From Metallosphaera sedula DSM 5348 (GTDB lineage Archaea; Thermoproteota; Thermoprotei_A; Sulfolobales; Sulfolobaceae): a stretch of 64,000 nucleotides of DNA. The notes beneath the pieces are model-generated. The model was not told the origin of the DNA and did no database searches. It saw only the letters and a list, made by a program, of their open reading frames with translations. The position numbers and the translations under genes are program-made. Position 1 is the first letter of the stretch; each line of letters opens with the position of its first letter. The stretch spans positions 992,001 through 1,056,000 of the forward strand of contig NC_009440.1 of NCBI RefSeq assembly GCF_000016605.1, written 5' to 3'. Shown here piece after piece: positions 1 through 64,000 of this stretch.

Positions 1-36
1 CAACCCTCGTGTCGTAGAACTGTGTAACCCACATAT

Positions 37-867
37 CTATTTCCTCGAGGTGATGGTCAAATAAATTCCTATCAAGGTAATGATGGAACCAATTGCCTCC
101 CCAGCTGAGGGTATCACGCCCAATGTAAGGAAGCTAAGGATATACGCTGCAATGGGGACCAGAAGGGAACCCGCTGAGGCCCTAATGCTTCCCATTTCCT
201 TCAGGGCGTTAAACCAGAGGATATAACCTAGCGCTTGCCCCAGTATCCCTAACAAGATCAAGAGAACCAGTGCTAGGGGCGTAAAGGTAAAGTAGTAGTC
301 CAGCGGGGTCATGGCCAAGGTCACTGGAAGTGAGACCAAGCTCATGAAGGCATTAAGTTTTGGAATGCTCTCACCCTTGAGATTTCTTGAGTAGTACACA
401 GTCCCTATGGCCCAGCTTATCCCTCCTGCAAGCGCAATCAGAATTCCTAGGTCGAGGCTCGCCTAAGTTATGGAGAAGGCTAGCCCCAAGATACCTAGGA
501 GAATTCCGATTACCGACCTAGTGGAGATGCTGGTTCCCAGAATTCTCTCAAAAATAATCACGAAAATGGGCTGAGTGTAGATCATTAGTGCTGCTAAACC
601 TGGGTTTGAAGATATGGATGTTCCCACGTTGAGGCATAACATAAAGATAGTGAAATTGAAGATCGCGGTAACTAGTTGTTTCCTTCCCACTGAAATCTTG
701 AAGCCTGAGACGATCAAAAAGAAAAGTGCTCCAATCGCGAATCTGACCCAAGTAATTATTATGGGGGAGACATCCGCTGAAACTATCTTGGTTAAGGGAT
801 ACGTCAATCCCCACACAATGGCCAGGGGGCCTAACCATCTTAAACCCTTGAGAGAGGCGTTGGACAC
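37..867 (-). pseudogene. EamA/DMT-family transporter interrupted by an in-frame amber codon
   Basis: Two adjacent reading frames encode the two halves of a drug/metabolite-transporter (EamA) permease. The first half (GTG start at 867) gives four to five hydrophobic helices and ends at a TAG at 463-465. Reading through the TAG in the same frame gives about 21 residues ([14 protein letters not shown]...) that join directly to the second half ending at 37, for about 276 residues, the normal length of the family. There is no frameshift, only one stop codon. A TATA-like CTATTTAAAC at 892-901 lies about 25-34 nt before the GTG, fitting a leaderless transcript. It is probably a recent nonsense mutation or a base-call error. 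Pyrrolysine readthrough is not expected in Sulfolobales. The substrate cannot be told. Confidence 0.8.
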
Positions 868-1193
868 AGAGATATTACATGTTTCTTTAAGTTTAAATAG
901 TTAATTATTTTTCTTTTTAGGACTTGGTTAGTGTCTCCTGATCTTGTACAATAACTTGGACCATACAAGTATCCTTGCTTTCTAGATAGAGGATTAACAG
1001 TAACATGGTGTAGCTCTATCACTTCAATTTTACCCTTCTAATAGCACCTTATCTAAGGTCATTCATGTTTAGCTATCTTTACCCTCTCATCGAAAACTCG
1101 TATGTACAAGGAATAACCCATGTTGATCAAATCCCAAAGAAAGTTAATATTTAGATGGTTAAGCTTAATACGTATTTTCCTAGATTATAGGAT
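868..1193. other. Divergent intergenic region with two promoters
   Basis: This 326 bp gap lies between the leftward EamA gene and the rightward molybdenum hydroxylase. It holds an AT-rich TATA-like element near 892-901 for the leftward gene and AAGCTTAATACG near 1161-1172 for the rightward gene, about 25-30 nt before its ATG. A 60-codon leftward frame at 840-1022 looks like noise. I see no RNA gene or repeat. Confidence 0.5.
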
Positions 1194-3215
1194 ATGTTAA
1201 AGGAACATTATCCCATAGTAGTGGGAAAGTCACTCTACATAGATGATATAACTCCCTCAAATACTGCTTACCTTCACGTAGTTAGATCCCCGATAGCTAG
1301 GGGAGTAATCAAGTCCGTGTCGGGTCCGGAGAAGGCCCTTCTAACCTTTACGTGGGAACAGGTGAGGAACTGGATCCCCGTAAGGCTCTTTGGACCCTCA
1401 GAAGGCCTTCAGGTTACCAGAATGCCAGTCCTAGCGAATGGAAGAGTGAACTTTGTGGGTCAACCAGTAATAGCCTTTGTGGTACAGGATAGGTATGAGG
1501 GAGAGGACCTCGCGGACGACGTTTCTGTAGATTACGAGGAGCTAAATGCCGTTACTGATCCTGAAACTGCCCTTGAAAGCGAGCCAATTCACCCAGAGCT
1601 CAAGAGCAATATCTTCATGGATCAACTCCTTCAGGGAGGCAACCTCTCCCTTAAGGACAAGGCTGACGTGGTGGTGAGGAGAAAGATTAAGCAGAGCAGG
1701 GTGGCGACAAATCCCATGGAACCAAAGGGCATACTGTGCTGGTGGGATGGTGACACGCTGAACGTTAAGGTCTCGACTCAGGCCCCCTTCGGTGTGAGGA
1801 ATGACCTTCACGAGTTGTTAGGGATACCTCCGGAGAAGATCAAGGTGAGCTCACCTCCAAATGTGGGGGGAGGTTTTGGAAACAAGAGCGGAGGATACCC
1901 TGAGTACGTTCTGGCCGCTCTGGCCTCCCTAAAGCTGGGAAGACCCGTGAAGTGGATTGAGACGAGGTCTGAGATACTTAACAACGCCCAATCACAGGGA
2001 AGAGGAGAAGTCTCAGACATGAAGCTCTACGCTACCAGGTCAGGAGAAATGCTAGGAATGGAGGGAGAGGTCATAGCGAATATGGGTGCATACGCATATG
2101 GAATAAATTATTTCACCTCTCAGTTCGTGGCTAGGCTCTCCAACGGTCCCTACAAACTGAAGTTCGCCTCAGTTAGGGCGATTACAGTCTACACCAATAC
2201 TCCGCCCATGGGCTTTTACAGGGGTGCAGGGAGACCCGAGGCGGCATTGATTCATGAGACCTTGGTGGAAGATCTGGCGGAGGAGCTTGGAATGGATCCT
2301 GTGGAGATAAGGAGAAAGAACCTAGTTGACGACTCTGGTTACGTGACTCCACTAGGCCTGAGGTACGACGCAGCTGGATACAGGGAAGTTTTTGATAGGG
2401 CCGCGAACTACTATAGGAAGCTCAGGGAAACATCTAAGGGAGTCTCCCTAGTTACCTTCACAGAAATTGTCAGAACCTCCCCAGGAGAGAGCGCCAGAAT
2501 TGAGGTCAAAGACAGGAAAGTGATAGTTCACCTAGGGTTGGGCGCTCATGGACAGGCCTATGAATCCTCGTTCAGGACAGTCGTGGCTGAAGAGCTGGGG
2601 ATTGACCCAGAGAAGGTTGAGGTCAAGACTGGAGACAGTGAAGGGGTTAAGGAGGGTATAGGGAGCTTCGGTTCCAGAGGGGGAACGATAGGTAGTTCAG
2701 CTGCGCTAGCTGCAGCCCAGGAACTCAAGAGGAAGATGGGAGGAAAGGTGGATCTGAGCAGGGAGATGAGTGTTGAGGTCTTTTACAGGGCAGAGGACAT
2801 ATTTGCCCCAGGGGCACATGTGGCTAAGGTAGAGCTTGACCCTGAGACGGGGATCTTCAAGGTCGTGGAGTACTATGCCGTAGATGACGTAGGGAGAGTC
2901 CTAAACCGTGAGGAAATTGAGGGTCAGATCATAGGAGGTGTCCTTCAGGGAGTTTCTCAGGTCATGATGGAGGCAGTGAAGTTCGATGAGAGAGGTAATC
3001 CCATGTGCAGTTCCGTTGCAGATTGCGGGATGTTAACGGCGGTGGAAGGGCCTAGAAGGGTTAACGCAGAGTACGTTGAGTTCAGGTCATCCCTGTTGTC
3101 GGGGTCCAGGGGAGTGGGCGAAGCTGGGACAACAGGAGCCCTTCCCGCCACCTTCATAGCCCTAGAAAAGGCCCTAGGCAAGAAATTGAGTTCATTACCG
3201 TTTGAGCCTCAGTAG
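1194..3215 (+). CDS. Molybdopterin-binding large subunit, xanthine dehydrogenase / CO dehydrogenase (CoxL) family
   Basis: This 673-residue protein carries the landmarks of the Mo hydroxylase large subunit: N-terminal a/b hammerhead domain (RSPIARG near residue 33), the MoCo-contacting glycine run VGGGFGNKSG (about 222-231), YRGAGR (about 341-346) and a C-terminal GVGEAG (about 640) carrying the catalytic Glu. The YRGAGR loop is the form II type, not the AYRCSFR loop of true CO dehydrogenase, so the substrate is more likely an aldehyde or heterocycle. It is shorter than usual (about 750). No FAD or 2Fe-2S subunit gene lies next to it, so partners would have to come from elsewhere. The start is supported by a TATA-like element about 30 nt upstream. 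The substrate is unknown. Confidence 0.85.
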   Translation: MLKEHYPIVVGKSLYIDDITPSNTAYLHVVRSPIARGVIKSVSGPEKALLTFTWEQVRNWIPVRLFGPSEGLQVTRMPVLANGRVNFVGQPVIAFVVQDRYEGEDLADDVSVDYEELNAVTDPETALESEPIHPELKSNIFMDQLLQGGNLSLKDKADVVVRRKIKQSRVATNPMEPKGILCWWDGDTLNVKVSTQAPFGVRNDLHELLGIPPEKIKVSSPPNVGGGFGNKSGGYPEYVLAALASLKLGRPVKWIETRSEILNNAQSQGRGEVSDMKLYATRSGEMLGMEGEVIANMGAYAYGINYFTSQFVARLSNGPYKLKFASVRAITVYTNTPPMGFYRGAGRPEAALIHETLVEDLAEELGMDPVEIRRKNLVDDSGYVTPLGLRYDAAGYREVFDRAANYYRKLRETSKGVSLVTFTEIVRTSPGESARIEVKDRKVIVHLGLGAHGQAYESSFRTVVAEELGIDPEKVEVKTGDSEGVKEGIGSFGSRGGTIGSSAALAAAQELKRKMGGKVDLSREMSVEVFYRAEDIFAPGAHVAKVELDPETGIFKVVEYYAVDDVGRVLNREEIEGQIIGGVLQGVSQVMMEAVKFDERGNPMCSSVADCGMLTAVEGPRRVNAEYVEFRSSLLSGSRGVGEAGTTGALPATFIALEKALGKKLSSLPFEPQ

Positions 3216-3365
3216 TACTCTGAATCGATGCGTTTTGCGTGGTGAACTCGTGCTCACAACCAGGGCCACAGTCGTTGCTGTCTCTAGATCACGAAATCAC
3301 ATCGTAAGGTAAGTTTAGCGTGCATCTATCAAAATATTTAACATATATTGTCTAACATATCGCAC

Positions 3366-3572
3366 ATGAAGATCGTTGTTATAGAGGACGATGTTTACAG
3401 GAAACTTGTGGAGATAAAAGGAGACAAGAGCTTTAGTGAAATTATAGAGAACTTGATTGAAGAATTGAAAGTGGCTAGAAATAAGAGACTAATGAAGTTT
3501 TTTGGTATATTGAAGGAAGATGAGGCCAAACAGTTAGAGGAAGATGTTAGGAGTGTCAGGGAAGAGTTTTAA
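3366..3572 (+). CDS. vapB: VapB-family antitoxin (DUF217-like), apparently without toxin
   Basis: A 68-residue protein with N-terminal MKIVVIEDDVYRKL, a KGDKSFSEII segment and a charged helical tail. This matches the DUF217 class of archaeal VapB antitoxins, which bind operator DNA through the N-terminal strand-helix-helix and a PIN toxin through the tail. An upstream in-frame TTG (3348) would add six residues, but the ATG at 3366 fits the family start. The usual vapC is absent. The only frame behind it (3544-3696, 50 codons, overlapping the 3' end) has none of the conserved acidic residues of a PIN domain. It may be a leftover or may act on a toxin elsewhere. Confidence 0.7.
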   Translation: MKIVVIEDDVYRKLVEIKGDKSFSEIIENLIEELKVARNKRLMKFFGILKEDEAKQLEEDVRSVREEF

Positions 3573-3935
3573 AATAAGATTTACGAATAAAGACCTTCAA
3601 AAATTACATTTATCCTTTAGATCGCTCGAGATTATTGCAAATTTGAAGTCTGAGATATCTAGAACATGCGATAAATTGATCAAGTCTATCTTCTAGTTAA
3701 TAACGGAAGTATCACGAGTCGTTCTGATTTTACATGAACTCGAGTTAATTCCCTTAACCTTCCCCTCCCGATCACGCGAAGTTTACGGTTAGGAGATCCA
3801 TTTAATATCTTCATGGCTTTACTTACTATTCCTTTTCGGAGTTCTAAATTCCTTCGTCTAGTCTCCTATTATTTATGTCAGGATAATGAGAATTGACAAC
3901 TTTTCGTTAAACATGAGCAAAGTTTAATATTTACG
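3573..3935. other. Intergenic region, promoter of the regulator gene
   Basis: About 360 AT-rich bases without a convincing gene. A basic 50-codon frame starting inside vapB (3544-3696) is the only open frame and resembles nothing I know. AAAGTTTAATATTTAC just before 3936 is the likely TATA element of the next gene. Confidence 0.4.
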
Positions 3936-4931
3936 ATGAAGATATTGTCAGGAAAGGCGGATTTGTTGATATTCGACGAAATTTCAAGGGACATAGTTAG
4001 ACTTCTTCACTTCCCCGGTGATGAGATTGCGTTTCATTATCCCACGCCCTCTAGGATATCCACTAAGCTCGGGCTGAACTTCAGTAAGGTGGAAAGGAGG
4101 CTCAAGGAGATGAAATCCTCCGGGTTTCTGTCAGAGAAGCTCTACATGGCCCTCAACCTTGATTACCTAGGCCTCTCTAAGTATATTCTCTTGGCCATGG
4201 CCCCCACGCGTGAGGTGATGGCGATCTACGATCGTGTGAAGGGTGATCCCCCAACGTTCCTGGAGAGTTTCTACAGAACCAACGTCGGTCCTCCCTCGGA
4301 CACCTCCCTAGTGGTTATGGAGGTTGTGTCTGAAGAGGGAACGTTGAAGGAGAAGCTAGAGTACATGTCCCTCAAGTACAAGATAGACGTTCTAGACAAT
4401 ACCGTAACCAAGGCCAGTTACGTATCAGTTAAACCTGAGACCCATCACGAGGAAGTCGTCCTTTCCAACCTGAGAAGGAAAGACTCCCTAGAGCGAAAGA
4501 TTCTGAGGGTGCTCTGGGATGATACCTCCCTTACCGTCCCCATGATAGCTGAAAAGGTTATACAAGGAGAGGGTAAAAGCAAGTATAGGACGGTGAAGAG
4601 GGCCCTGGACTCCATGGTGAAGCTAAGGGTCTTTTGGCTCTATCCGCAACTGGACTCGACCAAGTTAACGGGTAAAACCATGTTTGCCCTAACCGTTATT
4701 TGTGACGATGAGAAGAAGGTAGAAACCACGAACAAGGTTCTAAGGCTTCTCTCTGACAATTACATAATGTTCAGGGACTATTATAGGGGAATGATTCCCA
4801 TTGGTTGCGTTTACGAGAATCGTGATGAGTACATTAACCTATTGCAAAGACTAAACGAGTCCCACATAGATTACATGGTTTATGAGGACTTTTACGGATT
4901 CTCTACGGGGAAATGGCCCATTCCCGAGTAA
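3936..4931 (+). CDS. Predicted transcription regulator with two winged-helix/AsnC-like halves
   Basis: This 331-residue protein is an internal near-duplication. Each half has a helix-turn-helix of winged type (about residues 33-62, with SRISTKLGLNFSKVERRLKEM; and about 187-238, with VPMIAEKV and YRTVKRALDSM) followed by an alpha/beta stretch like the RAM ligand-binding fold of Lrp/AsnC regulators. I do not recognise a named family. It ends 49 bp before an MFS transporter on the same strand, so it may control that gene. It likely acts as a DNA-binding protein in the cytoplasm. The inducer is unknown. Confidence 0.6.
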   Translation: MKILSGKADLLIFDEISRDIVRLLHFPGDEIAFHYPTPSRISTKLGLNFSKVERRLKEMKSSGFLSEKLYMALNLDYLGLSKYILLAMAPTREVMAIYDRVKGDPPTFLESFYRTNVGPPSDTSLVVMEVVSEEGTLKEKLEYMSLKYKIDVLDNTVTKASYVSVKPETHHEEVVLSNLRRKDSLERKILRVLWDDTSLTVPMIAEKVIQGEGKSKYRTVKRALDSMVKLRVFWLYPQLDSTKLTGKTMFALTVICDDEKKVETTNKVLRLLSDNYIMFRDYYRGMIPIGCVYENRDEYINLLQRLNESHIDYMVYEDFYGFSTGKWPIPE

Positions 4932-4980
4932 TTAGTGTGTTAATCATAAAATATTTAATGTTCCTCCGAACACGTAATGC

Positions 4981-6171
4981 ATGCAAAGGGACGTCTTTTT
5001 ATTAATGATCTCGAGGGTTGCAAGGAGCTTCGCAGCGGGTCTTCTTGCTGTCATTGTGGGGTTGTATTACGTTCATGTACTTCACTTGTCGCTTCTCCAG
5101 GTAGGAATACTGTTTGGCGTTGGGGCGTTCGTCACCCCCCTCCTCACGTTGATCCTGGGATTCTACTCCGATAGGTATGGAAGAAAGAAAATATTGCTCA
5201 TTACCCTCTCTTTCCTTCCCTTGTCCGTGTTGATTCTGCTCCTCACATCCAACTTCTTTCTACTCATGTTGTCCTCAGCCCTTGGCGGTTTCGGGATAGC
5301 GGGAGGTTTAGTCGGAGGAGGTGTAGGTGCAAGCGTCGCCCCCATGCAAACTGCCCTCCTCACCGAGAAGGTGAAGCCTGAGGAGAGAACGAAGATTTTT
5401 TCGTGGTTCACAATAATCTCCAGTTACGCAGGTTCCGCTGGAGCACTCCTGGCGAACGGTTCGAGTTACGAGGAGTTATTTATCATTTCTCTTCTAGTGT
5501 CGGGTCTCTCAGCCCTCGCGGTTATCCCTGTGAAGGAGAACTTCAAGCCGAGAAGGAAGGAGGAACCTAAGGCCGCAAGTAAAGATAACGATGTTATTAA
5601 GAAGTTTACCCTCACTGGGATTCTGAACGGGGTATCACAGGGGCTCATAGTCCCATTCATACCCATCATCTTTAGTGAGGTATACGGTCTATCACAGGGC
5701 TTCATTGGAGATCTCGTATCCCTGGGAGGGGTTATATCTGCGAGCGCCATGCTTGCCACTCCCGCGTTAACGGAGAGGCTGGGATTCGTGAGATTAATCA
5801 TAATCACAAGGACAATATCTGCGGTCATGGTACTTCTTTTCCCCTTCCTTGGAGTGTGGTACCTTGCCTCCATAGACTATGTTCTGTTTACCCCACTTAG
5901 GGTTATAGCACTACCAGCCCAGCAGGCATTAATGATGAACCTGGTGGGAGAGGGTAGGAGGGCGACTGCCACAGGAGCTAATCAAGCTGGTAGACTCATA
6001 CCCGCAGCTGCGTCAACTTCTCTCTCAGGCTACATAATGCATGCTCTCTCGTTTGCCATACCCTTCGAGGCGGCCTTTGTTGCCACAATTGTGAACTCGT
6101 TTCTCTATTTTAAGTTCTTCAGGGGTGTAGATAAGGCGGTAGCCGGGAAAGTCGTACTGTCGGAGGGATAG
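4981..6171 (+). CDS. MFS transporter
   Basis: A 396-residue, about 12-helix integral membrane protein. Motif A between helices 2 and 3 is clear (GFYSDRYGRKK, about 60-70), and a hydrophilic central loop (RRKEEPKAASKDND) separates two six-helix halves. The layout is that of a proton-driven drug or metabolite efflux carrier, but nothing shows the substrate. A TATA-like AAAATATTTAATG lies about 25-30 nt before the ATG, so it has its own promoter although it closely follows the double-HTH regulator. Confidence 0.8.
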   Translation: MQRDVFLLMISRVARSFAAGLLAVIVGLYYVHVLHLSLLQVGILFGVGAFVTPLLTLILGFYSDRYGRKKILLITLSFLPLSVLILLLTSNFFLLMLSSALGGFGIAGGLVGGGVGASVAPMQTALLTEKVKPEERTKIFSWFTIISSYAGSAGALLANGSSYEELFIISLLVSGLSALAVIPVKENFKPRRKEEPKAASKDNDVIKKFTLTGILNGVSQGLIVPFIPIIFSEVYGLSQGFIGDLVSLGGVISASAMLATPALTERLGFVRLIIITRTISAVMVLLFPFLGVWYLASIDYVLFTPLRVIALPAQQALMMNLVGEGRRATATGANQAGRLIPAAASTSLSGYIMHALSFAIPFEAAFVATIVNSFLYFKFFRGVDKAVAGKVVLSEG

Positions 6172-6321
6172 GAGTTCAGGTGCACGGAGGGTCTGAGATC
6201 CTGAAGAGGTCTCTAGTAAATCACGACGAGGAAACATAATCATGCCCGTCTCTCATCCTCCATGAAAGGCCTTGCCCTAAAATGGGCAGAGATATATTAA
6301 CCCTACTAAGATCTTTTCTCA

Positions 6322-7167
6322 ATGATACTTGCAGAGAACCTCACAAAGGTGTACGGGAAGAGGCCAGTTCTAGACTCGCTTAGCTTCCGCGTGGAGAAGG
6401 GTTCCATCACAGGGTTCATTGGCCCCAACGGAGCAGGGAAGACTACCACGATCAAGATAGTCACGGGGTTACTTAAGAGGACCTCAGGGAAAGTGGAGGT
6501 CATGGGAATGGATCCCTGGAACAACCCTAGGATCTACGAGAAGGTTGCAATCATCTTCACAAGTATATACCACCCCCAAGAGGTCAAGGTAAAGGAATAT
6601 CTCCACGACGTGGGGAGAGTATACGAAAGGGATCCCAGGGACCTCATCGAGGAGTTTGGCCTAACTCCTCATCTGGACAAGAGGCTCTCCCAGCTCTCCT
6701 CAGGGCTGGCACAGAGGGTCCAGTTGGTCTCAGCACTCATAAGGGATCCAGATCTGATCGTCGCCGACGAACCGACGGCCAACTTGGATCCCAAGGCAAG
6801 ACTCGAGTTCTATGACGTAGTCGGGAGACTTCACCGCAAGGGAGTGACCTTCTTCATTTCCTCCCACATCCTTTCTGAGCTCGAGAAAGTGATAACTCAC
6901 GTGGTGTTCATCAATAGGGGAAGGGTCACCTTTTCGGGTACAATAAATCAAGCCCTCAAGGTCGAGGAGGGTGAGATCTACCTCCTCGTTGATGACCCGG
7001 AGAGGGCACTCCAAGTTCTCGGAAAGGGCGTGCTAGAGGGAGGCTACATAAAGGTGTTCGGGAACCTTCGTGAGGTCGTGGACCTCTTGGACGAGCATGG
7101 CATCAACGTGATCACTGTGAGGAGGTCGTCTCTAGATGAGGCATTCAAGAGGTTTTCAAATATTTAG
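6322..7167 (+). CDS. ABC transporter ATP-binding protein
   Basis: The 281-residue protein has Walker [10 protein letters not shown] (34-42), a signature loop LSSGLAQR (a variant of LSGGQ), Walker [13 protein letters not shown] and a switch His in SSHILSE, followed by a regulatory tail of about 75 residues of the kind found in gliding/CcmA/DrrA-type exporters. It powers the permease encoded by the next gene, whose start overlaps this gene by 32 bp. ATATATTAACC about 30 nt before the start codon is the operon promoter. It acts at the inner face of the membrane. Confidence 0.9.
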
Positions 7168-7876
7168 GATAATTTTCAGGGAGAGGTACAGGGAACCTAC
7201 CCTGGAACTCGTGGTGCCAACGATGCTGGTTGCCAATATCTTCTTGTCAGCGTTTTACGAGAGGGGAAACTTCAGTCTACTTGGGGTAGTCCTAGGTTTT
7301 ACGCCTGTGATTAGCGTGTCCGAGACCCTGGCCTTTGCCCTTGGCTTGAGAAACGCCATTTTCGTCACTGGGGATCACGTTTACAAGGGAAGTATCATCT
7401 CCTTCCTTACAATGCCGGTGAGGAGGGAAATCCTCTTCGTCTACATCTACTTATCAGATGTAGTGTTGCCCTGGTTTCTCTGGCTATTGACCTCAGTCCT
7501 GTACTCCTCACTTTCGGGGATCCCGGTACCCTCACTGATCCTGGCAACCTTCACTGCAGGTTACTTCTTCTCGCTCAATGTGGTCCTGCTTCTCACGATA
7601 CTCCTGAGGAGCCCAGGGGTAGCAACCTTAACCTCCATGTTCGTCCTAGGTTCAATCTTCGTGTTCGGAGGTGCACTTGGATATTACCAGATACTCGAGG
7701 GTAATACCTCCCTCCTCTACCTAAGTTCCTTTGCCAATCCCTACGTGCTTTGGATAGCCGATTCACTGGGAAAGAACCTAGTTCCGCAGATCGTTACTGG
7801 GATTTGGGCTGAGGCCTTCGTCGCAGTAATCACGCTTATGATAGCCTTCACGAAGTTTAGGGGGTTAGAGCCATGA
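7136..7876 (+). CDS. ABC-2-like transporter permease
   Basis: A 246-residue hydrophobic protein with about six predicted helices, encoded immediately after and overlapping its ATPase. The organisation (single ATPase, single six-helix permease) is that of ABC-2 exporters. The substrate is not evident. It overlaps the following gene by 4 bp (ATGA), so the three genes are translationally coupled. Confidence 0.75.
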
Positions 7877-8400
7877 AGATTGGAACTCTCCTTCTTGCGC
7901 TTGGAATTGCCGTTCTTGCCCTAGGTAGCGTGAGCATTAACGCCCACGTCAAGTATGACCTAACGCTAGGACCTCATCCCGTCAACCTCGTGGTTCCTCC
8001 CACTGCCACGGGGTCTATCTCGATAATCGAGAACGCAACTAACACCACAGTTTACGTCTTGATCAACCACGATGGGCAGAACGTGGTGAAGCTTCCATAC
8101 TCCTCCGCCCTAACTCCTGGGAATTGGACTATTCAAGGATATAAGGAGGTAGTGGTTACGGTGGCCAAGGAGGTAATCACCCAGAACGAGACGCTGAAGT
8201 GCGGTAACGTTACAACACAAAGGGTTGTAAGTCACGTGGTCCAGAACGTCTCCAACAACGTCACATCCCCCGTCTACATTCACGTTGAGGTTGACAGAAT
8301 GAATCTGGTTCAGGACCCAACACTGGTGGACGTAGCTGGAGGGATTCTAACAGCTCTCGGGATTACCCTTGCCATTCTCGAGAATCGTCGCTCATTTTAG
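7873..8400 (+). CDS. Membrane-anchored exported protein of the ABC operon
   Basis: The 175-residue product starts with a hydrophobic helix ([18 protein letters not shown]) and ends with another ([14 protein letters not shown]) followed by a short basic tail. The middle part is rich in Thr, Asn and Val and has about eight NxT/NxS sequons, so it should lie outside the cell and be N-glycosylated. It is coupled to the permease by an ATGA overlap and is probably an accessory part of this exporter. No family is recognised. Confidence 0.6.
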
Positions 8401-8450
8401 TTTCGGTAATCCCTCTCTGAAAATTTAAACCGGGAAGAGGAAATTATGCC

Positions 8451-8714
8451 ATGGGTAGAACAATTCCGTCATATACGGGATCGGTGGATAGGTTCATCTC
8501 GGAGTTGGAGAGGATATCGCAGAGGACTGGATACCTTGAGGACGTGCTCGCGGAGACCAAGAGGAGGATAAGGTACTTTCAGAACGCGTCCTACGACGAG
8601 AGTATAGATACTCAAACCCTGGTGTTAGTAGCAATGATATCGGTGATAGAGGATATGTGCAAGGGCAGGCTAAAGGACAGATCTCAGAACCCCAGCAATG
8701 TGGTGAATGGCTAG
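8451..8714 (+). CDS. Small helical protein, function unknown
   Basis: An 87-residue, mostly helical and charged protein (SVDRFISELERISQ..., then a hydrophobic LVLVAMISVIEDMC stretch). It lies 50 bp after the ABC operon with its own AT-rich upstream region, and its last 45 bp overlap the 3' end of the convergent esterase gene. I do not recognise it. Confidence 0.5.
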   Translation: MGRTIPSYTGSVDRFISELERISQRTGYLEDVLAETKRRIRYFQNASYDESIDTQTLVLVAMISVIEDMCKGRLKDRSQNPSNVVNG

Positions 8715-9575
8715 TTTACCGGCAGTTATCCACTCGTAGAAGGACAGGAAGCCGTGAATCATTCCTTGATATCTAACCAAGGTTGATACGTTTCCAGCCT
8801 CGTTTAGGGAGTGAGAGTAGGTCTCTCCCTGATCCCTTAGGGGATCATACTCTGCAGTGATCACCAGTGAGGGTGGGAGGTTATGTAGGTCAGCCAAGGC
8901 TGGAGAGGCGTAGGGGGATACCGCTTCCCTTCCAGAGGAGAAGTACATGGTCCCGAACCAGTTCATCATGGACCTGGTGAGGAAGTATCCCTCGCCGTAC
9001 TCCCTGACGGATGGGGAGTTATCGACCATGTTCACTGCTGGGTAGATTAGGACCTGATAACTAACCAGTCCCTTACCCTGGTCCCTGTCCAGGAGGGACA
9101 CCACGGCAGACAGGTTTCCTCCAGCACTATCCCCAGCCACGGCAAGTCTCGAGGTGTCGAGCCCCAGCTTGCCTCCGTTCTCCGCGATCCAGAGAAGCGC
9201 ATCCCACGAGTCGTTGACTGCGGTGGGGAACTTGTGCTCAGGGGCGAGCCTATACTCCACGGAGATAACCGCAATCCCAGATTCCTTGGCAATAAGGGAT
9301 GCGAGGCCGTCGTAGCTGTCAACGCTACCGAACACGAAGCCACCGCCGTGATAGTAAACAAGGACGGGTAAGTTTTCCTTACTTGAGGGGGTGTAGACCC
9401 TGGCCCTGATTCGTGCGTCCCTAGTGGGTATCTCAAGGTCCTCAACCCTCTCCAGGCTCTCCCTCCTCCCTGAGAAGGCTAAATCCCAGGCCTTCCTCAG
9501 CTCCTGCACGTTTCTGGAGAAGTCCTGGGGAGGTAGCTGGGAAAGTAATTTCTTTACCTCTGGATGTAGGGGCAT
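8670..9575 (-). CDS. Alpha/beta-hydrolase esterase, hormone-sensitive-lipase family
   Basis: A 301-residue carboxylesterase of the HSL (family IV) group. It shows the oxyanion-hole HGGGF at 76-80, nucleophile Ser150 in GDSAGG, acid Asp244 in EYDPLRD and His274 in MIHGF. The size and motifs match thermostable Sulfolobus arylesterases that hydrolyse short acyl esters. There is no signal peptide, so it should be cytoplasmic. It is convergent with the small gene at 8451. The cellular substrate is unknown. Confidence 0.9.
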   Translation of the reverse strand: MPLHPEVKKLLSQLPPQDFSRNVQELRKAWDLAFSGRRESLERVEDLEIPTRDARIRARVYTPSSKENLPVLVYYHGGGFVFGSVDSYDGLASLIAKESGIAVISVEYRLAPEHKFPTAVNDSWDALLWIAENGGKLGLDTSRLAVAGDSAGGNLSAVVSLLDRDQGKGLVSYQVLIYPAVNMVDNSPSVREYGEGYFLTRSMMNWFGTMYFSSGREAVSPYASPALADLHNLPPSLVITAEYDPLRDQGETYSHSLNEAGNVSTLVRYQGMIHGFLSFYEWITAGKLAIHHIAGVLRSVL

Positions 9576-9636
9576 ATTAATAATGGGTAGACCTAGTTAA
9601 TAACAACTGTCCTAAAGCCGGGGTGGGAAAGGCTCG

Positions 9637-11019
9637 TCACAACTCCTTCAGTATCTTATCCCTGACGAGCAAGGCCGAGAGTGTCACCATGGGAACTCCT
9701 ATTCCAGGTTGGGTATATTGGCCCACGTAATACATGTTCCTGAGTTTCCTGTTCCTCATAGGTAACCTGAAGGGACCTGTCTGGTTCAGGGTGTGGGATA
9801 ACCCAAAGGCAGTCCCTTGATACGCGTTGTAATCGCTCACGAAGTCCTCGGGACCATAAATCCTCGAGTACTTGACCTGTATCTTACTACCGGTCTTGAT
9901 CTCAAGGTCCCTCAGTGCCACTCTCACTAACTCTGGGTTCGTTCTGGTACCCGGAGCCACTGGTATTAGGATCACAAGGTCCCTCCCCAGGAGGTTCTCA
10001 TCCGTAGCCCTCCTGTAACTCACGTAGTAGGACATGTTCTCGGGGGTAGGCAATCTCCTCTCCTCTAGGGAGTTGAAGTGGTCTTTCCAATCTCCGTTCA
10101 CGACCACCGTGTGATGTGGCAAGTTCATCTCGCCCTCAACCCCAAGGTAACCTAGGATCGTCGAGGGGGCCAGCCTCTTCCTCCACCACTCCCTTTCAAC
10201 CTGAAACTCGTCAGGTAACAGGGTATCAGAGTAGTGGTAATCCATGTTAAACACGAAAACGTCGCCCTCAACCTCGCCTGAGGGCGTGACCACTGACTTA
10301 ACCCTGTTCCCGTCAACCTTTACCTTCGTGACGGGTGAATTTAGCCTGAACTCTACTCCCGCCCTCTTACACGCCTGATACAGTTTATCCACATACCCCT
10401 CAAACCCTCCCTTTGGGTAATACACGCCCTTACCGTAAATCGCGTAATTTACCATGGCGTACACGGCAGGAGTATTGAAGGGAGAACCACCCAGGAAAAC
10501 GGATGAGAAACCCATGGCCTTCCTCATGAGGTCGGTGTTGAAGTACCTTGAGTTGAACTTATCTAGGCTCTCCCACAGGGGAATCCTCCCGAGATTTGAT
10601 AGAATCTCCTTGTCCAGGAAGTCAAGGTAGGTCATCTCCTTGTTTAGGAACTTTCTAAGGGAAACCTCATACATGAAACCCGTGTCCTTCAGGTAACCCT
10701 CCATCTCCTCTGTGATCTCGTGGAAGGTTATGGATTCGCCTTTCTCCCCCAGTTTACCATTCTCCACCCGCACTAGGGGATTGACCTCAATCACGGGATG
10801 GGGACTCTCGCCTACCTCATGGAAGAACCTCTCGAAGACCTCGGGCATTAGATACCAGGAAGGCCCCATGTCAAACTTGAATTCTCCTGCCTTGAATGAC
10901 CTCGCCCTGCCTCCCACACTGGAGTTCTTCTCTATTACAGTCACTTCCTCAAACTTTCCCTTGAGGAGGAGGGCCGTGGAGAGTCCGCCAATCCCTCCAC
11001 CCACTATAACTGCCCTCAT
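9637..11019 (-). CDS. crtI: Phytoene desaturase-like FAD oxidoreductase
   Basis: The 460-residue protein opens with the dinucleotide-binding motif [16 protein letters not shown] and the VGGRARSF signature of the CrtI/amine-oxidase superfamily, and ends with the conserved [20 protein letters not shown] motif of carotenoid desaturases. It should convert phytoene to lycopene at the membrane. It lies 1 bp after crtZ in the same operon and divergent from crtB and crtY, which supports the role. Confidence 0.9.
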
Positions 11020-11020
11020 G

Positions 11021-11494
11021 TCACTTCTTCACCTGAATCTCTGGAGGTATCTTATCAAGACCCCTTATCACGAACAGGAAGCCCCAATTCCCCTCGCCCT
11101 CGGCGTGGTGAACCTCGTGAACCAGGATTAATTCCCTGAAGGGACTGTGCCTCGTTCCCCAACTCCTGAGGTGAAGATGCCTATCATGAATGATCATGTC
11201 ATGCACGAAGAAGTAGGCCACCCCATAACCTGTTAAACCTAATCCTGCACTTAGTGCTAGAAGGTTCCCGTGAAGAATACCCTGGAAGATCAGGAGAATC
11301 GCAACTCCTGCAAACAAGAGCCCGAACAGATCGTTCTTCTCTATCTCTGCCTGCCTCTCCCTGTGATGATCCTGGTGGACCGACCACATAAACCCGTGCA
11401 TCACGTATTTGTGCATTCCCCTGGCCACGAACTCCATTCCCACAAACGTGGCGAGGAAAACGCCCGCATACTCTAGAATATTTTCCATAATCAT
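11021..11494 (-). CDS. crtZ: Beta-carotene hydroxylase (fatty acid hydroxylase superfamily)
   Basis: A 157-residue di-iron membrane hydroxylase. The His boxes are [20 protein letters not shown] and HEVHH, with hydrophobic helices between them. The enzyme adds 3-hydroxyl groups to the beta rings of beta-carotene, giving zeaxanthin. It is first in a leftward operon with crtI. A second ATG two codons in (11488) is an equally possible start. The 128 bp gap to crtB carries the promoters of both arms. Confidence 0.9.
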
Positions 11495-11622
11495 GAGTGT
11501 GTAGACGATCTACCCCTTTTAAATATGAATTAGACTTCTTCTTTCAGTTCCCTATAGTCTTCAGTTAAAGAGTTTCTTACAAATGCATTAAGCTTGTTTA
11601 ACAGGGTTTAACGTGATACAAC

Positions 11623-12474
11623 TTGAACAAACAACTTGATGAGATTTTCAAGCGGGGCAGCACCACTTATTACAACAGTACCCTGTTCTTTCCACCCAAG
11701 ATCAGGGAAGACGTGACGAAGCTTTACGCCTTTGTGAGGGTCTTTGACGACCTAGTGGACAGCGTTCCACAGAGGAGGGAGGAGTTCTACGCGTTGAGGA
11801 AGTTTTATGAAAGGGAGAGGGATGGGTATAACACGGGGAATGCGGTTCTCGAGAACTTTGTGGAGCTCATGAGGAGGAAGGACTTCGACGAGGAGTGGGT
11901 CGAAGCTTTCCTGAACGCCATGGAGACTGACCTTCACAAGAGGGTGTATTACACCCTAGGGGAGACGCTGGTGTATATGTACGGCTCGGCTGAGGTTATA
12001 GGCCTCTTCATGATGAAGATCTTGGATCTTCCTAAGGAGGCTGAACCCTACGCTAAAATGCTTGGGCGGAGCATGCAGTACCTGAACTTTATCAGGGATG
12101 TCAAGGAGGATGAGTATCTAGGAAGGCAGTACTTACCAGTCGAGGACATGGAGAGATTTGGCGTTGAGGGGCTCCAGTGCACCGACGGTTTCAAGGAATT
12201 CATGAGGTTTCAGGTTGAGAGATACTTGGATTTCGAGAGGGAGGCAGAGAGGGGTTATAGGTTCATACCCAACAGGTATCTGATACCGATCAAGACGGCC
12301 TCGGAAATGTATAAGTGGACAGGGCTAACCATAAGGGCCTCTCCCTGCATTGTCCTCTCTAGGAAAGTGAAGCCCAGGAAAAGGAAGATAGTTCTCTCGG
12401 TCATGAAGAACTCTGTGGGTGTGTATCTATGGAGATCCCTTTCCTCATTGGTAGGTTTGCCTACTCTGAGATAG
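11623..12474 (+). CDS. crtB: Phytoene synthase
   Basis: The 283-residue squalene/phytoene synthase has both Asp-rich Mg-diphosphate sites: DDLVD at about 42-46 and [18 protein letters not shown] at about 154-171. It condenses two geranylgeranyl diphosphates to phytoene. The start is a TTG (11623). The nearest upstream GTG (11613) is in another frame. Its 3' end overlaps crtY by 46 bp. Confidence 0.9.
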
Positions 12475-13121
12475 ACTCCATGATGTTCTTCCCGACCCTG
12501 GCAATATCCCTGTGGATGGGCGGGAGGAACTACCTGGCACTTCTCAAGTCGATTCTGGTTGTAGCTCCCCTCTACCTGTTCTGGGACTTCCTTGCAACCT
12601 ACAGGGATTCGTGGGTCTTCAATCCCTCGTACGTGTTGGGAGTGTACGTGTATAACTTGCCCGTAGAGGAGGTTCTATTCTTCGTAGTAACTCCGTTTGC
12701 TACGATCATGATTTATGACTTCCTTAGGGGAAGGCCGGACAGGAGGGTGAAGTGGGGCTCCTGGATGGGGGTCGTGGTGGGGGTACTCTCAATCTTGTCA
12801 TCGCCACTCTTCATGGCCCATTCCTACACCTTTGTGGATTTGTTGTATCTGGGAATGGGACTAATCCTGACCTGGGTAATGGACAAGGGAATGCTCGAGT
12901 CCCTAAACTTCTGGAAATTCATGGGATTGAGTTATGTCCCCTTCATGGTTTTCGATTTCTTCTTGACCGCTCTCCCTGTGGTGGAGTATGGTTCCGGTAG
13001 CATACTTGGGGTAAGGGTAATCACTATCCCTGTGGAGGACTTCATGTACTCCTTCTCCATGTTAACCCTGTATACCCTCTTTTACAGGCACTTTCTCGGG
13101 ATACAGAACACGGTGAGGTGA
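12429..13121 (+). CDS. crtY: Lycopene beta-cyclase, fused CrtYc-CrtYd type
   Basis: This 230-residue integral membrane protein contains two lycopene cyclase domains in tandem. Each has the pattern [18 protein letters not shown] (about 58-75) or [16 protein letters not shown] (about 187-202), with the PxE(E/D) motif of the bacterial CrtYc/CrtYd heterodimer, here fused in one chain as in other archaea. It closes both ends of lycopene to beta-carotene. It lies between crtB (overlap) and the glycosyltransferase gene (4 bp gap). Confidence 0.9.
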
Positions 13122-13125
13122 TTGG

Positions 13126-14013
13126 ATGCCCAGCGTGACAATCACGGAGGAAATTGAGAGGTTGTTTAGGGGTTCCCCAGAGGACGTGAAGACGATATAC
13201 TCAAGGTTCTCTAGGGAGGATATAATCAAGTGGATGAGGGAGAGACCTAGCGCAGACATGAGGTTTGTGGAGGTGGAGGGGGACAAGGAAGTAATCGTTG
13301 TGGTTCCCACGGCAAATGCCTCAGGGGAACTCGCGAGGAGGACTAGGTCACATTTCGCTGGTCTTCACCTCGTCTTCGTGGAGAGCAACGGTCCCCTATT
13401 CAATTACGCGAGGAGTGTGAACGCGGGCGTGAACCTTGGGCTAAGTTATGACCCCAAGTGGGTGGTGATCTCGAATGACGATCTAACCAGGGTGGAGGGC
13501 GTGAGTAAACTCAAGGATCAGTTAAGCACCGTATCTAACGCTGACCTGGTCATGGCCTCTCCGAGCAGTTACCACACATATCCCGTACTTCTCATGGAGC
13601 CCAAGTCCTGGTTCATCAAGGGGATGGGCGTCTTTGGAAAGATGTTCCGTATGCCCCCAGCCAAGGTTTATGGTGAGCTCCTAGCCTTTAGGGAGAAGCT
13701 GGGGATAAGGTACGTCACAATGATAGAGAGCATGGTGGGGCCCATGGCCAAGGTTGCGGGGAAGAGCATCAGGGTTTTGAACGCTGGAAGTTTCGCTGTA
13801 ATAAGGCCTAGGAGGAGTCCCCTGGACGAGACCTTCATAAACTCGCATGAGGACCTTGTGCTCTCAATGACCTCGAGATACACAGTGATCAAGTACAAGA
13901 TTGACGAGGAAAGGGGGGCCAGCCTGGGATTCGGTGAAGCTAGGTTCGTTAGGACATTTGTAAACGAGATATACCTAAACTACCTCTTGGAGAAGGGATT
14001 GTTACCTATCTAG
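13126..14013 (+). CDS. GT-A-fold glycosyltransferase-like protein in the carotenoid operon
   Basis: The 295-residue protein has a family-2-like nucleotide-sugar core: VVVPTANASG, then VFVESNGPLFNYARSVNAG and WVVISNDDLTR, with an Asp-Asp pair in place of DxD, then a late SHEDLVLS segment like the acceptor-side ED of GT2 enzymes. About 45 N-terminal residues precede the core. Because it is the last gene of the crtB-crtY operon, a role in glycosylating zeaxanthin is likely; zeaxanthin glycosides are known from Sulfolobus. The sugar and acceptor are inferred from context only. Confidence 0.65.
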   Translation: MPSVTITEEIERLFRGSPEDVKTIYSRFSREDIIKWMRERPSADMRFVEVEGDKEVIVVVPTANASGELARRTRSHFAGLHLVFVESNGPLFNYARSVNAGVNLGLSYDPKWVVISNDDLTRVEGVSKLKDQLSTVSNADLVMASPSSYHTYPVLLMEPKSWFIKGMGVFGKMFRMPPAKVYGELLAFREKLGIRYVTMIESMVGPMAKVAGKSIRVLNAGSFAVIRPRRSPLDETFINSHEDLVLSMTSRYTVIKYKIDEERGASLGFGEARFVRTFVNEIYLNYLLEKGLLPI

Positions 14014-14077
14014 AACTGAGGCTAGATGTGCAATCCCACCGTGATCCTTCCCAAAACTTGAAGGATTGACGGAAAAC

Positions 14078-14809
14078 TCAGATTAACCACCATCTTCTCC
14101 TTATCTCCCTACATCCAACTCTGGAGTAAGACCTTATGGCAGGAATGTTATCTTCCCTAACATGTAACAGGGGAATAGCTCCGTTGCTTCTAGCCTCCCA
14201 CGCCATTGCCTTCACTATCTCTCCCGCGTAACCCCTTCCTCTATACTCTGGCAATGTGAAGACTCCTCCTATGATCCATACCTCCGGTAACTTAACTAGG
14301 AAACTTCCAATGGAAACTAGTTTACCATCTATCTTGACTCCAAAGGTTTTCCCTATCAACCTATTGGCTCTCTCGTATGAAATCATTCCCGTGGAGATTT
14401 CCCTGACCTTGACAAGCATGTCCAGATCCTCATCTCTCAACCTAGTCACAACTGCGCTAGGCTCTGGAGATTCACATACCATGTCAATATATCTCGTGGC
14501 CTTGAGCCATGGAAACCTACTTGAGATGAGATCAACATTCTCAAGGTTATACGTTTGAATATTGTGTACCTCCACGTCAGGGATCAGTTTTACCGCATCT
14601 CCGTAGATCAAGATATCGTTTCTTCCAAGGCCTTTCCAAATAAGTACCATGGAATCCTTATCCATGATCAGGGATGTCCTCACGGCTTCCTCTGGAGTAA
14701 TTAGATCGTAGTAGGGGTAGGCGTAAGTCAACGGATCTTTGGCATAAAGACTGCTTATCCTATTCTTGACATCTTGAGTAAGTTCGTTAAGGGTATTATA
14801 TGAGTACAT
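14078..14809 (-). CDS. GNAT-family N-acetyltransferase
   Basis: A 243-residue protein whose C-terminal third is a GNAT domain: WIIGGVFTLPEYRGRGYAGEIVKAMAWEA carries the acetyl-CoA pyrophosphate-binding motif R/Q-x-x-G-x-G/A. The N-terminal half resembles the extra domain of FR47-type or two-domain GNAT proteins. I chose ATG 14809 instead of a TTG at 14830 because the TTG falls within the TATA-like CTTAATATAACG, which lies about 25 nt before the ATG. The substrate is unknown. Confidence 0.75.
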   Translation of the reverse strand: MYSYNTLNELTQDVKNRISSLYAKDPLTYAYPYYDLITPEEAVRTSLIMDKDSMVLIWKGLGRNDILIYGDAVKLIPDVEVHNIQTYNLENVDLISSRFPWLKATRYIDMVCESPEPSAVVTRLRDEDLDMLVKVREISTGMISYERANRLIGKTFGVKIDGKLVSIGSFLVKLPEVWIIGGVFTLPEYRGRGYAGEIVKAMAWEARSNGAIPLLHVREDNIPAIRSYSRVGCREIRRRWWLI

Positions 14810-15092
14810 AGTGAATACAAGTAATAACAACGTTATATTAAGTCATTATTCGAAAGCATAGATGTTGGATCCGCCCTGAACACTGGAGGCGCTTGGCTCA
14901 AATAAGAAGGAGTCGTGTTTTTAACATTACCACTACGATTTTCTGAATGATTCATACTTACCATTTATACATGAAGTTAAGAGACGATCAAAATAGGGTA
15001 TGTAACCTTATATTAATGATATAGGCAACTTCACGTCTTAGTCTTATAGTATAAAAATACCAATTTTACTTTATTCTGCTCTAATCACGTGT

Positions 15093-15785
15093 TCATCTCT
15101 GAGACAATAGCTTCTTTGCCTCCTCGACCTCCTTCTTGTCCACTTCCTTATAGGTTAACCACCACGCGAAACCCTTGAACTGTTGTAGCCTCAGCCTTGA
15201 GTCCTTAACTGTTCTAGGTGGAGGGTTGAGCACGTTATCACCAATTATCTCGTTGTTGGGCCAGTTTGCGGGTATCACGTTACCAGTCTTGTCCACTAGT
15301 TGTAATGCCTTGATGCTCCTCAGTATCTCACTTATATTTCTTCCAATTTCTAGCGGATAATACATGATTAGTCTCACTATGCCCTTGGGATCCACTATGA
15401 AGACTGCCCTCACGGTAGCTGTTGAGGACTCTGCATGCAACATTCCCAACTTCTTCGCAACGTTACCCATGGGGTCAGCTATGATGGGGAACGGGATCTC
15501 CACCTTCAGGTTTTGCTCGATCCAGTTAACCCATTCGATATGGCTAATGTTACTGTCCACGGAAAGTCCAATCAATTCCGTGTTAAGGTTCTTGAATTCC
15601 TGATATCTCTTGGCGAAGCTAACAAACTCTGTCGTACAGACTGGAGTGAAATCGCCAGGGTGGGAGAAAATTACGAACCACTTACCCGAGAATGCGTCGG
15701 GTAACTTAATCCTACCCTGGGTTGTATCTACCTCGAGTTCAGGGAACTTTTCACCTATGAGAGGTATTCTCTCACTCATCTCCAT
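15093..15785 (-). CDS. Peroxiredoxin, 1-Cys (Prx6-like)
   Basis: A 230-residue thiol peroxidase with the active-site motif [11 protein letters not shown] (peroxidatic Cys at about 50) and the long C-terminal region of the Prx6/archaeal decameric group. No other Cys is present, so the resolving cysteines of the Aeropyrum-type archaeal enzyme are missing and reduction must use an external thiol. GGTGA lies just before the ATG at 15785, which supports this start. It detoxifies peroxides in the cytoplasm. Confidence 0.9.
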
Positions 15786-16065
15786 TTTTTCACCTAAGTG
15801 TAATTTAGAGTTACTCTTATTTAAAGTAAACTTCTAAACACAACTAGATACAGCTGGTGAACCTCGTTGAAAATATGTGATGAAAACGGGAAAACAAGCT
15901 CCCTGATATTCGTGAGCTAACTTCACAAATAAAAAATGAAGAGGCTTTCCCTTGATACGGGTTAAGCGGGTTCATGAAGTTTGAATCAACATGTAACGTC
16001 TAAATGATTCATAAAGCATCGCCATTGAAGTAATATTTAAATCAACTAGTTTTCAATATCTCCCC

Positions 16066-16764
16066 ATGTGCAGGATGGTCGCTTACCGCGGAAGTGACAG
16101 GGCAACGCTCAGGGAGTTAGCCGATTGTCTGGTTAAGGCCGCCGAAGACGACCCCCTCAAGGGATGGTCTCACCCACACGGGTGGGGGATGGTTGCACTC
16201 ACTGAGGACAAGTTAATTCATCATAGAAGTTCAAGGCCCATCTTTGAGCCCTCTGAGAGAAGTACGCTCATTAACCTGGTTGATTCGCTCTCAGGAAAAA
16301 TGATGGTGATTATTCACGCCAGGAAGGCCAGCGACCCTTCCCTGGTGTCCTCGATGTACTCTCACCCCTACCAAGAATCAAATGACAGGGAGGTGATCTA
16401 CCTAGCCCATAATGGAAGCGTAGATCTATCGCTAGCCAGGGAGGTGGGAATGGGGATTGAGGGCGTAGTTGACTCGGAGCTCGTTGCGAAGTATATCTCA
16501 ATGAAGGGGATTGCTAGCGTGGGAGACTTAATTCCATACACTAAGTCAGCGCTAAACCTTCTGATTCTTCAGATCCCCCGTGGTGTTGGATCCCCACTCT
16601 CCCGGGCCAAGCTCTACTATTTTAACTGGACAAACTCAAACGATCCCTATTACGATCTTTACGTAGGAAGTGGATTCGTTACGTCCTCATCCCTGAGCAA
16701 GGTGGGTTGTAGAACCTCGAGGGTTGCAGAGAAGGGAAAACTTCTTGAGATCCATGAGACATGA
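16066..16764 (+). CDS. Class II glutamine amidotransferase
   Basis: The 232-residue protein begins MCRMVAYRG, so Cys2 is the N-terminal nucleophile after Met removal. It has the family's HPHGWGM, HARKAS and AHNGSV motifs of the Ntn amidotransferase fold (YafJ/GATase_6 group). It releases ammonia from glutamine or is an amidohydrolase. No acceptor domain is fused and no partner gene is adjacent. AATATTTAAATC upstream is a good TATA element for a leaderless mRNA. Confidence 0.85.
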   Translation: MCRMVAYRGSDRATLRELADCLVKAAEDDPLKGWSHPHGWGMVALTEDKLIHHRSSRPIFEPSERSTLINLVDSLSGKMMVIIHARKASDPSLVSSMYSHPYQESNDREVIYLAHNGSVDLSLAREVGMGIEGVVDSELVAKYISMKGIASVGDLIPYTKSALNLLILQIPRGVGSPLSRAKLYYFNWTNSNDPYYDLYVGSGFVTSSSLSKVGCRTSRVAEKGKLLEIHET

Positions 16765-16838
16765 AATCTGGATCTGTGAATGTGGCGTGACCGGGGCATC
16801 TTGGTTAACCTTATATTCCCATCAACGAACAGCCTTCC

Positions 16839-17999
16839 GTGGATATAACCCTAGTTCTCCTGGAGATCTCAATACTCATCTTCTTTGCTGAGCTCATGAG
16901 AACATCTCTTCGAAAGTTCGTTCCCTCCATTGTTGGCGAGATCATAGCGGGAATGGTGTTAAGTCCCTTCGCTGTGGGAGGTCTACTGGATCACATCCTC
17001 AACCTAGATCTGTTCTCCCTGAACCAATATCTCCTTTTCCTATCCGAGTTTTCCATGATCCTCCTGATCTTCTCCTCCGGACTGGAGCATGGAGTCTCAG
17101 CGATCAGGTCAGCGGGAACGTTTGGATTCCTGGGGGCAACGGCAGGTGCACTTTTTCCCGCCCTAGTGGGGATACTGGTCTTTCAGGGAATAGGGTTTGA
17201 CACGTCGCTCATCCTGGGAACTGCCATAGGTGCCACAAGCTTAGCCTCTGCTGGTTCTATCATTTCTGAACTTAGGTTGAAAGGCAAAGGGGTTGATCTA
17301 CTCATGTCCATGGCGTCATCTGATGACGTTGTGGACCTAATCTTGCTCTCAGTGGTGCTGGGAACCCTGGCTGGGGCAACATCTGTCAAGTCCATAGCGA
17401 CGCTGGTGATCTATTATATAGTCGCCTGGATTGTGATATTCGTGGTTGCCGTGAGGGTTATTCCCATGATCGCTAACAGGTTGGACGAGGTATACATTGA
17501 GGAGTTCTCCATGTTAGTTATATTTGGGTTAACGGCCATCATGACTGCCCTGAACTTCTCCCCCGTAATTTCAGCATTCATTGCAGGAGTGGCCATGGCT
17601 GAGAGCGTGAAAAAGGAGAGGGTTAGGCAAATAATCGACGTTCTTCTGGCGGTGTTCGGAAGTGCCTTCTTCGTAGTAGTGGGACTCCAGGTTAATCTGT
17701 CAGGTCTCACCAATTTCTGGTTAATGGCAGTGGAGCTCACTGTGATTGCTGTGATTTTCAAGATATTGGGAGTTTTACCCTTTGCCTACCTGGGATTGAG
17801 GAAGTGGAGAAGCGCGTTAGCCGTCTCCCTTGCCATGGTTCCGAGGGGTGAGACTGGACTGGTTGTGGGATCCATAGGACTAAGCTATAACGCGCTCAAT
17901 CAGAACGAGTTCGGTGCCCTAGTTTTCATGGCAATCCTAACCACTGTAATTGGCGCCTCATTTTTCAAGGGTATGGCCCATTGGTTGAGGGAGGAATAG
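16839..17999 (+). CDS. Cation:proton antiporter, CPA2/KefB-like
   Basis: A 386-residue membrane protein with 11-12 helices. It has the CPA2 features VPSIVGEIIAGMVLSP, a SSDDVVDL segment with the paired acidic residues of the transport site, SPVISAFIAGVAMAES and MVPRGETGLVVGSIG. It exchanges Na+ or K+ for protons. No regulatory TrkA-N domain is fused. It starts with GTG at 16839, giving 75 bp after the amidotransferase. A role in pH or ion homeostasis is likely in an acidophile. Confidence 0.85.
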   Translation: MDITLVLLEISILIFFAELMRTSLRKFVPSIVGEIIAGMVLSPFAVGGLLDHILNLDLFSLNQYLLFLSEFSMILLIFSSGLEHGVSAIRSAGTFGFLGATAGALFPALVGILVFQGIGFDTSLILGTAIGATSLASAGSIISELRLKGKGVDLLMSMASSDDVVDLILLSVVLGTLAGATSVKSIATLVIYYIVAWIVIFVVAVRVIPMIANRLDEVYIEEFSMLVIFGLTAIMTALNFSPVISAFIAGVAMAESVKKERVRQIIDVLLAVFGSAFFVVVGLQVNLSGLTNFWLMAVELTVIAVIFKILGVLPFAYLGLRKWRSALAVSLAMVPRGETGLVVGSIGLSYNALNQNEFGALVFMAILTTVIGASFFKGMAHWLREE

Positions 18000-18093
18000 T
18001 GAAGAGAATTAACCTAGAGTAGGCCCTGATGACACTAAATTATAGTAAAACCACCATGGATTGGTTTTGTTCAGGCTCTCCACTTGATTTTCC

Positions 18094-18138
18094 ACTGACA
18101 ACTTATTTATAAGACTTTGTCAGTGAGCTGACAACTTA
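18094..18138. promoter_or_regulatory. Palindrome around a TATA-like core plus direct repeat
   Basis: ACTGACAA (18094-18101) and TTGTCAGT (18117-18124) form a perfect 8 bp inverted repeat around the AT-rich core TTATTTATAAG. CTGACAACTTA occurs at 18095-18105 and again at 18128-18138, 33 bp (about three helical turns) apart. This looks like an operator, yet it lies in the tail-to-tail gap between the antiporter and DsrE genes, so no known gene is downstream on either strand. Confidence 0.5.
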
Positions 18139-18224
18139 CGGATTTAGTGACGTGGTTTGAACGTGATTGTCTAGCTAGCTGTGGAGTGAACTTAGGAAAA
18201 ATTCTATCTTAGCCGAGACTTTCG

Positions 18225-18566
18225 TTAAAAGGTTAATATCGTATATCCCTCGTTAGCCAACTTGACGATGACGTCAGCTCCTCTGCTTACCTCATCCGTG
18301 TATACCAGTTCCTCCTTGCTCACATTGTAGTTTTTCATGGCCATTTCACAGGCGTAGACCTTCACCGAATTCTTCTTTAGCGCGTCGACGTTTTTGCTAA
18401 CTATTTCAGAAAGCTTGCTCTTCCTGTCCAGCGCGGTGATCCCAGGTCCTAGGAATACCATTTTCACGTCCTCTGCGCCCATTGTCTTGAGCCCGTTGGC
18501 AACGTTGACGGCAGTATTCACGTTTAGCTGATCTTGCGATTTTACCACAAGTAGGAATTTGGCCAT
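18225..18566 (-). CDS. DsrE-family sulfur-relay protein
   Basis: A 113-residue DsrE/F-like protein (MAKFLLVVKSQDQLNVNTAVNVANGL..., MVFLGPGITAL, VKVYACEMAMKNYNV, VTYTILTF-type end). The Cys in the YACEMAM segment matches the reactive Cys of DsrE3-like sulfur carriers. I start it at ATG 18566; the frame can be extended to 18614 but the extra residues are AT-rich promoter sequence. In a sulfur-oxidising archaeon it could move sulfane sulfur. No heterodisulfide reductase or TusA gene is near. Confidence 0.75.
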   Translation of the reverse strand: MAKFLLVVKSQDQLNVNTAVNVANGLKTMGAEDVKMVFLGPGITALDRKSKLSEIVSKNVDALKKNSVKVYACEMAMKNYNVSKEELVYTDEVSRGADVIVKLANEGYTILTF

Positions 18567-18682
18567 GAAGTTAAAAAATGTTTTAACAATTTTAAGTTTT
18601 TCTTTGTTAAACACCTTTCAGAAAAGGATAGAGGAAGTTGTTGAACGTGTTTGCACAGCACGATGTAGAAATAGACTTAACC

Positions 18683-18770
18683 TTGAATTGGTTCAATTTC
18701 GGAGATGAGACGGAATTTCAGCCAAAACTGAAATTTGCCGAATTCATTCAATTCCACCGAGTTCCTCATC
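18683..18770. repeat. Cluster of nested inverted repeats, possible structured RNA
   Basis: Within 90 bp there are TTGAA/TTCAA (18683-18687 and 18692-18696), AATTTCAG/CTGAAATT with a 6-nt loop (18714-18735) and an outer GATGAG/CTCATC (18704-18709 and 18765-18770). No reading frame covers them. This may be a folded RNA or an operator cluster. Confidence 0.35.
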
Positions 18771-18812
18771 AAAGAAATTTTCTTTATGATCCTTGAGATA
18801 GGGATTAAAGTG

Positions 18813-18833
18813 CCCTATTAGTAACTAATAGGG
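18813..18833. promoter_or_regulatory. Perfect 9 bp palindrome, operator candidate
   Basis: CCCTATTAG TAA CTAATAGGG is a perfect 9 bp inverted repeat with a 3 bp centre in the noncoding gap between the leftward hsp20 and dsrE genes. It could regulate dsrE, whose start is about 250 bp away. The TTAGTAAC core also occurs in the palindrome pair near 23915-23949. Confidence 0.4.
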
Positions 18834-18932
18834 GTATTCGTAGTATTTCACGAGATTCAGTTGTTTTTACCCAGTAGACAATAGGGATAAACTTGAGTGA
18901 AAGAGTCCAAACTTGATAGATCGGCCCTAGAC

Positions 18933-18956
18933 AACTCCCATTACGCGAAGGGAGTT
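18933..18956 (-). terminator. Stem-loop downstream of hsp20
   Basis: AACTCCC (18933-18939) and GGGAGTT (18950-18956) pair across a 10-nt loop, 43 bp past the hsp20 stop on the minus strand. It may end or stabilise the hsp20 transcript. Only the inverted repeat is seen; the role is inferred. Confidence 0.35.
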
Positions 18957-18998
18957 AATTTCTCGTATGAAATTCCTACTCGTAGGCAGAACTAAAAA

Positions 18999-19550
18999 TC
19001 ACTCTATCCGAAGCTTATCAACCTTATCCGTGTATGCCTTTCTGAAGGTGCAGACTAGAACACCATTGTTGAGCTTAACCGACACCGGTTCCACTGGTCC
19101 TGGAAGTGATATTTCCTTCTTTTTCCCGTTCCACTCAACCAGCAACTTAACCTTATTCTTGAGAGACACCTGGATGTCCTCCTTCTTCACTCCTGGGATT
19201 TCCATGGTAACAATGACCTTATCACCGCTCTCCACGACCTCATAATCTCCCTCTGGAGGCTCCACGTCCTTCTCCTTAAGCTCAGAAACTGGAACGCCGT
19301 TAACGTACTCCTCTACCCTTGGTTGACCATCGGGGCCAACGGTCACTCTCCTGGTATAGGTCCTAACCTCGCCGTTTTCCATGAGCTGTTTAAGCATTTC
19401 CTCTTGCATCTTGAGAAACTGATTGAAGATCTCATCGAAGTCAGCAAATGGTGAGTATGCAGGTCCACTATTCTCTATTTCCACTGGCCGAGTATCCTCA
19501 TTGCTTACGTCCTGTTTCTTCTTGTCCTTCTTTCTTCCGAATCCGAACAT
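18999..19550 (-). CDS. hsp20: Small heat-shock protein, Hsp20/alpha-crystallin family
   Basis: A 183-residue protein with a basic N-terminus (MFGFGRKKDKKK), a Met/Gln-rich helix (FLKMQEEMLKQLM) and a C-terminal alpha-crystallin domain (about 100-183: YEVVESGDKVIVTMEIPGVKKEDIQVSL... NNGVLVCTFRKA). The C-terminal I-x-I tail used for oligomer assembly is not clear. It acts as an ATP-independent holdase. GTTTTTAAATTCCC upstream supplies a TATA element. It is divergent from the gene at 19683. Confidence 0.85.
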   Translation of the reverse strand: MFGFGRKKDKKKQDVSNEDTRPVEIENSGPAYSPFADFDEIFNQFLKMQEEMLKQLMENGEVRTYTRRVTVGPDGQPRVEEYVNGVPVSELKEKDVEPPEGDYEVVESGDKVIVTMEIPGVKKEDIQVSLKNKVKLLVEWNGKKKEISLPGPVEPVSVKLNNGVLVCTFRKAYTDKVDKLRIE

Positions 19551-19682
19551 GAATGAGAGTCGAATTGGGAATTTAAAAACATGTCTTTATGGTGGGTAGA
19601 CTCCCCTAAAAACGATACAATTAGCGTTACTAAAGTCAAGTGTATCCCCCACACTTATTACTTGGTGGTCAACTCTACCTAC

Positions 19683-20603
19683 ATGAATTTTCTCGATAAG
19701 TTTCACGAAAACAGATATGAGATGGCCATGGCCCTAGCCGAGAGGACCTACGAGGCTCAGGGCTTCACCTACGTGGAGACCATTGACCGTCTCAGGGACT
19801 TCGTCATTGGTCAAGATCAGGGGATCGTTTACGTTCTAGAGGTGCATAAGAACTGCGTAGACGTGAGGAAGTGCCTAGGCATCAACTACCTCTATCATGA
19901 GCCCTACCAATTTCAGGACGGTATTTCCATAGGTGTCTTAGACCTAGTCGTGAAGGTGGTCAAGAGCTTCAGGGATGAGTCGGAATTGAGGAGTTACATC
20001 CTAGACAAGGAACTAATTCAGTTTGAGGCCAGGGATTACATGTACCTTAGGAACCTCAGTGAGACTGAACACGTGTATCAGAGTTTCGTGAACTCCCTCC
20101 ACGATAAGGAGGTCGAGGAGCTGGCTTTCCTATCAAGGAATTACATGGAGATGTACCGCATACTAGATAGAAACCCAGAGGGAGTGGACAAGCTCGAGGA
20201 GAAGTTTAGGGAGGTGGAGGCTGAGATACTTCGTATTGCCGGGAAAAACGGGGTTGAGTATGTAGAGGGATACGGAAAGTTGGATCCTGACGAGCACATA
20301 TCCGAGGACGAGGAGCACATAGAGAGGGAAGTGGAGAGACCGCTGGACGTTCTCCACATTCTTGCCCAGGTGAGGGCTAGGAAGGTGAGGGAGAACCTGG
20401 AGTCCTTCCTCAGGTACCTGAGAGAGAGTGAAGGTCCCGTTAGCTGGGGACCAGTCAAGGTTAACGGAGTGCTCCTTGACTCCTTCGAGAGGAGGACGGG
20501 AACTTTCCTGATCCTCAGGCCAGGGGATCTCGTGATTAACAGGGGAGGAGAGAAGAGGATTCACGTGGAACCTGGTATCGTGGTTGTGGAGAACCTTGAG
20601 TAG
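19683..20603 (+). CDS. Conserved-looking protein of unknown function
   Basis: A 306-residue soluble protein. The N-terminal half (LAERTYEAQGFTYVETIDRLRDFVIGQ... VYVLEVHKNCVDVRKCLG) is alpha/beta, the middle is long charged helices (about 110-250), and the end is a small beta-rich domain (LLDSFERRTGTFLILRPGDLVINRGG). The frame opens at 19581, but I prefer ATG 19683 because ACTTATTACTT lies 27 nt before it and because 19581 falls in the divergent hsp20 promoter. No family is recognised. Confidence 0.55.
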   Translation: MNFLDKFHENRYEMAMALAERTYEAQGFTYVETIDRLRDFVIGQDQGIVYVLEVHKNCVDVRKCLGINYLYHEPYQFQDGISIGVLDLVVKVVKSFRDESELRSYILDKELIQFEARDYMYLRNLSETEHVYQSFVNSLHDKEVEELAFLSRNYMEMYRILDRNPEGVDKLEEKFREVEAEILRIAGKNGVEYVEGYGKLDPDEHISEDEEHIEREVERPLDVLHILAQVRARKVRENLESFLRYLRESEGPVSWGPVKVNGVLLDSFERRTGTFLILRPGDLVINRGGEKRIHVEPGIVVVENLE

Positions 20604-20613
20604 GGGGAACTGG

Positions 20614-21483
20614 TTAGCCAGGCCTCAGGGTCCCCATGAATACCCTGCTCACGTACTCCCCAGGTCTCTCGCTTTTCCTTGCCTCCTCCACCACCTTGAG
20701 GTGAGCGTTCATGATCCTAAAGAGACTCGAGTTCCTCACATCCACGTCTTCCCCCACGAGCTTTCTGTACATGAGTTCAGCATGCATGAGAGAAGGCCTT
20801 ATCCCCTCCCCCGTGATTGGGAAGACAGCACCTCCAGCCTCTCCCACAAAGTTTCCCTGCCTGAGACCACCCATAGAGATCCTCGCAACTCCGTAACCTA
20901 CCTTCTCCCCCGCTAGGATGGAGTTTAGCCTTTCCCTCAACACGGGGAGAGGGGCCTCTCCGCCAATCCCAATCCTTGCCCCGTAAGGTCCAGGGAAAAC
21001 CCAACCATATCCCACGAAGTCCGAGTAAAAATAAGAGTTCAACACGTTCTCCTCTGCATGGTACGTCGTGTCGTACTGGATTGCAAGGACCGTGTCCTGA
21101 GACAGGGCCTGATATCCGCGAGCATCCACGACAACGTCATACTTTACCCCGTTAATCTCATCTCCCTTGATGACTCCCCTCTCCCACTTAATCTCAACTC
21201 CCTCAGAGAGTCTCTCAAGGAACCTTGGTTTGTCAATTATGTAGGCGAAGGGCTCCTTGGAGTGAACCTCGTGAATTAGCTTGTTGTCAAGGAAGATCCT
21301 GTAGCCCGTTATCTTGAACAGGATCTCATCCTGGGTTATGAGATCCTCGATAGAGGACAGGACAACCCAGCTACAAGGTTTGACACCTAACCTCCTCTCC
21401 CTTTCGTAAACCACTGCCTCCTCTCCGAGCTTTTGGGCAAGGAATAGGCCTGCGGGTCCAGCTCCCACGATCCCGACTTTCAT
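20614..21483 (-). CDS. Geranylgeranyl reductase-like FAD oxidoreductase
   Basis: A 289-residue flavoprotein with the N-terminal FAD motif GIVGAGPAGLFLAQKLG, the YGWVFPGPYGARIGIGG motif typical of geranylgeranyl reductases, and GEAGGAVFPITGEGIRPSL for FAD. These enzymes saturate isoprenoid chains of archaeal lipids or quinones. It is shorter than lipid GGRs (about 390-450), lacking much of the C-terminal cap, so the substrate may be different. It ends 10 bp from the convergent gene at 20603. Confidence 0.75.
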   Translation of the reverse strand: MKVGIVGAGPAGLFLAQKLGEEAVVYERERRLGVKPCSWVVLSSIEDLITQDEILFKITGYRIFLDNKLIHEVHSKEPFAYIIDKPRFLERLSEGVEIKWERGVIKGDEINGVKYDVVVDARGYQALSQDTVLAIQYDTTYHAEENVLNSYFYSDFVGYGWVFPGPYGARIGIGGEAPLPVLRERLNSILAGEKVGYGVARISMGGLRQGNFVGEAGGAVFPITGEGIRPSLMHAELMYRKLVGEDVDVRNSSLFRIMNAHLKVVEEARKSERPGEYVSRVFMGTLRPG

Positions 21484-21660
21484 GGGAGAGAGTAGTCTTT
21501 ATGGTAAAAATGGTTTTATGAAGGGAAATCGAGGCTGAGCGGTTTGGACGTGCTGAGCGTGGAGGAGTGATGAGGAGGGTGGAGGTCCTGATTAACCAGT
21601 TGGATTTGGCGATAGGTCGGTCAATTTACTCGTGAATGGGAACCTCGTACACGATCCTTG

Positions 21661-22188
21661 TTACGATCTCAACAACTTGACGATCCTTGTCCTCACATCC
21701 ATGGCAACCTCCTTTCCCAACTTCGTTCCAGGCCCCGCAAAGTATCCCTCCCCCACGACACTACCTACAGCTACCGCATCACTTACGGTCCCTGTTAGGT
21801 TGAGGCCCAGATCCCTTAAGGCCCCAGACTTAGCCTCAGTAACCGTTCTCACCAGATCCACTAGTCCATTCAGATTGAGACCCTCCTTCACGAATACACC
21901 CACGTTGATCGTGCATCCAGCGTCCTCACCACTCTCACCGATCCCAGCACTAACGTAAAGTTTCCCCCAAGGTCTGTCCTCGAAGGAGTAAGAGGTTGCT
22001 GCGGTGATGAAGGCAACCTCATCCCTTCGGCACAGGGCTTTCACGTCGCTCCATGGATCCTGGTTACAGTAGCTCTTATCCACAAAGATTGCACATATTC
22101 CCCGGGCGAATGCCACCCCCTCAGGGTAGAGGGCAGAAGTCAACACAAGGTACTCTCGATCTAACGAGAGGTGTACTACCTTGATCAC
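21661..22188 (-). CDS. cbiZ: Adenosylcobinamide amidohydrolase-like protein
   Basis: A 175-residue protein whose C-terminal half has the CbiZ pattern SGALRDLGLNLTGTVSDAVAVGSVVGEG, with earlier FITAATSYSF and GKLYVSAGIGESG. CbiZ cuts the amide of adenosylcobinamide so archaea can salvage it as cobyric acid. It is a little short for the family (about 200-220). It starts with GTG overlapping the stop of the upstream DUF929 gene (GTGA), so the two are coupled, an unexpected pairing. Confidence 0.65.
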   Translation of the reverse strand: MIKVVHLSLDREYLVLTSALYPEGVAFARGICAIFVDKSYCNQDPWSDVKALCRRDEVAFITAATSYSFEDRPWGKLYVSAGIGESGEDAGCTINVGVFVKEGLNLNGLVDLVRTVTEAKSGALRDLGLNLTGTVSDAVAVGSVVGEGYFAGPGTKLGKEVAMDVRTRIVKLLRS

Positions 22189-22871
22189 AGCAATCCCTCA
22201 ATTTCCTGCGATGAGCTCACGATAGGTTGTATGTTGGTGAGGTTCATCATGAGCTGTGAGGGGGAATACCCAGATATGTCGGAGGGAGAATAGAGATAAC
22301 CTATTATCATGTAGGTTCCCTTACCCCCTGAAATGATGATAGTTGAGGGTATATGCGAGGGGCTTCCAAGATCGACCGCCGGCCTAAAGAACTCTCCCGA
22401 GGCAGGGTTCTGAACCTCGTACTTCTCCACGAGTGGATAGGCCCAGGGGGCCTCCTGCCTTATCACCTGAAGACCGTAATTAACGTAATTGTTGAGTGCT
22501 GTACCGTTGGCTGAGGCGTTAAGGTACTCGTTGTATAGGTAAATTACCTTAAATCTCACTGTTGAATTTGGTGTGAAGTTCAGGAAAATTAAACCTGAAG
22601 TGTTAGGATATTCGTCTAAGGGATCGGAATGGTTTGGGATCACGTTGAGCTTGCCGTAGTGGGACATGGCAAGGTAAAGGGGCCAGCTGTCCGTTGCACC
22701 GTAGGGGCATCCGTACCAGGATATGAAAAGGACGCAGGTTTGAGTCGTGAGTTGTTGTGACGAAACCTTGAAGGGAGTGTCAATGGGTACTCCGTACACG
22801 GGTAGGGAACCAAGGATAAGGATGAGCGCTATCACTGCGGAGATTCCTGCGACGATGATTTTCTGATTCAT
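22185..22871 (-). CDS. DUF929 thioredoxin-like exported protein
   Basis: A 228-residue protein with an N-terminal signal/anchor helix (VAGISAVIALILILGSLPVYG) and a WYGCPYG motif at about residue 53 recalling a thioredoxin CxxC site with only one Cys. Several NxT/NxS sequons point to an extracytoplasmic position. The pattern matches the crenarchaeal DUF929 family, whose function is not known. It is coupled to the CbiZ-like gene. Confidence 0.7.
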   Translation of the reverse strand: MNQKIIVAGISAVIALILILGSLPVYGVPIDTPFKVSSQQLTTQTCVLFISWYGCPYGATDSWPLYLAMSHYGKLNVIPNHSDPLDEYPNTSGLIFLNFTPNSTVRFKVIYLYNEYLNASANGTALNNYVNYGLQVIRQEAPWAYPLVEKYEVQNPASGEFFRPAVDLGSPSHIPSTIIISGGKGTYMIIGYLYSPSDISGYSPSQLMMNLTNIQPIVSSSQEIEGLL

Positions 22872-22999
22872 GAACTGAGTGTCGCTGGGAGAAATAAAAT
22901 GGTTGATGTCCTGAGTGGGGTGAAGGAGTGATTCGCAACTAGATCTGAAAGTTTATCTCGGTCATAAACGCGGGTTCAGTCCTGAGATGCCTCCAGTTG

Positions 23000-23590
23000 T
23001 CAAGCCTTCTCTCTCAGGTATTGCGCGAGTTTCTCCAGATCCCTTGCAATTACATCAACTTCTAGGGCGAGCTTCTCCATTCTCCTGTTAAGGTATATGG
23101 TACCCATTCCCGCATTTCTAGCCCCCATGAGATCAAACCAGTTCGAGGATACCAGGAACGCCGGGTAACCCACGCTCTCCATGAAGTGTTTATAGACCCT
23201 AGGCGAGGGCTTGTATGCCCTCACTTCCTCGGCGCTCACTATCCCCTTGAAGAACCCTAGGATCCCGTTTCTCCTCAGGTGGTCCTTCACTTCCTCGACG
23301 GATCCGTTACTTAGGGCAAAGACGTCAGCTAGTGCTGATATGTCCCCCAAGAACTTCACGTCGGGATACGCCTTCAGGTTCAACCACGAGTTCATCAACT
23401 CTTCCTCCTTCCCCTCGTTCACGAGAAGGTAGTCTCTTATGGCCTGCCTGGTGATCTCCCTGAAGGGAACAAACTTTTCCATGACAGTGTAAACCCACGT
23501 AAGTTCCAGCTGTTTCCTCCTTATCTCTTGTGGAAAGCTGGAGGTATCTAGAAGAGTTCCGAAGACGTCGAAGGCAAGTATAAGTCTCAT
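23000..23590 (-). CDS. HAD-superfamily hydrolase, haloacid dehalogenase-like
   Basis: A 196-residue protein with motif I FDVFGTLLD (nucleophile Asp), motif II LSNGS, Lys in YKPSPRVY and motif III SSNWFDLMGARNAGM. The F-x-x-Y/F-G-T spacing and ALSNG match type II haloacid dehalogenases and related phosphatases. The ATG at 23590 places motif I at the usual distance; the frame opens five codons earlier. The substrate is unknown. Confidence 0.8.
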   Translation of the reverse strand: MRLILAFDVFGTLLDTSSFPQEIRRKQLELTWVYTVMEKFVPFREITRQAIRDYLLVNEGKEEELMNSWLNLKAYPDVKFLGDISALADVFALSNGSVEEVKDHLRRNGILGFFKGIVSAEEVRAYKPSPRVYKHFMESVGYPAFLVSSNWFDLMGARNAGMGTIYLNRRMEKLALEVDVIARDLEKLAQYLREKA

Positions 23591-23857
23591 GGTTAGAAGT
23601 ATCAATCAAGGTTTAAAACCTTGAATTATCCGTGAGGGGTCTAGGATCTTTAAACCTCTCCCTCTATCATTAAGGATTGGCAGCATCTCCTAACCAGTTT
23701 TCCTTTACAGACTTTGAGCTCGTTAAAGGTGTGCAGGTATTTGACCTCGTTTAGGAAAACCTTCAGAACCGACTTTTTCTAGTTATTCTAATACTCGTAA
23801 GTTGCATGAGTTACCTGGTAGAATGAAGCTGACTGGCCGAAAAAAGCAGGGTTAGTT

Positions 23858-23901
23858 CTTACTCCCTGTCAGGCAGGTTCTTCATATCCTTAGGGAGTAA
23901 G
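23858..23901. repeat. Perfect 10 bp inverted repeat with 24 bp spacer
   Basis: CTTACTCCCT (23858-23867) and AGGGAGTAAG (23892-23901) are exact reverse complements. The ACTCCC/GGGAGT arms also appear in the stem-loop at 18933-18956. It may be a large hairpin or a spaced operator. Confidence 0.45.
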
Positions 23902-23914
23902 ATTGAGGCGAATA

Positions 23915-23950
23915 ACTAACACCCTGTTAGTAACCTAACACCCTGTTAGT
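23915..23950. promoter_or_regulatory. Tandem copies of a 15 bp palindrome
   Basis: CTAACACCCTGTTAG occurs twice, at 23916-23930 and 23935-23949, a 19 bp period. Each copy is itself an exact palindrome (CTAACA ccc TGTTAG). Two dimer sites nearly two helical turns apart is the usual design of a cooperative operator. The nearest downstream gene is at 24203, about 250 bp away. Confidence 0.5.
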
Positions 23951-24202
23951 TTTGCCCTTTGCGAGTACGAGTAACCCTTCTTCATTGAGTGAGCGGCTCC
24001 GTTATGGAACAGTCCTTACACACGAGCCGTGGCTCTCCACTGCATAGACTACAACTTCCACGTCCTCACAGAACCTGGTGGAGATTTAACCAATCTCGCT
24101 TTTCCACACCAGGCCAGAAGGTTTCACCCCAAGGGACGATCTCGACATCCCGTGTAAATTTCTTTACATCAAGGTTTTTACCCTCTAGTTCTTTTCATAC
24201 TT

Positions 24203-24565
24203 ATGAAAATTTGTACTGTCGTGGACGACCAAGATAGGATAAAGGTATTCTCAAAAGGGAAGTTCTTGATCCTCTTTGATGATAAGAACAAGGAGGTGAT
24301 GGTAAGGGAGGAGAACCCAGCTCTTCACTCCCCTATGAAGAGGCCTACGGTGGCTAAGGAATGCGTGAGGCTCGGAGCAAACAGGGTTATAGCAGCTCAC
24401 GGTTCCTTGTGCTATCCCTCATACTCAATTTTGAAGAGGAATGGAGTCGAGATGGTTGTGGGGAGGGAAGGGCAAGGAATCTTCGAGGAGTTCCGCCCTG
24501 TAACCATGGGGGAGGTCATGTACTCGAGCCTTCAAGCCATGTGGGAGAGGGTTAAGGGGCACTAG
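24203..24565 (+). CDS. NifX/NifB-domain-like small protein
   Basis: A 120-residue alpha/beta protein with the outline of the dinitrogenase iron-molybdenum cofactor fold: MKICTVVDDQDRI, FLILFDDKNKEV, ECVRLGANRVIAAHG, LKRNGVEMVVG. The usual HFGRA motif is missing. In organisms without nitrogenase such proteins are of unknown function, perhaps handling metal clusters. The C-terminal 30 residues are extra to the core. Confidence 0.55.
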   Translation: MKICTVVDDQDRIKVFSKGKFLILFDDKNKEVMVREENPALHSPMKRPTVAKECVRLGANRVIAAHGSLCYPSYSILKRNGVEMVVGREGQGIFEEFRPVTMGEVMYSSLQAMWERVKGH

Positions 24566-24651
24566 GTGAAGCCTCTAAACTTGATCACGATGGATCCAGA
24601 TGAACAACCACTCCCTCAAAACCATTTATACCCTATAACCGAGTCTTCTGT

Positions 24652-24885
24652 ATGGATGAGGAGTGGCTGAGGAGGAAAATTGAGCAAGAGAGGGAGGCCC
24701 GCGAGATGAGGAGGAAATCAGCTGACTGGAACTTCATCAAGTCCCTCCCACCCAAGCTGAGGATTGCTCTCGAGTACTACGTTGACAGCGGAGATTTCAG
24801 GGGAGCGTCGAGGATTGCTGACATGTCTGTGGATGAGTTTCTCTATTTCGCAAAGGAGAAGGCAAACATAGTTGATATGTCGTGA
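24652..24885 (+). CDS. Small helical protein of unknown function
   Basis: A 77-residue, highly charged protein: a helical EEWLRRKIEQEREAREMRRK segment, then LPPKLRIALEYYVDSGDFRGASRIADMSVDEFLYFAKEK, which has the shape of a helix-turn-helix or TPR-like pair. ACCATTTATACCC upstream is its likely TATA region. It is convergent with the flavin oxidoreductase gene, 2 bp away. Confidence 0.5.
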   Translation: MDEEWLRRKIEQEREAREMRRKSADWNFIKSLPPKLRIALEYYVDSGDFRGASRIADMSVDEFLYFAKEKANIVDMS

Positions 24886-24887
24886 GA

Positions 24888-26222
24888 CTAGCTGGCCCTC
24901 CTGACTCTCCTCATCAAGGACGTGATCTGTTCCAGTTGCGTGGGGTGTGGTTGGCTTATCCTAGCTAGCTCGTAACTGGTTAGTCTCTCTCCCACGGCAA
25001 GTGCCAGTTCCCCGATTAACATGTCTGCGTCCTCTCCCACAACCTGTGCCCCGAGGATTCTCTGACTACCCCTCTCTATTACGACCTCCATCCATCCCTC
25101 GGCGAAGCCATCTATCTGTGCCCTTGAGTCCAAGGAGAGGTCGTATCTCCTAGTCTCCACATCAAATCCCCTGGCGATAGCCTGTTCCTTCCAGAGTCCT
25201 ACCCATGCCACTTGTGGAAAAGTGTAGACCGCGAAGGGGACGGCGTTGTAGTCCATCTCCACAACTTCCCTGTTACCCTCCAGGATGTTCTGGGCGGTTA
25301 CCCATCCCTCTAGAACGGCCACGTGGAACAACATGAACTTACCGTTCACGTCGCCTGGGGCGTAAATGTTTTCGATGGCGCTCCTCATTCCAGGGGTAGT
25401 CTCAATCTCCCCCTTCTTTCCAAGGGGTATTCCGTTCACAGAGGATGTATTGGGTCTTCTTCCCACAGCCACTAGAACCTCGTCGAAGCCCTGATACTTC
25501 CCCTTTTCAGTAAGGACCACCTTCCCATTCTCCTTCAGAACTCCTGTGCTCCTTTCCTTGACTATCTTGACCCCAGCATTGATCAGCTCCCTTTCCAGTA
25601 GACTCTGAACCTCTTGGGACACCTCCTTGATGAGGTGTGATGCGAAGAGGGTGACCTCCGAACCTAGTCTCGCGAAGATTGAGGCCATCTCCACACCTAT
25701 GTATCCTCCACCCACAATTGCGAACTTCCTCGGTACTTCCCTTATCCTAGTTTTCGGCATAAGGAGTTCGTGAGTGGTTATCCCGGCCTCATATCCCTTT
25801 GGGATCACGGGATCGGCCCCGGTGGCTATCACTAGGTACTTGGTGCTATAGACTCTATCCTCCACCTTCACGTGGTTTTGATCCACTATGATTCCAGACT
25901 TAGCCAAGAAGGTTAGGCTCTCGTGTTCCCTAATTTCGTCGTCGTGTTGCCTGAACCTCCTCTCCTGTACCTGATCCTTCCAGTCCACGAGCTTGGGGAA
26001 GGAAATCTCTGCCTTCATGAAGGGAACTCTCTTCGCAGTTTCGAGTTGTCGCGCTCCATACCAGTAGGTCTTAGAGGGTATGCAACCTTCGTAAAGACAA
26101 TTTCCTCCTAGAACGCCCTTTGGGTCGAGCATGAGGACCTTCATTCCGCCCCTTGAGAGCTCGAAGGCTGTGGTGTAACCTGCGCCACCTCCTCCCAGGA
26201 TTATGGCATCGAAATCAGTCAT
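24888..26222 (-). CDS. Pyridine nucleotide-disulfide oxidoreductase (dihydrolipoyl dehydrogenase/mercuric reductase-like)
   Basis: A 444-residue class I flavin disulfide reductase. It has the FAD motif ILGGGGAGYTTAFELS, redox pair GGNCLYEGCIPSK (about 40-52), NAD motif FAIVGGGYIGVEMASIFARLG, the second FAD contact YAPGDVNG and the C-terminal His-x4-Glu dyad HPTQLEQ at the dimer interface. It transfers electrons between NAD(P)H and a disulfide such as lipoamide or CoA disulfide. No 2-oxoacid dehydrogenase or glycine cleavage gene is adjacent, so its partner is not clear. Confidence 0.85.
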   Translation of the reverse strand: MTDFDAIILGGGGAGYTTAFELSRGGMKVLMLDPKGVLGGNCLYEGCIPSKTYWYGARQLETAKRVPFMKAEISFPKLVDWKDQVQERRFRQHDDEIREHESLTFLAKSGIIVDQNHVKVEDRVYSTKYLVIATGADPVIPKGYEAGITTHELLMPKTRIREVPRKFAIVGGGYIGVEMASIFARLGSEVTLFASHLIKEVSQEVQSLLERELINAGVKIVKERSTGVLKENGKVVLTEKGKYQGFDEVLVAVGRRPNTSSVNGIPLGKKGEIETTPGMRSAIENIYAPGDVNGKFMLFHVAVLEGWVTAQNILEGNREVVEMDYNAVPFAVYTFPQVAWVGLWKEQAIARGFDVETRRYDLSLDSRAQIDGFAEGWMEVVIERGSQRILGAQVVGEDADMLIGELALAVGERLTSYELARISQPHPTQLEQITSLMRRVRRAS

Positions 26223-26487
26223 GGGATTACATGTATTAAAACAGTTAAATCTTTATTTACTGTGAATAGTGGGGGAAGCGTTTTTATGGAGGTTTTGAAG
26301 ATTTGGGTTTAGTCCCGATGAGAGGAGTTATTTTATCCAGCGTCTCATCTCCCCACGTAAAGTGAATGTGCCAACCTAGATCCGACTTGAAAGTTCAAGA
26401 GAATCTCTCGTGAGAATCTGAACAGTTCTACCTAGGTTTTCACGCCCTAACGAGGTTCAGGTCACACCCATATCCTAGACTCTTCAG

Positions 26488-27375
26488 TCACTGGGTGATC
26501 GGGGCCTTCTTCACGAATGTACCTCTTCTCAAATCTATAAGGGCCTGGGTTAGCTCCTCCTCAGTGTTCATCACAATGGGTCCGTACCACGCTATGGGCT
26601 CATTGATTGGCCTCCCAGACAGGATGATGACGTGGGCCCCCTTTCTCGTGGAGATCTGAACCTCGTCCCCATCATCGTAGATCGCTAGGTTACCCTCAGA
26701 CAAGGTCACGGAATCATCCATCTTGGCACTTCCCTCAACCACGAAGGCAAGGACAGTGTAACCTCTCTTTACCTTGGCCTTGAACTCCTTCTCGGGTTCC
26801 AGCTTGACCTCGTAGTAGGTAGGATCCACGGGACTAGTCACCCTAACGGGGCCCTCCACCCCATCGTACTCACCCGTGATGATCCTAACCCTCCCACCGT
26901 CTATCTTGACCTCTGGTATGTCTCCTCTCCTTGCGTCTCTATATACAGGGTCGGTCATTTTCATGTTCCTCGGAAGGTTAATCCACAGCTGTAATCCCTT
27001 GTTCATCGTGTTCAGTACGGTGGCGTGAAGCACGTCCTCCTCTCCCAGGGGTTTAGGCATTTCCTGGTGGAATATTCCGCTCCCGGCAGTCATCCACTGT
27101 GCATCCCCCGGATAGAGAACGCCCTTACTCCCGGTACTATCCTCATGTTCCACCTTGCCCTGGATCAAATAGGTGAGGGTCTCAATACCCCTGTGGGGAT
27201 GCCACGGAAACCCCGCAATGTAGTCCTCAACCCTATCTGAACCGAAGAAGTCTAGGAGAAGGAAGGGGTCAGTCAGGGAGTACGTGTGAGGTCCACCAAA
27301 GACCCTGTAAAGCTTTACCCCAGCTCCATCCCTAGTCTCCTTTCCCTCTAACATGTATGAGACTTTTCTAATCAT
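26488..27375 (-). CDS. Pirin family protein
   Basis: A 295-residue bicupin. The N-terminal cupin has the metal-binding FPWHPHRGIETLTYLIQGKVEHEDSTG (His at about 57, 59 and His in the EHED segment) and GDAQWMTAGSGIFHQEMP, typical of pirins. It probably binds Fe(II) and could have quercetinase-like dioxygenase or regulatory activity. It has its own promoter and no operon partner. Confidence 0.9.
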   Translation of the reverse strand: MIRKVSYMLEGKETRDGAGVKLYRVFGGPHTYSLTDPFLLLDFFGSDRVEDYIAGFPWHPHRGIETLTYLIQGKVEHEDSTGSKGVLYPGDAQWMTAGSGIFHQEMPKPLGEEDVLHATVLNTMNKGLQLWINLPRNMKMTDPVYRDARRGDIPEVKIDGGRVRIITGEYDGVEGPVRVTSPVDPTYYEVKLEPEKEFKAKVKRGYTVLAFVVEGSAKMDDSVTLSEGNLAIYDDGDEVQISTRKGAHVIILSGRPINEPIAWYGPIVMNTEEELTQALIDLRRGTFVKKAPITQ

Positions 27376-27531
27376 AAACTAACTTTACCAAGTAAAGTAT
27401 TTAAGCTTGTTTCAACTTGGGCAAGTCTATCTTGAGAGGGTTGAGATGGTGTAGTTAACCGTTACTGGTTTTTAGATCCTGTTCCTTCACTAGAAGCGGA
27501 GCTAATTAGTCGGATTCGCACTTATCCTTAT

Positions 27532-27945
27532 ATGCCAGAACCACTCGAACTTTCGCGTTACTTAGACAGGTTGAGGGCCTTCAAATGGAGGGACTTTGAC
27601 GTATACTACGCAATCCTCTTTGGGTCACTGGCCAAGCGCGGTCGGGGAAACGACATTGATATAGCTGTAGAGTTTAAGAGGAAGAGTCTGGACGCGTATT
27701 CCTCTCTCCTCGCATCCCTAAGGAATTATCTAGATGAGGATAGGGTGGATTTAGTCATGATATCAGACAATTCCGATTGCTTCCTTGTTCATGAGGTCTT
27801 CAGCGACTCACTGATCCTATACATGGAAGATTATGATAGAATGCATAGGATAGCGTCAATCTGCGAGGACTTCCTCATAGATCTAAAGAAGTTACAGATA
27901 CTGGAAAACGCTGGGAGGGCGATCATGAGGCGATGGCAGTCCTAG
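27532..27945 (+). CDS. Minimal nucleotidyltransferase (MNT), antitoxin-like
   Basis: A 137-residue protein with the nucleotidyltransferase signature LFGSLAKRGRGNDIDIAVEF (about 31-50; GS...DID) and a third carboxylate in RVDLVMI. MNT proteins of this size usually neutralise an adjacent HEPN RNase toxin, often by adding AMP to it. Here the following gene overlaps by 13 bp but is a broken HEPN (see next entry), so this is a remaining antitoxin. Confidence 0.8.
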   Translation: MPEPLELSRYLDRLRAFKWRDFDVYYAILFGSLAKRGRGNDIDIAVEFKRKSLDAYSSLLASLRNYLDEDRVDLVMISDNSDCFLVHEVFSDSLILYMEDYDRMHRIASICEDFLIDLKKLQILENAGRAIMRRWQS

Positions 27946-28050
27946 ATAAGTTGCTTAGAACAGTTGAGGATGTGACTAACAATCTTGAAGCTCGTCCCTC
28001 GCAGTTATGATCTAAGCTGGGAAGACCAGATGGCAATCCATAACAACTAG
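27933..28050 (+). pseudogene. Decayed HEPN toxin gene
   Basis: ATG 27933 overlaps the MNT gene as in normal MNT-HEPN pairs. It encodes MAVLDKLLRTVEDVTNNLEAR and then stops at 28008-28010. A shifted frame continues with SYDLSWEDQMAIHNN, which resembles the second helix of HEPN domains (sWedqmA...nLq), and stops at 28048-28050. The rest of the domain, including the RxxxxH active site, is not found. It is a degraded toxin. Confidence 0.6.
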
Positions 28051-28144
28051 AAAGGCCTGGTTAAGACCTCGTTCTCAGGTCTACTGAAAGGCGCGGAGCT
28101 ACCTGGAAGTGAAAGAATTTAAGTGACAACTGGAAGAGGAGACT

Positions 28145-29428
28145 GTGTCCAGTCCTCCTGGAAAACTAAAATCCTTCTTCATCTCCTCCGCAGGGTTCCT
28201 CCTTGACGGATATGATCTCTCGGTGATATCCTTCGCGCTTCTGTTCCTTCCGAAGGAACTTCATCTTACCCCATTACAGGAGGGACTCGTTAGCTCTGCC
28301 TCGCTCATGGGAATGATACTCGGTTCAGTCCTACTCGGGTTACTCTCCGACAAGATGGGGAGGAAAAGGCTCATGGGCTTGGATCTAGTAATCTTCACGG
28401 TCTTCGCCATAACCTCGGCCCTGTCCCAGAACTTCCTGGAAATGTTCCTATCTAGGCTACTCCTGGGGGTTGGCATAGGTGGAGATTATCCCCTAAGTAG
28501 TTCCCTCATGGCTGAGTACTCCCCCTCAAGGTCGAGGGGAAGGTACCTCGTGGGGGCAGTGTCCATGTATTGGGTAGGAACACTGCTCTCTGCTGTCGTG
28601 AACCTAGTCTTCCTTCCCACGGGTGACTATTTCTGGAGGTATTCCTTCGCGTTTGGAGCCCTTCTATCCATCCCAGTCATAGTAGCCAGGTTCTCTCTCC
28701 CCGAGTCACCCAGATGGTTAATAAGCAAGGGTAAACTTAAGGGAGATGGAATCCCAACCCAAGAGGAGGAAAACAAGGGAGTTACAGGTTTCCTTGACCT
28801 GTTCAGGATGAGATTACTTCCATACCTCCTCCTAGTCTCAGCAATCTGGTTCTTGTTTGACGTTGCGTCATACGGTATAGGACTTTACTACCCAGCAATA
28901 TTTAGGGAGTTCTCTTTACCCTCCAACTACGAGGTGATTTACGCCACCATGATAATCGCGGTGGGAGCAATCCTCGGCTATATCCTGGCGGAGGTCGCCA
29001 TAGATTCGCTGGGAAGGAGAGCTGTTCTTCTATCCGGGCTTGGCGTAATGGCACTTCTCCTGGCTGTGGGAGGTGTCCTGAGGCTTACCGGGGTTGTTTT
29101 GGTGCCATACTTTGCGGTCTTCGTGGCAATGGAGCAGTGGGCTGGCGCGGTCACACTCTTTTACCCCGCTGAGCTCTTCCCTACCCCAGTTAGGTCATCC
29201 GCTCAAGGATTTGCGACAGCAGTGAGCAGGATAGGAGCTGTCCTGGGAGTCGTGTTTTTCCCTAGCATGGTGAAGGTCCTTGGTCTCTCTAACTCCCTGA
29301 TTCTGTTCTCTGTAACGTCGGCTATCGCATTCATATTGGCACTCCTGCTGAGGGAAACTAAGAGAAAGGAACTAGAGGAGATCTCCCTTGGGCTAAAGGA
29401 GGTGAAAGGGAGAAATCCGAGTACATGA
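28145..29428 (+). CDS. MFS transporter, sugar/organic-acid porter type
   Basis: A 427-residue, 12-helix carrier with the sugar-porter/aromatic-acid-symporter signature: [13 protein letters not shown] in helix 1, [13 protein letters not shown] (motif A), [26 protein letters not shown] after helix 4, [12 protein letters not shown], and [13 protein letters not shown] in the second half. Such proteins bring in sugars, carboxylates or phosphate by proton symport. It starts with GTG. The neighbours give no hint about the substrate. Confidence 0.85.
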
Positions 29429-29514
29429 TGAAGGCGTTCAGGTTAAGGATGAAGGAACATGAAGTCGCGTAGCGTTGGCCCGTCAAGGGCCTGATTTTAG
29501 TCTCCAACTTCTTT

Positions 29515-30966
29515 TCATCCAGGATGTTTGGCCTCAACTACTTCCCTTTTCACCTCCTGTCTGGCCTTTATAACATAGTTTTTCGTGAACAATGAGGCTA
29601 TCAAACTCAGGAACATAAGGGCAATTGCTACCATGTACATGTAGTGGAAGGCCGAGTAGTCAGGTACCTGTGCCACGGGAATGAACTGTCCATTAACGTC
29701 ATATAGCAACCACGTGACATAAGTGTCCATGAACACTGTTGATATCACTGGACCGATTGCGCTTCCTATGGTCCTTATCAAGGTGTTCATTCCGATCCCT
29801 ATTCCCCTTTGCTCCTCAGGTAAAGCCAAGGCGACCATGTTAACTAGGGGGATAATCAGGTTAACCAATCCTGCAGCTGTCACTATCACGTCAAATAGAA
29901 CCTCGTACTCGCTATACCTAAAGGTGTCCAGTAGGAAGTAGCCCAACATGCTGACCGATGATCCTACGACGAGCAGAGGTTTCGGGCCAATCACATTTAT
30001 AGCTCTACCCACAATAGGACCCAAGGTCATCATGACCAGGGCAACGGGTGCCATGAGGAGACCTGACTCGATAATAGTTAAACCTAGTCCGTAGGGTCTG
30101 GGTAGCTGAAGGTAGTAAACCAATCCAGTGAACATCAGGAACATACCCGTACCGGAAATGAGACCAGCCACGTTTGCCACCATGAGGTTCCTTACCCTAA
30201 AGAGGTCAAGCCTCATCAAGGGCTCCGAGGTTCTCCTCTCCACGATCAAGAAGATAGGGAACGCTACCACTGACACCACGATGAGGGCTATCTGGCTCAA
30301 GGTGGTCCACCCCACGTTGGGCCCATTGGAAAGATAAACTAGGAGTGGCACCACTGTTAACATGAGGAAGGTAGCACCAAGGTAGTCAATCTTTTCCCTA
30401 GTCTTCTCAGGGATTTCCACGATGTACTTGGCCGAGATGCCCAGCAAAATCAAGGAGAGGATGAAAGCCGTGTGAAAGGCGTACGGCCACCCCAAGTCCT
30501 GGACTATATAGGATCCCACAAGGAGACCTAGTGCAGGACCAGCAGCCAAGGTTGCGCTAAGTATGCCCTGTGCCCATGCCACCCTTTCCTTGGGGAACAG
30601 GTCAGTGATGATGGCAATAGCCAAGGGAAATGTGGAATATCCTATTCCCTGAACTCCCCTAGAGAAGATCAGGAAGTAAATGTTCGGAGAGAAACCTGCC
30701 ATCAAAACCGCAAGCGAGTAGAACCCGATTGAGATCAGGTAAACCTTCTTTTTCCCGTATCTGTCGCCCAGTTTGCCGAAAATCGGAGACGCGACCGCCC
30801 CCACAATGAGGTATGCCGAGGTTACCCACGCCACGGTGGTCGCGGTTGTGGAGAATTGGTCCTCTATCTTAGGCAGTGCTGGAATCACCATGGTCTCCAC
30901 GTAGTTCACAAGCATTAACATAAGGGTTAGGGAGAGAAGAGTTCTCATAACTCCCTTGGGATTCAT
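29515..30966 (-). CDS. MFS efflux pump, DHA2 (14-helix) type
   Basis: A 483-residue protein with about 14 helices, motif A GKLGDRYGKKK after helix 2 and motif C-like GPALGLLVGSY in helix 5, as in EmrB/QacA drug:H+ antiporters. The N-terminal helix has ETMVIPALPKIEDQFSTT, the common DHA2 start. It is likely an exporter of toxic compounds and has its own promoter. Confidence 0.85.
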   Translation of the reverse strand: MNPKGVMRTLLSLTLMLMLVNYVETMVIPALPKIEDQFSTTATTVAWVTSAYLIVGAVASPIFGKLGDRYGKKKVYLISIGFYSLAVLMAGFSPNIYFLIFSRGVQGIGYSTFPLAIAIITDLFPKERVAWAQGILSATLAAGPALGLLVGSYIVQDLGWPYAFHTAFILSLILLGISAKYIVEIPEKTREKIDYLGATFLMLTVVPLLVYLSNGPNVGWTTLSQIALIVVSVVAFPIFLIVERRTSEPLMRLDLFRVRNLMVANVAGLISGTGMFLMFTGLVYYLQLPRPYGLGLTIIESGLLMAPVALVMMTLGPIVGRAINVIGPKPLLVVGSSVSMLGYFLLDTFRYSEYEVLFDVIVTAAGLVNLIIPLVNMVALALPEEQRGIGIGMNTLIRTIGSAIGPVISTVFMDTYVTWLLYDVNGQFIPVAQVPDYSAFHYMYMVAIALMFLSLIASLFTKNYVIKARQEVKREVVEAKHPG

Positions 30967-31090
30967 GACATGATATTGTATTTAACACGAATTAAACTTT
31001 TCGATATATCTTTTTAATCAGGGCTTAAACTCCTTACCGTCAAGGGTTTTCCAAGCTCAAGGATCTCTAGGTCCTGTCGGGTTCATGATT

Positions 31091-31828
31091 CTAACCATTT
31101 CCGACGAGTTCCTTAATCTTCTTCACCGTTCTCGGCAGGACCTCCTCTGCTCTTTCCCTTATTACTAGGTCCGCAAATTCGTCAAGAGGAGTCTCCTCCA
31201 TGTTAATGATCACGAGCACCCCTCCATTTTGCTTCACGACCTGGGGGATAAGATTTGCTGGGTAAACCGTCAGTGAGGACCCAACTACCAGGACAAGGTC
31301 GGACTCCTGTGCAATCCTTAAGGCCTCGTGAATCAAGTGAACTGGTTCGTCGAAGAGAACAACTCCCGGTCTGATCACCCCTCCGCACCTACAACGTGGC
31401 GGGAGTTCCCCATCCTGAACCTTTCCTAGGACCTCTTTCCTTTCAAAGTTCATCCCGCAATCCTCGCAATAGAACCTCCTCGAGGTACCGTGGAGTTCTA
31501 TTACGTTCCTCGAGCCCGCGTCCTGATGAAGACCATCTATGTTCTGCGTGATCACGTACTTGATCAGGCCCATCCTCTCAAGCTCTGCGAGCGCGTAATG
31601 GGCCGGGTTAGGGGCCACAGAGTCCATGGCCTTGAGCCTGAAGGCATAAAACTCCCAGAACCCCTTGGGGTCCCTCCTAAGGTAAGATGCAGAGGATAAC
31701 TCCTGAGGATATTTCTTCCAGAGTCCCTGAGGACCCCTGAAGTCCGGGATTCCTGAGGCTGTACTAATTCCAGCCCCAGTGAAGGCAATTCCGTGAGTTG
31801 AGGTCAGGAGGAGTTCAGCGAGGTCCAT
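31091..31828 (-). CDS. cobB: Sir2 family NAD-dependent protein deacylase
   Basis: A 245-residue sirtuin: GAGISTASGIPDFRG (NAD binding), TQNIDGLHQDAG, catalytic His in ELHGTS, zinc Cys pairs CEDCG and CRC, and VVGSSLTVYPAN. This is the standard archaeal deacetylase that acts on chromatin proteins such as Alba. It is of classical length with no extra effector domain. It is divergent from the TauE/SafE-like gene. Confidence 0.9.
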   Translation of the reverse strand: MDLAELLLTSTHGIAFTGAGISTASGIPDFRGPQGLWKKYPQELSSASYLRRDPKGFWEFYAFRLKAMDSVAPNPAHYALAELERMGLIKYVITQNIDGLHQDAGSRNVIELHGTSRRFYCEDCGMNFERKEVLGKVQDGELPPRCRCGGVIRPGVVLFDEPVHLIHEALRIAQESDLVLVVGSSLTVYPANLIPQVVKQNGGVLVIINMEETPLDEFADLVIRERAEEVLPRTVKKIKELVGNG

Positions 31829-31940
31829 AATTTACTTTTCTAGATCCTAATTAAAATCTTGAGTGAACCTGGTTAGGTAGAGCTCACAGCCTTCAAGGGT
31901 TGGGGTAATGATATTAACTGTCTGGTTTGGTAAGTCTCAC

Positions 31941-32696
31941 ATGGATTCGATAATTATCCTCCTGCTTGTAGGGATCGCTGTTGGAGCCTTAACAGGGATA
32001 ACTGGGTCGAGCGGTGTCCTCATTGTGGTTCCAGCCCTATCCTACCTAGGTCTCAGCTTCGTGGACTCCGTTGGTTCAAGCCTTTGGGTTGATATAATCA
32101 CGACGTTGTCCGTTATCTTCGTCTATTTCCGTCACGGAAACGTGGACCTCAAGACATCCCTGATCATGGGGGTTGGGGCGGTCCTGGGCGCTCAGCTTGG
32201 ATCAAGGCTCGCCTTCATCACTCCGGATAAACTTCTGGAGGGAGCCTTCACCGTGTTCACCACCGTGATGGCTTACGTTTCCTTCCGAAGGTCCAGGAAT
32301 CCCTCCCTGAAAATAAGGACGAGAAACCTCGGGACCTGGAGTTACGTTTTAGCGCCAATTCTGAGCGTGGTCATAGGTATAGTTACGGGAACCTTAGGAG
32401 CCAGTGGTGGTATCATGTTCATAGCCGTGATGATGATGCTTTTCTCAATGGATGTAAGAAGAATGATTGGAACCGCTACGCTGGCCATGTTACTGTCAGC
32501 GGTGAGTGGGGGAGTATCTTACGCAATTGCGGGAAGGATAGATGAGTTAGCCTCCATCGTAATAGGAGTGACTGCCCTAGTCTCAGGCTACTTCTTCGCT
32601 AGGTTGGCCAATGGGATGAGGTCGTGTCACATTTACCTCTTTCTAGGTAGCGTCTTCGTCATAACCTCGGTGAGCGAAGTACTCAAGATGGTGTAA
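31941..32696 (+). CDS. TauE/SafE family membrane exporter
   Basis: A 251-residue membrane protein with about eight helices in two repeats (LLLVGIAVGALTGITGSSGVLIVVPAL and LSVVIGIVTGTLGASGGIMFIAVMMML). The family exports sulfite, sulfoacetate and other anions. The frame opens at 31908, but the ATG at 31941 lies about 30 nt after GATATTAACT, a TATA-like element covering the earlier ATG. The substrate is not proven; sulfite would fit a sulfur-metabolising host. Confidence 0.8.
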   Translation: MDSIIILLLVGIAVGALTGITGSSGVLIVVPALSYLGLSFVDSVGSSLWVDIITTLSVIFVYFRHGNVDLKTSLIMGVGAVLGAQLGSRLAFITPDKLLEGAFTVFTTVMAYVSFRRSRNPSLKIRTRNLGTWSYVLAPILSVVIGIVTGTLGASGGIMFIAVMMMLFSMDVRRMIGTATLAMLLSAVSGGVSYAIAGRIDELASIVIGVTALVSGYFFARLANGMRSCHIYLFLGSVFVITSVSEVLKMV

Positions 32697-32785
32697 CGCC
32701 TCCTCGAGTTAAGTCACGGTGAGGGAGCCTTGCCATGTCTCATCCCTGGACTCACTCTATTGCTAAACGTTCCCACTTAATTCCC

Positions 32786-34351
32786 TTACTCGTACTTATC
32801 CGTCCTGAACACTAGGTCCTGGACCTTCAAGGAGAAAGTCCTCATAACTGCGTACCCAGGTGGTGAGGCCTGCAGTATGTTCGCGTACTCCTCCATCCCT
32901 ATCTTCTCGAGAGCATCCTCGTCAGCCCTCATGGCGATCTTCGTGTTCGTGAGTGTAAGGATGAGGTCGTTTAGGTCCGTCGGCCTGTGGGTAGCCAACA
33001 CCGTGCCCATTCCCCTTACCCTCCCCAGCCTAAGTATTCTGTTGATGAGTCTCTCAAGCCCCTCCTTCTCCTCATCCCTCCTTGACTGCGGGAAGTACTC
33101 GTGAGCCTCATCGAATACGAGGAGGTAAGGAGTCTCAACCCCCTCATTCTTGTATTTCGCGTCTATCAGTCTGAACAATCTGTCCACAATGAGGAAGGCC
33201 GTGGTGGTTGCGGTGGAAATTCCTTTCTCCATTACCCATCTCAAGTCCACTATTGCCTTCTTTCTTACTAGGTCCTCGTAGTTGGGTTCCCCAAGGAACC
33301 CCTTTTCCAGGGGTATGTCCAGGATGCCAGTCTCCTTCAGCATAATAACTGACCTCCTTATGTTGTCCTCTGTGGTCTTATGAACATGAAACTCAGAAAA
33401 GAGTTCCTCACATTCCCCAATCCAATTGTCAATTTCCGTTAGGCAGTGCTCTGTGATCAACTTGAAGAAATAGGCTCCCTGCCCAGAGAAGAGGGGCGAC
33501 ACATCTGGAATCTCCTTGTAGGTCTCCCTCAACCTGAAACCCAAGAGCTCCACGTGAAAGGTTTTCTCACCGTTGGTCAACGTGATCCTTTGGCCGTCAA
33601 CCTGGGATATCCTGAAGTCCTGCAGGTTGCTCCTCTTCAAGAAGAGCGAAACGAATTCAGTTACCTTCCCCATATCCCTCGTCACAGGAACAAGGACGGT
33701 TCCCCCAATCTTCGCCATGGTCTTCACGTAATCTCCCTGAATGTCGAAGCCTAGGACCGGGATCCTGCTCCTGGTGATCAGGAGGCGAAGAAGGTTTGTT
33801 TTCCCCGCACCCGTAGTTCCCACTACGAGGACGTGGTGTCTCAACGCCTCCTCGGTGAGGTTGACAGGTACGTCAAGGATCCTGTAACCCTCGACGATCT
33901 TCCCTATGGGTATTCCGTCTTGCGGTAACCCCAACATTTCCTTTATGAACTCCTGGCTTGGAACGAAGATAGGACTCTGCGGGTCCACAGGTGAACTGGG
34001 CGGAACCACCTCATTCTCCACCTTCTCGGACAGGAGCTCTATGGTCAGGGAGAGAGGGGTGGTAATAGCGGACACGTCTTCAACAGGGGAGAGAGCTGGG
34101 ATCCTGGAGATTGCAAGGATGTCTGCCCTCTCGACCGAGGTAATCCTCCCCAGCATGAGAGTCCCTGACACGGGTATAGATATCCCCACATAACTCCCTA
34201 TGAGGAACTTCCTCTTGAGATAGACCTCGTAGGGGATCTCAGCCCTAATCTGGTTATTGTCCTTTCCGTGGGAGATTGGGGTCACCCTGCTAATGAGACC
34301 CACAACCTCGCCGTACTTACTCGCACGACTCTTAGCGTCCTCAAGGCTCAT
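32786..34351 (-). CDS. herA: HerA-like hexameric DNA translocase
   Basis: A 521-residue protein with an N-terminal HAS-barrel region, Walker A VVGTTGAGKTNLLR (about 175-188), Walker B LLVFDEAHEYFP (about 410-421) and RILRLGRVRGMGTVLATHRPTDLN, with the arginine finger region and the IAMRADE segment of HerA/DUF87 ATPases. HerA pumps DNA and works with the nuclease NurA in end resection. The nurA-like gene lies 71 bp upstream in the same direction. Rad50 and Mre11 genes are not present, so this is a separate herA-nurA pair. Confidence 0.85.
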   Translation of the reverse strand: MSLEDAKSRASKYGEVVGLISRVTPISHGKDNNQIRAEIPYEVYLKRKFLIGSYVGISIPVSGTLMLGRITSVERADILAISRIPALSPVEDVSAITTPLSLTIELLSEKVENEVVPPSSPVDPQSPIFVPSQEFIKEMLGLPQDGIPIGKIVEGYRILDVPVNLTEEALRHHVLVVGTTGAGKTNLLRLLITRSRIPVLGFDIQGDYVKTMAKIGGTVLVPVTRDMGKVTEFVSLFLKRSNLQDFRISQVDGQRITLTNGEKTFHVELLGFRLRETYKEIPDVSPLFSGQGAYFFKLITEHCLTEIDNWIGECEELFSEFHVHKTTEDNIRRSVIMLKETGILDIPLEKGFLGEPNYEDLVRKKAIVDLRWVMEKGISTATTTAFLIVDRLFRLIDAKYKNEGVETPYLLVFDEAHEYFPQSRRDEEKEGLERLINRILRLGRVRGMGTVLATHRPTDLNDLILTLTNTKIAMRADEDALEKIGMEEYANILQASPPGYAVMRTFSLKVQDLVFRTDKYE

Positions 34352-34422
34352 GGAATTAAAGGAGATTTTCCCTTTTTAAATTATCAAGAAGTAGTTCAGC
34401 TTCAGGTGAGACCTGTCCAGCC

Positions 34423-35433
34423 TTATCCCATCTCTAGGTCGAGGTTGGCCTGTTGAAACCTGTTCCAGTCGTCGTAGGTCACCTCAACTTGCCCCTTTGC
34501 GTATATGAAGGAGAGGATGAAAGTTGAGGCGCTCAACTTCCTTGATAACCTATCGGCGACCTCTATGAAAGTTGGTAATCCCCTATACGATGCGTGGGAA
34601 AGCGAGGTCGCGACTCCTTGACAAAGGAGATTCCTGGATGGGCTCTCAACCCTGAAAACAGAGTCCCGGACCTTCACGTAAACCATGTAACGCTGAAGCG
34701 AGGAATTGGAGAGCTGGAATTCCTCCCTTAGGACTGGAGTAATGTAGGTGATCTTGCCTTTCCCCAGTTCTAGGGTAAGCACGTCGTCTGTGGGAGTTAC
34801 GTCACCTTTCCATAGTTCCTTCACCCTCGATAACTTCCTTGAGGTGGAGAGTCTCTTCACGATACCCACCAGTTGATCCTTTCTTCTCTCCTGGATGAGT
34901 CTCTCGTACGCTGACCTGTAGGGCTCCCCCACCATGGGCAGATAGGGTCCAGGGAAGACTGGTCCGTCAACTACGGCTATCCTGGCTCTCTCAATGGCCC
35001 TATTCTCCAGGTAAATCCTCAGCTCGTCAAGGATGTTATCGTCCTTGTACCCAGGGTCATAAGGAACGTCGTTCACGTTCCTGGTTCTCACCACCTTGGA
35101 GAGTGGAGAGGTTTCTATCATCTCCACGACGTCCCTAGATCCCTTTATTGCTAGGAAGGGGAACGAGGCATTGAGCGGAACGGTCATGTGCTCCCCCTCA
35201 ATATTCGCGTAAAGTGAGGCGAGATATATGTTGGCTCCCCTCACAGTCATATACCTCGAGGAGGTATCTAGGTAGGAAAAAGAGGAGAGGGGGTCACACT
35301 TCTCAAGGGGACCCTCAACCTCAACGGGCCATGAGTCCTCGAATTCCTGAAGGGACACCCCTAGAAAGACTTTCTCCTTGGACAACCTTGATAGAGTCGT
35401 CATAAGATCCCTGATAACCTCGTGAACCTCCAA
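34423..35433 (-). CDS. nurA: NurA-like nuclease
   Basis: A 336-residue protein with the NurA fold landmarks: SYLDTSSRYMTVRGANIYLAS (about 48-68, with the metal-binding Asp), then ARIAVVDGPVFPGPY (about 151-165, second Asp) and a C-terminal strand-helix pair (TFILSFIYAKGQ). NurA is a 5'-3' ssDNA exo/endonuclease that forms a complex with HerA. It is first in the leftward nurA-herA pair, with TATA-like TTATAAAG upstream. Confidence 0.75.
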   Translation of the reverse strand: MEVHEVIRDLMTTLSRLSKEKVFLGVSLQEFEDSWPVEVEGPLEKCDPLSSFSYLDTSSRYMTVRGANIYLASLYANIEGEHMTVPLNASFPFLAIKGSRDVVEMIETSPLSKVVRTRNVNDVPYDPGYKDDNILDELRIYLENRAIERARIAVVDGPVFPGPYLPMVGEPYRSAYERLIQERRKDQLVGIVKRLSTSRKLSRVKELWKGDVTPTDDVLTLELGKGKITYITPVLREEFQLSNSSLQRYMVYVKVRDSVFRVESPSRNLLCQGVATSLSHASYRGLPTFIEVADRLSRKLSASTFILSFIYAKGQVEVTYDDWNRFQQANLDLEMG

Positions 35434-35537
35434 GATTATCGTGTTGGGATAGACAAGCCCAATTATAAAGATTCTTAAAGCTTAAGATTCTGGAAAGAAT
35501 ATCAAAGAGATTTAGCTCAATCCCTATAGGTTTCTCC

Positions 35538-35723
35538 TCAGGTCCTGATCATGAATGATACCACAATAAATACTGCAAAGAGAACAATCTCAAGCACTAC
35601 GACGTATAGGAACGCTAATCTTAGACCCGGAGTATCCTTTGTACGCAAATATGCTATCAATCCTGTCACCCAGGATATGAGAAGTCCTATGGCGACTCCT
35701 CTAAAATAGTCCGAATTAGCCAT
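35538..35723 (-). CDS. Small two-helix membrane protein
   Basis: A 61-residue protein starting MANSDYFRG with two hydrophobic helices (VAIGLLISWVTGLIAYL and LAFLYVVVLEIVLFAVFIVVSFM) joined by a short basic loop. I start it at ATG 35723; the frame opens seven codons earlier. The function is unknown. Confidence 0.5.
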   Translation of the reverse strand: MANSDYFRGVAIGLLISWVTGLIAYLRTKDTPGLRLAFLYVVVLEIVLFAVFIVVSFMIRT

Positions 35724-36229
35724 AATAGTAGTGTAAAATATCAAGAATAAAAGGATGTATTTGGTTAGGTTCTAATTTTCTACTTCTATGCGGTTCAAAA
35801 GGCGTGAGGGTCTATTGATCTTGATCTCTGCACTCTAACCCCACTAATCCTTGAGACCCAATTAAGGTTTCAAGTTACAGGGGTGTAACTTGTTTTCGAC
35901 GCATGGCCTAAGGACTCCTTCTAAGGCCTCTATGGCAAGGAAGGATAGCTAAGAGGGGACTACCCTTGGCAAAATTCATTCTCATGTGGGACTCTCATCG
36001 TACGTGGATTTCCTGAGTAGATAAAATCTTACTGCTATATCTGCCTGATATTATTTAGGTCGGAGCTCACTTTCTCCAACAAAATTAAATTCAACGTAAA
36101 ATCGTAGATATTTTATATCAGTTGGGATGGTAATCCCCGAACTTCACCTATACTATCCATACTAGCTAGATCTGACTTCAGTCACCAGATAAAACTAGTT
36201 TATCGGTTTCATGATTTGATATGTGCAAC
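35724..36229. other. 506 bp intergenic region with two hairpins
   Basis: The gap has no gene that I can support. It contains two strong inverted repeats at 35871-35928 (listed below). The right part is AT-rich. Confidence 0.4.
35871..35928. repeat. Two adjacent hairpins, possible small RNA or terminators
   Basis: CAAGTTACA (35871-35879) and TGTAACTTG (35884-35892) form a perfect 9 bp stem with a GGGG loop. Just after, GGCCT AAGG act CCTT cta AGGCC (35905-35928) folds as a second 9 bp stem with a 3-nt loop and a 3-nt bulge. Both are in noncoding DNA. Confidence 0.4.
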
Positions 36230-36712
36230 TCACTCTCCCTTAAGTAGTTTCACCTTTCCTCCCTCTATCTTAACCTTCTTGTCCTTCATGGGTCCACGAA
36301 CATAGGCTGCGTATTCTTCTCCCAAGGCACTCCTTATCTCCTCGAGAGTACTTTCCCCTCCTATGTCCCTCAGGAAATTGATGATCTCCCTCTCCATGAG
36401 TTCAGGCGTTAACTCCTCCTCTTCCTCGTTCTCTGCCCTCTTGGTTCTCTTGTATTGTTCGTACGAGAGTTCATCAAGCTTGGCGAAGGTTCTCACATGT
36501 CTCCTGTAGGTCTCTATTATCCTGTAGGCTATGTCGAGGGCTTCTTGGTCGGACAACCTTATCATTTTATCTCCAGAATCGTCGCCGATTCTAATGAAGA
36601 AACCGCCATCTATTACAGAGCCGTCCTTTATTATCGGGGAGGAGTCTCCGACTCTTATCCAGACAGTTGTTCCGTCGTCCCTTTTGTGAACCTTTCTTAC
36701 TATGATGGCCAT
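36230..36712 (-). CDS. Unknown protein with C-terminal winged-helix-like domain
   Basis: A 160-residue protein from ATG 36712 (the frame extends to 36847 but the extra part runs into the upstream macro-domain gene). The N-terminus is a beta-rich domain (VRKVHKRDDGTTVWIRVGD... GGFFIRIGDDSGDKMIRLSD), the centre is a helix, then an acidic EEEEE linker, and the C-terminus (MEREIINFLRDIGGESTLEEIRSALG...GGKVKLLKG) resembles a winged helix. It follows the macro-domain gene by 58 bp on the same strand. It may bind nucleic acid. Confidence 0.5.
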   Translation of the reverse strand: MAIIVRKVHKRDDGTTVWIRVGDSSPIIKDGSVIDGGFFIRIGDDSGDKMIRLSDQEALDIAYRIIETYRRHVRTFAKLDELSYEQYKRTKRAENEEEEELTPELMEREIINFLRDIGGESTLEEIRSALGEEYAAYVRGPMKDKKVKIEGGKVKLLKGE

Positions 36713-36770
36713 TACCTGAAGTTGGTAAAGGGTGAATATAAAGGTTCTCGATTGCCCCCAGTAAGGAGAC

Positions 36771-37457
36771 CTAGCTAGACTCCTGTAGTTCCCTTGTGAA
36801 GACCTTCTCAAATGTGGAGTATGCCATGTCGTCGTAAAGTACCACAATCACCTTCTCGAGGATTTTAGGCTTGTAAGATCTAAGAACGCTAGCCATAACC
36901 CTTGCGCATACCTCCATGGGATAGCCGTAAATCCCCGTGGATATGGCTGGGAGAGCTAGACTCCTCAGTCCAAGTTCCTCTGCCTTCTCCAGAGATCTCC
37001 TAATGGCAGAGTGCAACTTGTCCTCTCCCTCCAAGCCATACCTCGGACCGACAGCGTGAATCACGTATTTCGCCCGCAGGGATCCTGCACCAGTGACCGC
37101 AACCTCTCCGACGGGAACAGGACCGTGTTCCCTGACGTATTGGTCACTTTCCCTTTGAATGGCCTCTCCACCTCTCCTGACAATGGCCCACGCTACTCCC
37201 CCTCCATGGGAGAGGTATGAGTTTGCTGCATTAACAATAGCATCTGCCTCGATCTTCGTGATGTCTCCCTTCATCAGGTCAACCTCAAATCCAAGGTTGA
37301 AGGTTTTCACGAGATAATCTTCGAGTACTATCTTAAATCGTTCACGTTGACTAGCCCCTGTCAAGGTGAAATCTTCAACGATCCTCCTCTCAGACCTTAT
37401 GTGGTGATTATGTATGACCAGTTTCGGACTCATAACACGTAAATTTCGAATCATCAT
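36771..37457 (-). CDS. Macro-domain protein (ADP-ribose binding/hydrolase-like)
   Basis: A 228-residue protein. From about residue 56 there is a macro domain: [50 protein letters not shown] and [13 protein letters not shown]. These segments bind ADP-ribose, and NAAN/GGGV is typical of MacroD-type de-ADP-ribosylases. About 55 N-terminal residues are extra. It is divergent from the ATPase gene at 37592, with a 134 bp shared promoter region. It may remove ADP-ribose from proteins, nucleic acids or metabolites such as O-acetyl-ADP-ribose. Confidence 0.85.
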
Positions 37458-37591
37458 AAGGAGATTTGGGGGTCTTGTTCCCTGATAAACAGGAGCTATT
37501 ACGTGAGATTCTTATTCATCCATGCCCTCTCTGATCTAAACCTTCTCCAAGAAACGATAATATTTATTGTTGTTGACTGATATCGTGTAGT

Positions 37592-38827
37592 ATGATATAC
37601 AGGGTAATTCCCTCGAGGCCAGTGACAGTGATAGAGAGCTTACCGAACAAAAGTGTATCCTCTGACGATCCGAGCAGTTTCCTTGTGGTTGATCAGGAGG
37701 ATAATCCCCTGGACTCTTATTGGGACGGAAAGAGACTCTACGTCGTTCCTAAGGAGAACACCACTGCTATTTACCTCATAGAGGCCTCACCTGGTTCCAC
37801 GGAGTTCAAGGGATCCAACCCGCCCATGACGGAGAGACCCTCATCACCCGGTATTCCACGGGAAGTTGGGGTTGATAGGTTGAGGTTCTCCAACTTCAAG
37901 GGGATCGCTGAGGGTGAGCTTGATCTTAGGGACGTGGCGATCATATTAGGAGGAAATAACGCAGGCAAAACAACCGTCCTGGAGGCCATCTACCTGCTCC
38001 TTAATCCCGACATAAGGGAGGCGTTCAACGTCCTTCCATATCTTCGTCAGGTCGATGAATTGAGTGTAAAGGCTGGCATTAACGAGATCCAGAATTGGGT
38101 AAACCTGTTCCGATACTATCAGAGGGGAAATTTTAGGATTGAGTCTGGATCGAATTTCGTGGAAGGTCGTTACGATAACCAGAGAATTCTCCTGAAGCAT
38201 CCGGATTATGAGGCTGGCATGACTCCTGGTGAAGGATTTAGCATCATGAAGGGAGTTTCCCCCGAGTCTAGAATTGAAACCTTGTTATTCAGTCCAAGAC
38301 TTGCATACGTTTATTTCTCGAGAATAGCTCAAAATTGGGAGGAAATATCCAATCTAACCGAAGCCGTAAACTCTATTCTCGACGAGTTGAATGAAATTAG
38401 CAATGAAAAGTATCAATTTATCACCTTCGAGCCCTTCAGAGGTATTCAGACGCTGTACCTAGTGAAGGATGATAAGAAGAGAGTTAGGATTGCTGATGTA
38501 GGTGAGGGGTTCAAGATATATGTAATCCTGAGGCTAATGTTTGAGTATTATAAGCCAAGGGTTCTCCTATGGGATGATATAGAGAGTCACATGAATCCCT
38601 TCACCCTAGCCTCGATTTCAGGTTGGCTCTATAGGATATCCAAGACAAGGCAGATCCTTGTGTCTACCCATAGTCTCGAGGCTGCGAAGATCGTGATGAA
38701 CGCCACAGGAAAGGACAGTATAATAGTGGATGTTATCGATGGTAAAATGACATACAGGAGACTTTCCCTCTCTGAGTTAGAGAGATATGAGGATTTGGGA
38801 GTTGATCCCAGGACCCTGAGGGTTTAA
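37592..38827 (+). CDS. AAA15/OLD-like ABC-type ATPase
   Basis: A 411-residue protein. Residues 1-90 form a beta-rich N-terminal part of unknown kind. From about residue 94 there is a RecF/SMC-like head: VDRLRFSNFKGI, Walker A GGNNAGKTT (about 119-127), a helical insert (about 140-280), DVGEGFKIYVILRL in the signature position, Walker B VLLWDDIESHMNP (about 322-334) and the STHS switch. This is the architecture of AAA15/OLD-type ATPases that partner with Toprim or other effectors in defence systems. It is followed after 2 bp by its likely partner. TATTTATTGTTG upstream is the promoter. Confidence 0.8.
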   Translation: MIYRVIPSRPVTVIESLPNKSVSSDDPSSFLVVDQEDNPLDSYWDGKRLYVVPKENTTAIYLIEASPGSTEFKGSNPPMTERPSSPGIPREVGVDRLRFSNFKGIAEGELDLRDVAIILGGNNAGKTTVLEAIYLLLNPDIREAFNVLPYLRQVDELSVKAGINEIQNWVNLFRYYQRGNFRIESGSNFVEGRYDNQRILLKHPDYEAGMTPGEGFSIMKGVSPESRIETLLFSPRLAYVYFSRIAQNWEEISNLTEAVNSILDELNEISNEKYQFITFEPFRGIQTLYLVKDDKKRVRIADVGEGFKIYVILRLMFEYYKPRVLLWDDIESHMNPFTLASISGWLYRISKTRQILVSTHSLEAAKIVMNATGKDSIIVDVIDGKMTYRRLSLSELERYEDLGVDPRTLRV

Positions 38828-38829
38828 CG

Positions 38830-39567
38830 ATGAATATAGTGATCAGAGCTTCTCATCTGTTTTCTAGGGCGAGGATAACGATAGAGATCCTTCGTGACTT
38901 AAGCAAGGTCGATCAGTCCCTCAAGGTAAATATCCCCAGCTTAATGGCAGGTGGGAAGGCTGATAGGGGTCTATTAATCCTTAATGGTAGGTTGGACCTC
39001 GAGATCATATTGGCCGTTCTATCATCGGCAGGGCTTAACAGCGAGAATCCCTTGGATATTTTGCAACCTAAGGCTATGAGAGGGCTAATCAACTGGAGAA
39101 AAGCAATCAAAGAGGTCTCACAACTTGGGCATAGAGTATACGGGGTCATAGGAGATATAGATAGCGAGGAAAATATTGAGAGAATTTTTGACAACAATCA
39201 GAGTTACCTTCAATCCCCTTACGAGTTTACGGATCCTGATAGGAAGATATTTCTAGCATTTAATGGTGTACCCAGTGATAAAAGATTCAGTCAATTTGAA
39301 ATGGAACAGAACATAATTAGATGTTTTGAAAGAGTTCCCAAGTATGCCCCTGTCGTCAAGGAGCTTCTGAGATCCGGACCAGTGGACCCAAAGATAGCTC
39401 TGAGGAACTTTCAGGAAAAGTATGAGCGTGACGGTAACCTAAAGCAGAAGGTTGGAGGAAGACCATTAGAACTTCATCAAGCTTTAATGTACTTCATCGT
39501 GAAAAACCAGGAGTGCAGAAGCGAATTCCAACATCTATATGATCTAGTGAAGAAAGTGATAGCCTAA
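38830..39567 (+). CDS. Putative Toprim-like partner of the ATPase
   Basis: A 245-residue soluble protein starting 2 bp after the ATPase gene, so the two are co-translated. Residues 49-68 (LILNGRLDLEIILAVLSSAG) look like the first Toprim motif with Asn in place of the usual Glu, and VYGVIGDIDSEENI (103-116) gives a D-x-D. The C-terminal half is helical and basic. The gene order resembles ATPase-Toprim pairs such as AriA-AriB (PARIS) and split OLD systems. The fold assignment is my inference; it could also be a non-catalytic relative. Confidence 0.5.
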   Translation: MNIVIRASHLFSRARITIEILRDLSKVDQSLKVNIPSLMAGGKADRGLLILNGRLDLEIILAVLSSAGLNSENPLDILQPKAMRGLINWRKAIKEVSQLGHRVYGVIGDIDSEENIERIFDNNQSYLQSPYEFTDPDRKIFLAFNGVPSDKRFSQFEMEQNIIRCFERVPKYAPVVKELLRSGPVDPKIALRNFQEKYERDGNLKQKVGGRPLELHQALMYFIVKNQECRSEFQHLYDLVKKVIA

Positions 39568-39824
39568 ACTTGTCCGTTAACCCTTCTCGGTATAGTAAGA
39601 TGCAATCTAATTGGAGTGTGAATTTTATCAAAGATGTAAAATCTAATCCACAGGCCGTGATGAGATTTAGTACACGAAACATGTATAAAAATCAATTCCA
39701 CGTTGTTGAACCATACCATACTAGTAATTCTCGAGGCATTTCTATTTAGGCCAGCTTCTCATGCTCCTCTTAAAGGAACCGTCAAAAATGAAATAGTAAC
39801 CCGAAAACTCCTCGATTAGTGATC

Positions 39825-40754
39825 TCATCTCACTTTCCTGAGATTGATCGTGAGCGTATCATTAACTACCCTCTTTGAGACCATTTCCGCTACCCCAGGC
39901 AAGTTCACCCTAATCTCCTTTCCCCTTACCTCTATCACGAGCTCGTCTCGCTCAACTCTGGCGTTCACCTCATCCTCCCTTGCGTCACTGAGCTCCATCA
40001 CTACAAGAATGACGTCTCCGTTCACAATTACCTCAGGCTCACCTGAGGCAGAGATCGGCTTCCCAAGGTTAAACCTCCTCACTACTCCCTCCAGTAATGA
40101 ATGTAGGGTGCTCACTTCGAGGAGTAACTCGTTGAGCCTGTCCCCAAGCTCGTTGTATCTCACCATTACTTTCACTAACCCTTCAACAGTGTCCATCAGG
40201 TCCTGAACAACCGGAGTCAGCCTAGATTTCAGATCCTCTAGTCTTCTAATCTCCAACTCTGGATCTATCGAGGAGGGGTCCTTCTCCATCATTTCCACAA
40301 CCCTGATAACCTCCTGGTACTCCTGATTTAGAAGGCCGGCCTCCTTCACAACCTGCATGGACTTGTCCCTAAGTTTCTCAGTTTCCGCAGACAAGGTTCT
40401 ACTCATCTCCCTAAGCCTCTTGAACTTGTCCCATAGCCCATTGGCCTTTAACTTGATGTTAGCCATGTCAAGGAGAAGGTTTCTCACATCGTCGCGGAAC
40501 TCCCTTGTCACGTTTCCCGGTAACTCGCGTAGGTCCTCTATTGCCCTCCCTATTTCATCCATGTAATACCCGTTAATCCCCGCCAACTTCTCGATCTGTT
40601 CTAGGGTCTTGGTCACCCTCTCAAGGACTTCATCTAGGTCCTCCATGACGCGTCTGCTCAGGGATATGGCCTTAGTCATCTCCTTGTGCTTTCCAAACAA
40701 ATACACGATTAACAGCAACATCCTCCTTTCGTCGTCATCCGTCCATTGGGACAT
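39825..40754 (-). CDS. Coiled-coil protein with C-terminal alpha-crystallin-like domain
   Basis: A 309-residue protein. Residues 1-235 are almost all amphipathic helix (VMEDLDEVLERVTKTLEQIEKL..., LNQEYQEVIRVVEMMEK, LGDRLNELLLEVSTLHSLLEG), predicted to form a long coiled coil. The last 70 residues have the strand pattern of an Hsp20 domain (VILVVMELSDAREDEVNARVERDELVIEVRGKEIRVNLPG...NDTLTINLRK). It could be a chaperone-type scaffold. No family name is known to me. It stands alone with its own promoter. Confidence 0.6.
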   Translation of the reverse strand: MSQWTDDDERRMLLLIVYLFGKHKEMTKAISLSRRVMEDLDEVLERVTKTLEQIEKLAGINGYYMDEIGRAIEDLRELPGNVTREFRDDVRNLLLDMANIKLKANGLWDKFKRLREMSRTLSAETEKLRDKSMQVVKEAGLLNQEYQEVIRVVEMMEKDPSSIDPELEIRRLEDLKSRLTPVVQDLMDTVEGLVKVMVRYNELGDRLNELLLEVSTLHSLLEGVVRRFNLGKPISASGEPEVIVNGDVILVVMELSDAREDEVNARVERDELVIEVRGKEIRVNLPGVAEMVSKRVVNDTLTINLRKVR

Positions 40755-41073
40755 GATTTATTTTAACCTTGAGAAGATATAAACCTGACCTCGAGGACAT
40801 GAAGGGTTGGGGTGTAGTAGTATTCTCGCGGTCTTTCCCCGCGTGAAGATGGCTCATCACTCCTCACGGGTCTTCCAGGGTGGAGAAGATTTTGGTAACT
40901 CCAGGTTAAAGTCAGGTTTCGAGTGTCCTCTCCATCTAACTCGTCAAAGATGTCAGGGAAAGTAAATACTCTTCCTCTAGGCATTGTCAACCGTCCAACC
41001 CATACCAAACACGTGAGAGGTTCATAGCTACACACGTTCAATCGCTTGATCTGTGAGGAATAGTTTTATGTAT
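40755..41073. other. Intergenic region between divergent genes
   Basis: About 320 bp. A 92-codon minus-strand frame (40763-41041) covers it but has an unusual residue mix and no start signal, so I do not call it. AGTTTTATGTATC at about 41062-41074 is the TATA region of the next gene. Confidence 0.4.
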
Positions 41074-41105
41074 CTAGTCTCATAAGACTAGTCTCATGAG
41101 ACTAG
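41074..41105. promoter_or_regulatory. Overlapping palindromes covering the start of the ATPase gene
   Basis: CTAGTCT (41074-41080) and AGACTAG (41085-41091) form one inverted repeat. CTAGTCTCATGAGACTAG (41088-41105) is a perfect 18 bp palindrome that shares the middle half-site. The ATG of the ATPase gene (41096) lies at its centre, and the TATA-like element is directly upstream, so a bound protein would block initiation. This is a strong candidate for a repressor site. Confidence 0.65.
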
Positions 41106-42280
41106 TACTACAGAGAAAGGAGTGCGAAGAGCTCAAGCGGGTAGATTACTGGATATTGCTTTTCGGGAGAAGGAAAACTGGGAAGACGACGCTAATCAAG
41201 AACTGTGCCAAATACGATTATTTCGTCACAATAGCCAATGAATCTGAAGGTCTGCTCGAGGACGGTGAGAGGATAGGAATCCCAGAGCTGTTGAGGGAAA
41301 TTCGCTCAGAGGTGAGAAGGGGTGGTAGGGTGGTCATTGACGAGTTTCAGAGATTACCAGAGAGGTTCTACGCGGACATCTCCACTCTCGACAGGACGGG
41401 AGGGCTAGTCCTAGCCGGCTCGAGTTACGGGGTTCTCAACAAGGTCTTTGACAGTAATTCCCCACTTCTCGGCCTTGTGACCCCAAGAGAGATTCCCATC
41501 CTGAGGTATGAGGAGGTCTTGTCCCAGGTTGGGGACCCAGTTCTCTCAACTCTCTTCAGGGATCCGTGGGTTATCCCCTTCGTGAACTCCTACGGGGAAT
41601 TCCTGGATAGGATAAGGGAGTTCTCCCTCATCTCCAAGGGGTTAGTTGGCGAAATATTCAAGGAGGAGGAGAGAAGCCTGACCGAGCTGTACTATCAGTC
41701 CCTCCTGAAGGTGGCTGAGGGCGTGTGGAAGACCTCGGATCTAGCGGGTATCCTCCAGGTTAAGGGAGGAGAGGCCACCGTTTCCTCCCTGATGAACCGG
41801 TTAAGTAAGATGGGCTTAGTGAGGAAGATCAGAACCCTGGGGAAAGAACTGTATTACAGGCACGTCTCCCCAGTGATCTCGTTGGCGTTTTACGCTGAGT
41901 CAAAATATCTAGTCAGTGACAGAGACGTCAAAATCCCAGAGTTGCCCATTGGCCTCGAGGTTCAGTTCTCAGTGGGCGAGATGATCAGCGAGTACTATGG
42001 CGGAGACTTCGTTTACTCCCCTAGGGAAGACATCGACGTGATTGTCATGAAGGGGAGGAGAAGGTTGATTGCCTTTGAGGTCAAGATGGGCGAGATAAGT
42101 GAGTCAGAGGCAAGGGAGGCGGTGAGGAGGATGGGTAGGGTCGCGGAGAGGGTGGGGCTGATAAGCTTGAGGGAGAGACCCCCCGAGATCGGTGACGTCT
42201 CCTTGGGGCCTACGGAGCTTCTTGAGATGTCCAGGGAGTTGGTGGCGGGGAAAAGGGTCCCAGGTCCTGAGGTGGATTGA
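41096..42280 (+). CDS. Archaeal ATPase with C-terminal PDDEXK-like domain
   Basis: A 394-residue protein: Walker A LFGRRKTGKTTLIKN (about 22-36), Walker B VVIDEFQRLP (about 80-89), a sensor-like GGLVLAGSS, a winged helix (GVWKTSDLAGILQVKGGEATVSSLMNRLSKMGLVRKI) and a C-terminal nuclease-like segment DIDVIVMKGRRRLIAFEVKMG with D...ExK. This is the archaeal ATPase PF01637/DUF234 layout. Such proteins are often linked to mobile or stress loci and their function is unknown. It may control its own start through the palindromes at 41074-41105. Confidence 0.8.
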   Translation: MRLVLQRKECEELKRVDYWILLFGRRKTGKTTLIKNCAKYDYFVTIANESEGLLEDGERIGIPELLREIRSEVRRGGRVVIDEFQRLPERFYADISTLDRTGGLVLAGSSYGVLNKVFDSNSPLLGLVTPREIPILRYEEVLSQVGDPVLSTLFRDPWVIPFVNSYGEFLDRIREFSLISKGLVGEIFKEEERSLTELYYQSLLKVAEGVWKTSDLAGILQVKGGEATVSSLMNRLSKMGLVRKIRTLGKELYYRHVSPVISLAFYAESKYLVSDRDVKIPELPIGLEVQFSVGEMISEYYGGDFVYSPREDIDVIVMKGRRRLIAFEVKMGEISESEAREAVRRMGRVAERVGLISLRERPPEIGDVSLGPTELLEMSRELVAGKRVPGPEVD

Positions 42281-42425
42281 CGGGGCGGGGACAGGACAGG
42301 GGATCCGCTGGTTAGCCCCAATATCACCGTTACCCAGGTTTGACTCCGCTCACATCATAACCTCGAGCGAGATTCCAGAGATTCACTAGTTCCCAAGTCT
42401 CCTCTTCCTGGTCCTAGACTTCAGC

Positions 42426-42896
42426 TCACAGGAAGTATTCCAGATCAAGGTAGAGCATGGCGAGATAAAGCAAGATCCAGGTTATGGGTATTACGTAACT
42501 GTAAATTACTTGATTCTTGACTCCCCTGCTCACGAGGAGAGATCCGAAACCCGACACCGTGTGAAGCGTGAACAGCAGACCCAGGGGGATGACCAGAGCC
42601 AGGTGAAGTTCTAGGGAGAGGCCCCTGGTTAGGATCCCGAAGGTCAGATTGGAGATCACAGTGGACGTGGAGGGACCTGAGCCGAAGCCCGTCACTCCCT
42701 CGAGGATCGAGAGGATCAAGAGAGCCAGCGAGGTGTTTCTCCTGAACCCGGGGGAGTAGATTGAGTCCTTCGTGAACGGATTGAATGCCCTTGACGAGAA
42801 GGCAGAGAGGACAATGACAGCTAGGGTCGCGTAGGGATACAGGGCAGAGAAAAAGGAGAGAGCAGAAGCCAGCAGGAGAACCTTACTTCTTTGCAT
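42426..42896 (-). CDS. Small membrane protein, possible cytochrome b partner of the Mo oxidoreductase
   Basis: A 156-residue protein with about five hydrophobic helices. Two His residues, in LELHLALVIPLG and LLFTLHTVSGFG, lie 14 positions apart in one helix region, as in bis-His heme b proteins. It overlaps the 3' end of the Mo oxidoreductase gene by 14 bp, in the position where MsrQ-type partners of MsrP/YedY are found. It may anchor or re-reduce that enzyme. Heme binding is inferred. Confidence 0.5.
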   Translation of the reverse strand: MQRSKVLLLASALSFFSALYPYATLAVIVLSAFSSRAFNPFTKDSIYSPGFRRNTSLALLILSILEGVTGFGSGPSTSTVISNLTFGILTRGLSLELHLALVIPLGLLFTLHTVSGFGSLLVSRGVKNQVIYSYVIPITWILLYLAMLYLDLEYFL

Positions 42897-43506
42897 CGTC
42901 AGGATACCCCAGCGACTCCCAGTAACCTAGGACATTCCTTGAGGTGAAGTGTAACCTCGTGAGCCACTTCACGTAGGTGTAACCCCACCACCCAGGGACC
43001 GCAAGCCTCACAGGGAAGCCGTGATTCACGGGAAGATTCTGCCCGTCAACCGCGTAAACGACCAGGACGTCCTTCATCGCCTTCTCAAGGGGTAAGTCAG
43101 CGACGTAGCCGTCGGCACCGTACGCGAGGATCTTTATCACGGAGGATGAAGGGTTGACCTTCTCTATCAGGTAGCTCATGGGAACGCCCCTCCACACCAC
43201 ATTCGCGCTTAACAGGGAGGGTAGGGAGACACACTGAATCGTGTCCTGAACCTCCTGGTAGGGCATCTGAAGGATGTCCTGGTAAGTCAGCTGGAGAGGG
43301 TTCTGTACCTCTCCGTCGACCGTGAGGACGTAACTGGAGATGGAGAGGGAGGGAGTATAGTTGCTGTATTGGACCACATACCAGCTGGAGAAGGAGGTGA
43401 GGCCGTGGGACCCACTCTGAAGGTTTAGCCCCAACCTCCCGAGGACCAGGATTGACGAGGTTATGACGAGGGCCTTGAGGAAATCTCTCCTTCTCTTTAG
43501 ATCCAT
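42883..43506 (-). CDS. Molybdopterin oxidoreductase, sulfite oxidase/MsrP (YedY) family
   Basis: A 207-residue enzyme from ATG 43506 (the frame opens 15 codons earlier). It begins with a twin-arginine type signal, KRRRDFLKALVITSSILVLG, for export of the folded protein. The Mo-ligand Cys is in DTIQCVSLPS, followed by WRGVPMSYLIE, GADGYVADLPLEKAM and NHGFPVRLAVPGWWGYTYVKW, all typical of the family. It probably reduces sulfoxides or another S/N-oxide, or oxidises sulfite, outside the membrane. It is paired with the membrane protein gene at 42426. Confidence 0.85.
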   Translation of the reverse strand: MDLKRRRDFLKALVITSSILVLGRLGLNLQSGSHGLTSFSSWYVVQYSNYTPSLSISSYVLTVDGEVQNPLQLTYQDILQMPYQEVQDTIQCVSLPSLLSANVVWRGVPMSYLIEKVNPSSSVIKILAYGADGYVADLPLEKAMKDVLVVYAVDGQNLPVNHGFPVRLAVPGWWGYTYVKWLTRLHFTSRNVLGYWESLGYPDDAKK

Positions 43507-43796
43507 AAGTATCACTGGACTGTGGTTATTATCTATTTTTTCCCAAATCATGACCAGGGAGCTATTCCTAGAGACATATCCTATTTTCAGTCTAGCGAAA
43601 TCAATTTCTAGGGAGGGTAGTTTGAAGACTGTAGTTACTCGACGGGGGTTAGTAACGAGTTGAACGAAATCTCTGGGGAGATCATGTGGGGCAGTTCACC
43701 CTCCTCTCGAAGACACATTAACGCGCCCATCTCTGGACCTAAAATTTTGAAGAAGACGGGTCTCTATGTTTAGTCTTTCCATGACAAGCTAGCAAG

Positions 43797-45266
43797 TTAT
43801 TTTAGTACAATTTCCACAACTCTCCTCTTCCCTCCCTTTTCCATTAGCCAATCCACACCATCTGCTAAATGGTCAGTCTCGAACGTCTCAAATCCATAAG
43901 CCTCAGCGACTTTTAGGGGTTGTGTCCTTGGATTGAAGAAGTTAGCTTGATAATCAGCTCTCCCCCTCAACGATTCATACCCATGGTTGTTAAGTATCAT
44001 TATTCTCATTTCTAGGTCATAGTAGGATGCGGTCCAAAGTGTCTGTGGAGAAAAGTGGAAACTTCCATCTCCTATGAGAGTGACAGCCTTACCTCCGGCA
44101 GTAACGTAGCCCAGTGATGCAGGTAGAGCCCAACCCAGGAATCCAGATCTATTGGAGAAGAAGAGATGTTTCCTAATCCCAATTACTTTCTTAACTACCT
44201 CCTTATGGGACGGAGTCTCTTCAAATATGGCGTGTCCGTTTAGCTTTGAAACCAGGTACTCCATTAGCTCCGTGACCTTATTTTTGTTATCCGGCTTGAG
44301 ATCGTGAGAACCGACTTTTTCCCTTACCTTAGGGAGAAGGTGTCTCAGGAAGTCCTTTGGATTACAGAGGACGGTTCTCCAAATCCTCTTGGATTTCTCC
44401 TCTGGGTCCATGGTAATCTGAAGTATGTTGAACCTGAACTCTTGGTCCATGTACAACACGTTGTGAAGGGTACCTCCGAGGAGGAGGACTAGATCGTATT
44501 GACCAAGAATCCTGTTTATCCCACTGGCACTTCTTGGTAATATAACGTCGATCTTTGAACCTGGAGACCGGGAGAAGTGGGGTTCTGTGAAGATAGGTGA
44601 ACCCACCTTTCTTGCCAACTCCACAACTTCCTCGTGAGCATCCACTATGTCCAATTCGTATCCTGCAACTACTGCAACTTTATTGACTGCATTGATCTCC
44701 TCGGCTACCATCTCTACGTCTAGGAGATTGCAGGGACAGTTCCATTCAACTCTTCCAGAGATGTAACTCTCCGTGTTCCCTATCTCCTCCTCCATGATGT
44801 CATATGGTAGCCCGAGGATAACCGGTCCGGGCGGAAGAGAAACAGCCGTTTTGATTCCCCTAATCAAGGCTTTACTAACTTCCTCCTTCCTTCTCACCTC
44901 TATCACATCCTTTGCATATGGAACGGTCCTTAGATCTACGGAAAGTATGGGCTCATCCAACAACTGGGTAGAAGACTGTTGCCCCACCGTGATGAGAAGG
45001 GGAGTTCTGTCAAGTCTTGCCGAATAAACGTAACCCAAGGAATTCATTAACCCAGGAGCTGCATGCGTGTTGGTTACCCCTACCTTACCTGTCATGAGAG
45101 AGTAACCACTGGCCATACCTATGGCTGGGCCATCGTGGAGGGCTAGGAAATATCGAAATTCGCTCGGTAGATACTTGAGAAAGGAAATCTCCGTGGTTCC
45201 TGGGTTCCCGTACACGGTTGTGGTAGAACTTGACAGGGTTTTGAATATTGATTCTGCTACATTCAT
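43797..45266 (-). CDS. TPP-dependent decarboxylase, benzoylformate decarboxylase-like
   Basis: A 489-residue ThDP enzyme: N-terminal PYR domain (VYGNPGTTEISFL, HAAPGLMNSLGYVYSA), central domain, and C-terminal PP domain with the ThDP-Mg motif GDGSFHFSPQTLW...MILNN (about 396-425). The overall pattern is closest to benzoylformate and related 2-oxoacid decarboxylases. The Glu that activates ThDP is replaced by Asp45 in ALHDGPAIGMASGYS. It lies 63 bp after sdhB with a GGTGAT Shine-Dalgarno, so it is the last gene of the fum-sdh operon. Substrates such as phenylglyoxylate or sulfopyruvate are possible. Confidence 0.75.
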   Translation of the reverse strand: MNVAESIFKTLSSSTTTVYGNPGTTEISFLKYLPSEFRYFLALHDGPAIGMASGYSLMTGKVGVTNTHAAPGLMNSLGYVYSARLDRTPLLITVGQQSSTQLLDEPILSVDLRTVPYAKDVIEVRRKEEVSKALIRGIKTAVSLPPGPVILGLPYDIMEEEIGNTESYISGRVEWNCPCNLLDVEMVAEEINAVNKVAVVAGYELDIVDAHEEVVELARKVGSPIFTEPHFSRSPGSKIDVILPRSASGINRILGQYDLVLLLGGTLHNVLYMDQEFRFNILQITMDPEEKSKRIWRTVLCNPKDFLRHLLPKVREKVGSHDLKPDNKNKVTELMEYLVSKLNGHAIFEETPSHKEVVKKVIGIRKHLFFSNRSGFLGWALPASLGYVTAGGKAVTLIGDGSFHFSPQTLWTASYYDLEMRIMILNNHGYESLRGRADYQANFFNPRTQPLKVAEAYGFETFETDHLADGVDWLMEKGGKRRVVEIVLK

Positions 45267-45796
45267 TTTATCACCTTAAACAGGATGTTTTGCCATGAAA
45301 AGCTGTGACCGACAAGACCTCGAAAATACTCACGGTTTACCACCTCTAAGAAGAGACGATTTAACAAGTTGTATGGCGAGGGAGGGATCAACACCCTTGG
45401 GACAAACGAAGGAACACGAACCTGCAACTCTACATGACCACACTCCCTCTGGCGTGTCTAACTTTAGAACTCTCTGGGGATTCCTATCCCTTGAGTCTGC
45501 AGAGTAGCGGTAGGCCACGTTTATTGCAGCAGGTCCCGGGAACTTCTCGTTTGTCGCAACGATGGGGCAGGCAGAATAACATAGGCCGCATTGTATGCAG
45601 TAGTTGAACTGTAGGTATCTCTTAACCTGATTGTCAGTCTGGGTATATGCCCTTGTGGGCCTCTCCTGCTCCTCATCTCCAATTAGATGGGGAGTTACAG
45701 ACCTGTACTTCTGGAAGAACGGGATAAGATCGGGGACTAGACCTCTTATGGTTGGTAAGTTTCTAAGGGGTTCAACCATTATTTTCTCCGTTTGTC

Positions 45797-45900
45797 CCTA
45801 CACTTTCATTTCACTCATTTTATCTTCAATCATGATCAAGTGTAGGGACTTAGCCCTCAACCACCTGCCAGCCTTAACGACAGGTGGGTCATGGGACTCC
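45797..45900 (-). ncRNA. Possible omega (reRNA) guide region at the right end of the IS607 element
   Basis: In TnpB systems the guide RNA is made from the 3' end of tnpB and reads out into the flank. Here the end of tnpB has a 7 bp stem, CCACCTG (45861-45867) and CAGGTGG (45881-45887), close to the element edge. The guide would be the adjoining sdhB sequence GACAAACGGAGAAAATAATG. The RNA itself is inferred. Confidence 0.35.
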
Positions 45901-47033
45901 TTCGAGCCCAACGGCACGGGGCTCACATCTCCAGCTCTTTTCCTCAAATTATATAACGCAACAACATCCCTATGCCACCTCTCTCCTCCCTTCCCACAAA
46001 CACCAACCCTTGGGGCAGAGCCCCCATCGGGTTGATAAATAATCTTCGACCCGTGAACAAGGCAAATAGAAGAAGTATAAGAAGGATCAACCAAGATTAC
46101 GGGAACACCAAACTCCCTAGCCTTCTCAACAATAGCATTTTTCATTGAAGAAAATGCCGAACGATAAATCCTCAACCTAAGCTGTTTATCCTTCACGCCC
46201 TTAACCATATGCTCCGGAACTCTCTTTGGCAAATCCTCCAAGACTATAGCACTCCTACTCCCAAAAGCCTCCTTAACAATCAACTTAGCAAACTTCCTCC
46301 TAACATCAAGCTTCTTATCCCTCTCCCTCAACTTCCTTAACTTCCTCCTAACCTCCCTATCCTTAGTAGACCTACCATTAGTTATCGACCTCCTTTTATA
46401 CTCATAACCCAGAGTAATCATCCTAGTGTTAGTCTCTAAAAGTATCGGCTTCCCATTAATTAATACAGAGACTGAACCCTCATTCAAATCAACTGGAATA
46501 AAACCCCTTGGATCGTAAGATTTAACATCCTTCTTAAAAACTATGAAGAACTCTACAACATTCCCCTTCAACAGTTTAAACCTAGCCTCACTAGCAATTA
46601 ACCAATTGTCGTTATAATACCTCCAAAAGATCTTTGGAAAGATTGGAGAAATGAAAACTCTACCCCTCTTAGTAGCAATTGAAATCACGCTGAGGCTGAA
46701 CTTCCACAAGTGGTCATCAAGATGAACAGTAACCCTCCTAACTGACGGTCTGTCAGTGTAACTCCTTCCTCTCTTCTTCAACTTATTGAAGCTATCTAGC
46801 CTCTCGCTGGCATCTTCACAAGCGGTGTAAATATAATGGGATGGCAAGTCCCTGTGCTTCTCCCTCTCAGTCTTGTAAATCCCAGCCTTAATCCTAGTGA
46901 ATGACGTTGTGTTCTTTGCAAGCCCGTAATTTACTGCCTCCTCAAGAACCTCTCTATACTCTTTCTCAACTTCTTTGAGTGCTGAGTAGGTGGCGTAATT
47001 AACCTTGACTCTTAACTTCACCGTCCTCTCCAC
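45798..47033 (-). CDS. tnpB: TnpB-like RNA-guided nuclease of the IS607 element
   Basis: A 411-residue TnpB. The RuvC-like catalytic residues appear intact: Asp182 (IPVDLNEGS), Glu266 (IVLEDLPK) and Asp356 (RWHRDVVALYNL). The zinc ribbon is atypical: TSSICLVHG (C324, H327) and VGVCGKGGERWHRD (C346), with His or Gly at positions usually filled by Cys. TnpB is known to cut DNA matching its guide RNA and to favour retention of the element. It overlaps tnpA by 35 bp. Confidence 0.9.
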   Translation of the reverse strand: MERTVKLRVKVNYATYSALKEVEKEYREVLEEAVNYGLAKNTTSFTRIKAGIYKTEREKHRDLPSHYIYTACEDASERLDSFNKLKKRGRSYTDRPSVRRVTVHLDDHLWKFSLSVISIATKRGRVFISPIFPKIFWRYYNDNWLIASEARFKLLKGNVVEFFIVFKKDVKSYDPRGFIPVDLNEGSVSVLINGKPILLETNTRMITLGYEYKRRSITNGRSTKDREVRRKLRKLRERDKKLDVRRKFAKLIVKEAFGSRSAIVLEDLPKRVPEHMVKGVKDKQLRLRIYRSAFSSMKNAIVEKAREFGVPVILVDPSYTSSICLVHGSKIIYQPDGGSAPRVGVCGKGGERWHRDVVALYNLRKRAGDVSPVPLGSKESHDPPVVKAGRWLRAKSLHLIMIEDKMSEMKV

Positions 47034-47646
47034 TTAACTCACCTATTAGTTTTTTTGCACCTTGAACTAGGAGTGTTTTTTTATGGCTTCTCATTCCGTA
47101 AATTTTTCCAGCGAATGATGTGATGATGGAGATTAAGTCTTCAACTAGTTCTTGTGTAGAATCTTTTGGTTCTTCTCCGAAAACTACTTCAATCTTAACA
47201 CCCATTGTTGTGAAGAATTCTTCAAGGTATTCAAATCCGAATCTTGTTAGCCTATCTTTGTAGGTTATTAGTATGACGTCGACGCTTCTTTCCTCGACTA
47301 GTTTGAATAGTCTGAGTAAACCTTTCCTTTGTGTGTTTAATCCGCTTCCAATATCTTTTATTATTTCTATTGCCTTGTAACCTTTTGCTGTTGCGTAGTT
47401 CGTTAGGTAGTTTATTTGTCTCTCTAAATCCTCTTTTTGGTCTGTTGAGGATACTCTTGCGTAAATTACTGCCCTTATTTCCTCCCTTCTTTCTAGGTAT
47501 TTTTTCACCTCGCCGTAGGGTATTCTGTACTTCCCGCCTTCAGTTGTTATTGCCCTAATTTTTCCTTCCCTAATCCATCTTAACAAGGTTGTGTATGAAA
47601 TGCCGAGCAGTTGGCAAGCCTCCCTGGGTCTCAGTAGTTTCTCCAC
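46999..47646 (-). CDS. tnpA: IS607-type serine recombinase
   Basis: A 215-residue transposase: N-terminal MerR-like HTH (LLRPREACQLLGISYTTLLRWIREGKI) and a serine recombinase domain with IYARVSSTDQKEDLERQ (catalytic Ser) and YKDRLTRFGFE. The frame opens with a TTG at 47685, but GTG 47646 is preferred because TTTTTATATT lies about 20-25 nt before it and the HTH begins right after. It joins DNA through a dimeric synapse at GG sites. Confidence 0.9.
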   Translation of the reverse strand: MEKLLRPREACQLLGISYTTLLRWIREGKIRAITTEGGKYRIPYGEVKKYLERREEIRAVIYARVSSTDQKEDLERQINYLTNYATAKGYKAIEIIKDIGSGLNTQRKGLLRLFKLVEERSVDVILITYKDRLTRFGFEYLEEFFTTMGVKIEVVFGEEPKDSTQELVEDLISIITSFAGKIYGMRSHKKTLLVQGAKKLIGELSGEDGEVKSQG

Positions 47647-47944
47647 AAAATTAGCTGATAATAGACGAATATAAAAAGTTTTCAATTGTCATGAAAAAGG
47701 ATTCAGCCCAAGGCTTTTTACCTTGGTTAGGCAAGCCAGCCTTGGTTTACCATTGATCACCATTCCGCAAGAACCGCACAATGCCATCCTACAGGAATAG
47801 CGGAGGACTAGGCTAGGATCTCTCTCCTCCCTAAGCTTTAGGAGTAACTCGAGCACTGTGGTATAATCATCTATCTCCTCTTCCTTGACGTCAAAGGTCT
47901 TCACATTCAAGGTTTTTCCGTCCTTTACCATTACCTTCATGATA

Positions 47945-48268
47945 TCACCCGATCACCGTTAATATGCCGAGGGCAAGTACAAGGGTAAAAATCACGACGA
48001 TCACCCCCATGATTGCCTTCACTCTGCCTCCGTTACCTGAATCTATGAGAGCTCTCCTTAATCCTAAGCCTGAGTGGACAAGGGTGAAAAGTAAGAGTAG
48101 CACAAGCGCAGTGGAGTATCCCACGTTCTCAAGTTCCCTGACCACCACGCCATAGGAGACGTTTCGGCTCAATCCTCCAGGCGAGAGGATAAGGAGATGT
48201 ACCGTCACGAGTGCCAACACCAGAATTCCCGTCCCGTAGGTCAACATCCTAATTGTGGACTCCCTCAT
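47945..48268 (-). CDS. sdhD: Succinate dehydrogenase membrane anchor, second subunit
   Basis: A 107-residue, three-helix membrane protein (TYGTGILVLALVTVHLLIL, VGYSTALVLLLLFTLVHSGLGLRRAL, VKAIMGVIVVIFTLVLALGIL). His residues in VTVHLL and LVHSGLGLRR are candidates for heme and quinone binding. I use ATG 48268, overlapping the sdhC stop by 4 bp; a longer frame (48361) would run through sdhC. It sits between sdhC and sdhB. Confidence 0.75.
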   Translation of the reverse strand: MRESTIRMLTYGTGILVLALVTVHLLILSPGGLSRNVSYGVVVRELENVGYSTALVLLLLFTLVHSGLGLRRALIDSGNGGRVKAIMGVIVVIFTLVLALGILTVIG

Positions 48269-48666
48269 GAGAAGATCACCAGTCCTGCGACTATGGTGAG
48301 CACTATCCCTATTACCCCCATTATCATGACGTAGGTCTGGTGCCTTTTTCCCGTGAGCCACGTGGTATAGGGATACTCCTGTTCCTTAGGTTTAGTTAGG
48401 AGGTGGCCAGACTCTATCAACATTATCCTAATTCCATTCAACCCGTGGAATATTAGTGCCATCATTATCACGACTAAGAGGACCTTTCCGAGGACGCTCT
48501 CGTCAATAGCAAGTAGGGAATTCCATACGTACGAGCCATATCTCACCTCATGAACGAAGACGATGTGGCCCACAATGAATAGTGTTAACCCCCACCCAGT
48601 TATCCTGTGGAGAGCCATGAGGGTTCTCTCCTTGTTCCAGCCCAGTATCCTGAACCACTCCCTCAC
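48265..48666 (-). CDS. sdhC: Succinate dehydrogenase cytochrome b-type subunit
   Basis: A 133-residue, three-helix protein. MALHRITGWGLTLFIVGHIVFVHEV matches the SdhC family (Arg-Ile-Thr-Gly for quinone, His for heme b), and IFHGLNGIRIMLIESG is the second half-site. With sdhD it anchors SdhAB and passes electrons to quinone. It starts 1 bp after sdhA. Confidence 0.8.
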   Translation of the reverse strand: MREWFRILGWNKERTLMALHRITGWGLTLFIVGHIVFVHEVRYGSYVWNSLLAIDESVLGKVLLVVIMMALIFHGLNGIRIMLIESGHLLTKPKEQEYPYTTWLTGKRHQTYVMIMGVIGIVLTIVAGLVIFS

Positions 48667-48667
48667 G

Positions 48668-50389
48668 TTAATACACCCTCTCTGTTGGCTTCCACTTGGT
48701 GATGTTTACCGGAATGTAGGATATTACCGGTCCATCGCTCCTGTAGGTTGCCAAGGTATGCTTCAGGAAACCCTGATCGTCCCTTGAAGGGAAGTCCTGT
48801 CTGAAGTGGGCACCCCTTGACTCCCTCCTGTTCAGGGCCGATACCGCTATTACCTCAGCCATATCCAGCAAATTCATGATTTCGTGAGCATGTATCCATT
48901 CAAGGTTATACTCGAATGCCCTATCCCTAACGTAGACCCCGGTGTAAGCCTCCTTTAGACCCTTTATTCTCTTTATGGCGTCCAGAAGTCCCTCCTCGTT
49001 CCTGAACACTCCCACACCATCCTCCATTACCTCCTGCAGTTTGTTCCTCACCTCGTACGCAGTTATGGATCCGTTCTCCTTCTTTATGAGAGAGTAGGAT
49101 CTTTCCACTTCAAGTTTCACCTTATCGTTCAAGTCCTCAAGGACGTCATTTTCAAGTTTTGAGATATAGTTGAAGGCACTTCTCCCGGCCCATCTCCCCA
49201 TGACTAAACAGGCCGGTAAGGAGTTAGAGCCTAGCCTATTTGCCCCGTGAAGACTCACGTTGGCCACTTCCCCTGCTGCGAACACTCCCTTTAGTGGAGT
49301 CGAGAGTTCAGTTCCCTGAACGTGAATTCCTCCCATAGAGTAATGCGCCGCAGGGAGGACTGGGATGGGCTCTTCTAGGGGATCCTTACCTAGGAACTGG
49401 ATTGCGTTCTCCCTGAAGGTCTTGTAGATGGTTTTGAGCCTCTCCTCTCCCACTGGCCTAGTATCGAGGAGAACTGCCCTCATACCCCTGGGACCCCCAA
49501 CGCCCTTACCCTCCTTGATCTCCGTAAGAATTGCCCTAGTTACTACGTCCCTGGCCGCAAGCTCCATCTTCCTCGGGGCATACTTCTTCATGAACCTCTC
49601 CCCCTCAGAGTTAAGGAGGAGAGCCCCATGTCCCCTTAATGCCTCAGTCGCTGGAATACCGTATGGAACCATGGTAGTGGGCAACCATTGAATGAACTCC
49701 ATGTCCTTGAGGGGTATCCCCGCCCTATAGGCTATGGCAAGTCCGTCACCTGTTACCGTGTGGGAGTAGGTCACGTATTTATATATCCTCCCAATCCCAC
49801 CGGTGGCCATGATCAAGGCCTTACCCTTGAACAGGTAGAAATTTCCCGTTGCCCTATCCATGGCGAGAAGGCCCCTGAACCTGGAACCGTCGTGAATTAT
49901 GGCAGTGGCGAAATACTCGTGGTAGAACTTTATGTTGTTCCCGCCCAGGGCCCTATCGTAAAGGGTTTTCATGAGGAAAAATCCGGTTCTATCGTAGGCG
50001 AAATACGTTCTCGGAACTTCGTGAGCCCCAAAGGCCCTTGCCAGCAGGTTTCCCTCCGAGTCCCTAGCCCAGGGCATCCCCCAATGCTCAAGCTGAAGGA
50101 TTTCCTGGGGAGCATCCACAACAAATTGCTCCACGGCGTCCTGATCTGCTAGGAAATCTGACCCCTTAACTGTGTCGTATGCGTGTTGCTCAAAGGAGTC
50201 TCCAACCTGCATGACCGCAGCTGCTCCTCCCTCAGGAGCCACAGAATGAGACCTCATTACCTGAACCTTGGACAGAACAGAAACCTCGTATTTCCCCCCT
50301 GAAAGCTTATCGAACTCTATCGCTGACCTCAGGCCAGCAAGTCCACTTCCCAGCACGATGAGGTCTGTGGTAATTACTTCAGCGTCCAT
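48668..50389 (-). CDS. sdhA: Succinate dehydrogenase/fumarate reductase flavoprotein subunit
   Basis: A 573-residue flavoprotein: FAD motif VLGSGLAGLRSAIE, covalent FAD His48 in MRSHSVAPEGGAAA, ATGGIGRIY, TGDGLAIAYRAG, TEALRG and LNSEGERFM, AARDVVTRAI (Arg), AAHYSMGGIHV (His) and NRLGSNSLPACLVMGRWAG. The almost invariant HPT substrate motif reads LPT (Leu236) in EFIQWLPTTM. It oxidises succinate in the TCA cycle or, in reverse, reduces fumarate. GGAG precedes the ATG. It is encoded after fumarase in one operon. Confidence 0.9.
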   Translation of the reverse strand: MDAEVITTDLIVLGSGLAGLRSAIEFDKLSGGKYEVSVLSKVQVMRSHSVAPEGGAAAVMQVGDSFEQHAYDTVKGSDFLADQDAVEQFVVDAPQEILQLEHWGMPWARDSEGNLLARAFGAHEVPRTYFAYDRTGFFLMKTLYDRALGGNNIKFYHEYFATAIIHDGSRFRGLLAMDRATGNFYLFKGKALIMATGGIGRIYKYVTYSHTVTGDGLAIAYRAGIPLKDMEFIQWLPTTMVPYGIPATEALRGHGALLLNSEGERFMKKYAPRKMELAARDVVTRAILTEIKEGKGVGGPRGMRAVLLDTRPVGEERLKTIYKTFRENAIQFLGKDPLEEPIPVLPAAHYSMGGIHVQGTELSTPLKGVFAAGEVANVSLHGANRLGSNSLPACLVMGRWAGRSAFNYISKLENDVLEDLNDKVKLEVERSYSLIKKENGSITAYEVRNKLQEVMEDGVGVFRNEEGLLDAIKRIKGLKEAYTGVYVRDRAFEYNLEWIHAHEIMNLLDMAEVIAVSALNRRESRGAHFRQDFPSRDDQGFLKHTLATYRSDGPVISYIPVNITKWKPTERVY

Positions 50390-50390
50390 T

Positions 50391-50966
50391 TCACTCCTCC
50401 TTTAGAAGGGCGTTCAAGTTCCTCAGCACTTTCTCCCTATTCTCCATAAGAAGGTTACCTCCCTGAGCGTCTATGGCCACAAAGGCAGGTCCTAAGGAGT
50501 TTACCTCAACCTCGAAGAGTGCCTCTCCCCTGAGGTCCTCCCACCAAACCTTGTTAACCCTCTGTATGGATGAGGTAGCTAGTGCAGCGGCGCCTCCCAC
50601 GAAAAGGAGGTACACCGACTTGGCCCTTGAAAACTCTGGGTTCATCCTCTCGCTCAGCTCTCCCTTCCCTACAATACCCTTCACCCCAAGCTCATTGAGG
50701 AGGCGAGGAATATACTTTTCCATGCGCTGGGAAGTGGTTACCCCAACTGAGAGGATTGTGTACCCGTTGGAGTCCTTTGTGAAGCTTGGTGCCCCAAAGA
50801 ATACAACCTGGTCTTTCAAGTTTACAGGTGGAGCAACTCCCTGCTCGAAGATTCTCCTGAGGGTAGCGTCTCTCATGATGTAAATTTTCCCTGAGAGGTA
50901 TACCTCTTCTCCAAGACGTAAAGATTGGACAACGTCCTCCTTGAGTGGAGTTTCCAATTTACTCAT
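50391..50966 (-). CDS. fumB: Class I fumarate hydratase, beta subunit
   Basis: A 191-residue protein (from ATG 50966, with GGTGAT a few bases upstream; the frame opens three codons earlier) homologous to the C-terminal domain of class I fumarases: IYIMRDATLRRIFEQG, VFFGAPSF, SVGVTTSQRMEKYIP, GIVGKGELSE and GPAFVAIDAQGGNL. With the alpha subunit it makes the 4Fe-4S enzyme that interconverts fumarate and malate. It is encoded between fumA and sdhA. Confidence 0.85.
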   Translation of the reverse strand: MSKLETPLKEDVVQSLRLGEEVYLSGKIYIMRDATLRRIFEQGVAPPVNLKDQVVFFGAPSFTKDSNGYTILSVGVTTSQRMEKYIPRLLNELGVKGIVGKGELSERMNPEFSRAKSVYLLFVGGAAALATSSIQRVNKVWWEDLRGEALFEVEVNSLGPAFVAIDAQGGNLLMENREKVLRNLNALLKEE

Positions 50967-50967
50967 C

Positions 50968-51852
50968 TCAATCACCCATGTTAACCTTCATGTCGAGGGT
51001 TACCTCAGCCGTAGCCCTTTCTCCCCTCCAACACTGGACGTTCACGGCAACGGGCAAGCTACTTATGTGTGTTTCCCCAATTTCAACGTGAACCCCTATG
51101 GCCGTGAACTTTCCTCCAACACCCATGGGACCCACTCCCAACCCATTCACCAGGTAGAAGAGCTCCTCCTCAAGTTTAGCTCCCTCAGGGTCCGAGCTCC
51201 TGGATCCCACAGGACGCATAACTGCCCTCTTAGCTAAGTGAGACACCGATTCGAAATCTCCTCCAATTCCTACCCCCACTATGTAGGGAGGGCATCCCTT
51301 CCCTCCAGCGTTCGCTATGGTCTCTAACACGAACTTCTTCGCCCCCAAGATACCATCCGCGGGCCTAAGCATTTTCAGGGATGACATATTCTCAGAGCCT
51401 GAGCCCTTCGGTAGGGCGGTAATTCTTATTTTATCCTTTAGTTCTTCGTTGATTTCAAAGTGTATTATTGGTGAACTTCTCCCCGTGTTATCACCCGTGT
51501 TTTCCCTAGTAATGGGATGTACCATGTTGGGTCTCAAGTGATACTTCAGCGTAGCTTTCCTCACGCCCCGCGCGATACTATCCCTAAGCTTAGGAAGGGA
51601 GATCTCGAAATCTCCCAGCTCTACGGAGTACACTGGCGTTCCCGTATCTTGACATACAAGTAGGTTCCTTTTGGTCGCTACCTCTATGTTCTTCATTATC
51701 GTATCCAACACTCGCCTTCCCAGCTCACTTTGTTCCATCTCGTAGGCCTTTCCTATTCTTTCAACCACGTCCTTTGGAATGACTGTAAGGGCCTTATAGT
51801 AAAGAGTTTCTGATACCTCCTCTACAAGGCTATAGAAAGTATCCGAAGTCAT
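50968..51852 (-). CDS. fumA: Class I fumarate hydratase, alpha subunit
   Basis: A 294-residue protein with the cluster-binding Cys motifs LLVCQDTGTPVY and GKGCPPYIVGVGIGG, plus RENTGDNTGRSSPIIHFE and ALPKGSGSENMS, as in archaeal two-subunit fumarases. The third Cys is near CWRGERAT. It is the first gene of the fum-sdh operon. GGTATATATATC (51874-51885) is the likely TATA element, and a GTATAC palindrome lies just upstream (51891-51896). Confidence 0.9.
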   Translation of the reverse strand: MTSDTFYSLVEEVSETLYYKALTVIPKDVVERIGKAYEMEQSELGRRVLDTIMKNIEVATKRNLLVCQDTGTPVYSVELGDFEISLPKLRDSIARGVRKATLKYHLRPNMVHPITRENTGDNTGRSSPIIHFEINEELKDKIRITALPKGSGSENMSSLKMLRPADGILGAKKFVLETIANAGGKGCPPYIVGVGIGGDFESVSHLAKRAVMRPVGSRSSDPEGAKLEEELFYLVNGLGVGPMGVGGKFTAIGVHVEIGETHISSLPVAVNVQCWRGERATAEVTLDMKVNMGD

Positions 51853-51890
51853 TAACTATAGTAAGATGAGCATGATATATATACCTTTCT

Positions 51891-51896
51891 GTATAC
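51891..51896. promoter_or_regulatory. GTATAC palindrome, site 1 (fum-sdh operon)
   Basis: TCTGTATACCA lies 39 bp before the fumA start, directly upstream of its TATA-like element (51874-51885). It is one of seven such sites in this region. Confidence 0.55.
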
Positions 51897-52072
51897 CAAT
51901 TAGTATATAATGATTATTCGGTAAGTTTCTATCCTTTCGAAGACATTAGGGTTTATTATCTTGAGATCATGGTCTGAAATCATCTGCTCAATAACCTAAC
52001 ACTTTGTTATGCGATTACAGCTGAATGCTTAAGTTCGCGTTTAGGTTATGACTATGATATACTTTATCTATG

Positions 52073-52119
52073 TTAGCCCAGGACCTATGGTTCGCCATAA
52101 ACCTATAACTCTAGGCTAA
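52073..52119. repeat. Hairpin with TTCG tetraloop inside an outer stem
   Basis: TATGG (52086-52090), TTCG loop, CCATA (52095-52099), enclosed by TTAGCC (52073-52078) and GGCTAA (52114-52119). UUCG loops are very stable in RNA, so this could be a small RNA or a terminator for the leftward MFS gene that ends at 52353. Confidence 0.4.
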
Positions 52120-52206
52120 GGTTCTCTCCTAATTCTTCGTCTATCATGCGTAGTCACGTTCATATATCCTACTGTCAACGACGTGTATTTTTATCGGTTC
52201 AAGATC

Positions 52207-52256
52207 TGGCTACATCACTGTCAAGGGAAACTATTTGTATCAATTGGCTACATCAC
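52207..52256. repeat. Pair of 12 bp direct repeats
   Basis: TGGCTACATCAC occurs at 52207-52218 and 52245-52256, 38 bp apart, in noncoding DNA. Two copies only, with no CRISPR-like continuation. Confidence 0.5.
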
Positions 52257-52352
52257 GACAATCCCAATACGCTCTCTAACGGATGGTTATATTGATAAAG
52301 AAAATAAAAAACTTTTATAATAAACTATCCTCTATAATACAATGATCTGCAG

Positions 52353-53738
52353 TTATCTAAATCTATCAGTTATTTCTTCTAACGACTTTCCTTCCACCGA
52401 ACCCCTCTTACCAACCAATATCATTACGGTCATAACTCCAATAAGAGATAATAATCCTAGGAAAGCGTATAGAGCCGGAACACCACCTAATGATAACAGC
52501 ACAGGTTCAATGAACCCTGTTGACGCCAGGGATAGCCTAAATGCCATTATGTTAATTCCAGATGCTATACCTCTCATGTTTGTAGGATATAGCTCTGCAC
52601 CCCAATTTATAATGATTGTCTGAGAAAATACGCTACTCCCATTGGAGATGAATATCAAGGGAAGTAGGGCATCCACATTATGCGTTAGCGGAATTATCAG
52701 TAACGTAGAAATTATTAATACAGTACCTCCTATTATCAGTGAATTTAATCTACCAATTTTATCTGTAATAAGAGCTAAAATTAAAGTAAATACGATTTCT
52801 GATACCCAGACAACTGGGACTTGCAACAGCACTGAAGTAAGCTTAGACAATCCCAAACTCTGCGTGATGTAAGGGAAGAAATAGGTGGATAGTCCTGCGG
52901 GCATAGCGGTAGCATATATCCCAATAAACGTTGGGACAATGAGGAGAAGTAACAGAGGTATATTTTTACGAATATTGAATGAACTAGTGATATTATTTAC
53001 CGTCTCTTGGGGTGAACTCCCCGTGACCTTCCTTACCGCCTCAACTGCCTTATCAGTTTTTCCCTTGAATAGAAGCCATCTAGCAGACTCTGGGACAGTA
53101 AACCTTAATCCTGCTCCGATAATGATGGGTATCAAGCCTGTCACGAATATAATTTTCCAGATTTCTGGTGAGATCGACGATATTGACAAAAAGTAGTAGC
53201 TCACCAGTGTTCCGACCACAAGTCCGCTTTGCGCCAGTACCCAAAACAGCGCCAATATTCTTCCCCTAATTGCCTTTGGCGCAAACTCAGACAGAAACGG
53301 CAGTGCGGCGCCGTAATCGCCCCCTATTGCAAAACCTGTTAGTATCCTGAATAGCTCAAACTCGTGGAAGTTAGTGGCAAATATGGACAAGGTCGCAAAG
53401 ACAAGCATAACAACCAAATCCACGAAGAACATTCTAGCTCTGCCTAGGAGGTCCACCAGTGGTCCCCAAGTTATTGCGTCTATCAATATACCTATATTAA
53501 GAAAGAACACGAATTGGCCATAGACTGACGTCGTCACAGAGAAATACTTTAAATAACTCAAGCTGGACGGTGTCAATATCCCCGCAGTGTTATAATAATC
53601 GGCAAATGCTCCTATTCCAGCTACCAATAGAATGAAAAATATCTTTCTATTGGAGCGAATATTATCCAATGCATCAAATGGGTTATGAGTCTTTTTTACT
53701 CCTTCACTATCCTTGTCTGGATTACTCTTGATAACCAT
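52353..53738 (-). CDS. MFS transporter, sugar/organic-acid porter type
   Basis: A 461-residue, 12-helix carrier: LLVAGIGAFADYYNTAGIL (helix 1), GPLVDLLGRARMFF (motif A), GFAIGGDYGAALPFLSEFAPKAIRGR after helix 4, PESARWLLFKGKTDKA and ITDKIGRLNSLIIGG. It is a proton-linked importer of the sugar-porter-like group. A GTATAC palindrome 27-32 bp before its ATG links it to the catabolic genes around it. Its codon use is more AT-rich than genes left of 50 kb. Confidence 0.85.
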   Translation of the reverse strand: MVIKSNPDKDSEGVKKTHNPFDALDNIRSNRKIFFILLVAGIGAFADYYNTAGILTPSSLSYLKYFSVTTSVYGQFVFFLNIGILIDAITWGPLVDLLGRARMFFVDLVVMLVFATLSIFATNFHEFELFRILTGFAIGGDYGAALPFLSEFAPKAIRGRILALFWVLAQSGLVVGTLVSYYFLSISSISPEIWKIIFVTGLIPIIIGAGLRFTVPESARWLLFKGKTDKAVEAVRKVTGSSPQETVNNITSSFNIRKNIPLLLLLIVPTFIGIYATAMPAGLSTYFFPYITQSLGLSKLTSVLLQVPVVWVSEIVFTLILALITDKIGRLNSLIIGGTVLIISTLLIIPLTHNVDALLPLIFISNGSSVFSQTIIINWGAELYPTNMRGIASGINIMAFRLSLASTGFIEPVLLSLGGVPALYAFLGLLSLIGVMTVMILVGKRGSVEGKSLEEITDRFR

Positions 53739-53762
53739 ATGTATGCACTCTCTTATATAATG

Positions 53763-53772
53763 TTGTATACAA
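53763..53772. promoter_or_regulatory. GTATAC palindrome, site 2 (MFS transporter)
   Basis: TTGTATACAA is a perfect 10 bp palindrome 25-34 bp before the MFS start, at the position of the TATA box, where binding would repress. Confidence 0.6.
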
Positions 53773-53881
53773 TGTTTCTTAAATAGTTTTTGTTATTTAA
53801 TAGTACAACGTGTTTTATGCTCAATGAGAATTTTTAGAAAGCCGATTTCATTAGTTATTAGTATCTCCACATCATTATAGA

Positions 53882-55246
53882 TTAATCCTTATTAATTAGG
53901 TAACGACTCCAGGCTAGCTCAACGAACTTGCCAGGATTCATAAAGTGGTGCGGATCGATACAACCTTTAATGTCATTCATGATTTTAAGAACCTCAATGC
54001 CGTTATGAGCTGTTAACTGTTCCTTCATTAAATCAGCTTTCATGTAGCCTATTCCATGTTCACCCGAAATTGATCCTCCTAGTACTATTGCTATCCTTCC
54101 TATCTCGTCATAGATTTTCGTAAGTCGAGGATCGTCTCTACTCGAGATCAGAATATTTGGGTGTAAATTTCCGTCAGCTATGTGCCCCAAAATGGCTATC
54201 TTAACGCCGCTCTTTTCCTCAAGTTCCTTAATTTTCATAAAAGCTTCATCAAGTTTAGATAGGGGCACAACAATGTCCTCCGAAACTCTTTCGTTCCACT
54301 CAGCCTTTAGGGCCAGTCCTGCCAAGGCTCTTTCCGATAGAGTTTTATCCTCATCCACCTCTGTGAATGTAATAGAGTGCTGTCTTAACACTTTTTCAAT
54401 TTTTTCTCGATAAGTCGAAGAAGAGGATAGTGTAATCGTCCCACCGACGCTCTCCGGTATATTAGTATTAAAATGTTTATTTATTGTTTTAGCTACTAAT
54501 CCATCCATATATTCTGCCACATCTATAACGACGCGATTCTTTCTAAGTTCCCTGATTATCTCGGTACCTTGTCTGAAGTCAGACAGTTCCATCATGATCG
54601 AGTATTTTACCTCTTCAGGGACAGGAATGATCTTGAACCAAATCTCCGTCACTATGCCAAGCGTTCCCTCACTACCCACGAAGAGGTGAACTAAGTCGTA
54701 CCCGGCTCTATTCTTGACGAACGGCTCACCAACTCTTATCACCTTTCCAGATGGTAAAACCACCTCTAAGGCAAGCACCCAGTCTCTGAAAGTGCCGTAC
54801 CTTACACTTCGCATACCTCCTGAGGCGTTATTGACTACTCCTCCCACGGAACATGCAAAGGAACTAGCAGGCTCGGGAGGTATGAAGAAGCCGATTTTTT
54901 TAAGCTCATCATTTAATTTTGAAAGGATCAAGCCCGGTTGTACTCTCACGTACCATTCCGTATCATTTATCTCGACTATCTTGTCCATGAACTTCATGTC
55001 AATTAAAATACAACCATCACATACCAAGTGCCCGGCTAAACTGGTACCTCCACCCCAGACTACGATGGGTAAACCATGTTCTCTTGCAATATTTACTATT
55101 TTCGCTACTTCCTCAGTTCTAGATGGGTAAGTCACCACGACTGGTCTTACTCTATTATTGAGGAAATCTGTCCTTTCTTCCAACGAACACTTAATTCCAT
55201 CCAATTCCCTTAGAATGTTTTCGGACAAAGAAATCCACATTCTCAA
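53882..55246 (-). CDS. FAD-linked oxidase, GlcD/D-lactate dehydrogenase type
   Basis: A 454-residue flavoprotein of the VAO/PCMH family: RPVVVTYPSRTEEVAKIV, the FAD pyrophosphate loop VWGGGTSLAGHLV, ASSFACSVGGVVNNASGG, SEGTLGIVTEI, and the C-terminal catalytic/metal motifs GHIADGNLHPNILI and SISGEHGIGYMK. It oxidises a D-2-hydroxyacid (lactate, glycolate, 2-hydroxyglutarate or similar) to the 2-oxoacid. It is divergent from the aldehyde dehydrogenase with 82 bp between, and may share the GTATAC control site there. Confidence 0.85.
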   Translation of the reverse strand: MRMWISLSENILRELDGIKCSLEERTDFLNNRVRPVVVTYPSRTEEVAKIVNIAREHGLPIVVWGGGTSLAGHLVCDGCILIDMKFMDKIVEINDTEWYVRVQPGLILSKLNDELKKIGFFIPPEPASSFACSVGGVVNNASGGMRSVRYGTFRDWVLALEVVLPSGKVIRVGEPFVKNRAGYDLVHLFVGSEGTLGIVTEIWFKIIPVPEEVKYSIMMELSDFRQGTEIIRELRKNRVVIDVAEYMDGLVAKTINKHFNTNIPESVGGTITLSSSSTYREKIEKVLRQHSITFTEVDEDKTLSERALAGLALKAEWNERVSEDIVVPLSKLDEAFMKIKELEEKSGVKIAILGHIADGNLHPNILISSRDDPRLTKIYDEIGRIAIVLGGSISGEHGIGYMKADLMKEQLTAHNGIEVLKIMNDIKGCIDPHHFMNPGKFVELAWSRYLINKD

Positions 55247-55322
55247 TTGAGTCTTTACTCTTTATTAGTTTTTACTTATTACAAAGGTCAATAATAAGGT
55301 TTATAATGAAGAATACTGAATT

Positions 55323-55328
55323 GTATAC
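55323..55328. promoter_or_regulatory. GTATAC palindrome, site 3 (aldehyde dehydrogenase)
   Basis: AATTGTATACATGG lies directly before the aldehyde dehydrogenase ATG (55329), about 20 bp after TATA-like GGTTTATAATG, so a bound protein would cover the transcription start. Confidence 0.6.
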
Positions 55329-56765
55329 ATGGAAGCTCTAATAGGAGGAAAAAGAATCTCATCCGAGTCTAAGATATCGGTTAGGAATCCTGCAACCATG
55401 GAGACAGTGGATACGGTTCCCTTGCTGTCAAGGGAGCAAGTTAAGGAAGCCATAGAGTCAGCATGGACAGCTCTAGATGCCTTGAATTCTCTTTTAATTG
55501 CAAAAAGGTCAAGGCTACTCCTCCAGGTTTCGCAGTTGATTAGGGAAAACCTCCAGGAACTCGCAATAACAATGACTAGGGAGACAGGTAGACCAATAAA
55601 GAGTTCCAAGGGTGAGATAGAGAGGACAGCACAGATCTTTGAGCTTGCGTCCTCTGAGGTAAGGAGGGTTTTTGAGGGCAAATATATACCCCTACAAGAG
55701 TACGAATTTCCTGCAGGAAACGAGAGGAGGATGGCCTTAATCACTAGGGAACCCATAGGTGTGGTGGGAGCCATTACTCCTTTCAATTTCCCGGCAGCCA
55801 GTTTCGCTCATAAAGTCGCTCCCTCTCTTGCAGTGGGAAACAGTGTAGTGTTTAAGCCCTCATCCCTGACCCCCTTGACACAACTGAAACTGGGGGAACT
55901 AGTATCAAGAGTTTTCCCTCCTGGTGCCATTAACGTGGTTACAGGGGATTCTAGCATGATAGGAGACGAATTCGTAACAAATCCCAAGGTTAGCGTGATC
56001 ACCTTCACTGGCTCTGCGTCTGTGGGACTGGGACTAGCAAGTAGAGCCATAAGGGAAGGTAAAAGGGTTATCATGGAGCTAGGGGGAAGCGACGCCATGA
56101 TAGTACTGGAGGATGCTGACCTAAAGAGGGCCGTTAAGTCCGCGTTGTTGGGCAGGTACGACTTCGCGGGCCAGTTCTGTAACGCGACCAAGAGAGTCAT
56201 AGTCAGAAAGGAGATAGAGGACAAGTTCTCGGCCCTATTGCGTGAGGAAGTAAGCAAGCTCAGGATTGGGGATCCGCTAGACGAAAACACCGACCTATCC
56301 CCCTTAATATCTGGGGAGGCTAGGGAAAGGATGAAGCTATTTCTAGACGATGCCGTCTCCAAAGGGGGAGAAATAATATACAAGGGAGAAGTTCAGGAGA
56401 GGGGCAACTATTTCCCTCCCGTAATCCTTAGATTGAGGCCCTTCTCCGACCTTAAGGTACTTAAGGAGGAAGTCTTTGGACCGATTCTTCCCATAGTGAG
56501 CGTAGATAGCGATGACGAGGCCGTGGACGTGGCTAACTCAACTGAGTATGGACTTGACGCATCTATCTTCACAAAGGACTTCGGCAGAGCTCTAAGGATT
56601 GCCTCTAGGTTAAAGGTCGGAACGGTTGTGATAAACGATACCACCAGACTAAGGTGGGATAATCTCCCCTTTGGAGGTACAAAGAAAAGCGGAATAGGAA
56701 GAGAGAGCGTCCTAGACACAATGCTTGAAATGACAGAGACAAAACTAATAGTCTATAGTGATTAA
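55329..56765 (+). CDS. Aldehyde dehydrogenase
   Basis: A 478-residue NAD(P)-dependent ALDH: ITPFNFPAASFAHKVAPSLAVGNSVVFKPSSLTPL, FTGSASVGLGLA, general base Glu in VIMELGGSDAMIV (about 255-267), nucleophile Cys in FAGQFCNATKRVIV (about 281), and EEVFGPILPIV. It oxidises an aldehyde to the acid, likely the product of the decarboxylase or another step of the local pathway. It is divergent from the FAD oxidase, with a GTATAC site immediately before the start. Confidence 0.9.
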   Translation: MEALIGGKRISSESKISVRNPATMETVDTVPLLSREQVKEAIESAWTALDALNSLLIAKRSRLLLQVSQLIRENLQELAITMTRETGRPIKSSKGEIERTAQIFELASSEVRRVFEGKYIPLQEYEFPAGNERRMALITREPIGVVGAITPFNFPAASFAHKVAPSLAVGNSVVFKPSSLTPLTQLKLGELVSRVFPPGAINVVTGDSSMIGDEFVTNPKVSVITFTGSASVGLGLASRAIREGKRVIMELGGSDAMIVLEDADLKRAVKSALLGRYDFAGQFCNATKRVIVRKEIEDKFSALLREEVSKLRIGDPLDENTDLSPLISGEARERMKLFLDDAVSKGGEIIYKGEVQERGNYFPPVILRLRPFSDLKVLKEEVFGPILPIVSVDSDDEAVDVANSTEYGLDASIFTKDFGRALRIASRLKVGTVVINDTTRLRWDNLPFGGTKKSGIGRESVLDTMLEMTETKLIVYSD

Positions 56766-56791
56766 AAAATTTTTATCTTTTTATAAATTTT

Positions 56792-58157
56792 CTATTTCCA
56801 TAATTTCTCCAGCGATTTCCCCTTTGTTTCTGGCATCATTACTACGGTTGCAATGAACGCCACAATTGCTGCAGCTAGCATGACGTATAACGATTCATGG
56901 AATGACATCAAAGGAAATACAGCCGTAGAGAAACCTGCTGCAATAATCCTAGAAACTCCTTGCTTCCAGCCCTCCATTGTGCCCCTGATCCTCGTGGGAG
57001 CAAGCTCCGCTGAAAGATCCAAGTGGAGCCCACCCTGGAAATTCAAGAAAAGTGCCAACAATGAGTAAATGACCAAGAGGGCAATCTTACCTACGGTACT
57101 GGGGACGAATATTAACGCCAAGAATGCAAGGATACTGCCTATCCATCCTATGCTAGCCATGGGTTTACGCCCAAACCTATCAATTGTATAGGCAATGATC
57201 AGTATTGCAATAATATTCTCGATCCAAAATAAGGCACCCGCAGTCTCCACAGGTATCTTCAAGGAAGTGGCGAAGAGTGAGCTGAGAACACCCGCTGCGA
57301 CGAACGCTATCTGATAGCCAGTATAATATATTGCAATAAACGCTGAGTTCCTAGAGAATTTCGTCAATAGTTCTTTATAATACGTGGTTCTTAACTTTCT
57401 CTACCTTGGCGGACTTAATCGCTTGTTTTTCCTCGTCTGAAAGAGGTCTCTCTATGACCCTTTCCACTACGGCAATAGCTTCGTCAACTCTATTCTGCTC
57501 CAGGAGCCATCTTGGCGATTCTGGACTACCCAGTCTGGCCACAGCGATTATGACAGCAGGTATTATTGCAGAGGCAACGGCAAACCTCCATGCATCTAAA
57601 CCTCCAACTGACAATAGCCAGTAACCTACCAATATTGCAGCTAAGGCTCCTATGGGATAGAAAAGAATATCGTATGCCATGAACTTGCCTCTAGACTTGA
57701 CAGGAACAAATTCCGAAAGATATGAGCTGGAGATGGGATAATCGAGACCTACACCGATTCCGACTAGTAGTCTGAGCGCAAATAGCATATACCCATTTAA
57801 CGAGAATGCCGACAACCCTGCTATTATGACGAAGAAAACCAGGTCTATGATAAACATTGTCTTTCTTCCTATCTTATCCACGAGGTAACCCGAGATTAAG
57901 GCCCCTATACCTGTTCCTATGACTACTGCAACCCCGATAGCAGTCACTAACAATGCGGTGAGATGAAATACGGACTTAAGTTGGTTTAAAACCGGAGTCA
58001 GCACGACCGTATTATATGCGTCTACGAATACTCCTCCTCCCACGAGCAAGAGCATCTTATAGTGGAACCATTTTTCCTTCGAGAGATCTAGATTGTTGAA
58101 TAGTCTCTCCTTTACCTCTTCCCATGAAAGCGATTTATCTGCCATAACATTCCTCAT
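56792..58157 (-). pseudogene. MFS transporter broken by a +1 frameshift
   Basis: Two frames give the N-terminal half (260 residues, with FHYKMLLLVGGGVFVDAYNTVV, YLVDKIGRKTMF, GIGVGLDYPISSSYLSEF and PESPRWLLEQNR) and the C-terminal half (191 residues, with YTIDRFGRKPMAS and ELAPTRIRGTMEG) of one sugar-porter-like MFS protein. Skipping one base near AACCAC at about 57385 joins VEKVKN to TYYKELLTKFSRNSAF in one frame of about 455 residues. It could be a recent mutation or a sequencing error. The upstream region has a GTATAC site. Confidence 0.8.
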
Positions 58158-58493
58158 TATAGATTAGAGCATGTAGTATATATTTTTTTATTATATGTCA
58201 TATCTTATGCTGTATACTATAACGAATTCACTGTCATATACATAGTGATAGTCTTCTGTAGTGTCTGAAACGTTAGAGAATGTACCAATGCCTAGATGAG
58301 GGATTTTACCATTCGGATATCAAGGTGGAACATATTGGTGAAGGAGACGGTTATAGGCAATGAATAAGGTCTAGGTGTCATGTATATCCGGGCACTTCTG
58401 GGAGCCTTTCCCTACACGGAGATCTTTACCTATTTAAAGGCCCAAATAGTCTATAAAAATAATTAGATTATGTATTTTTTAATAATAAAAATA
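58158..58493. other. Intergenic region between two transporter genes
   Basis: 336 bp, AT-rich at both ends. It contains a GTATAC site at 58212-58217 and TATA-like AATATATACTAC near 58180. I see no gene. Confidence 0.5.
58212..58217. promoter_or_regulatory. GTATAC palindrome, site 4 (frameshifted MFS gene)
   Basis: GCTGTATACTAT lies 55 bp before the MFS start and about 25-30 bp upstream of its TATA-like element, an activator-like position. Confidence 0.5.
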
Positions 58494-59966
58494 TCATTCC
58501 AGGGGTAGCTCTTTCTTTATTAGATCATTTAGATCGATGTTTTTAGTCCGTTTGTTATACATTTTTGCGATTTCATAGATGAGGAAACCTATCACTATAA
58601 CCAATATCACTTGAAACGAGGGTTGAAGGAGAATTGAAACGTGGGGTACAACGGCGACGCTTGGAATAATAATAAGCGTGACTATTATACCTGCTAACCC
58701 TGCTATGATCGCACCTATTGTCGTCACTTCCTTTTCCCATTCTTTCTTGCTACTCTTGGTCGAGATAAGAAGTACCCCTGCCCCGAGAGCCATCATCTCA
58801 AGTAGGACAGAGAGGGATCTTACGTCCACAGCGGACACACCCACGCTAGTTGTATAAACTAGGTATATTGATGCAAATAGCGCGCATACCAGCAGGGAGA
58901 AGTCGGGTGCCTTAAACTTGTTAGTGTGAGTGAAGACCTCAGGAAGTATCTTGTCTTGGCCCCAGGCAAAGAGCGTTCTACTGGAGGTAAGTAACTGGGG
59001 CATGATTGTCTTCATTATAATAATTGTAACTATGATTGAGAATATAGCTCCGATAAGTTTCGGTTCAGATATGCTCAGTATGCCAGGAATGGTAGCGTAA
59101 TAGGAATACTTTGATTTTATTAACGCAAACACTTGCCCTCCAGTTATTGCGTGGAAGACTGCAAGCGAAACTAAGGTAAACAGGACTAACGCAATCAACC
59201 ACGCTAGGAATATACCCCTTGGCATGTCCTTTTTGGGATCCTTAGCCTCTCCACCTAGGAGAGGGGCCGCGCTTATGCCCGCATACGCAAAAATGAACAG
59301 GGTTACTGTACCGAAAATATCCGAGTAAGTTAGGGGAGGTGTAGTGTAACTGGGAATCGTTCCATGAAATATTTGACTCGATAAATAACCAGTGTAGACA
59401 GAATTAGCGGTGCCGAAACCCGCAACCATTGATATGATTGCCCCTAGCAAAACGAGGGCAAACAGCAGAGTTACCACAACTCCATAGCTTCTCACGCCCG
59501 TGTAATGAATTAAGAAGAAGGACCATATTAGGGCCAACCCCAGCACAATATGCCCTGTAAATGTAGCGAACCACGCCCCAGAGGATATCCCCAATGACAC
59601 GAGTGTTGAAGCTAGGGTAGATCCAACAGTGTAGCTAATGAACCCTATGGCAGATACTATTCCAATCCAGTATAGAAAGTGAACAATAAATCCCACCTCC
59701 GGAGTGGTAGTTCTAGATATCCAGACGTATTGTCCTCCGCTTCTGCTTGCCACCTTGCCAAACTTCTGATACATGAATACCTTGGGAAGCATGAGCAATC
59801 CAGTTATGAACATGATTGCTGGAACAAGGTTGAGTATGGCAGGATATGATCCAATACTCTGTGTGGCTACCGCGTTGATACCAGCTCCGTATTCTTGACT
59901 TACTGCCGAGGCTATTATGGCCACGGGTCCTATTACCTTCGCCAATTTGAAAGGTTTGTCTGACAC
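58494..59966 (-). CDS. APC family amino acid/organic cation permease
   Basis: A 490-residue, 12-helix transporter of the amino acid-polyamine-organocation superfamily: IASAVSQEYGAGINAVATQS in helix 1, SGGQYVWISRTTTPEVGF in helix 3, and FIFAYAGISAAPLLGGEAKDPKKDMPRGIFLAW, the typical APC signature. It should import an amino acid or related compound, probably the growth substrate of the local pathway. It starts with GTG 59966. Two GTATAC sites bracket its TATA region. Confidence 0.85.
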   Translation of the reverse strand: MSDKPFKLAKVIGPVAIIASAVSQEYGAGINAVATQSIGSYPAILNLVPAIMFITGLLMLPKVFMYQKFGKVASRSGGQYVWISRTTTPEVGFIVHFLYWIGIVSAIGFISYTVGSTLASTLVSLGISSGAWFATFTGHIVLGLALIWSFFLIHYTGVRSYGVVVTLLFALVLLGAIISMVAGFGTANSVYTGYLSSQIFHGTIPSYTTPPLTYSDIFGTVTLFIFAYAGISAAPLLGGEAKDPKKDMPRGIFLAWLIALVLFTLVSLAVFHAITGGQVFALIKSKYSYYATIPGILSISEPKLIGAIFSIIVTIIIMKTIMPQLLTSSRTLFAWGQDKILPEVFTHTNKFKAPDFSLLVCALFASIYLVYTTSVGVSAVDVRSLSVLLEMMALGAGVLLISTKSSKKEWEKEVTTIGAIIAGLAGIIVTLIIIPSVAVVPHVSILLQPSFQVILVIVIGFLIYEIAKMYNKRTKNIDLNDLIKKELPLE

Positions 59967-59982
59967 ATGAATATATGCTTCT

Positions 59983-60012
59983 GTATACTTTAAAAACTTT
60001 TATATAGTATAC
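59983..60012. promoter_or_regulatory. GTATAC palindromes, sites 5a and 5b (APC permease)
   Basis: CTGTATACTT (core 59983-59988) and TAGTATACGA (core 60007-60012) are 24 bp apart and flank the AT-rich TATA region TATATAAAAGTTTTTAAA read on the minus strand, 17 and 41 bp before the start codon. Confidence 0.6.
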
Positions 60013-60269
60013 GATAGATTATGTCAAATCTTACCGATATCTAATCATTCTGTGGGTAGACATTTTTCAGTTCAATTACGGTTTAGCCTCGAGAAATATT
60101 GCAGTAGTCAAGACACGCAAAACTGGGAAAAATGCTGTTAGTCCATGGAGCTGAGGCCACACATCCCGTGTTAAGTCAGCTTCGCTTCTTGCACGTTGAA
60201 CCTAGAGCTATTTCCTGTCCAGATCCCTATACTCCATGGAGGAATTGAGATGGGCTTAATAGGGAGAGC
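60013..60269. other. Intergenic region before the LDH2-family gene
   Basis: About 257 bp with no gene and no GTATAC site. GGCTTAATAGG at 60253-60263 is the likely promoter element of the rightward dehydrogenase. Confidence 0.4.
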
Positions 60270-61256
60270 ATGTCTGTCTTAAACAGGATGAACGTCAGCG
60301 CAGAAGAACTGAAATCCATTATCGTGGAGATATTGAACGAAAGGGAAGTCGAGGGAAGCGAGGTTATAGCGGACCACATGGTTGAGGCAGAACTTAGGGG
60401 ACACTCCTCTCACGGAGTTCAGAGATTGATACCCCTTGTGAAGGGGGTAGAACTAGGAACGATCTCAAGGAGATTACAATACGACGTCCTAAAAAAGGAG
60501 AGGGGATCCATGTGGATCGATGGAAAACATAGCGTCGGAATAGTCCTGTGGAACCAATTAATCCAACACGAGTTCGACGAACCCTCCAGTGTCATAGCAG
60601 TGAAGAATGCTTCCCACATTGGTTTCCTAGGTTATTACACGGATAAACTAGCCACACGAGGTTATGTGGGGATCATGTTTGGAAATGCCGAGCCCGCGGT
60701 AGTTCTCCCCGGTACCTCAAGGAAACTCCTGTCCACAACGCCCCTCTCAATTGGTATTCCCCATGCCCCTCCCATTGTCTTGGATATGGCCCTGTCATCC
60801 ACGTCAAGGGGGAAAATATTGGAGGCCCAGAGAAAGGGCGAACCCATACCCGAGGGATGGGCAGTGGACAGCGAGGGAAAACCGACCACCGATCCTGAGC
60901 TTGCCCTAAGGGGTGGGATACTCCCAATCGGGGGAATAAGGGGTTTCTACCTCATGCTAGTCCTTGAAATACTGACGTCATTCATTTCGGGATCGGCAAT
61001 GGGTCCTAACGTGAAGGGGGTACTTAACACTGAAAATCCTCCTAATAAGGGAGAAATATTGATTGTAATAAATCCATTCTACTTTGCGTCTTACACTGAA
61101 CAGATCGATGAAATCAGGAAACTTCTGGGAATGGAGTTCCCTGGGGAGCACGGCCTTCAATTGAAGGCCAGGAGGCTGACCGAGGGCATACCCATTGATG
61201 CACAGCTTTGGAGTACTCTGGTCAAGATGAAGGAAAAGATTCCCTTCTTTATCTAG
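60270..61256 (+). CDS. LDH2/malate-sulfolactate dehydrogenase family oxidoreductase
   Basis: A 328-residue NAD(P)-dependent dehydrogenase of the LDH2 family: AELRGHSSHGVQRL (substrate His, about 44-57), NASHIGFLGYYTDKLATRGYVGIMFGNAEPAVVLPG (His and nucleotide site), NTTPLSIGIPHAPPIVLDMALSS-type segment, GWAVDSEGKPTTDPELALRGGILPIGG. Members oxidise malate, sulfolactate, ureidoglycolate or sugar acids. ATG 60288 (six codons later) is another possible start. It lies 109 bp before the UxaA-like pair. Confidence 0.85.
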   Translation: MSVLNRMNVSAEELKSIIVEILNEREVEGSEVIADHMVEAELRGHSSHGVQRLIPLVKGVELGTISRRLQYDVLKKERGSMWIDGKHSVGIVLWNQLIQHEFDEPSSVIAVKNASHIGFLGYYTDKLATRGYVGIMFGNAEPAVVLPGTSRKLLSTTPLSIGIPHAPPIVLDMALSSTSRGKILEAQRKGEPIPEGWAVDSEGKPTTDPELALRGGILPIGGIRGFYLMLVLEILTSFISGSAMGPNVKGVLNTENPPNKGEILIVINPFYFASYTEQIDEIRKLLGMEFPGEHGLQLKARRLTEGIPIDAQLWSTLVKMKEKIPFFI

Positions 61257-61309
61257 TTCAGTCTTTCTCATGTTTCGACGTTCCCCGCAGATTTTCATTC
61301 TCTTGTTTT

Positions 61310-61315
61310 GTATAC
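61310..61315. promoter_or_regulatory. GTATAC palindrome, site 6 (lyase operon)
   Basis: TTTTGTATACAGTATG lies 50 bp before the small UxaA-like gene and upstream of its TATA element AGTATATTAATA. A related GTATATAC follows at 61322-61329. Confidence 0.6.
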
Positions 61316-61364
61316 AGTATGGTATATACACAAAGTATATTAATAACAGATACATTCTTAACAT

Positions 61365-61652
61365 ATGCCACGAGGTCTTATTCATTCGGAAAAGGATGAT
61401 GTGTGCGTGGCCACCACAGACGTCAAAAAGGGAGAGGAAGTTCTTTGCGCGTATTTAGAGAACAACTCTAAACATGAGATAATCAAGACCTTAGATGATG
61501 TTCCCCTGGGTCACAAAATAGCACTCAGGGACATAAGGCAGGGGGAGAAGGTACTAAAATACGGTAGGCCGATTGGTGTGGCCACCACCAACATATCCAA
61601 GGGACAACATGTCCATATTCACAACCTCAAATCCATAAGGTGGTCAAAATGA
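61365..61652 (+). CDS. UxaA N-terminal (SAF domain) protein, small lyase subunit
   Basis: A 95-residue SAF-domain protein: DVCVATTDVKKGEEVL, IKTLDDVPLGHKIALRDIRQGEKVLKYGRPIGVATTNISKGQHVHIHNL. It corresponds to the N-terminal domain of altronate/galactarate dehydratases and to SuyA of sulfolactate sulfo-lyase. It overlaps the large-subunit gene by 13 bp. With the partner it should eliminate water or sulfite from a hydroxyacid, using Fe. Confidence 0.8.
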   Translation: MPRGLIHSEKDDVCVATTDVKKGEEVLCAYLENNSKHEIIKTLDDVPLGHKIALRDIRQGEKVLKYGRPIGVATTNISKGQHVHIHNLKSIRWSK

Positions 61653-62809
61653 TGACAATCAAGGGTTACATAAGGGAGAATGGAGCTGTTGGCGTAAGGA
61701 ATCACGTCCTGGTTCTTCCCTTGGATGACCTTTCCAATTCCGCAGCCTTGGGGGTTTCCAAGATAGTTAACGGTGTCGTGGCTGTTCCTCACCCCTACGG
61801 TAGGTTACAGTTTGGTAGAGATCTTGACCTCCTATTTCACATCCTTTCAGGGACCGGGGCGAACCCAAACGTCGCTGGGGTCATCGTAATAGGGATTGAG
61901 GACAATTGGGCCAATAGGGTGGCAGACGGTATCGCCAAGACAGGTAAACCCGTTGAGGTCTTCCCCATTGAGGGATACGGTGACCTAAAGACCATTGAGA
62001 GGGCCTCAAGGAAGGCCAAGGAGATGGTTCAGGAGGCAAGCGAGAAACAGCGCACAGAGGTGGACATTTCTTCCATTGTTATGAGCGTTAAGTGCGGGGA
62101 ATCTGACACTACCTCGGGTTTAGCATCTAACCCCTCCGTCGGGGTCGTGGTGGATAAGATGGTTGACCTGGGAGCAGTTGCCATGTTTGGCGAAACCTCA
62201 GAGCTTACGGGTGCAGAGGACATCGTAGCTGACAAGATGGCCAACGAAGCCTTAAGGGAAAAGTTCCTGAAGATCTATAGGGAGTACATTGACGTGATAG
62301 AAAGGGAAGGTGCGGATCTCCTTGGATCCCAGCCCACCCAAGGAAACATTAAGGGAGGACTCTCCACGATAGAGGAGAAAGCGCTAGGGAACATTCAAAA
62401 GCTCGGACATAGGAAGGTTAACTGCGTCCTTGATTACCTAGATCCTCTGGTTAGGGAGAAGCAAGGTACCCTATGTTTCGTGAACACCTCATCAGCGGCT
62501 GCCGAGGCGGTGACGTTGTTCGCCGCTAAGGGATCAGTGCTCCACCTGTTCACCACGGGTCAAGGAAATATTGTGGGTCACCCCTTAATACCTGTGATAA
62601 AGATAACTGGCAATCCCAAGACGGCTAGAACCATGAGTGAGCATATAGATGTGGACGTTTCGGATCTGCTAGACCTCAAGATCTCGCTAGAGGAGGCTGG
62701 AGAGAGGGTGTTCAATTACATGCTTAGGGTCATGAACGGAAGGTTAACTGCCGCCGAGGTACTTCACCATGAGGAGTTCTCGCCGATAAAACTATACATA
62801 AGTGCATAA
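61640..62809 (+). CDS. UxaA family hydrolyase, large subunit (altronate dehydratase / SuyB-like)
   Basis: A 389-residue protein: GYIRENGAVGVRNHVLVLPLDDLSNSAA, PHPYGRLQFG, VIGIEDNWANRVAD, VMSVKCGESDTTSGLASNPSVGVVVDKMVDLGA, FGETSELTGAED, STIEEKALGNIQKLGH, and CFVNTSSAAAEAVTLFAAKG. These are UxaA/GarD C-terminal domain motifs, here encoded as a separate chain as in archaeal altronate dehydratase-like proteins and SuyAB. It acts on a sugar acid or on sulfolactate, which sequence alone cannot separate. Confidence 0.8.
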   Translation: MVKMMTIKGYIRENGAVGVRNHVLVLPLDDLSNSAALGVSKIVNGVVAVPHPYGRLQFGRDLDLLFHILSGTGANPNVAGVIVIGIEDNWANRVADGIAKTGKPVEVFPIEGYGDLKTIERASRKAKEMVQEASEKQRTEVDISSIVMSVKCGESDTTSGLASNPSVGVVVDKMVDLGAVAMFGETSELTGAEDIVADKMANEALREKFLKIYREYIDVIEREGADLLGSQPTQGNIKGGLSTIEEKALGNIQKLGHRKVNCVLDYLDPLVREKQGTLCFVNTSSAAAEAVTLFAAKGSVLHLFTTGQGNIVGHPLIPVIKITGNPKTARTMSEHIDVDVSDLLDLKISLEEAGERVFNYMLRVMNGRLTAAEVLHHEEFSPIKLYISA

Positions 62810-62838
62810 ATAGTGGAGTTACTGGAGGGAACCACCGG

Positions 62839-63981
62839 GTGAACATTCAGATTTTTCCCCTATCTATTCCATTTTTTACTGATCCTGTGTCAGAATTTTC
62901 TGATCAATGGTCAGTGCAGTTATACGTGAAGGCAAGTTGGGATGACGTGAGTGGTTGGGGAGAGACCGGCGTCTTCGGGAGCGGAATACTAGGGGCCTAC
63001 GTCTCAATCCTCAAGGAATTGATTGTCCCTCTTCTCAGTAGGTATCCCATCACCTTACCTTACGACGTTGAGACCTTCCTAGAGAAGGTAATGTTAACAG
63101 CGGGTAACTGTGGAGTTGTTACGGGGGCCATAAGCTCAGTGGAAATGGCCATGTGGGACGCTAGGGCAAGGAAGCTTAACACGTCCCTGGCGGAAATGCT
63201 TGGCGGGAGGGTTAGGGAAAGGGTGCCCGTTTACGGCAGTTTCCCAAGGTTTAAGTCCAGTGAGGATGTCGTATCCACTGTAGTTAAGACGACCGAGAGA
63301 GGTTACAAGATGATCAAGTTGCATCAACCTCCGTCCTCCGTGGTGGAGGACCTCCACGAGATCAGGGAGAAGATCGGATACGACGTGAAGGTTGCCCTAG
63401 ACATGAACGCTCCCTTCGACCTGGAGAGCGCGAAGAAGTTCGTGGACGCGGTGGCTAAATACGAGGTGGAGTGGGTAGAGGAGCCCATCTGGCCCTTGGA
63501 TGATTACGATTCATTGAGAAAGCTATGCGATTACTCCCCTGTACCCATAGCTGCAGGGGAGAACGAGTACACCATACACGGCTTCAGGAGGCTATTGGAG
63601 ACCGGAATCGCCTACCTTCAACCTGACATAGCCAAGATTGGGGGAGTAAGTAAGTTCCTGAAGGTTCTGGACTTAGCCTCAGGTTATAACGTGAAGGTTG
63701 CCCCGCATGACAGGCCAGATTCCTCACCGCTTTCCTTGATGTATGTCCTTCAGATCGCCTCCGCAAGGTCCGAAATTAGTATCATAGAGTTCACCATCTC
63801 GGATTTTCCATCAGGTTTATTCGAAAACATACCCAGATTTCGTCACGGGACACTGGAGGTTCCAGCGGGTCAAGGTATTGGGCTCAAAGTTAAAGAAGAT
63901 CAACTAGAAAAATATTCTTACGAGGAAAAACTAAGAATACTCGCCTTTAGCGACCTTGAAGCCAAACTAAGGGATAAATAG
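62839..63981 (+). CDS. Enolase superfamily acid-sugar dehydratase/racemase, mandelate racemase subgroup
   Basis: A 380-residue enzyme. The N-terminal capping domain is followed by a beta barrel with K160-x-H162 (second strand), metal ligands D188-x-N190, E215 and E241, and the catalytic His290-Asp263 pair (PHDRP and QPDIAKIGG) that defines the mandelate racemase subgroup. It removes the proton next to a carboxylate in a sugar acid or hydroxyacid. It starts with GTG 29 bp after the UxaA-like gene, in the same operon. The exact substrate cannot be assigned. Confidence 0.85.
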   Translation: MNIQIFPLSIPFFTDPVSEFSDQWSVQLYVKASWDDVSGWGETGVFGSGILGAYVSILKELIVPLLSRYPITLPYDVETFLEKVMLTAGNCGVVTGAISSVEMAMWDARARKLNTSLAEMLGGRVRERVPVYGSFPRFKSSEDVVSTVVKTTERGYKMIKLHQPPSSVVEDLHEIREKIGYDVKVALDMNAPFDLESAKKFVDAVAKYEVEWVEEPIWPLDDYDSLRKLCDYSPVPIAAGENEYTIHGFRRLLETGIAYLQPDIAKIGGVSKFLKVLDLASGYNVKVAPHDRPDSSPLSLMYVLQIASARSEISIIEFTISDFPSGLFENIPRFRHGTLEVPAGQGIGLKVKEDQLEKYSYEEKLRILAFSDLEAKLRDK

Positions 63982-64000
63982 CAAGTTTAATAAAATAGTA

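Follow-up and report, generated by a model that had tools for sequence, protein, structure and literature searches.

A periodic operator-like array over the start codon of an archaeal AAA-winged-helix ATPase gene: a candidate autoregulatory site of conserved geometry

The gene starting at position 41096 of the analyzed window, a 64,000-nucleotide stretch at 992001-1056000 of the 2,191,517-bp chromosome (C1) of Metallosphaera sedula DSM 5348, encodes an ATPase with a predicted winged helix, and its start is covered by a self-complementary array of half-sites that repeats every 14 bp. The array extends from just past a TATA-like element to codon 4. Arrays of the same geometry are observed at the same place in distant members of the ATPase family, whereas the letters of their half-sites are different. 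A natural and quite probable explanation is that the array is a private autoregulatory operator of the ATPase encoded immediately downstream; we infer both self-binding and repression from comparison of sequences. The family-wide pattern suggests that each ATPase recognizes the start of its own gene and probably shuts this gene off.

The array and the encoded protein

Within the array, 18 of 19 positions are identical at lag 14; the rest of the window never attains 16 of 18 at this lag. The first-pass annotation had described a perfect 18-bp palindrome at the start codon, a second palindrome overlapping with it, and three half-sites. The 18 bp at 41088-41105 are indeed perfectly palindromic, and the symmetry extends to 20 bp, the longest perfect palindrome of the window. 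The overlapping palindrome is present at 41074-41091 but is imperfect, and the exact 7-bp copies number four rather than three: 41074-41080 and 41088-41094 on the minus strand, 41085-41091 and 41099-41105 on the plus strand. The middle two of these overlap by 4 bp. The second-longest perfect palindrome of the window (18 bp) is located at 61152-61169.

Taken alone, a perfect palindrome is weak evidence, because 12 of 50 windows simulated with a first-order Markov model contain one of at least 18 bp. The half-site 7-mer is not rare either, with 15 occurrences in the window versus 12.1 expected. The array exceeds chance because of its 14-bp periodicity, its location at the start codon, and its conservation. 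The features of the locus are listed in Table 1.

Table 1. Coordinates of the operator-like array, its parts, and the adjacent ATPase gene in the window
Feature	Position	Strand	Description
TATA-like element	41064..41072	+	Directly upstream of the array; basis: sequence
Operator-like array	41074..41105	.	32 bp, 30/32 self-complementary; 14-bp period; four 7-bp half-sites, two of them overlapping; basis: sequence, conserved architecture
Upstream palindrome	41074..41091	.	16/18
Downstream palindrome	41087..41106	.	Perfect, 20 bp, start codon inside
ATPase gene	41096..42280	+	394-aa AAA ATPase / winged-helix / putative PD-(D/E)XK protein
AAA domain	41096..41566	+	Residues 1-157; GRRKTGK P-loop, DEFQR Walker B; borders approximate
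Winged helix	41684..41863	+	Residues 197-256, recognition helix about 226-238; approximate, from Pfam and model
Putative PD-(D/E)XK nuclease-like domain	41948..42244	+	Residues 285-383; D314, E328, K330; from alignment and model

The ATPase part of the protein matches the Pfam profile AAA_14 (PF13173; residues 19-141) above the curated cut-off, with 36.2 bits against 27. Among the Pfam profiles, ATPase_2 (PF01637), which represents the SSO1545-type proteins, gave no match at E<=0.001. All NCBIfam matches fell far below their cut-offs, and a sequence search of solved structures returned nothing useful (best E 0.51). A PADLOC match to the candidate defence class PDC-S01 (E 2.4e-9) runs through the ATPase part, residues 19-111, and is a P-loop match. 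The winged helix attributed to the gene product in the first-pass annotation is borne out by the predicted fold (mean pLDDT 92.1) and by a sub-threshold Pfam wHTH match (21.2 bits, cut-off 26). The model contains the AAA domain, a winged helix, and, at the C-terminus, an alpha-beta domain. The winged helix consists of three helices (197-207, 213-220, 226-238) and two strands after them (242-247, 252-256). In the C-terminal domain, D314, E328, and K330 are invariant across 19 aligned members and form a D...ExK pattern, which we take to be that of the PD-(D/E)XK nuclease family. The secondary structure of this domain looks compatible with such an assignment when read by eye; the fold search barely reached beyond residue 279.

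The best fold matches are two archaeal AAA+ ATPases, PABY2304 (2qen; residues 1-267, Z 16.5, 250 aligned residues, 3.4 Å) and SSO1545 (2fna; residues 1-267, Z 15.2, 254 aligned residues, 3.9 Å), both only 18-19% identical to the window protein. STAND proteins and an archaeal Orc protein come next, with Z about 12. The AAA+ plus winged-helix fold is thus common to the window protein, Orc1/Cdc6 (1w5t; Z 12.1, 246 residues, 4.1 Å), and several STAND/AAA+ proteins; Orc1/Cdc6 differ in lacking the additional nuclease-like domain of the window protein.

Conserved geometry and clade-specific half-sites

Relatives of the ATPase were collected by whole-genome searches, since a single-protein scan of genome contigs had given only two loci. 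They were found in 20 of 41, 51 of 214, and 56 of 398 genomes in three overlapping genome sets. In several Sulfolobales genomes the copies are broken by internal stops or appear as split matches (L015, L028, L105, L109). In the closest orthologue, L002 from M. javensis (80% identical), the array is partly kept, and the first codons are in a different reading frame from the remainder of the gene.

In total, 110 distinct start regions were anchored on the P-loop, and 10 further loci lacked this anchor. We retained 97 of the 110 as usable, namely those with a start codon 20-28 codons before the P-loop and at least 55 bp of upstream sequence; among the 13 regions that failed this filter, L011, L013, L016, L053, L079, and L088 show arrays when inspected by eye. 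Clustering of the 97 starts at 60% identity gave 43 representatives.

The 14-bp period dominates the family. In the 43 representatives, which share less than 60% identity, the lag-14 self-identity over positions -34 to +14 is 0.487 (z 17.3 versus shuffles), and the next best lag is 15 (z 5.1); in the upstream control stretch from -82 to -34 the lag-14 identity is 0.292 (n=40). At the level of single starts the signal is more variable: the lag-14 score is significant (p<0.05 against a Markov null) for 62 of the 97 starts and for only 23 of the 43 representatives. No other lag scores as well as lag 14 in 65 of the 97 and in 23 of the 43. Of the weight left over, lag 15 accounts for about half in the 97 starts and for most in the 43 representatives. 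Some members, e.g., L060 and L061, have no clear repeat at the chosen start.

At 83 of the 97 family starts there is a 12-bp run that matches itself in at least nine positions at lag 14 or 15. Such a run occurs at 6 of 119 control starts, which belong to neighbouring ORFs outside the family; two of the six (L075 and L058) are the family array read from the other strand, as judged by eye. These control starts were picked mechanically with homologues excluded; they replaced an earlier set that included family genes from duplicate loci and had at least nine of 12 matches at lag 14 in 21 of 129 cases. Inverted repeats near the start, with at least 10 of 12 positions paired, are similarly enriched, occurring at 60 of the 97 family starts (25 of the 43 representatives), at three of the 119 controls, and in 72 of 970 Markov copies made from the family starts. 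Pooling the starts by position relative to the start codon yields a weak dyad signal, about 0.38 at its highest, because the register varies among starts.

The period is associated with phylogeny. On a tree of the 89 members of the 97 whose proteins have at least 330 aa, lag 14 scores higher in 69 members and lag 15 in 16, with four ties. These labels follow the tree, requiring six changes versus 14.9 after shuffling (none of 500 shuffles was as low), a clustering that is inflated by near-copies. The members with lag 15 do not form a single clade: 12 of the 16 belong to a set of deep branches (L122-L124, L126-L130, L132, L133, L135, L138), and the other four are scattered.

The first-pass annotation had proposed conservation of the palindrome in orthologues as a check of its reading. 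Such conservation is observed in the Sulfolobales: orthologues in the taxonomic family of the window genome mostly retain the half-site of the window gene, with little change in its position relative to the start codon. The architecture extends beyond orthologues. Distant members preserve the place and the spacing of 14 bp, or 15 bp in some deep branches, and have different half-site letters. Clades with other half-sites include L010/L011, L012/L025/L026, L021/L022, L013/L016, L018/L019/L030, L071/L072/L075, and L080/L114. Moreover, several genomes hold two members with different sites, as illustrated by the window gene and L022, a paralogue with 44% identity to it.

The array also leaves a trace in the first codons of the gene. 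We compared codon usage at 14 starts that carry the window-type half-site with that in the remainder of these genes. Where codon 3 encodes leucine, it is CTA in 11 of 13 starts, versus 13% of leucine codons in the remainder (P 1e-8); where codon 2 encodes arginine, it is AGA in all 12, versus 38% (P 9e-6). These P values are overstated, because the 14 starts were chosen by eye and are mutually related; the direction is clear and indicates that DNA letters, and not amino acids alone, are kept here.

The site is nearly confined to the start of its own gene. With at most two mismatches, the 18-bp site is found in its own genome only at the two places of the array and, with two mismatches, at C1:29838, and a reversed control pattern has no match; at three mismatches, the control pattern itself gives four forward matches and one reverse match. 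A wider regulon in this genome was considered and rejected, the only extra site falling, as read by eye, inside the apparent coding frame of an RNA polymerase subunit. A relaxed form of the operator pattern was also searched for in 31 genomes of the taxonomic family. It matches 21 places, spread over 15 genomes, and 18 of these places are the start of this ATPase gene; its reversed control has no match. Among the places away from the gene, the one in G023 lies inside another reading frame (by eye). In G024 (L155, about 1500-1532) the array and the first three codons persist and are followed by a stop and, further on, by a transposase-like ORF, again as read by eye; the ATPase gene itself was not found by a search of this genome, and the site is an apparent operator relic. 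In G018 (L144, about 1488-1518) there is a second, double operator-like site between other genes, away from the ATPase gene. The gene copy of this genome (L020) looks cut short.

Self-binding and competing readings

The array lies over the expected promoter and start of its own gene and is conserved together with this gene, as is characteristic of autoregulatory operator systems. In the proposed mechanism, the winged helix of the ATPase would contact the array, the protein being a dimer or a larger assembly in which the recognition unit repeats in steps of 14 bp (about 1.33 helical turns). With the transcription start and the start codon occupied in this way, RNA polymerase would be blocked and the level of the protein kept low; the switch would be the nucleotide state of the ATPase. 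Repression is the natural reading because the site overlaps the expected promoter and start region, and the ATPase itself is the simplest binder because the geometry tracks the family while the letters differ by clade and paralogue. The first-pass annotation had suggested tight repression, possibly by the protein itself, a reading that is partly supported here.

The exact position of the transcript bears on the alternative that the array acts as RNA, with a hairpin around the start codon controlling translation. Such a hairpin would account for the strong inverted repeat spanning the start codon and for the conservation of inverted repeats there in the family. In 96 starts of the family, however, TATA-like hexamers are most frequent between -33 and -28 relative to the start codon, and with the typical spacing of archaeal TATA elements and transcription starts the 5' end of the transcript would fall about at the start codon. 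The array would therefore cover the transcription start of a presumably leaderless transcript, leaving the upstream half-array outside the RNA, so that no full hairpin could form. Leaderless transcripts are reported as the majority in Sulfolobus acidocaldarius (PMC10653856). Besides, a hairpin does not need a direct 14-bp repeat, yet that repeat is a strong conserved signal. We consider control by an RNA structure very unlikely.

Binding by a separate host transcription factor, and not by the product of the gene, is somewhat easier to entertain, though still improbable, given that the role of the ATPase as the binder is deduced from the pattern of the sites. Operator similarity tracks overall protein identity (r 0.57, 64 members), a correlation predicted by self-binding and by plain common descent alike. 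In the same 64 members, the partial association of operator similarity with the recognition-helix window 226-238 ranked 91, 103, and 47 of 373 in three identity ranges, and the best co-variation windows lie elsewhere, e.g., at 260-272. Against a host factor, the half-sites vary within one genome and across clades while the geometry is constant, and the spacing class follows the ATPase tree, so that the factor would need to change alongside each clade. A host factor would also find little else to bind in the M. sedula genome, where the only further match with at most two mismatches is the one in the coding frame mentioned above.

Finally, the array could be mainly a recognition or cutting site of the nuclease-like domain, in a self-marking or homing-like arrangement, with regulation being secondary. 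The invariant D, E, and K residues of the C-terminal domain are consistent with this possibility, as are the patchy distribution of the gene and its breakage in several genomes, which resemble those of mobile or conflict genes, and the relic next to a transposase-like ORF. The location in many clades, right after the TATA element and across the start codon, however, is better explained by control of expression. None of 75 pattern matches in viral contigs was confirmed as a relative, and a search of plasmids with the window protein gave none. This reading appears to us scarcely probable.

Self-repression by the ATPase, the preferred reading, has counterparts among known systems. Autorepressing proteins such as the antitoxins of toxin-antitoxin modules act at a palindromic site over their own promoter. 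Here the likeness is in the way of working only, as the candidate system consists of a single gene encoding an ATPase, and no homology is claimed. A precedent closer in architecture is Orc1-2, an archaeal AAA+/winged-helix transcriptional regulator whose own promoter contains a motif that it binds (PMC9738581). The same study presents Orc1-2 as a global regulator acting through a short hexanucleotide at several genes, whereas the site described here is long, periodic, and nearly confined to its own start. Autoregulatory operators as such are already known. A literature search, covering mostly papers outside subscription, gave among the matches listed no account of a family-wide set of private start-codon operators with conserved geometry at AAA-winged-helix-nuclease-like proteins.

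Related ATPases and wider scope

Start repeats were also observed in some PF01637 relatives, the SSO1545-type proteins, with a spacing unlike that of the studied family (15-19 bp and others). These counts come from two exploratory sets (L158-L187 and L188-L227) with mechanically chosen starts and are raw. In the first set, 23 starts were picked by a P-loop pattern from 30 loci, and at least nine of 12 positions match at lag 19 in seven of them, at lag 15 in five, at lag 23 in four, and at lag 14 in none. In the second set, with 36 starts after removal of four of the 40 fetched loci that had no start codon, an inverted repeat is present in 15 and a direct repeat with at least 12 of 14 matches in 10. 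Exceptions are provided by the 11 copies from G026 among these 36, none of which has such a direct repeat and two of which have an inverted repeat. Taken together, this suggests that private start-codon repeats, differing in their letters, reach beyond the studied family.

A more general scenario, which we put forward as a tentative and rather doubtful extension, is that a private periodic start-codon operator is a hallmark of archaeal STAND/Orc-like AAA-winged-helix ATPases. Under this scenario, paralogues would be insulated, self-repressing, DNA-bound switches that assemble cooperatively on a lattice of 14, 15, or about 16-19 bp; release by nucleotide or ligand would free the nuclease-like effector for defence or conflict, and the letters would diverge so that paralogues avoid cross-regulation. 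Archaeal genomes can carry many AAA-winged-helix ATPases of poorly understood role, PF01637 matches alone reaching up to 18 per genome in 16 archaeal genomes. If the scenario is true, the DNA targets of such ATPases can be read from sequence and their binding tested one by one. Dozens of natural protein-site pairs would then become available for analysis of DNA choice by AAA+/STAND winged helices and of its control by ATP. It would also imply a strong pressure toward low levels of these proteins, which is what one would expect of dangerous effectors.

Another ATPase gene of the window belongs to the pair at 37592-39567, where a gene for an AAA_21/AAA_15 ATPase is followed after 2 bp by a gene for a 245-aa protein. 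The latter has no match in Pfam (E<=0.001) or PADLOC (E<=0.1). Because the ATPase of this pair resembles defence ATPases such as AriA and OLD, the two genes may form a two-gene defence system.

Follow-up and report, generated by a model that had tools for sequence, protein, structure and literature searches.

The right-hand part of the window (the whole 64-kb stretch of DNA analysed here) holds a cluster of genes for transporters and enzymes. It begins with the alpha subunit of a fumA-type class I fumarase/tartrate dehydratase (50968..51852, minus strand; PF05681 2.8e-94, PF05683 5.7e-34) and the fumAB beta subunit (50391-50975), followed by a first MFS transporter (MFS1; 52353..53738, minus; PF00083 6.8e-37). 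A GlcD-like FAD-linked 2-hydroxyacid oxidase (53882..55246, minus; PF01565/PF02913; TIGR00387 9e-94, below cut-off) is divergent from an aldehyde dehydrogenase (ALDH; 55329..56765, plus; NF040648 1.6e-146) whose top match, to lactaldehyde dehydrogenase, also lies below cut-off. A second MFS transporter (MFS2; 56792..58157, minus) is split into pieces at 57375-58157 and 56792-57367; the frameshift proposed in the first-pass annotation is real in this sequence, two open reading frames standing where the relatives G102, G072 and G120 have one unbroken gene. Next come an APC-type permease (58494..59966, minus; PF13520 1.5e-35) and an Ldh_2 family hydroxyacid dehydrogenase (60270..61256, plus; PF02615 4.4e-84). 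A plus-strand operon then encodes the small, SAF-domain subunit (61365..61652; PF08666 1.6e-8) and the large subunit (61640..62809; PF20629 1.1e-83, PF04295 1e-33; 5.8e-32 against the GarD structure 6u7l) of a galactarate/altronate-dehydratase-type lyase, and a mandelate racemase/enolase-superfamily sugar-acid dehydratase (62839..63981; PF13378 1.5e-50). As for substrate, the matches to the family models of galactarate dehydratase, sulfolactate dehydrogenase and lactaldehyde dehydrogenase each fall short of the model's cut-off.

A housekeeping role for fumAB was considered and is unlikely, because the genome has a class II fumarase/aspartase-family protein at another locus and fumAB are missing from 27 of 31 Sulfolobaceae; the 4 of 31 genomes that have fumA/B all have the regulator described below.

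Six promoters in this cluster share the palindrome GTATAC, at the seven sites originally listed (51891, 53765, 55323, 58212, 59983, 60007 and 61310), each lying 6-60 bp ahead of a start codon. The non-coding DNA between 51853 and 61364 totals 1,498 bp and contains 7 copies; dinucleotide-preserving shuffles of this DNA (n=20,000) gave an expectation of 0.69, in line with the earlier rough estimate of less than one in about 1.5 kb, and none of the 20,000 reached 7, the largest count being 6. Enrichment is not clear over the whole window (15 copies against 10.2 expected) or genome-wide (417 copies, where the reversed control has 371): the GTATAC excess is local and confined to non-coding DNA. Copies inside genes do exist, as had been said, and they number 8 in the window rather than just the two named (6619 and 27601); these are all the copies beyond the six promoters. 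The claim that the sites fall mostly inside TTGTATAC(A/T) was too strong, because TTGTATACA is read by only three of the seven (53765, 55323 and 61310). We rejected TTGTATAC as the motif: it occurs 45 times genome-wide against 48 for the reversed control and is mostly coding, so specificity is not set by the extended form.

Around these main boxes lie weaker ones, at distances of 12, 24 or 36 bp; this arrangement, in 12-bp steps around the TATA box, is a new finding here. In the fumA promoter, GTATAC (51891..51896) lies at -44 from the start codon, flanked by ATATAC (51903-51908) at -56 and GTATAT (51879-51884) at -32, the latter overlapping the TATA box; in the footprint alignment G072 and G120 share the box, the N6 and GTATATATA. 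The MFS1 promoter has a perfect TTGTATACAA around its box (53765..53770, -32) and a GCATAC (53741-53746) 24 bp off on the opposite side of TATA, and both boxes are exact in G072 with the same 24-bp spacing. The box of the aldehyde dehydrogenase (55323..55328, -6; ~80 bp before glcD) adjoins the ATG in three species, has a 12-bp partner, GAATAC (55311-55316), and sits in a GTATACATG kept in all three. The MFS2 box (58212..58217, -60), kept in four of four species, has one weaker partner 24 bp away (58236-58241) and another at 36 bp (58176-58181). The two APC permease sites were correctly described as lying around the TATA box, one upstream (60007..60012, -46) and one downstream (59983..59988, -22); they form the sole perfect 24-bp GTATAC pair in the genome, and G102 has the same exact pair. 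The lyase (uxaA) operon has GTATAC at -55 (61310..61315) with GTATAT 12 bp away (61322-61327) and a further weaker box at 61335-61340.

Partner boxes stand in register in 9 of 12 cases, a value matched by 0 of 5,000 permutations, and the register is absent at 176 control sites. The boxes of each operator are closely and evenly spaced, with partners at 12, 24 or 36 bp as in a NanR-type array. Most promoters have a single box cluster within ~60 bp; Atu1419-type looping would involve a second palindrome 100-200 bp away. Genome-wide searches for box pairs found 12-bp pairs at 5 places and 24-bp pairs at 9, three of each in the cluster. Further regulon members elsewhere were considered on this basis and rejected: when seven other loci were inspected, six proved to be intragenic. 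The exception, at 28.5 kb, follows a malic enzyme gene.

The boxes are conserved beyond this genome. Neither of the two refutations proposed earlier was borne out. GTATAC is not equally common upstream of unrelated genes: in related genomes 30 of 41 target promoters carry it and only 21 of 376 others, and with the own genome excluded in 24 of 34 against 19 of 313, the best contrast among all hexamers, the p-values (4e-23 and 9e-18, respectively) being overstated because related genomes are not independent. Several of the 21 boxed non-target promoters are plausible extra targets. Nor is conservation lacking in orthologous promoters, in which footprint alignments show GTATAC preserved where the sequence around it has diverged. 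The exact box precedes the lyase operon in 13 of the 16 Sulfolobaceae with the gene, with a single mismatch in 2 more; G126 and G118 have GTATGC in place of the exact box, and no box was found in G119, where regulator and lyase gene are both present. The Ldh_2 gene has no nearby box in this species and is boxed in G050, G122, G123 and G125. The lyase operon is the core target across genera, with fumA, the permeases and ALDH added in the window's genus.

The first-pass annotation had guessed that a regulator might lie to the right, and an FCD-type GntR gene does begin 16 bp past the end of the window (genome 1056016-1056675, plus strand; 219 aa) as the last gene of the lyase operon, after the sugar-acid dehydratase. 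The protein matches PF07729 FCD (9e-27) and PF00392 GntR (2.7e-15), above cut-off. Its AlphaFold2 model (pLDDT 89.5) has an N-terminal GntR winged helix of three helices and two strands and a C-terminal all-helical FCD domain of ~150 residues with seven helices (71-216), not the short domain of ~50 residues and two helices of the YtrA subfamily; the first helix begins at residue 5, and a NanR-type N-terminal extension is missing. The recognition helix carries a conserved SRTPVREAL. N129, H133, H177 and H199 are invariant in 13 homologues, and from what is known of the family we take them to be the FCD metal ligands (D/N-x3-H, H, H). The closest fold is Atu1419/VanR (6za7, 2.6e-11), and the inducer domain of DhdR also aligns (TM 0.86 to target, 2.4 A). 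When named genome contigs were scanned for the regulator, no relatives turned up. The regulator occurs in exactly those 16 of 31 Sulfolobaceae that carry the lyase gene, and the operon keeps its box where the two are unlinked (G050 and G121). Where the regulator gene has a promoter of its own it is itself boxed (G122, G123, G124 and G125); an exact box before the own regulator gene was not found in G050, G121, G118 or G126. The regulator family had escaped the earlier reading, as had the 12-bp register and the place of the lyase operon as core target.

The reading of these units as a putative regulon is therefore strengthened: the motif is biased to its targets and conserved, and a linked regulator has been found, which would bind DNA at these boxes. 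GTATAC, in linked and unlinked target promoters alike, fits the FadR-VanR operator form NyGT(M)-N0-1-(K)ACNy, as it does the FadR-subfamily consensus NyGTM-N0-1-KACNy (PMC4494728). The boxes are very probably the operators of this one local FCD-type GntR protein (FadR/VanR subgroup), which most likely represses hydroxy-/sugar-acid catabolism until a ligand releases it. A regulator dimer would read the palindrome through SRTPVREAL, and dimers would occupy the main box and the weaker boxes, perhaps cooperatively, in 12-bp steps across and around the TATA box, BRE and start site, a filling that would block TBP/TFB or RNA polymerase. The effector, presumably a hydroxycarboxylate or a sugar acid bound through the metal in the FCD domain, would on accumulating release the protein from DNA and so switch on the MFS and APC transporters, ALDH, GlcD, FumAB, lyase and dehydratase together with the regulator itself.

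We tentatively suggest that the archaeal FCD-GntR protein may repress through dimers along strict 12-bp steps across TATA, the TATA element being itself a weak box and the step of the strong box shifting between species with the register held constant. A possible, if rather unlikely, alternative is that the register is merely a fixed distance between operator and TATA, with no array of binding sites; because some GTATAT partners coincide with TATA, the one at fumA and one at the lyase operon overlapping or forming a TATA-like element, part of the spacing could arise in this way. However, the pairs spaced 24 bp at APC and MFS1, the ALDH partner at 12 bp and one at 36 bp in the promoter of the regulator itself are not TATA boxes, and in the fumA promoter of G102 the strong box is displaced upstream by exactly one 12-bp step.

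Repression itself has an improbable competitor, in which the same regulator, bound just upstream of BRE, would recruit TFB/TBP with its ligand as an activator, like XylR on the Ara box; this would suit fumA, MFS2 and the lyase operon, whose boxes are placed upstream of TATA, and has a Sulfolobales precedent in a palindromic box with an activator (AACATGTT; PMC7264815). The ALDH box against the ATG and the APC and MFS1 pairs, which flank TATA and put one box close to the start site, are nevertheless repressor-like positions, and the characterised relatives Atu1419, NanR and YtrASa are repressors. That the boxes belong to another regulator is highly improbable, even for the strongest candidate, the one further FCD protein that the genome encodes (989239-989910), which lies 54 kb leftward of the cluster and is itself preceded by a GTATAC, 46 bp ahead of its start: we rejected it on co-occurrence and conservation, since G102 and G120 keep the boxes of target promoters yet have no such paralogue and a conserved box was not found with its relatives in G126, G125, G032 and G072, and its recognition helix differs (SRNTIRLAL). 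That GTATAC should be a general element of promoters in these archaea, arising as a by-product of the TATA box, is scarcely credible even though the boxes lie near TATA boxes and TATATA is likewise over-represented in target promoters, given the rarity of GTATAC in other promoters and its higher score than every TATA-like hexamer.

FCD-type GntR proteins are among the commonest bacterial regulators of acid and sugar-acid catabolism. In the literature searched, no FCD-type GntR regulon is described in Archaea; YtrASa was described in 2019 as the first archaeal GntR under experimental study (PMC6746942). The locus offers a concrete, testable archaeal regulon, with predicted operator, targets and regulator together, in which a bacterial-type repressor code would be set on TATA/BRE promoters. 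It would put a ligand-inducible promoter set on offer for a thermoacidophilic biomining archaeon, and transporters and enzymes annotated only by family gain a likely common physiological role.

Among known systems, the Sulfolobus 'FadR' (PMC6449355) was rejected as a relative, being a TetR protein. The XylR/Ara box of Sulfolobales is similar in that an 8-bp palindromic box is common to several carbon-utilisation promoters; its sequence and the activating role of XylR differ, and the comparison made here is one of boxes. YtrASa of Sulfolobus acidocaldarius (PMC6746942) is likewise a GntR-family repressor with a palindromic core over the start site and secondary half-sites, but belongs to the YtrA subfamily, with a short C-terminal domain, a 14-bp motif and only two membrane-protein targets. 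The bacterial FadR-subfamily regulons of GntR, UxuR, HypR, MdcY and PrpR share the GT-2 nt-AC palindrome, sugar- and organic-acid catabolism and weaker adjacent boxes 7-12 nt off, in a survey in which 0 of 634 FadR-subfamily regulators were archaeal (PMC4494728). Escherichia coli NanR (PMC8012715), an FCD GntR repressor, loads several dimers cooperatively on closely spaced GTATA-containing boxes; these are direct GGTATA repeats, however, and the cooperativity depends on a 32-residue N-terminal extension that our regulator lacks. Atu1419 of Agrobacterium fabrum (VanR subgroup, GntR/FCD; PMC7797058; PDB 6za3/6za7) differs in its bacterial sigma-70 promoters, its ~25% identity to the regulator, its folate-derivative effector and its box spacing of 109-190 bp, which a looping tetramer bridges, in contrast to the 12, 24 or 36 bp seen here. 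It is nonetheless the best fold match, its operator ATGTATACAT has the same GTATAC core, it recognises degenerate second palindromes, and, through an FCD effector domain with a metal, it governs both its own gene and a cluster for acid catabolism, as predicted here.

GTATAC is present at all seven positions proposed in the first-pass annotation (51891, 53765, 55323, 58212, 59983, 60007 and 61310), every box lying 6–60 bp 5' of a start codon, within the seven intergenic gaps (1,498 bp in total) that run from fumA to the lyase operon. The expectation that fewer than one copy would occur there by chance was borne out: 20,000 dinucleotide-preserving shuffles of the same 1,498 bp gave a mean of 0.69 copies and a maximum of 6. 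The palindromic hexamers seen most often in these gaps are GTATAC and TATATA. The 2.19-Mb genome as a whole has 417 copies of GTATAC, roughly one every 5.3 kb. The extended form TTGTATAC(A/T), supposed to enclose most boxes, was found at only three of the seven.

To compare promoters, we took the neighbourhoods of the orthologous regulator from related genomes. GTATAC is not equally common before unrelated genes: it occurs in 30 of 41 target-orthologue promoters versus 21 of 376 others (Fisher 4e-23), ranking first among the 64 palindromic hexamers, and without the window's genome in 24/34 versus 19/313 (p=9e-18), ranking first of all hexamers; both p-values are indicative only, as the genomes compared are related. 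Alignments show the box as a conserved island: GTATACATG at the aldehyde dehydrogenase (ALDH) start in three species, the 24-bp box pair of the APC promoter in two, GTATAC before MFS2 in four, and GTATAC-N6-GTATAT before the lyase. Among the 16 Sulfolobaceae with the lyase gene, its box is exact in 13, GTATGC in two and absent in one; it also persists in genomes G050 and G121, where the regulator is encoded far from the lyase operon. Five lyase genes of more distant families, some perhaps not true orthologues, had no box. MFS2 (56792-58157) is split by a frameshift, conceivably a sequencing error, into ORFs of 260 and 191 aa, and is a single intact ORF of 450–457 aa in three related species; its putative operator is conserved despite the split.

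Exact or one-mismatch copies of GTATAC around each main box, counted in one species per promoter, fell at 12, 24 or 36 bp in 9 of 12 cases: 12 and 12 bp at fumA, 12 at ALDH and the lyase, 24 at APC and MFS1, 24 and 36 at MFS2, and 36 at the regulator's own promoter in G123. None of 5,000 permutations reached nine, whether the period was set to 12 bp or to any value from 9 to 20. At 176 GTATAC sites elsewhere, multiples of 12 accounted for 8 of 80 partner distances, versus 7.4 expected. Three promoters outside the rule-finding set gave 12 bp (glcD of G072), 24 bp (MFS3 of G072) and 29 bp (MFS of G078), the last a misfit. At fumA of G102, the strong box is shifted 12 bp upstream relative to other species, maintaining the register. 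The perfect 24-bp pair occurs genome-wide in the APC promoter only, and the phased pairs inspected outside the cluster are all in coding sequence save one at 28.5 kb. In G078 and G131, three boxes also occupy the gap separating divergently transcribed genes next to the regulator cluster (L059, G078:C1:2568562-2568721; L087, G131:C1:2516914-2517074); their nearest two are 29 bp apart, no multiple of 12, and these are probably extra targets that break the register. At fumA and the lyase, a fixed operator–TATA distance could account for the spacing instead of a box register, since there the partner box overlaps a TATA-like element.

The probable regulator, suggested to lie to the right, is indeed found there: a 219-aa ORF (L032:16-675) begins 16 bases beyond the window's right end, in line with the lyase operon, and matches the Pfam families GntR (2.7e-15) and FCD (9e-27). 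Its AlphaFold2 model (pLDDT 89.5) combines a winged helix with an all-helical C-terminal domain, the nearest solved folds being Atu1419/VanR, a Brucella GntR protein, McbR, PmiR, AlkR and the DhdR inducer domain. Homologues conserve the recognition helix SRTPVREAL and N129, H133, H177 and H199, which we take to be the positions of the FCD metal ligands. Hydantoinase/oxoprolinase A and B genes lie 3' of the regulator (L032:935-4389) and are not beside it in the relatives examined.

The genome, a single contig of 2,191,517 bp in which the window occupies 992001-1056000, encodes only one other FCD protein, a paralogue (genome positions 989239-989910), whose ownership of the boxes is disfavoured because G102 and G120 have boxes and lack it. 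This second FCD GntR gene adjoins PIG-L, RraA-like, DUF6282 and 2-hydroxyacid dehydrogenase genes (region L031:10670-14910), the PIG-L/RraA neighbours recurring in G126, G125, G032 and G072, and its putative operator does not resemble GTATAC. In a distant family, two of five genomes likewise have GTATAC 23–24 bp 5' of the start of their FCD GntR genes, which share 35–38% identity (L064, G054:C1:1300032; L067, G081:C12:29417).

Full-length regulator orthologues (at least 46% identity) and the lyase large subunit occur in an identical set of 16 of the 31 Sulfolobaceae compared, a match with a chance of 3e-9 if genomes were independent; in G114, stop codons disrupt the regulator gene and the lyase gene is absent. 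In G131, the lyase large-subunit gene is interrupted by an opposite-strand 316-aa ORF (L087, G131:C1:2518804-2519754), possibly an inserted element. The fumA-type gene is found in 4 of the 31, all of the window's genus and regulator-bearing. The fumA/fumB-type genes (50391-51852) adjoin succinate dehydrogenase genes and may specify a substrate-specific dehydratase, for example for tartrate; the genome has a gene for a class II fumarase/aspartase-family protein at another locus.

Box positions around the TATA element and start codon point to repression, which would act by blocking TBP/TFB or RNA polymerase. FCD domains bind carboxylates via a metal, and the predicted targets handle hydroxy- or sugar acids: the enzymes are Ldh_2, GlcD, a galactarate/altronate-type lyase, an enolase-superfamily dehydratase, a class I fumarase/tartrate dehydratase and an aldehyde dehydrogenase, and the carriers are MFS and APC. 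This makes a hydroxy- or sugar acid the probable ligand of the regulator.

Operators of FadR-subfamily GntR proteins conform to NyGTM-N0-1-KACNy; several groups have a 2-nt gap, and weaker boxes occur at 7–12 nt (PMC4494728). Atu1419 binds ATGTATACAT (PMC7797058). An archaeal GntR protein, YtrASa, has been described (PMC6746942); the open-access papers searched described no FCD-type GntR regulon in Archaea. Because its operator code is the known bacterial one, the proposed regulon is not new in kind; what sets it apart is the domain of life in which it occurs and its distinctive spacing rule.
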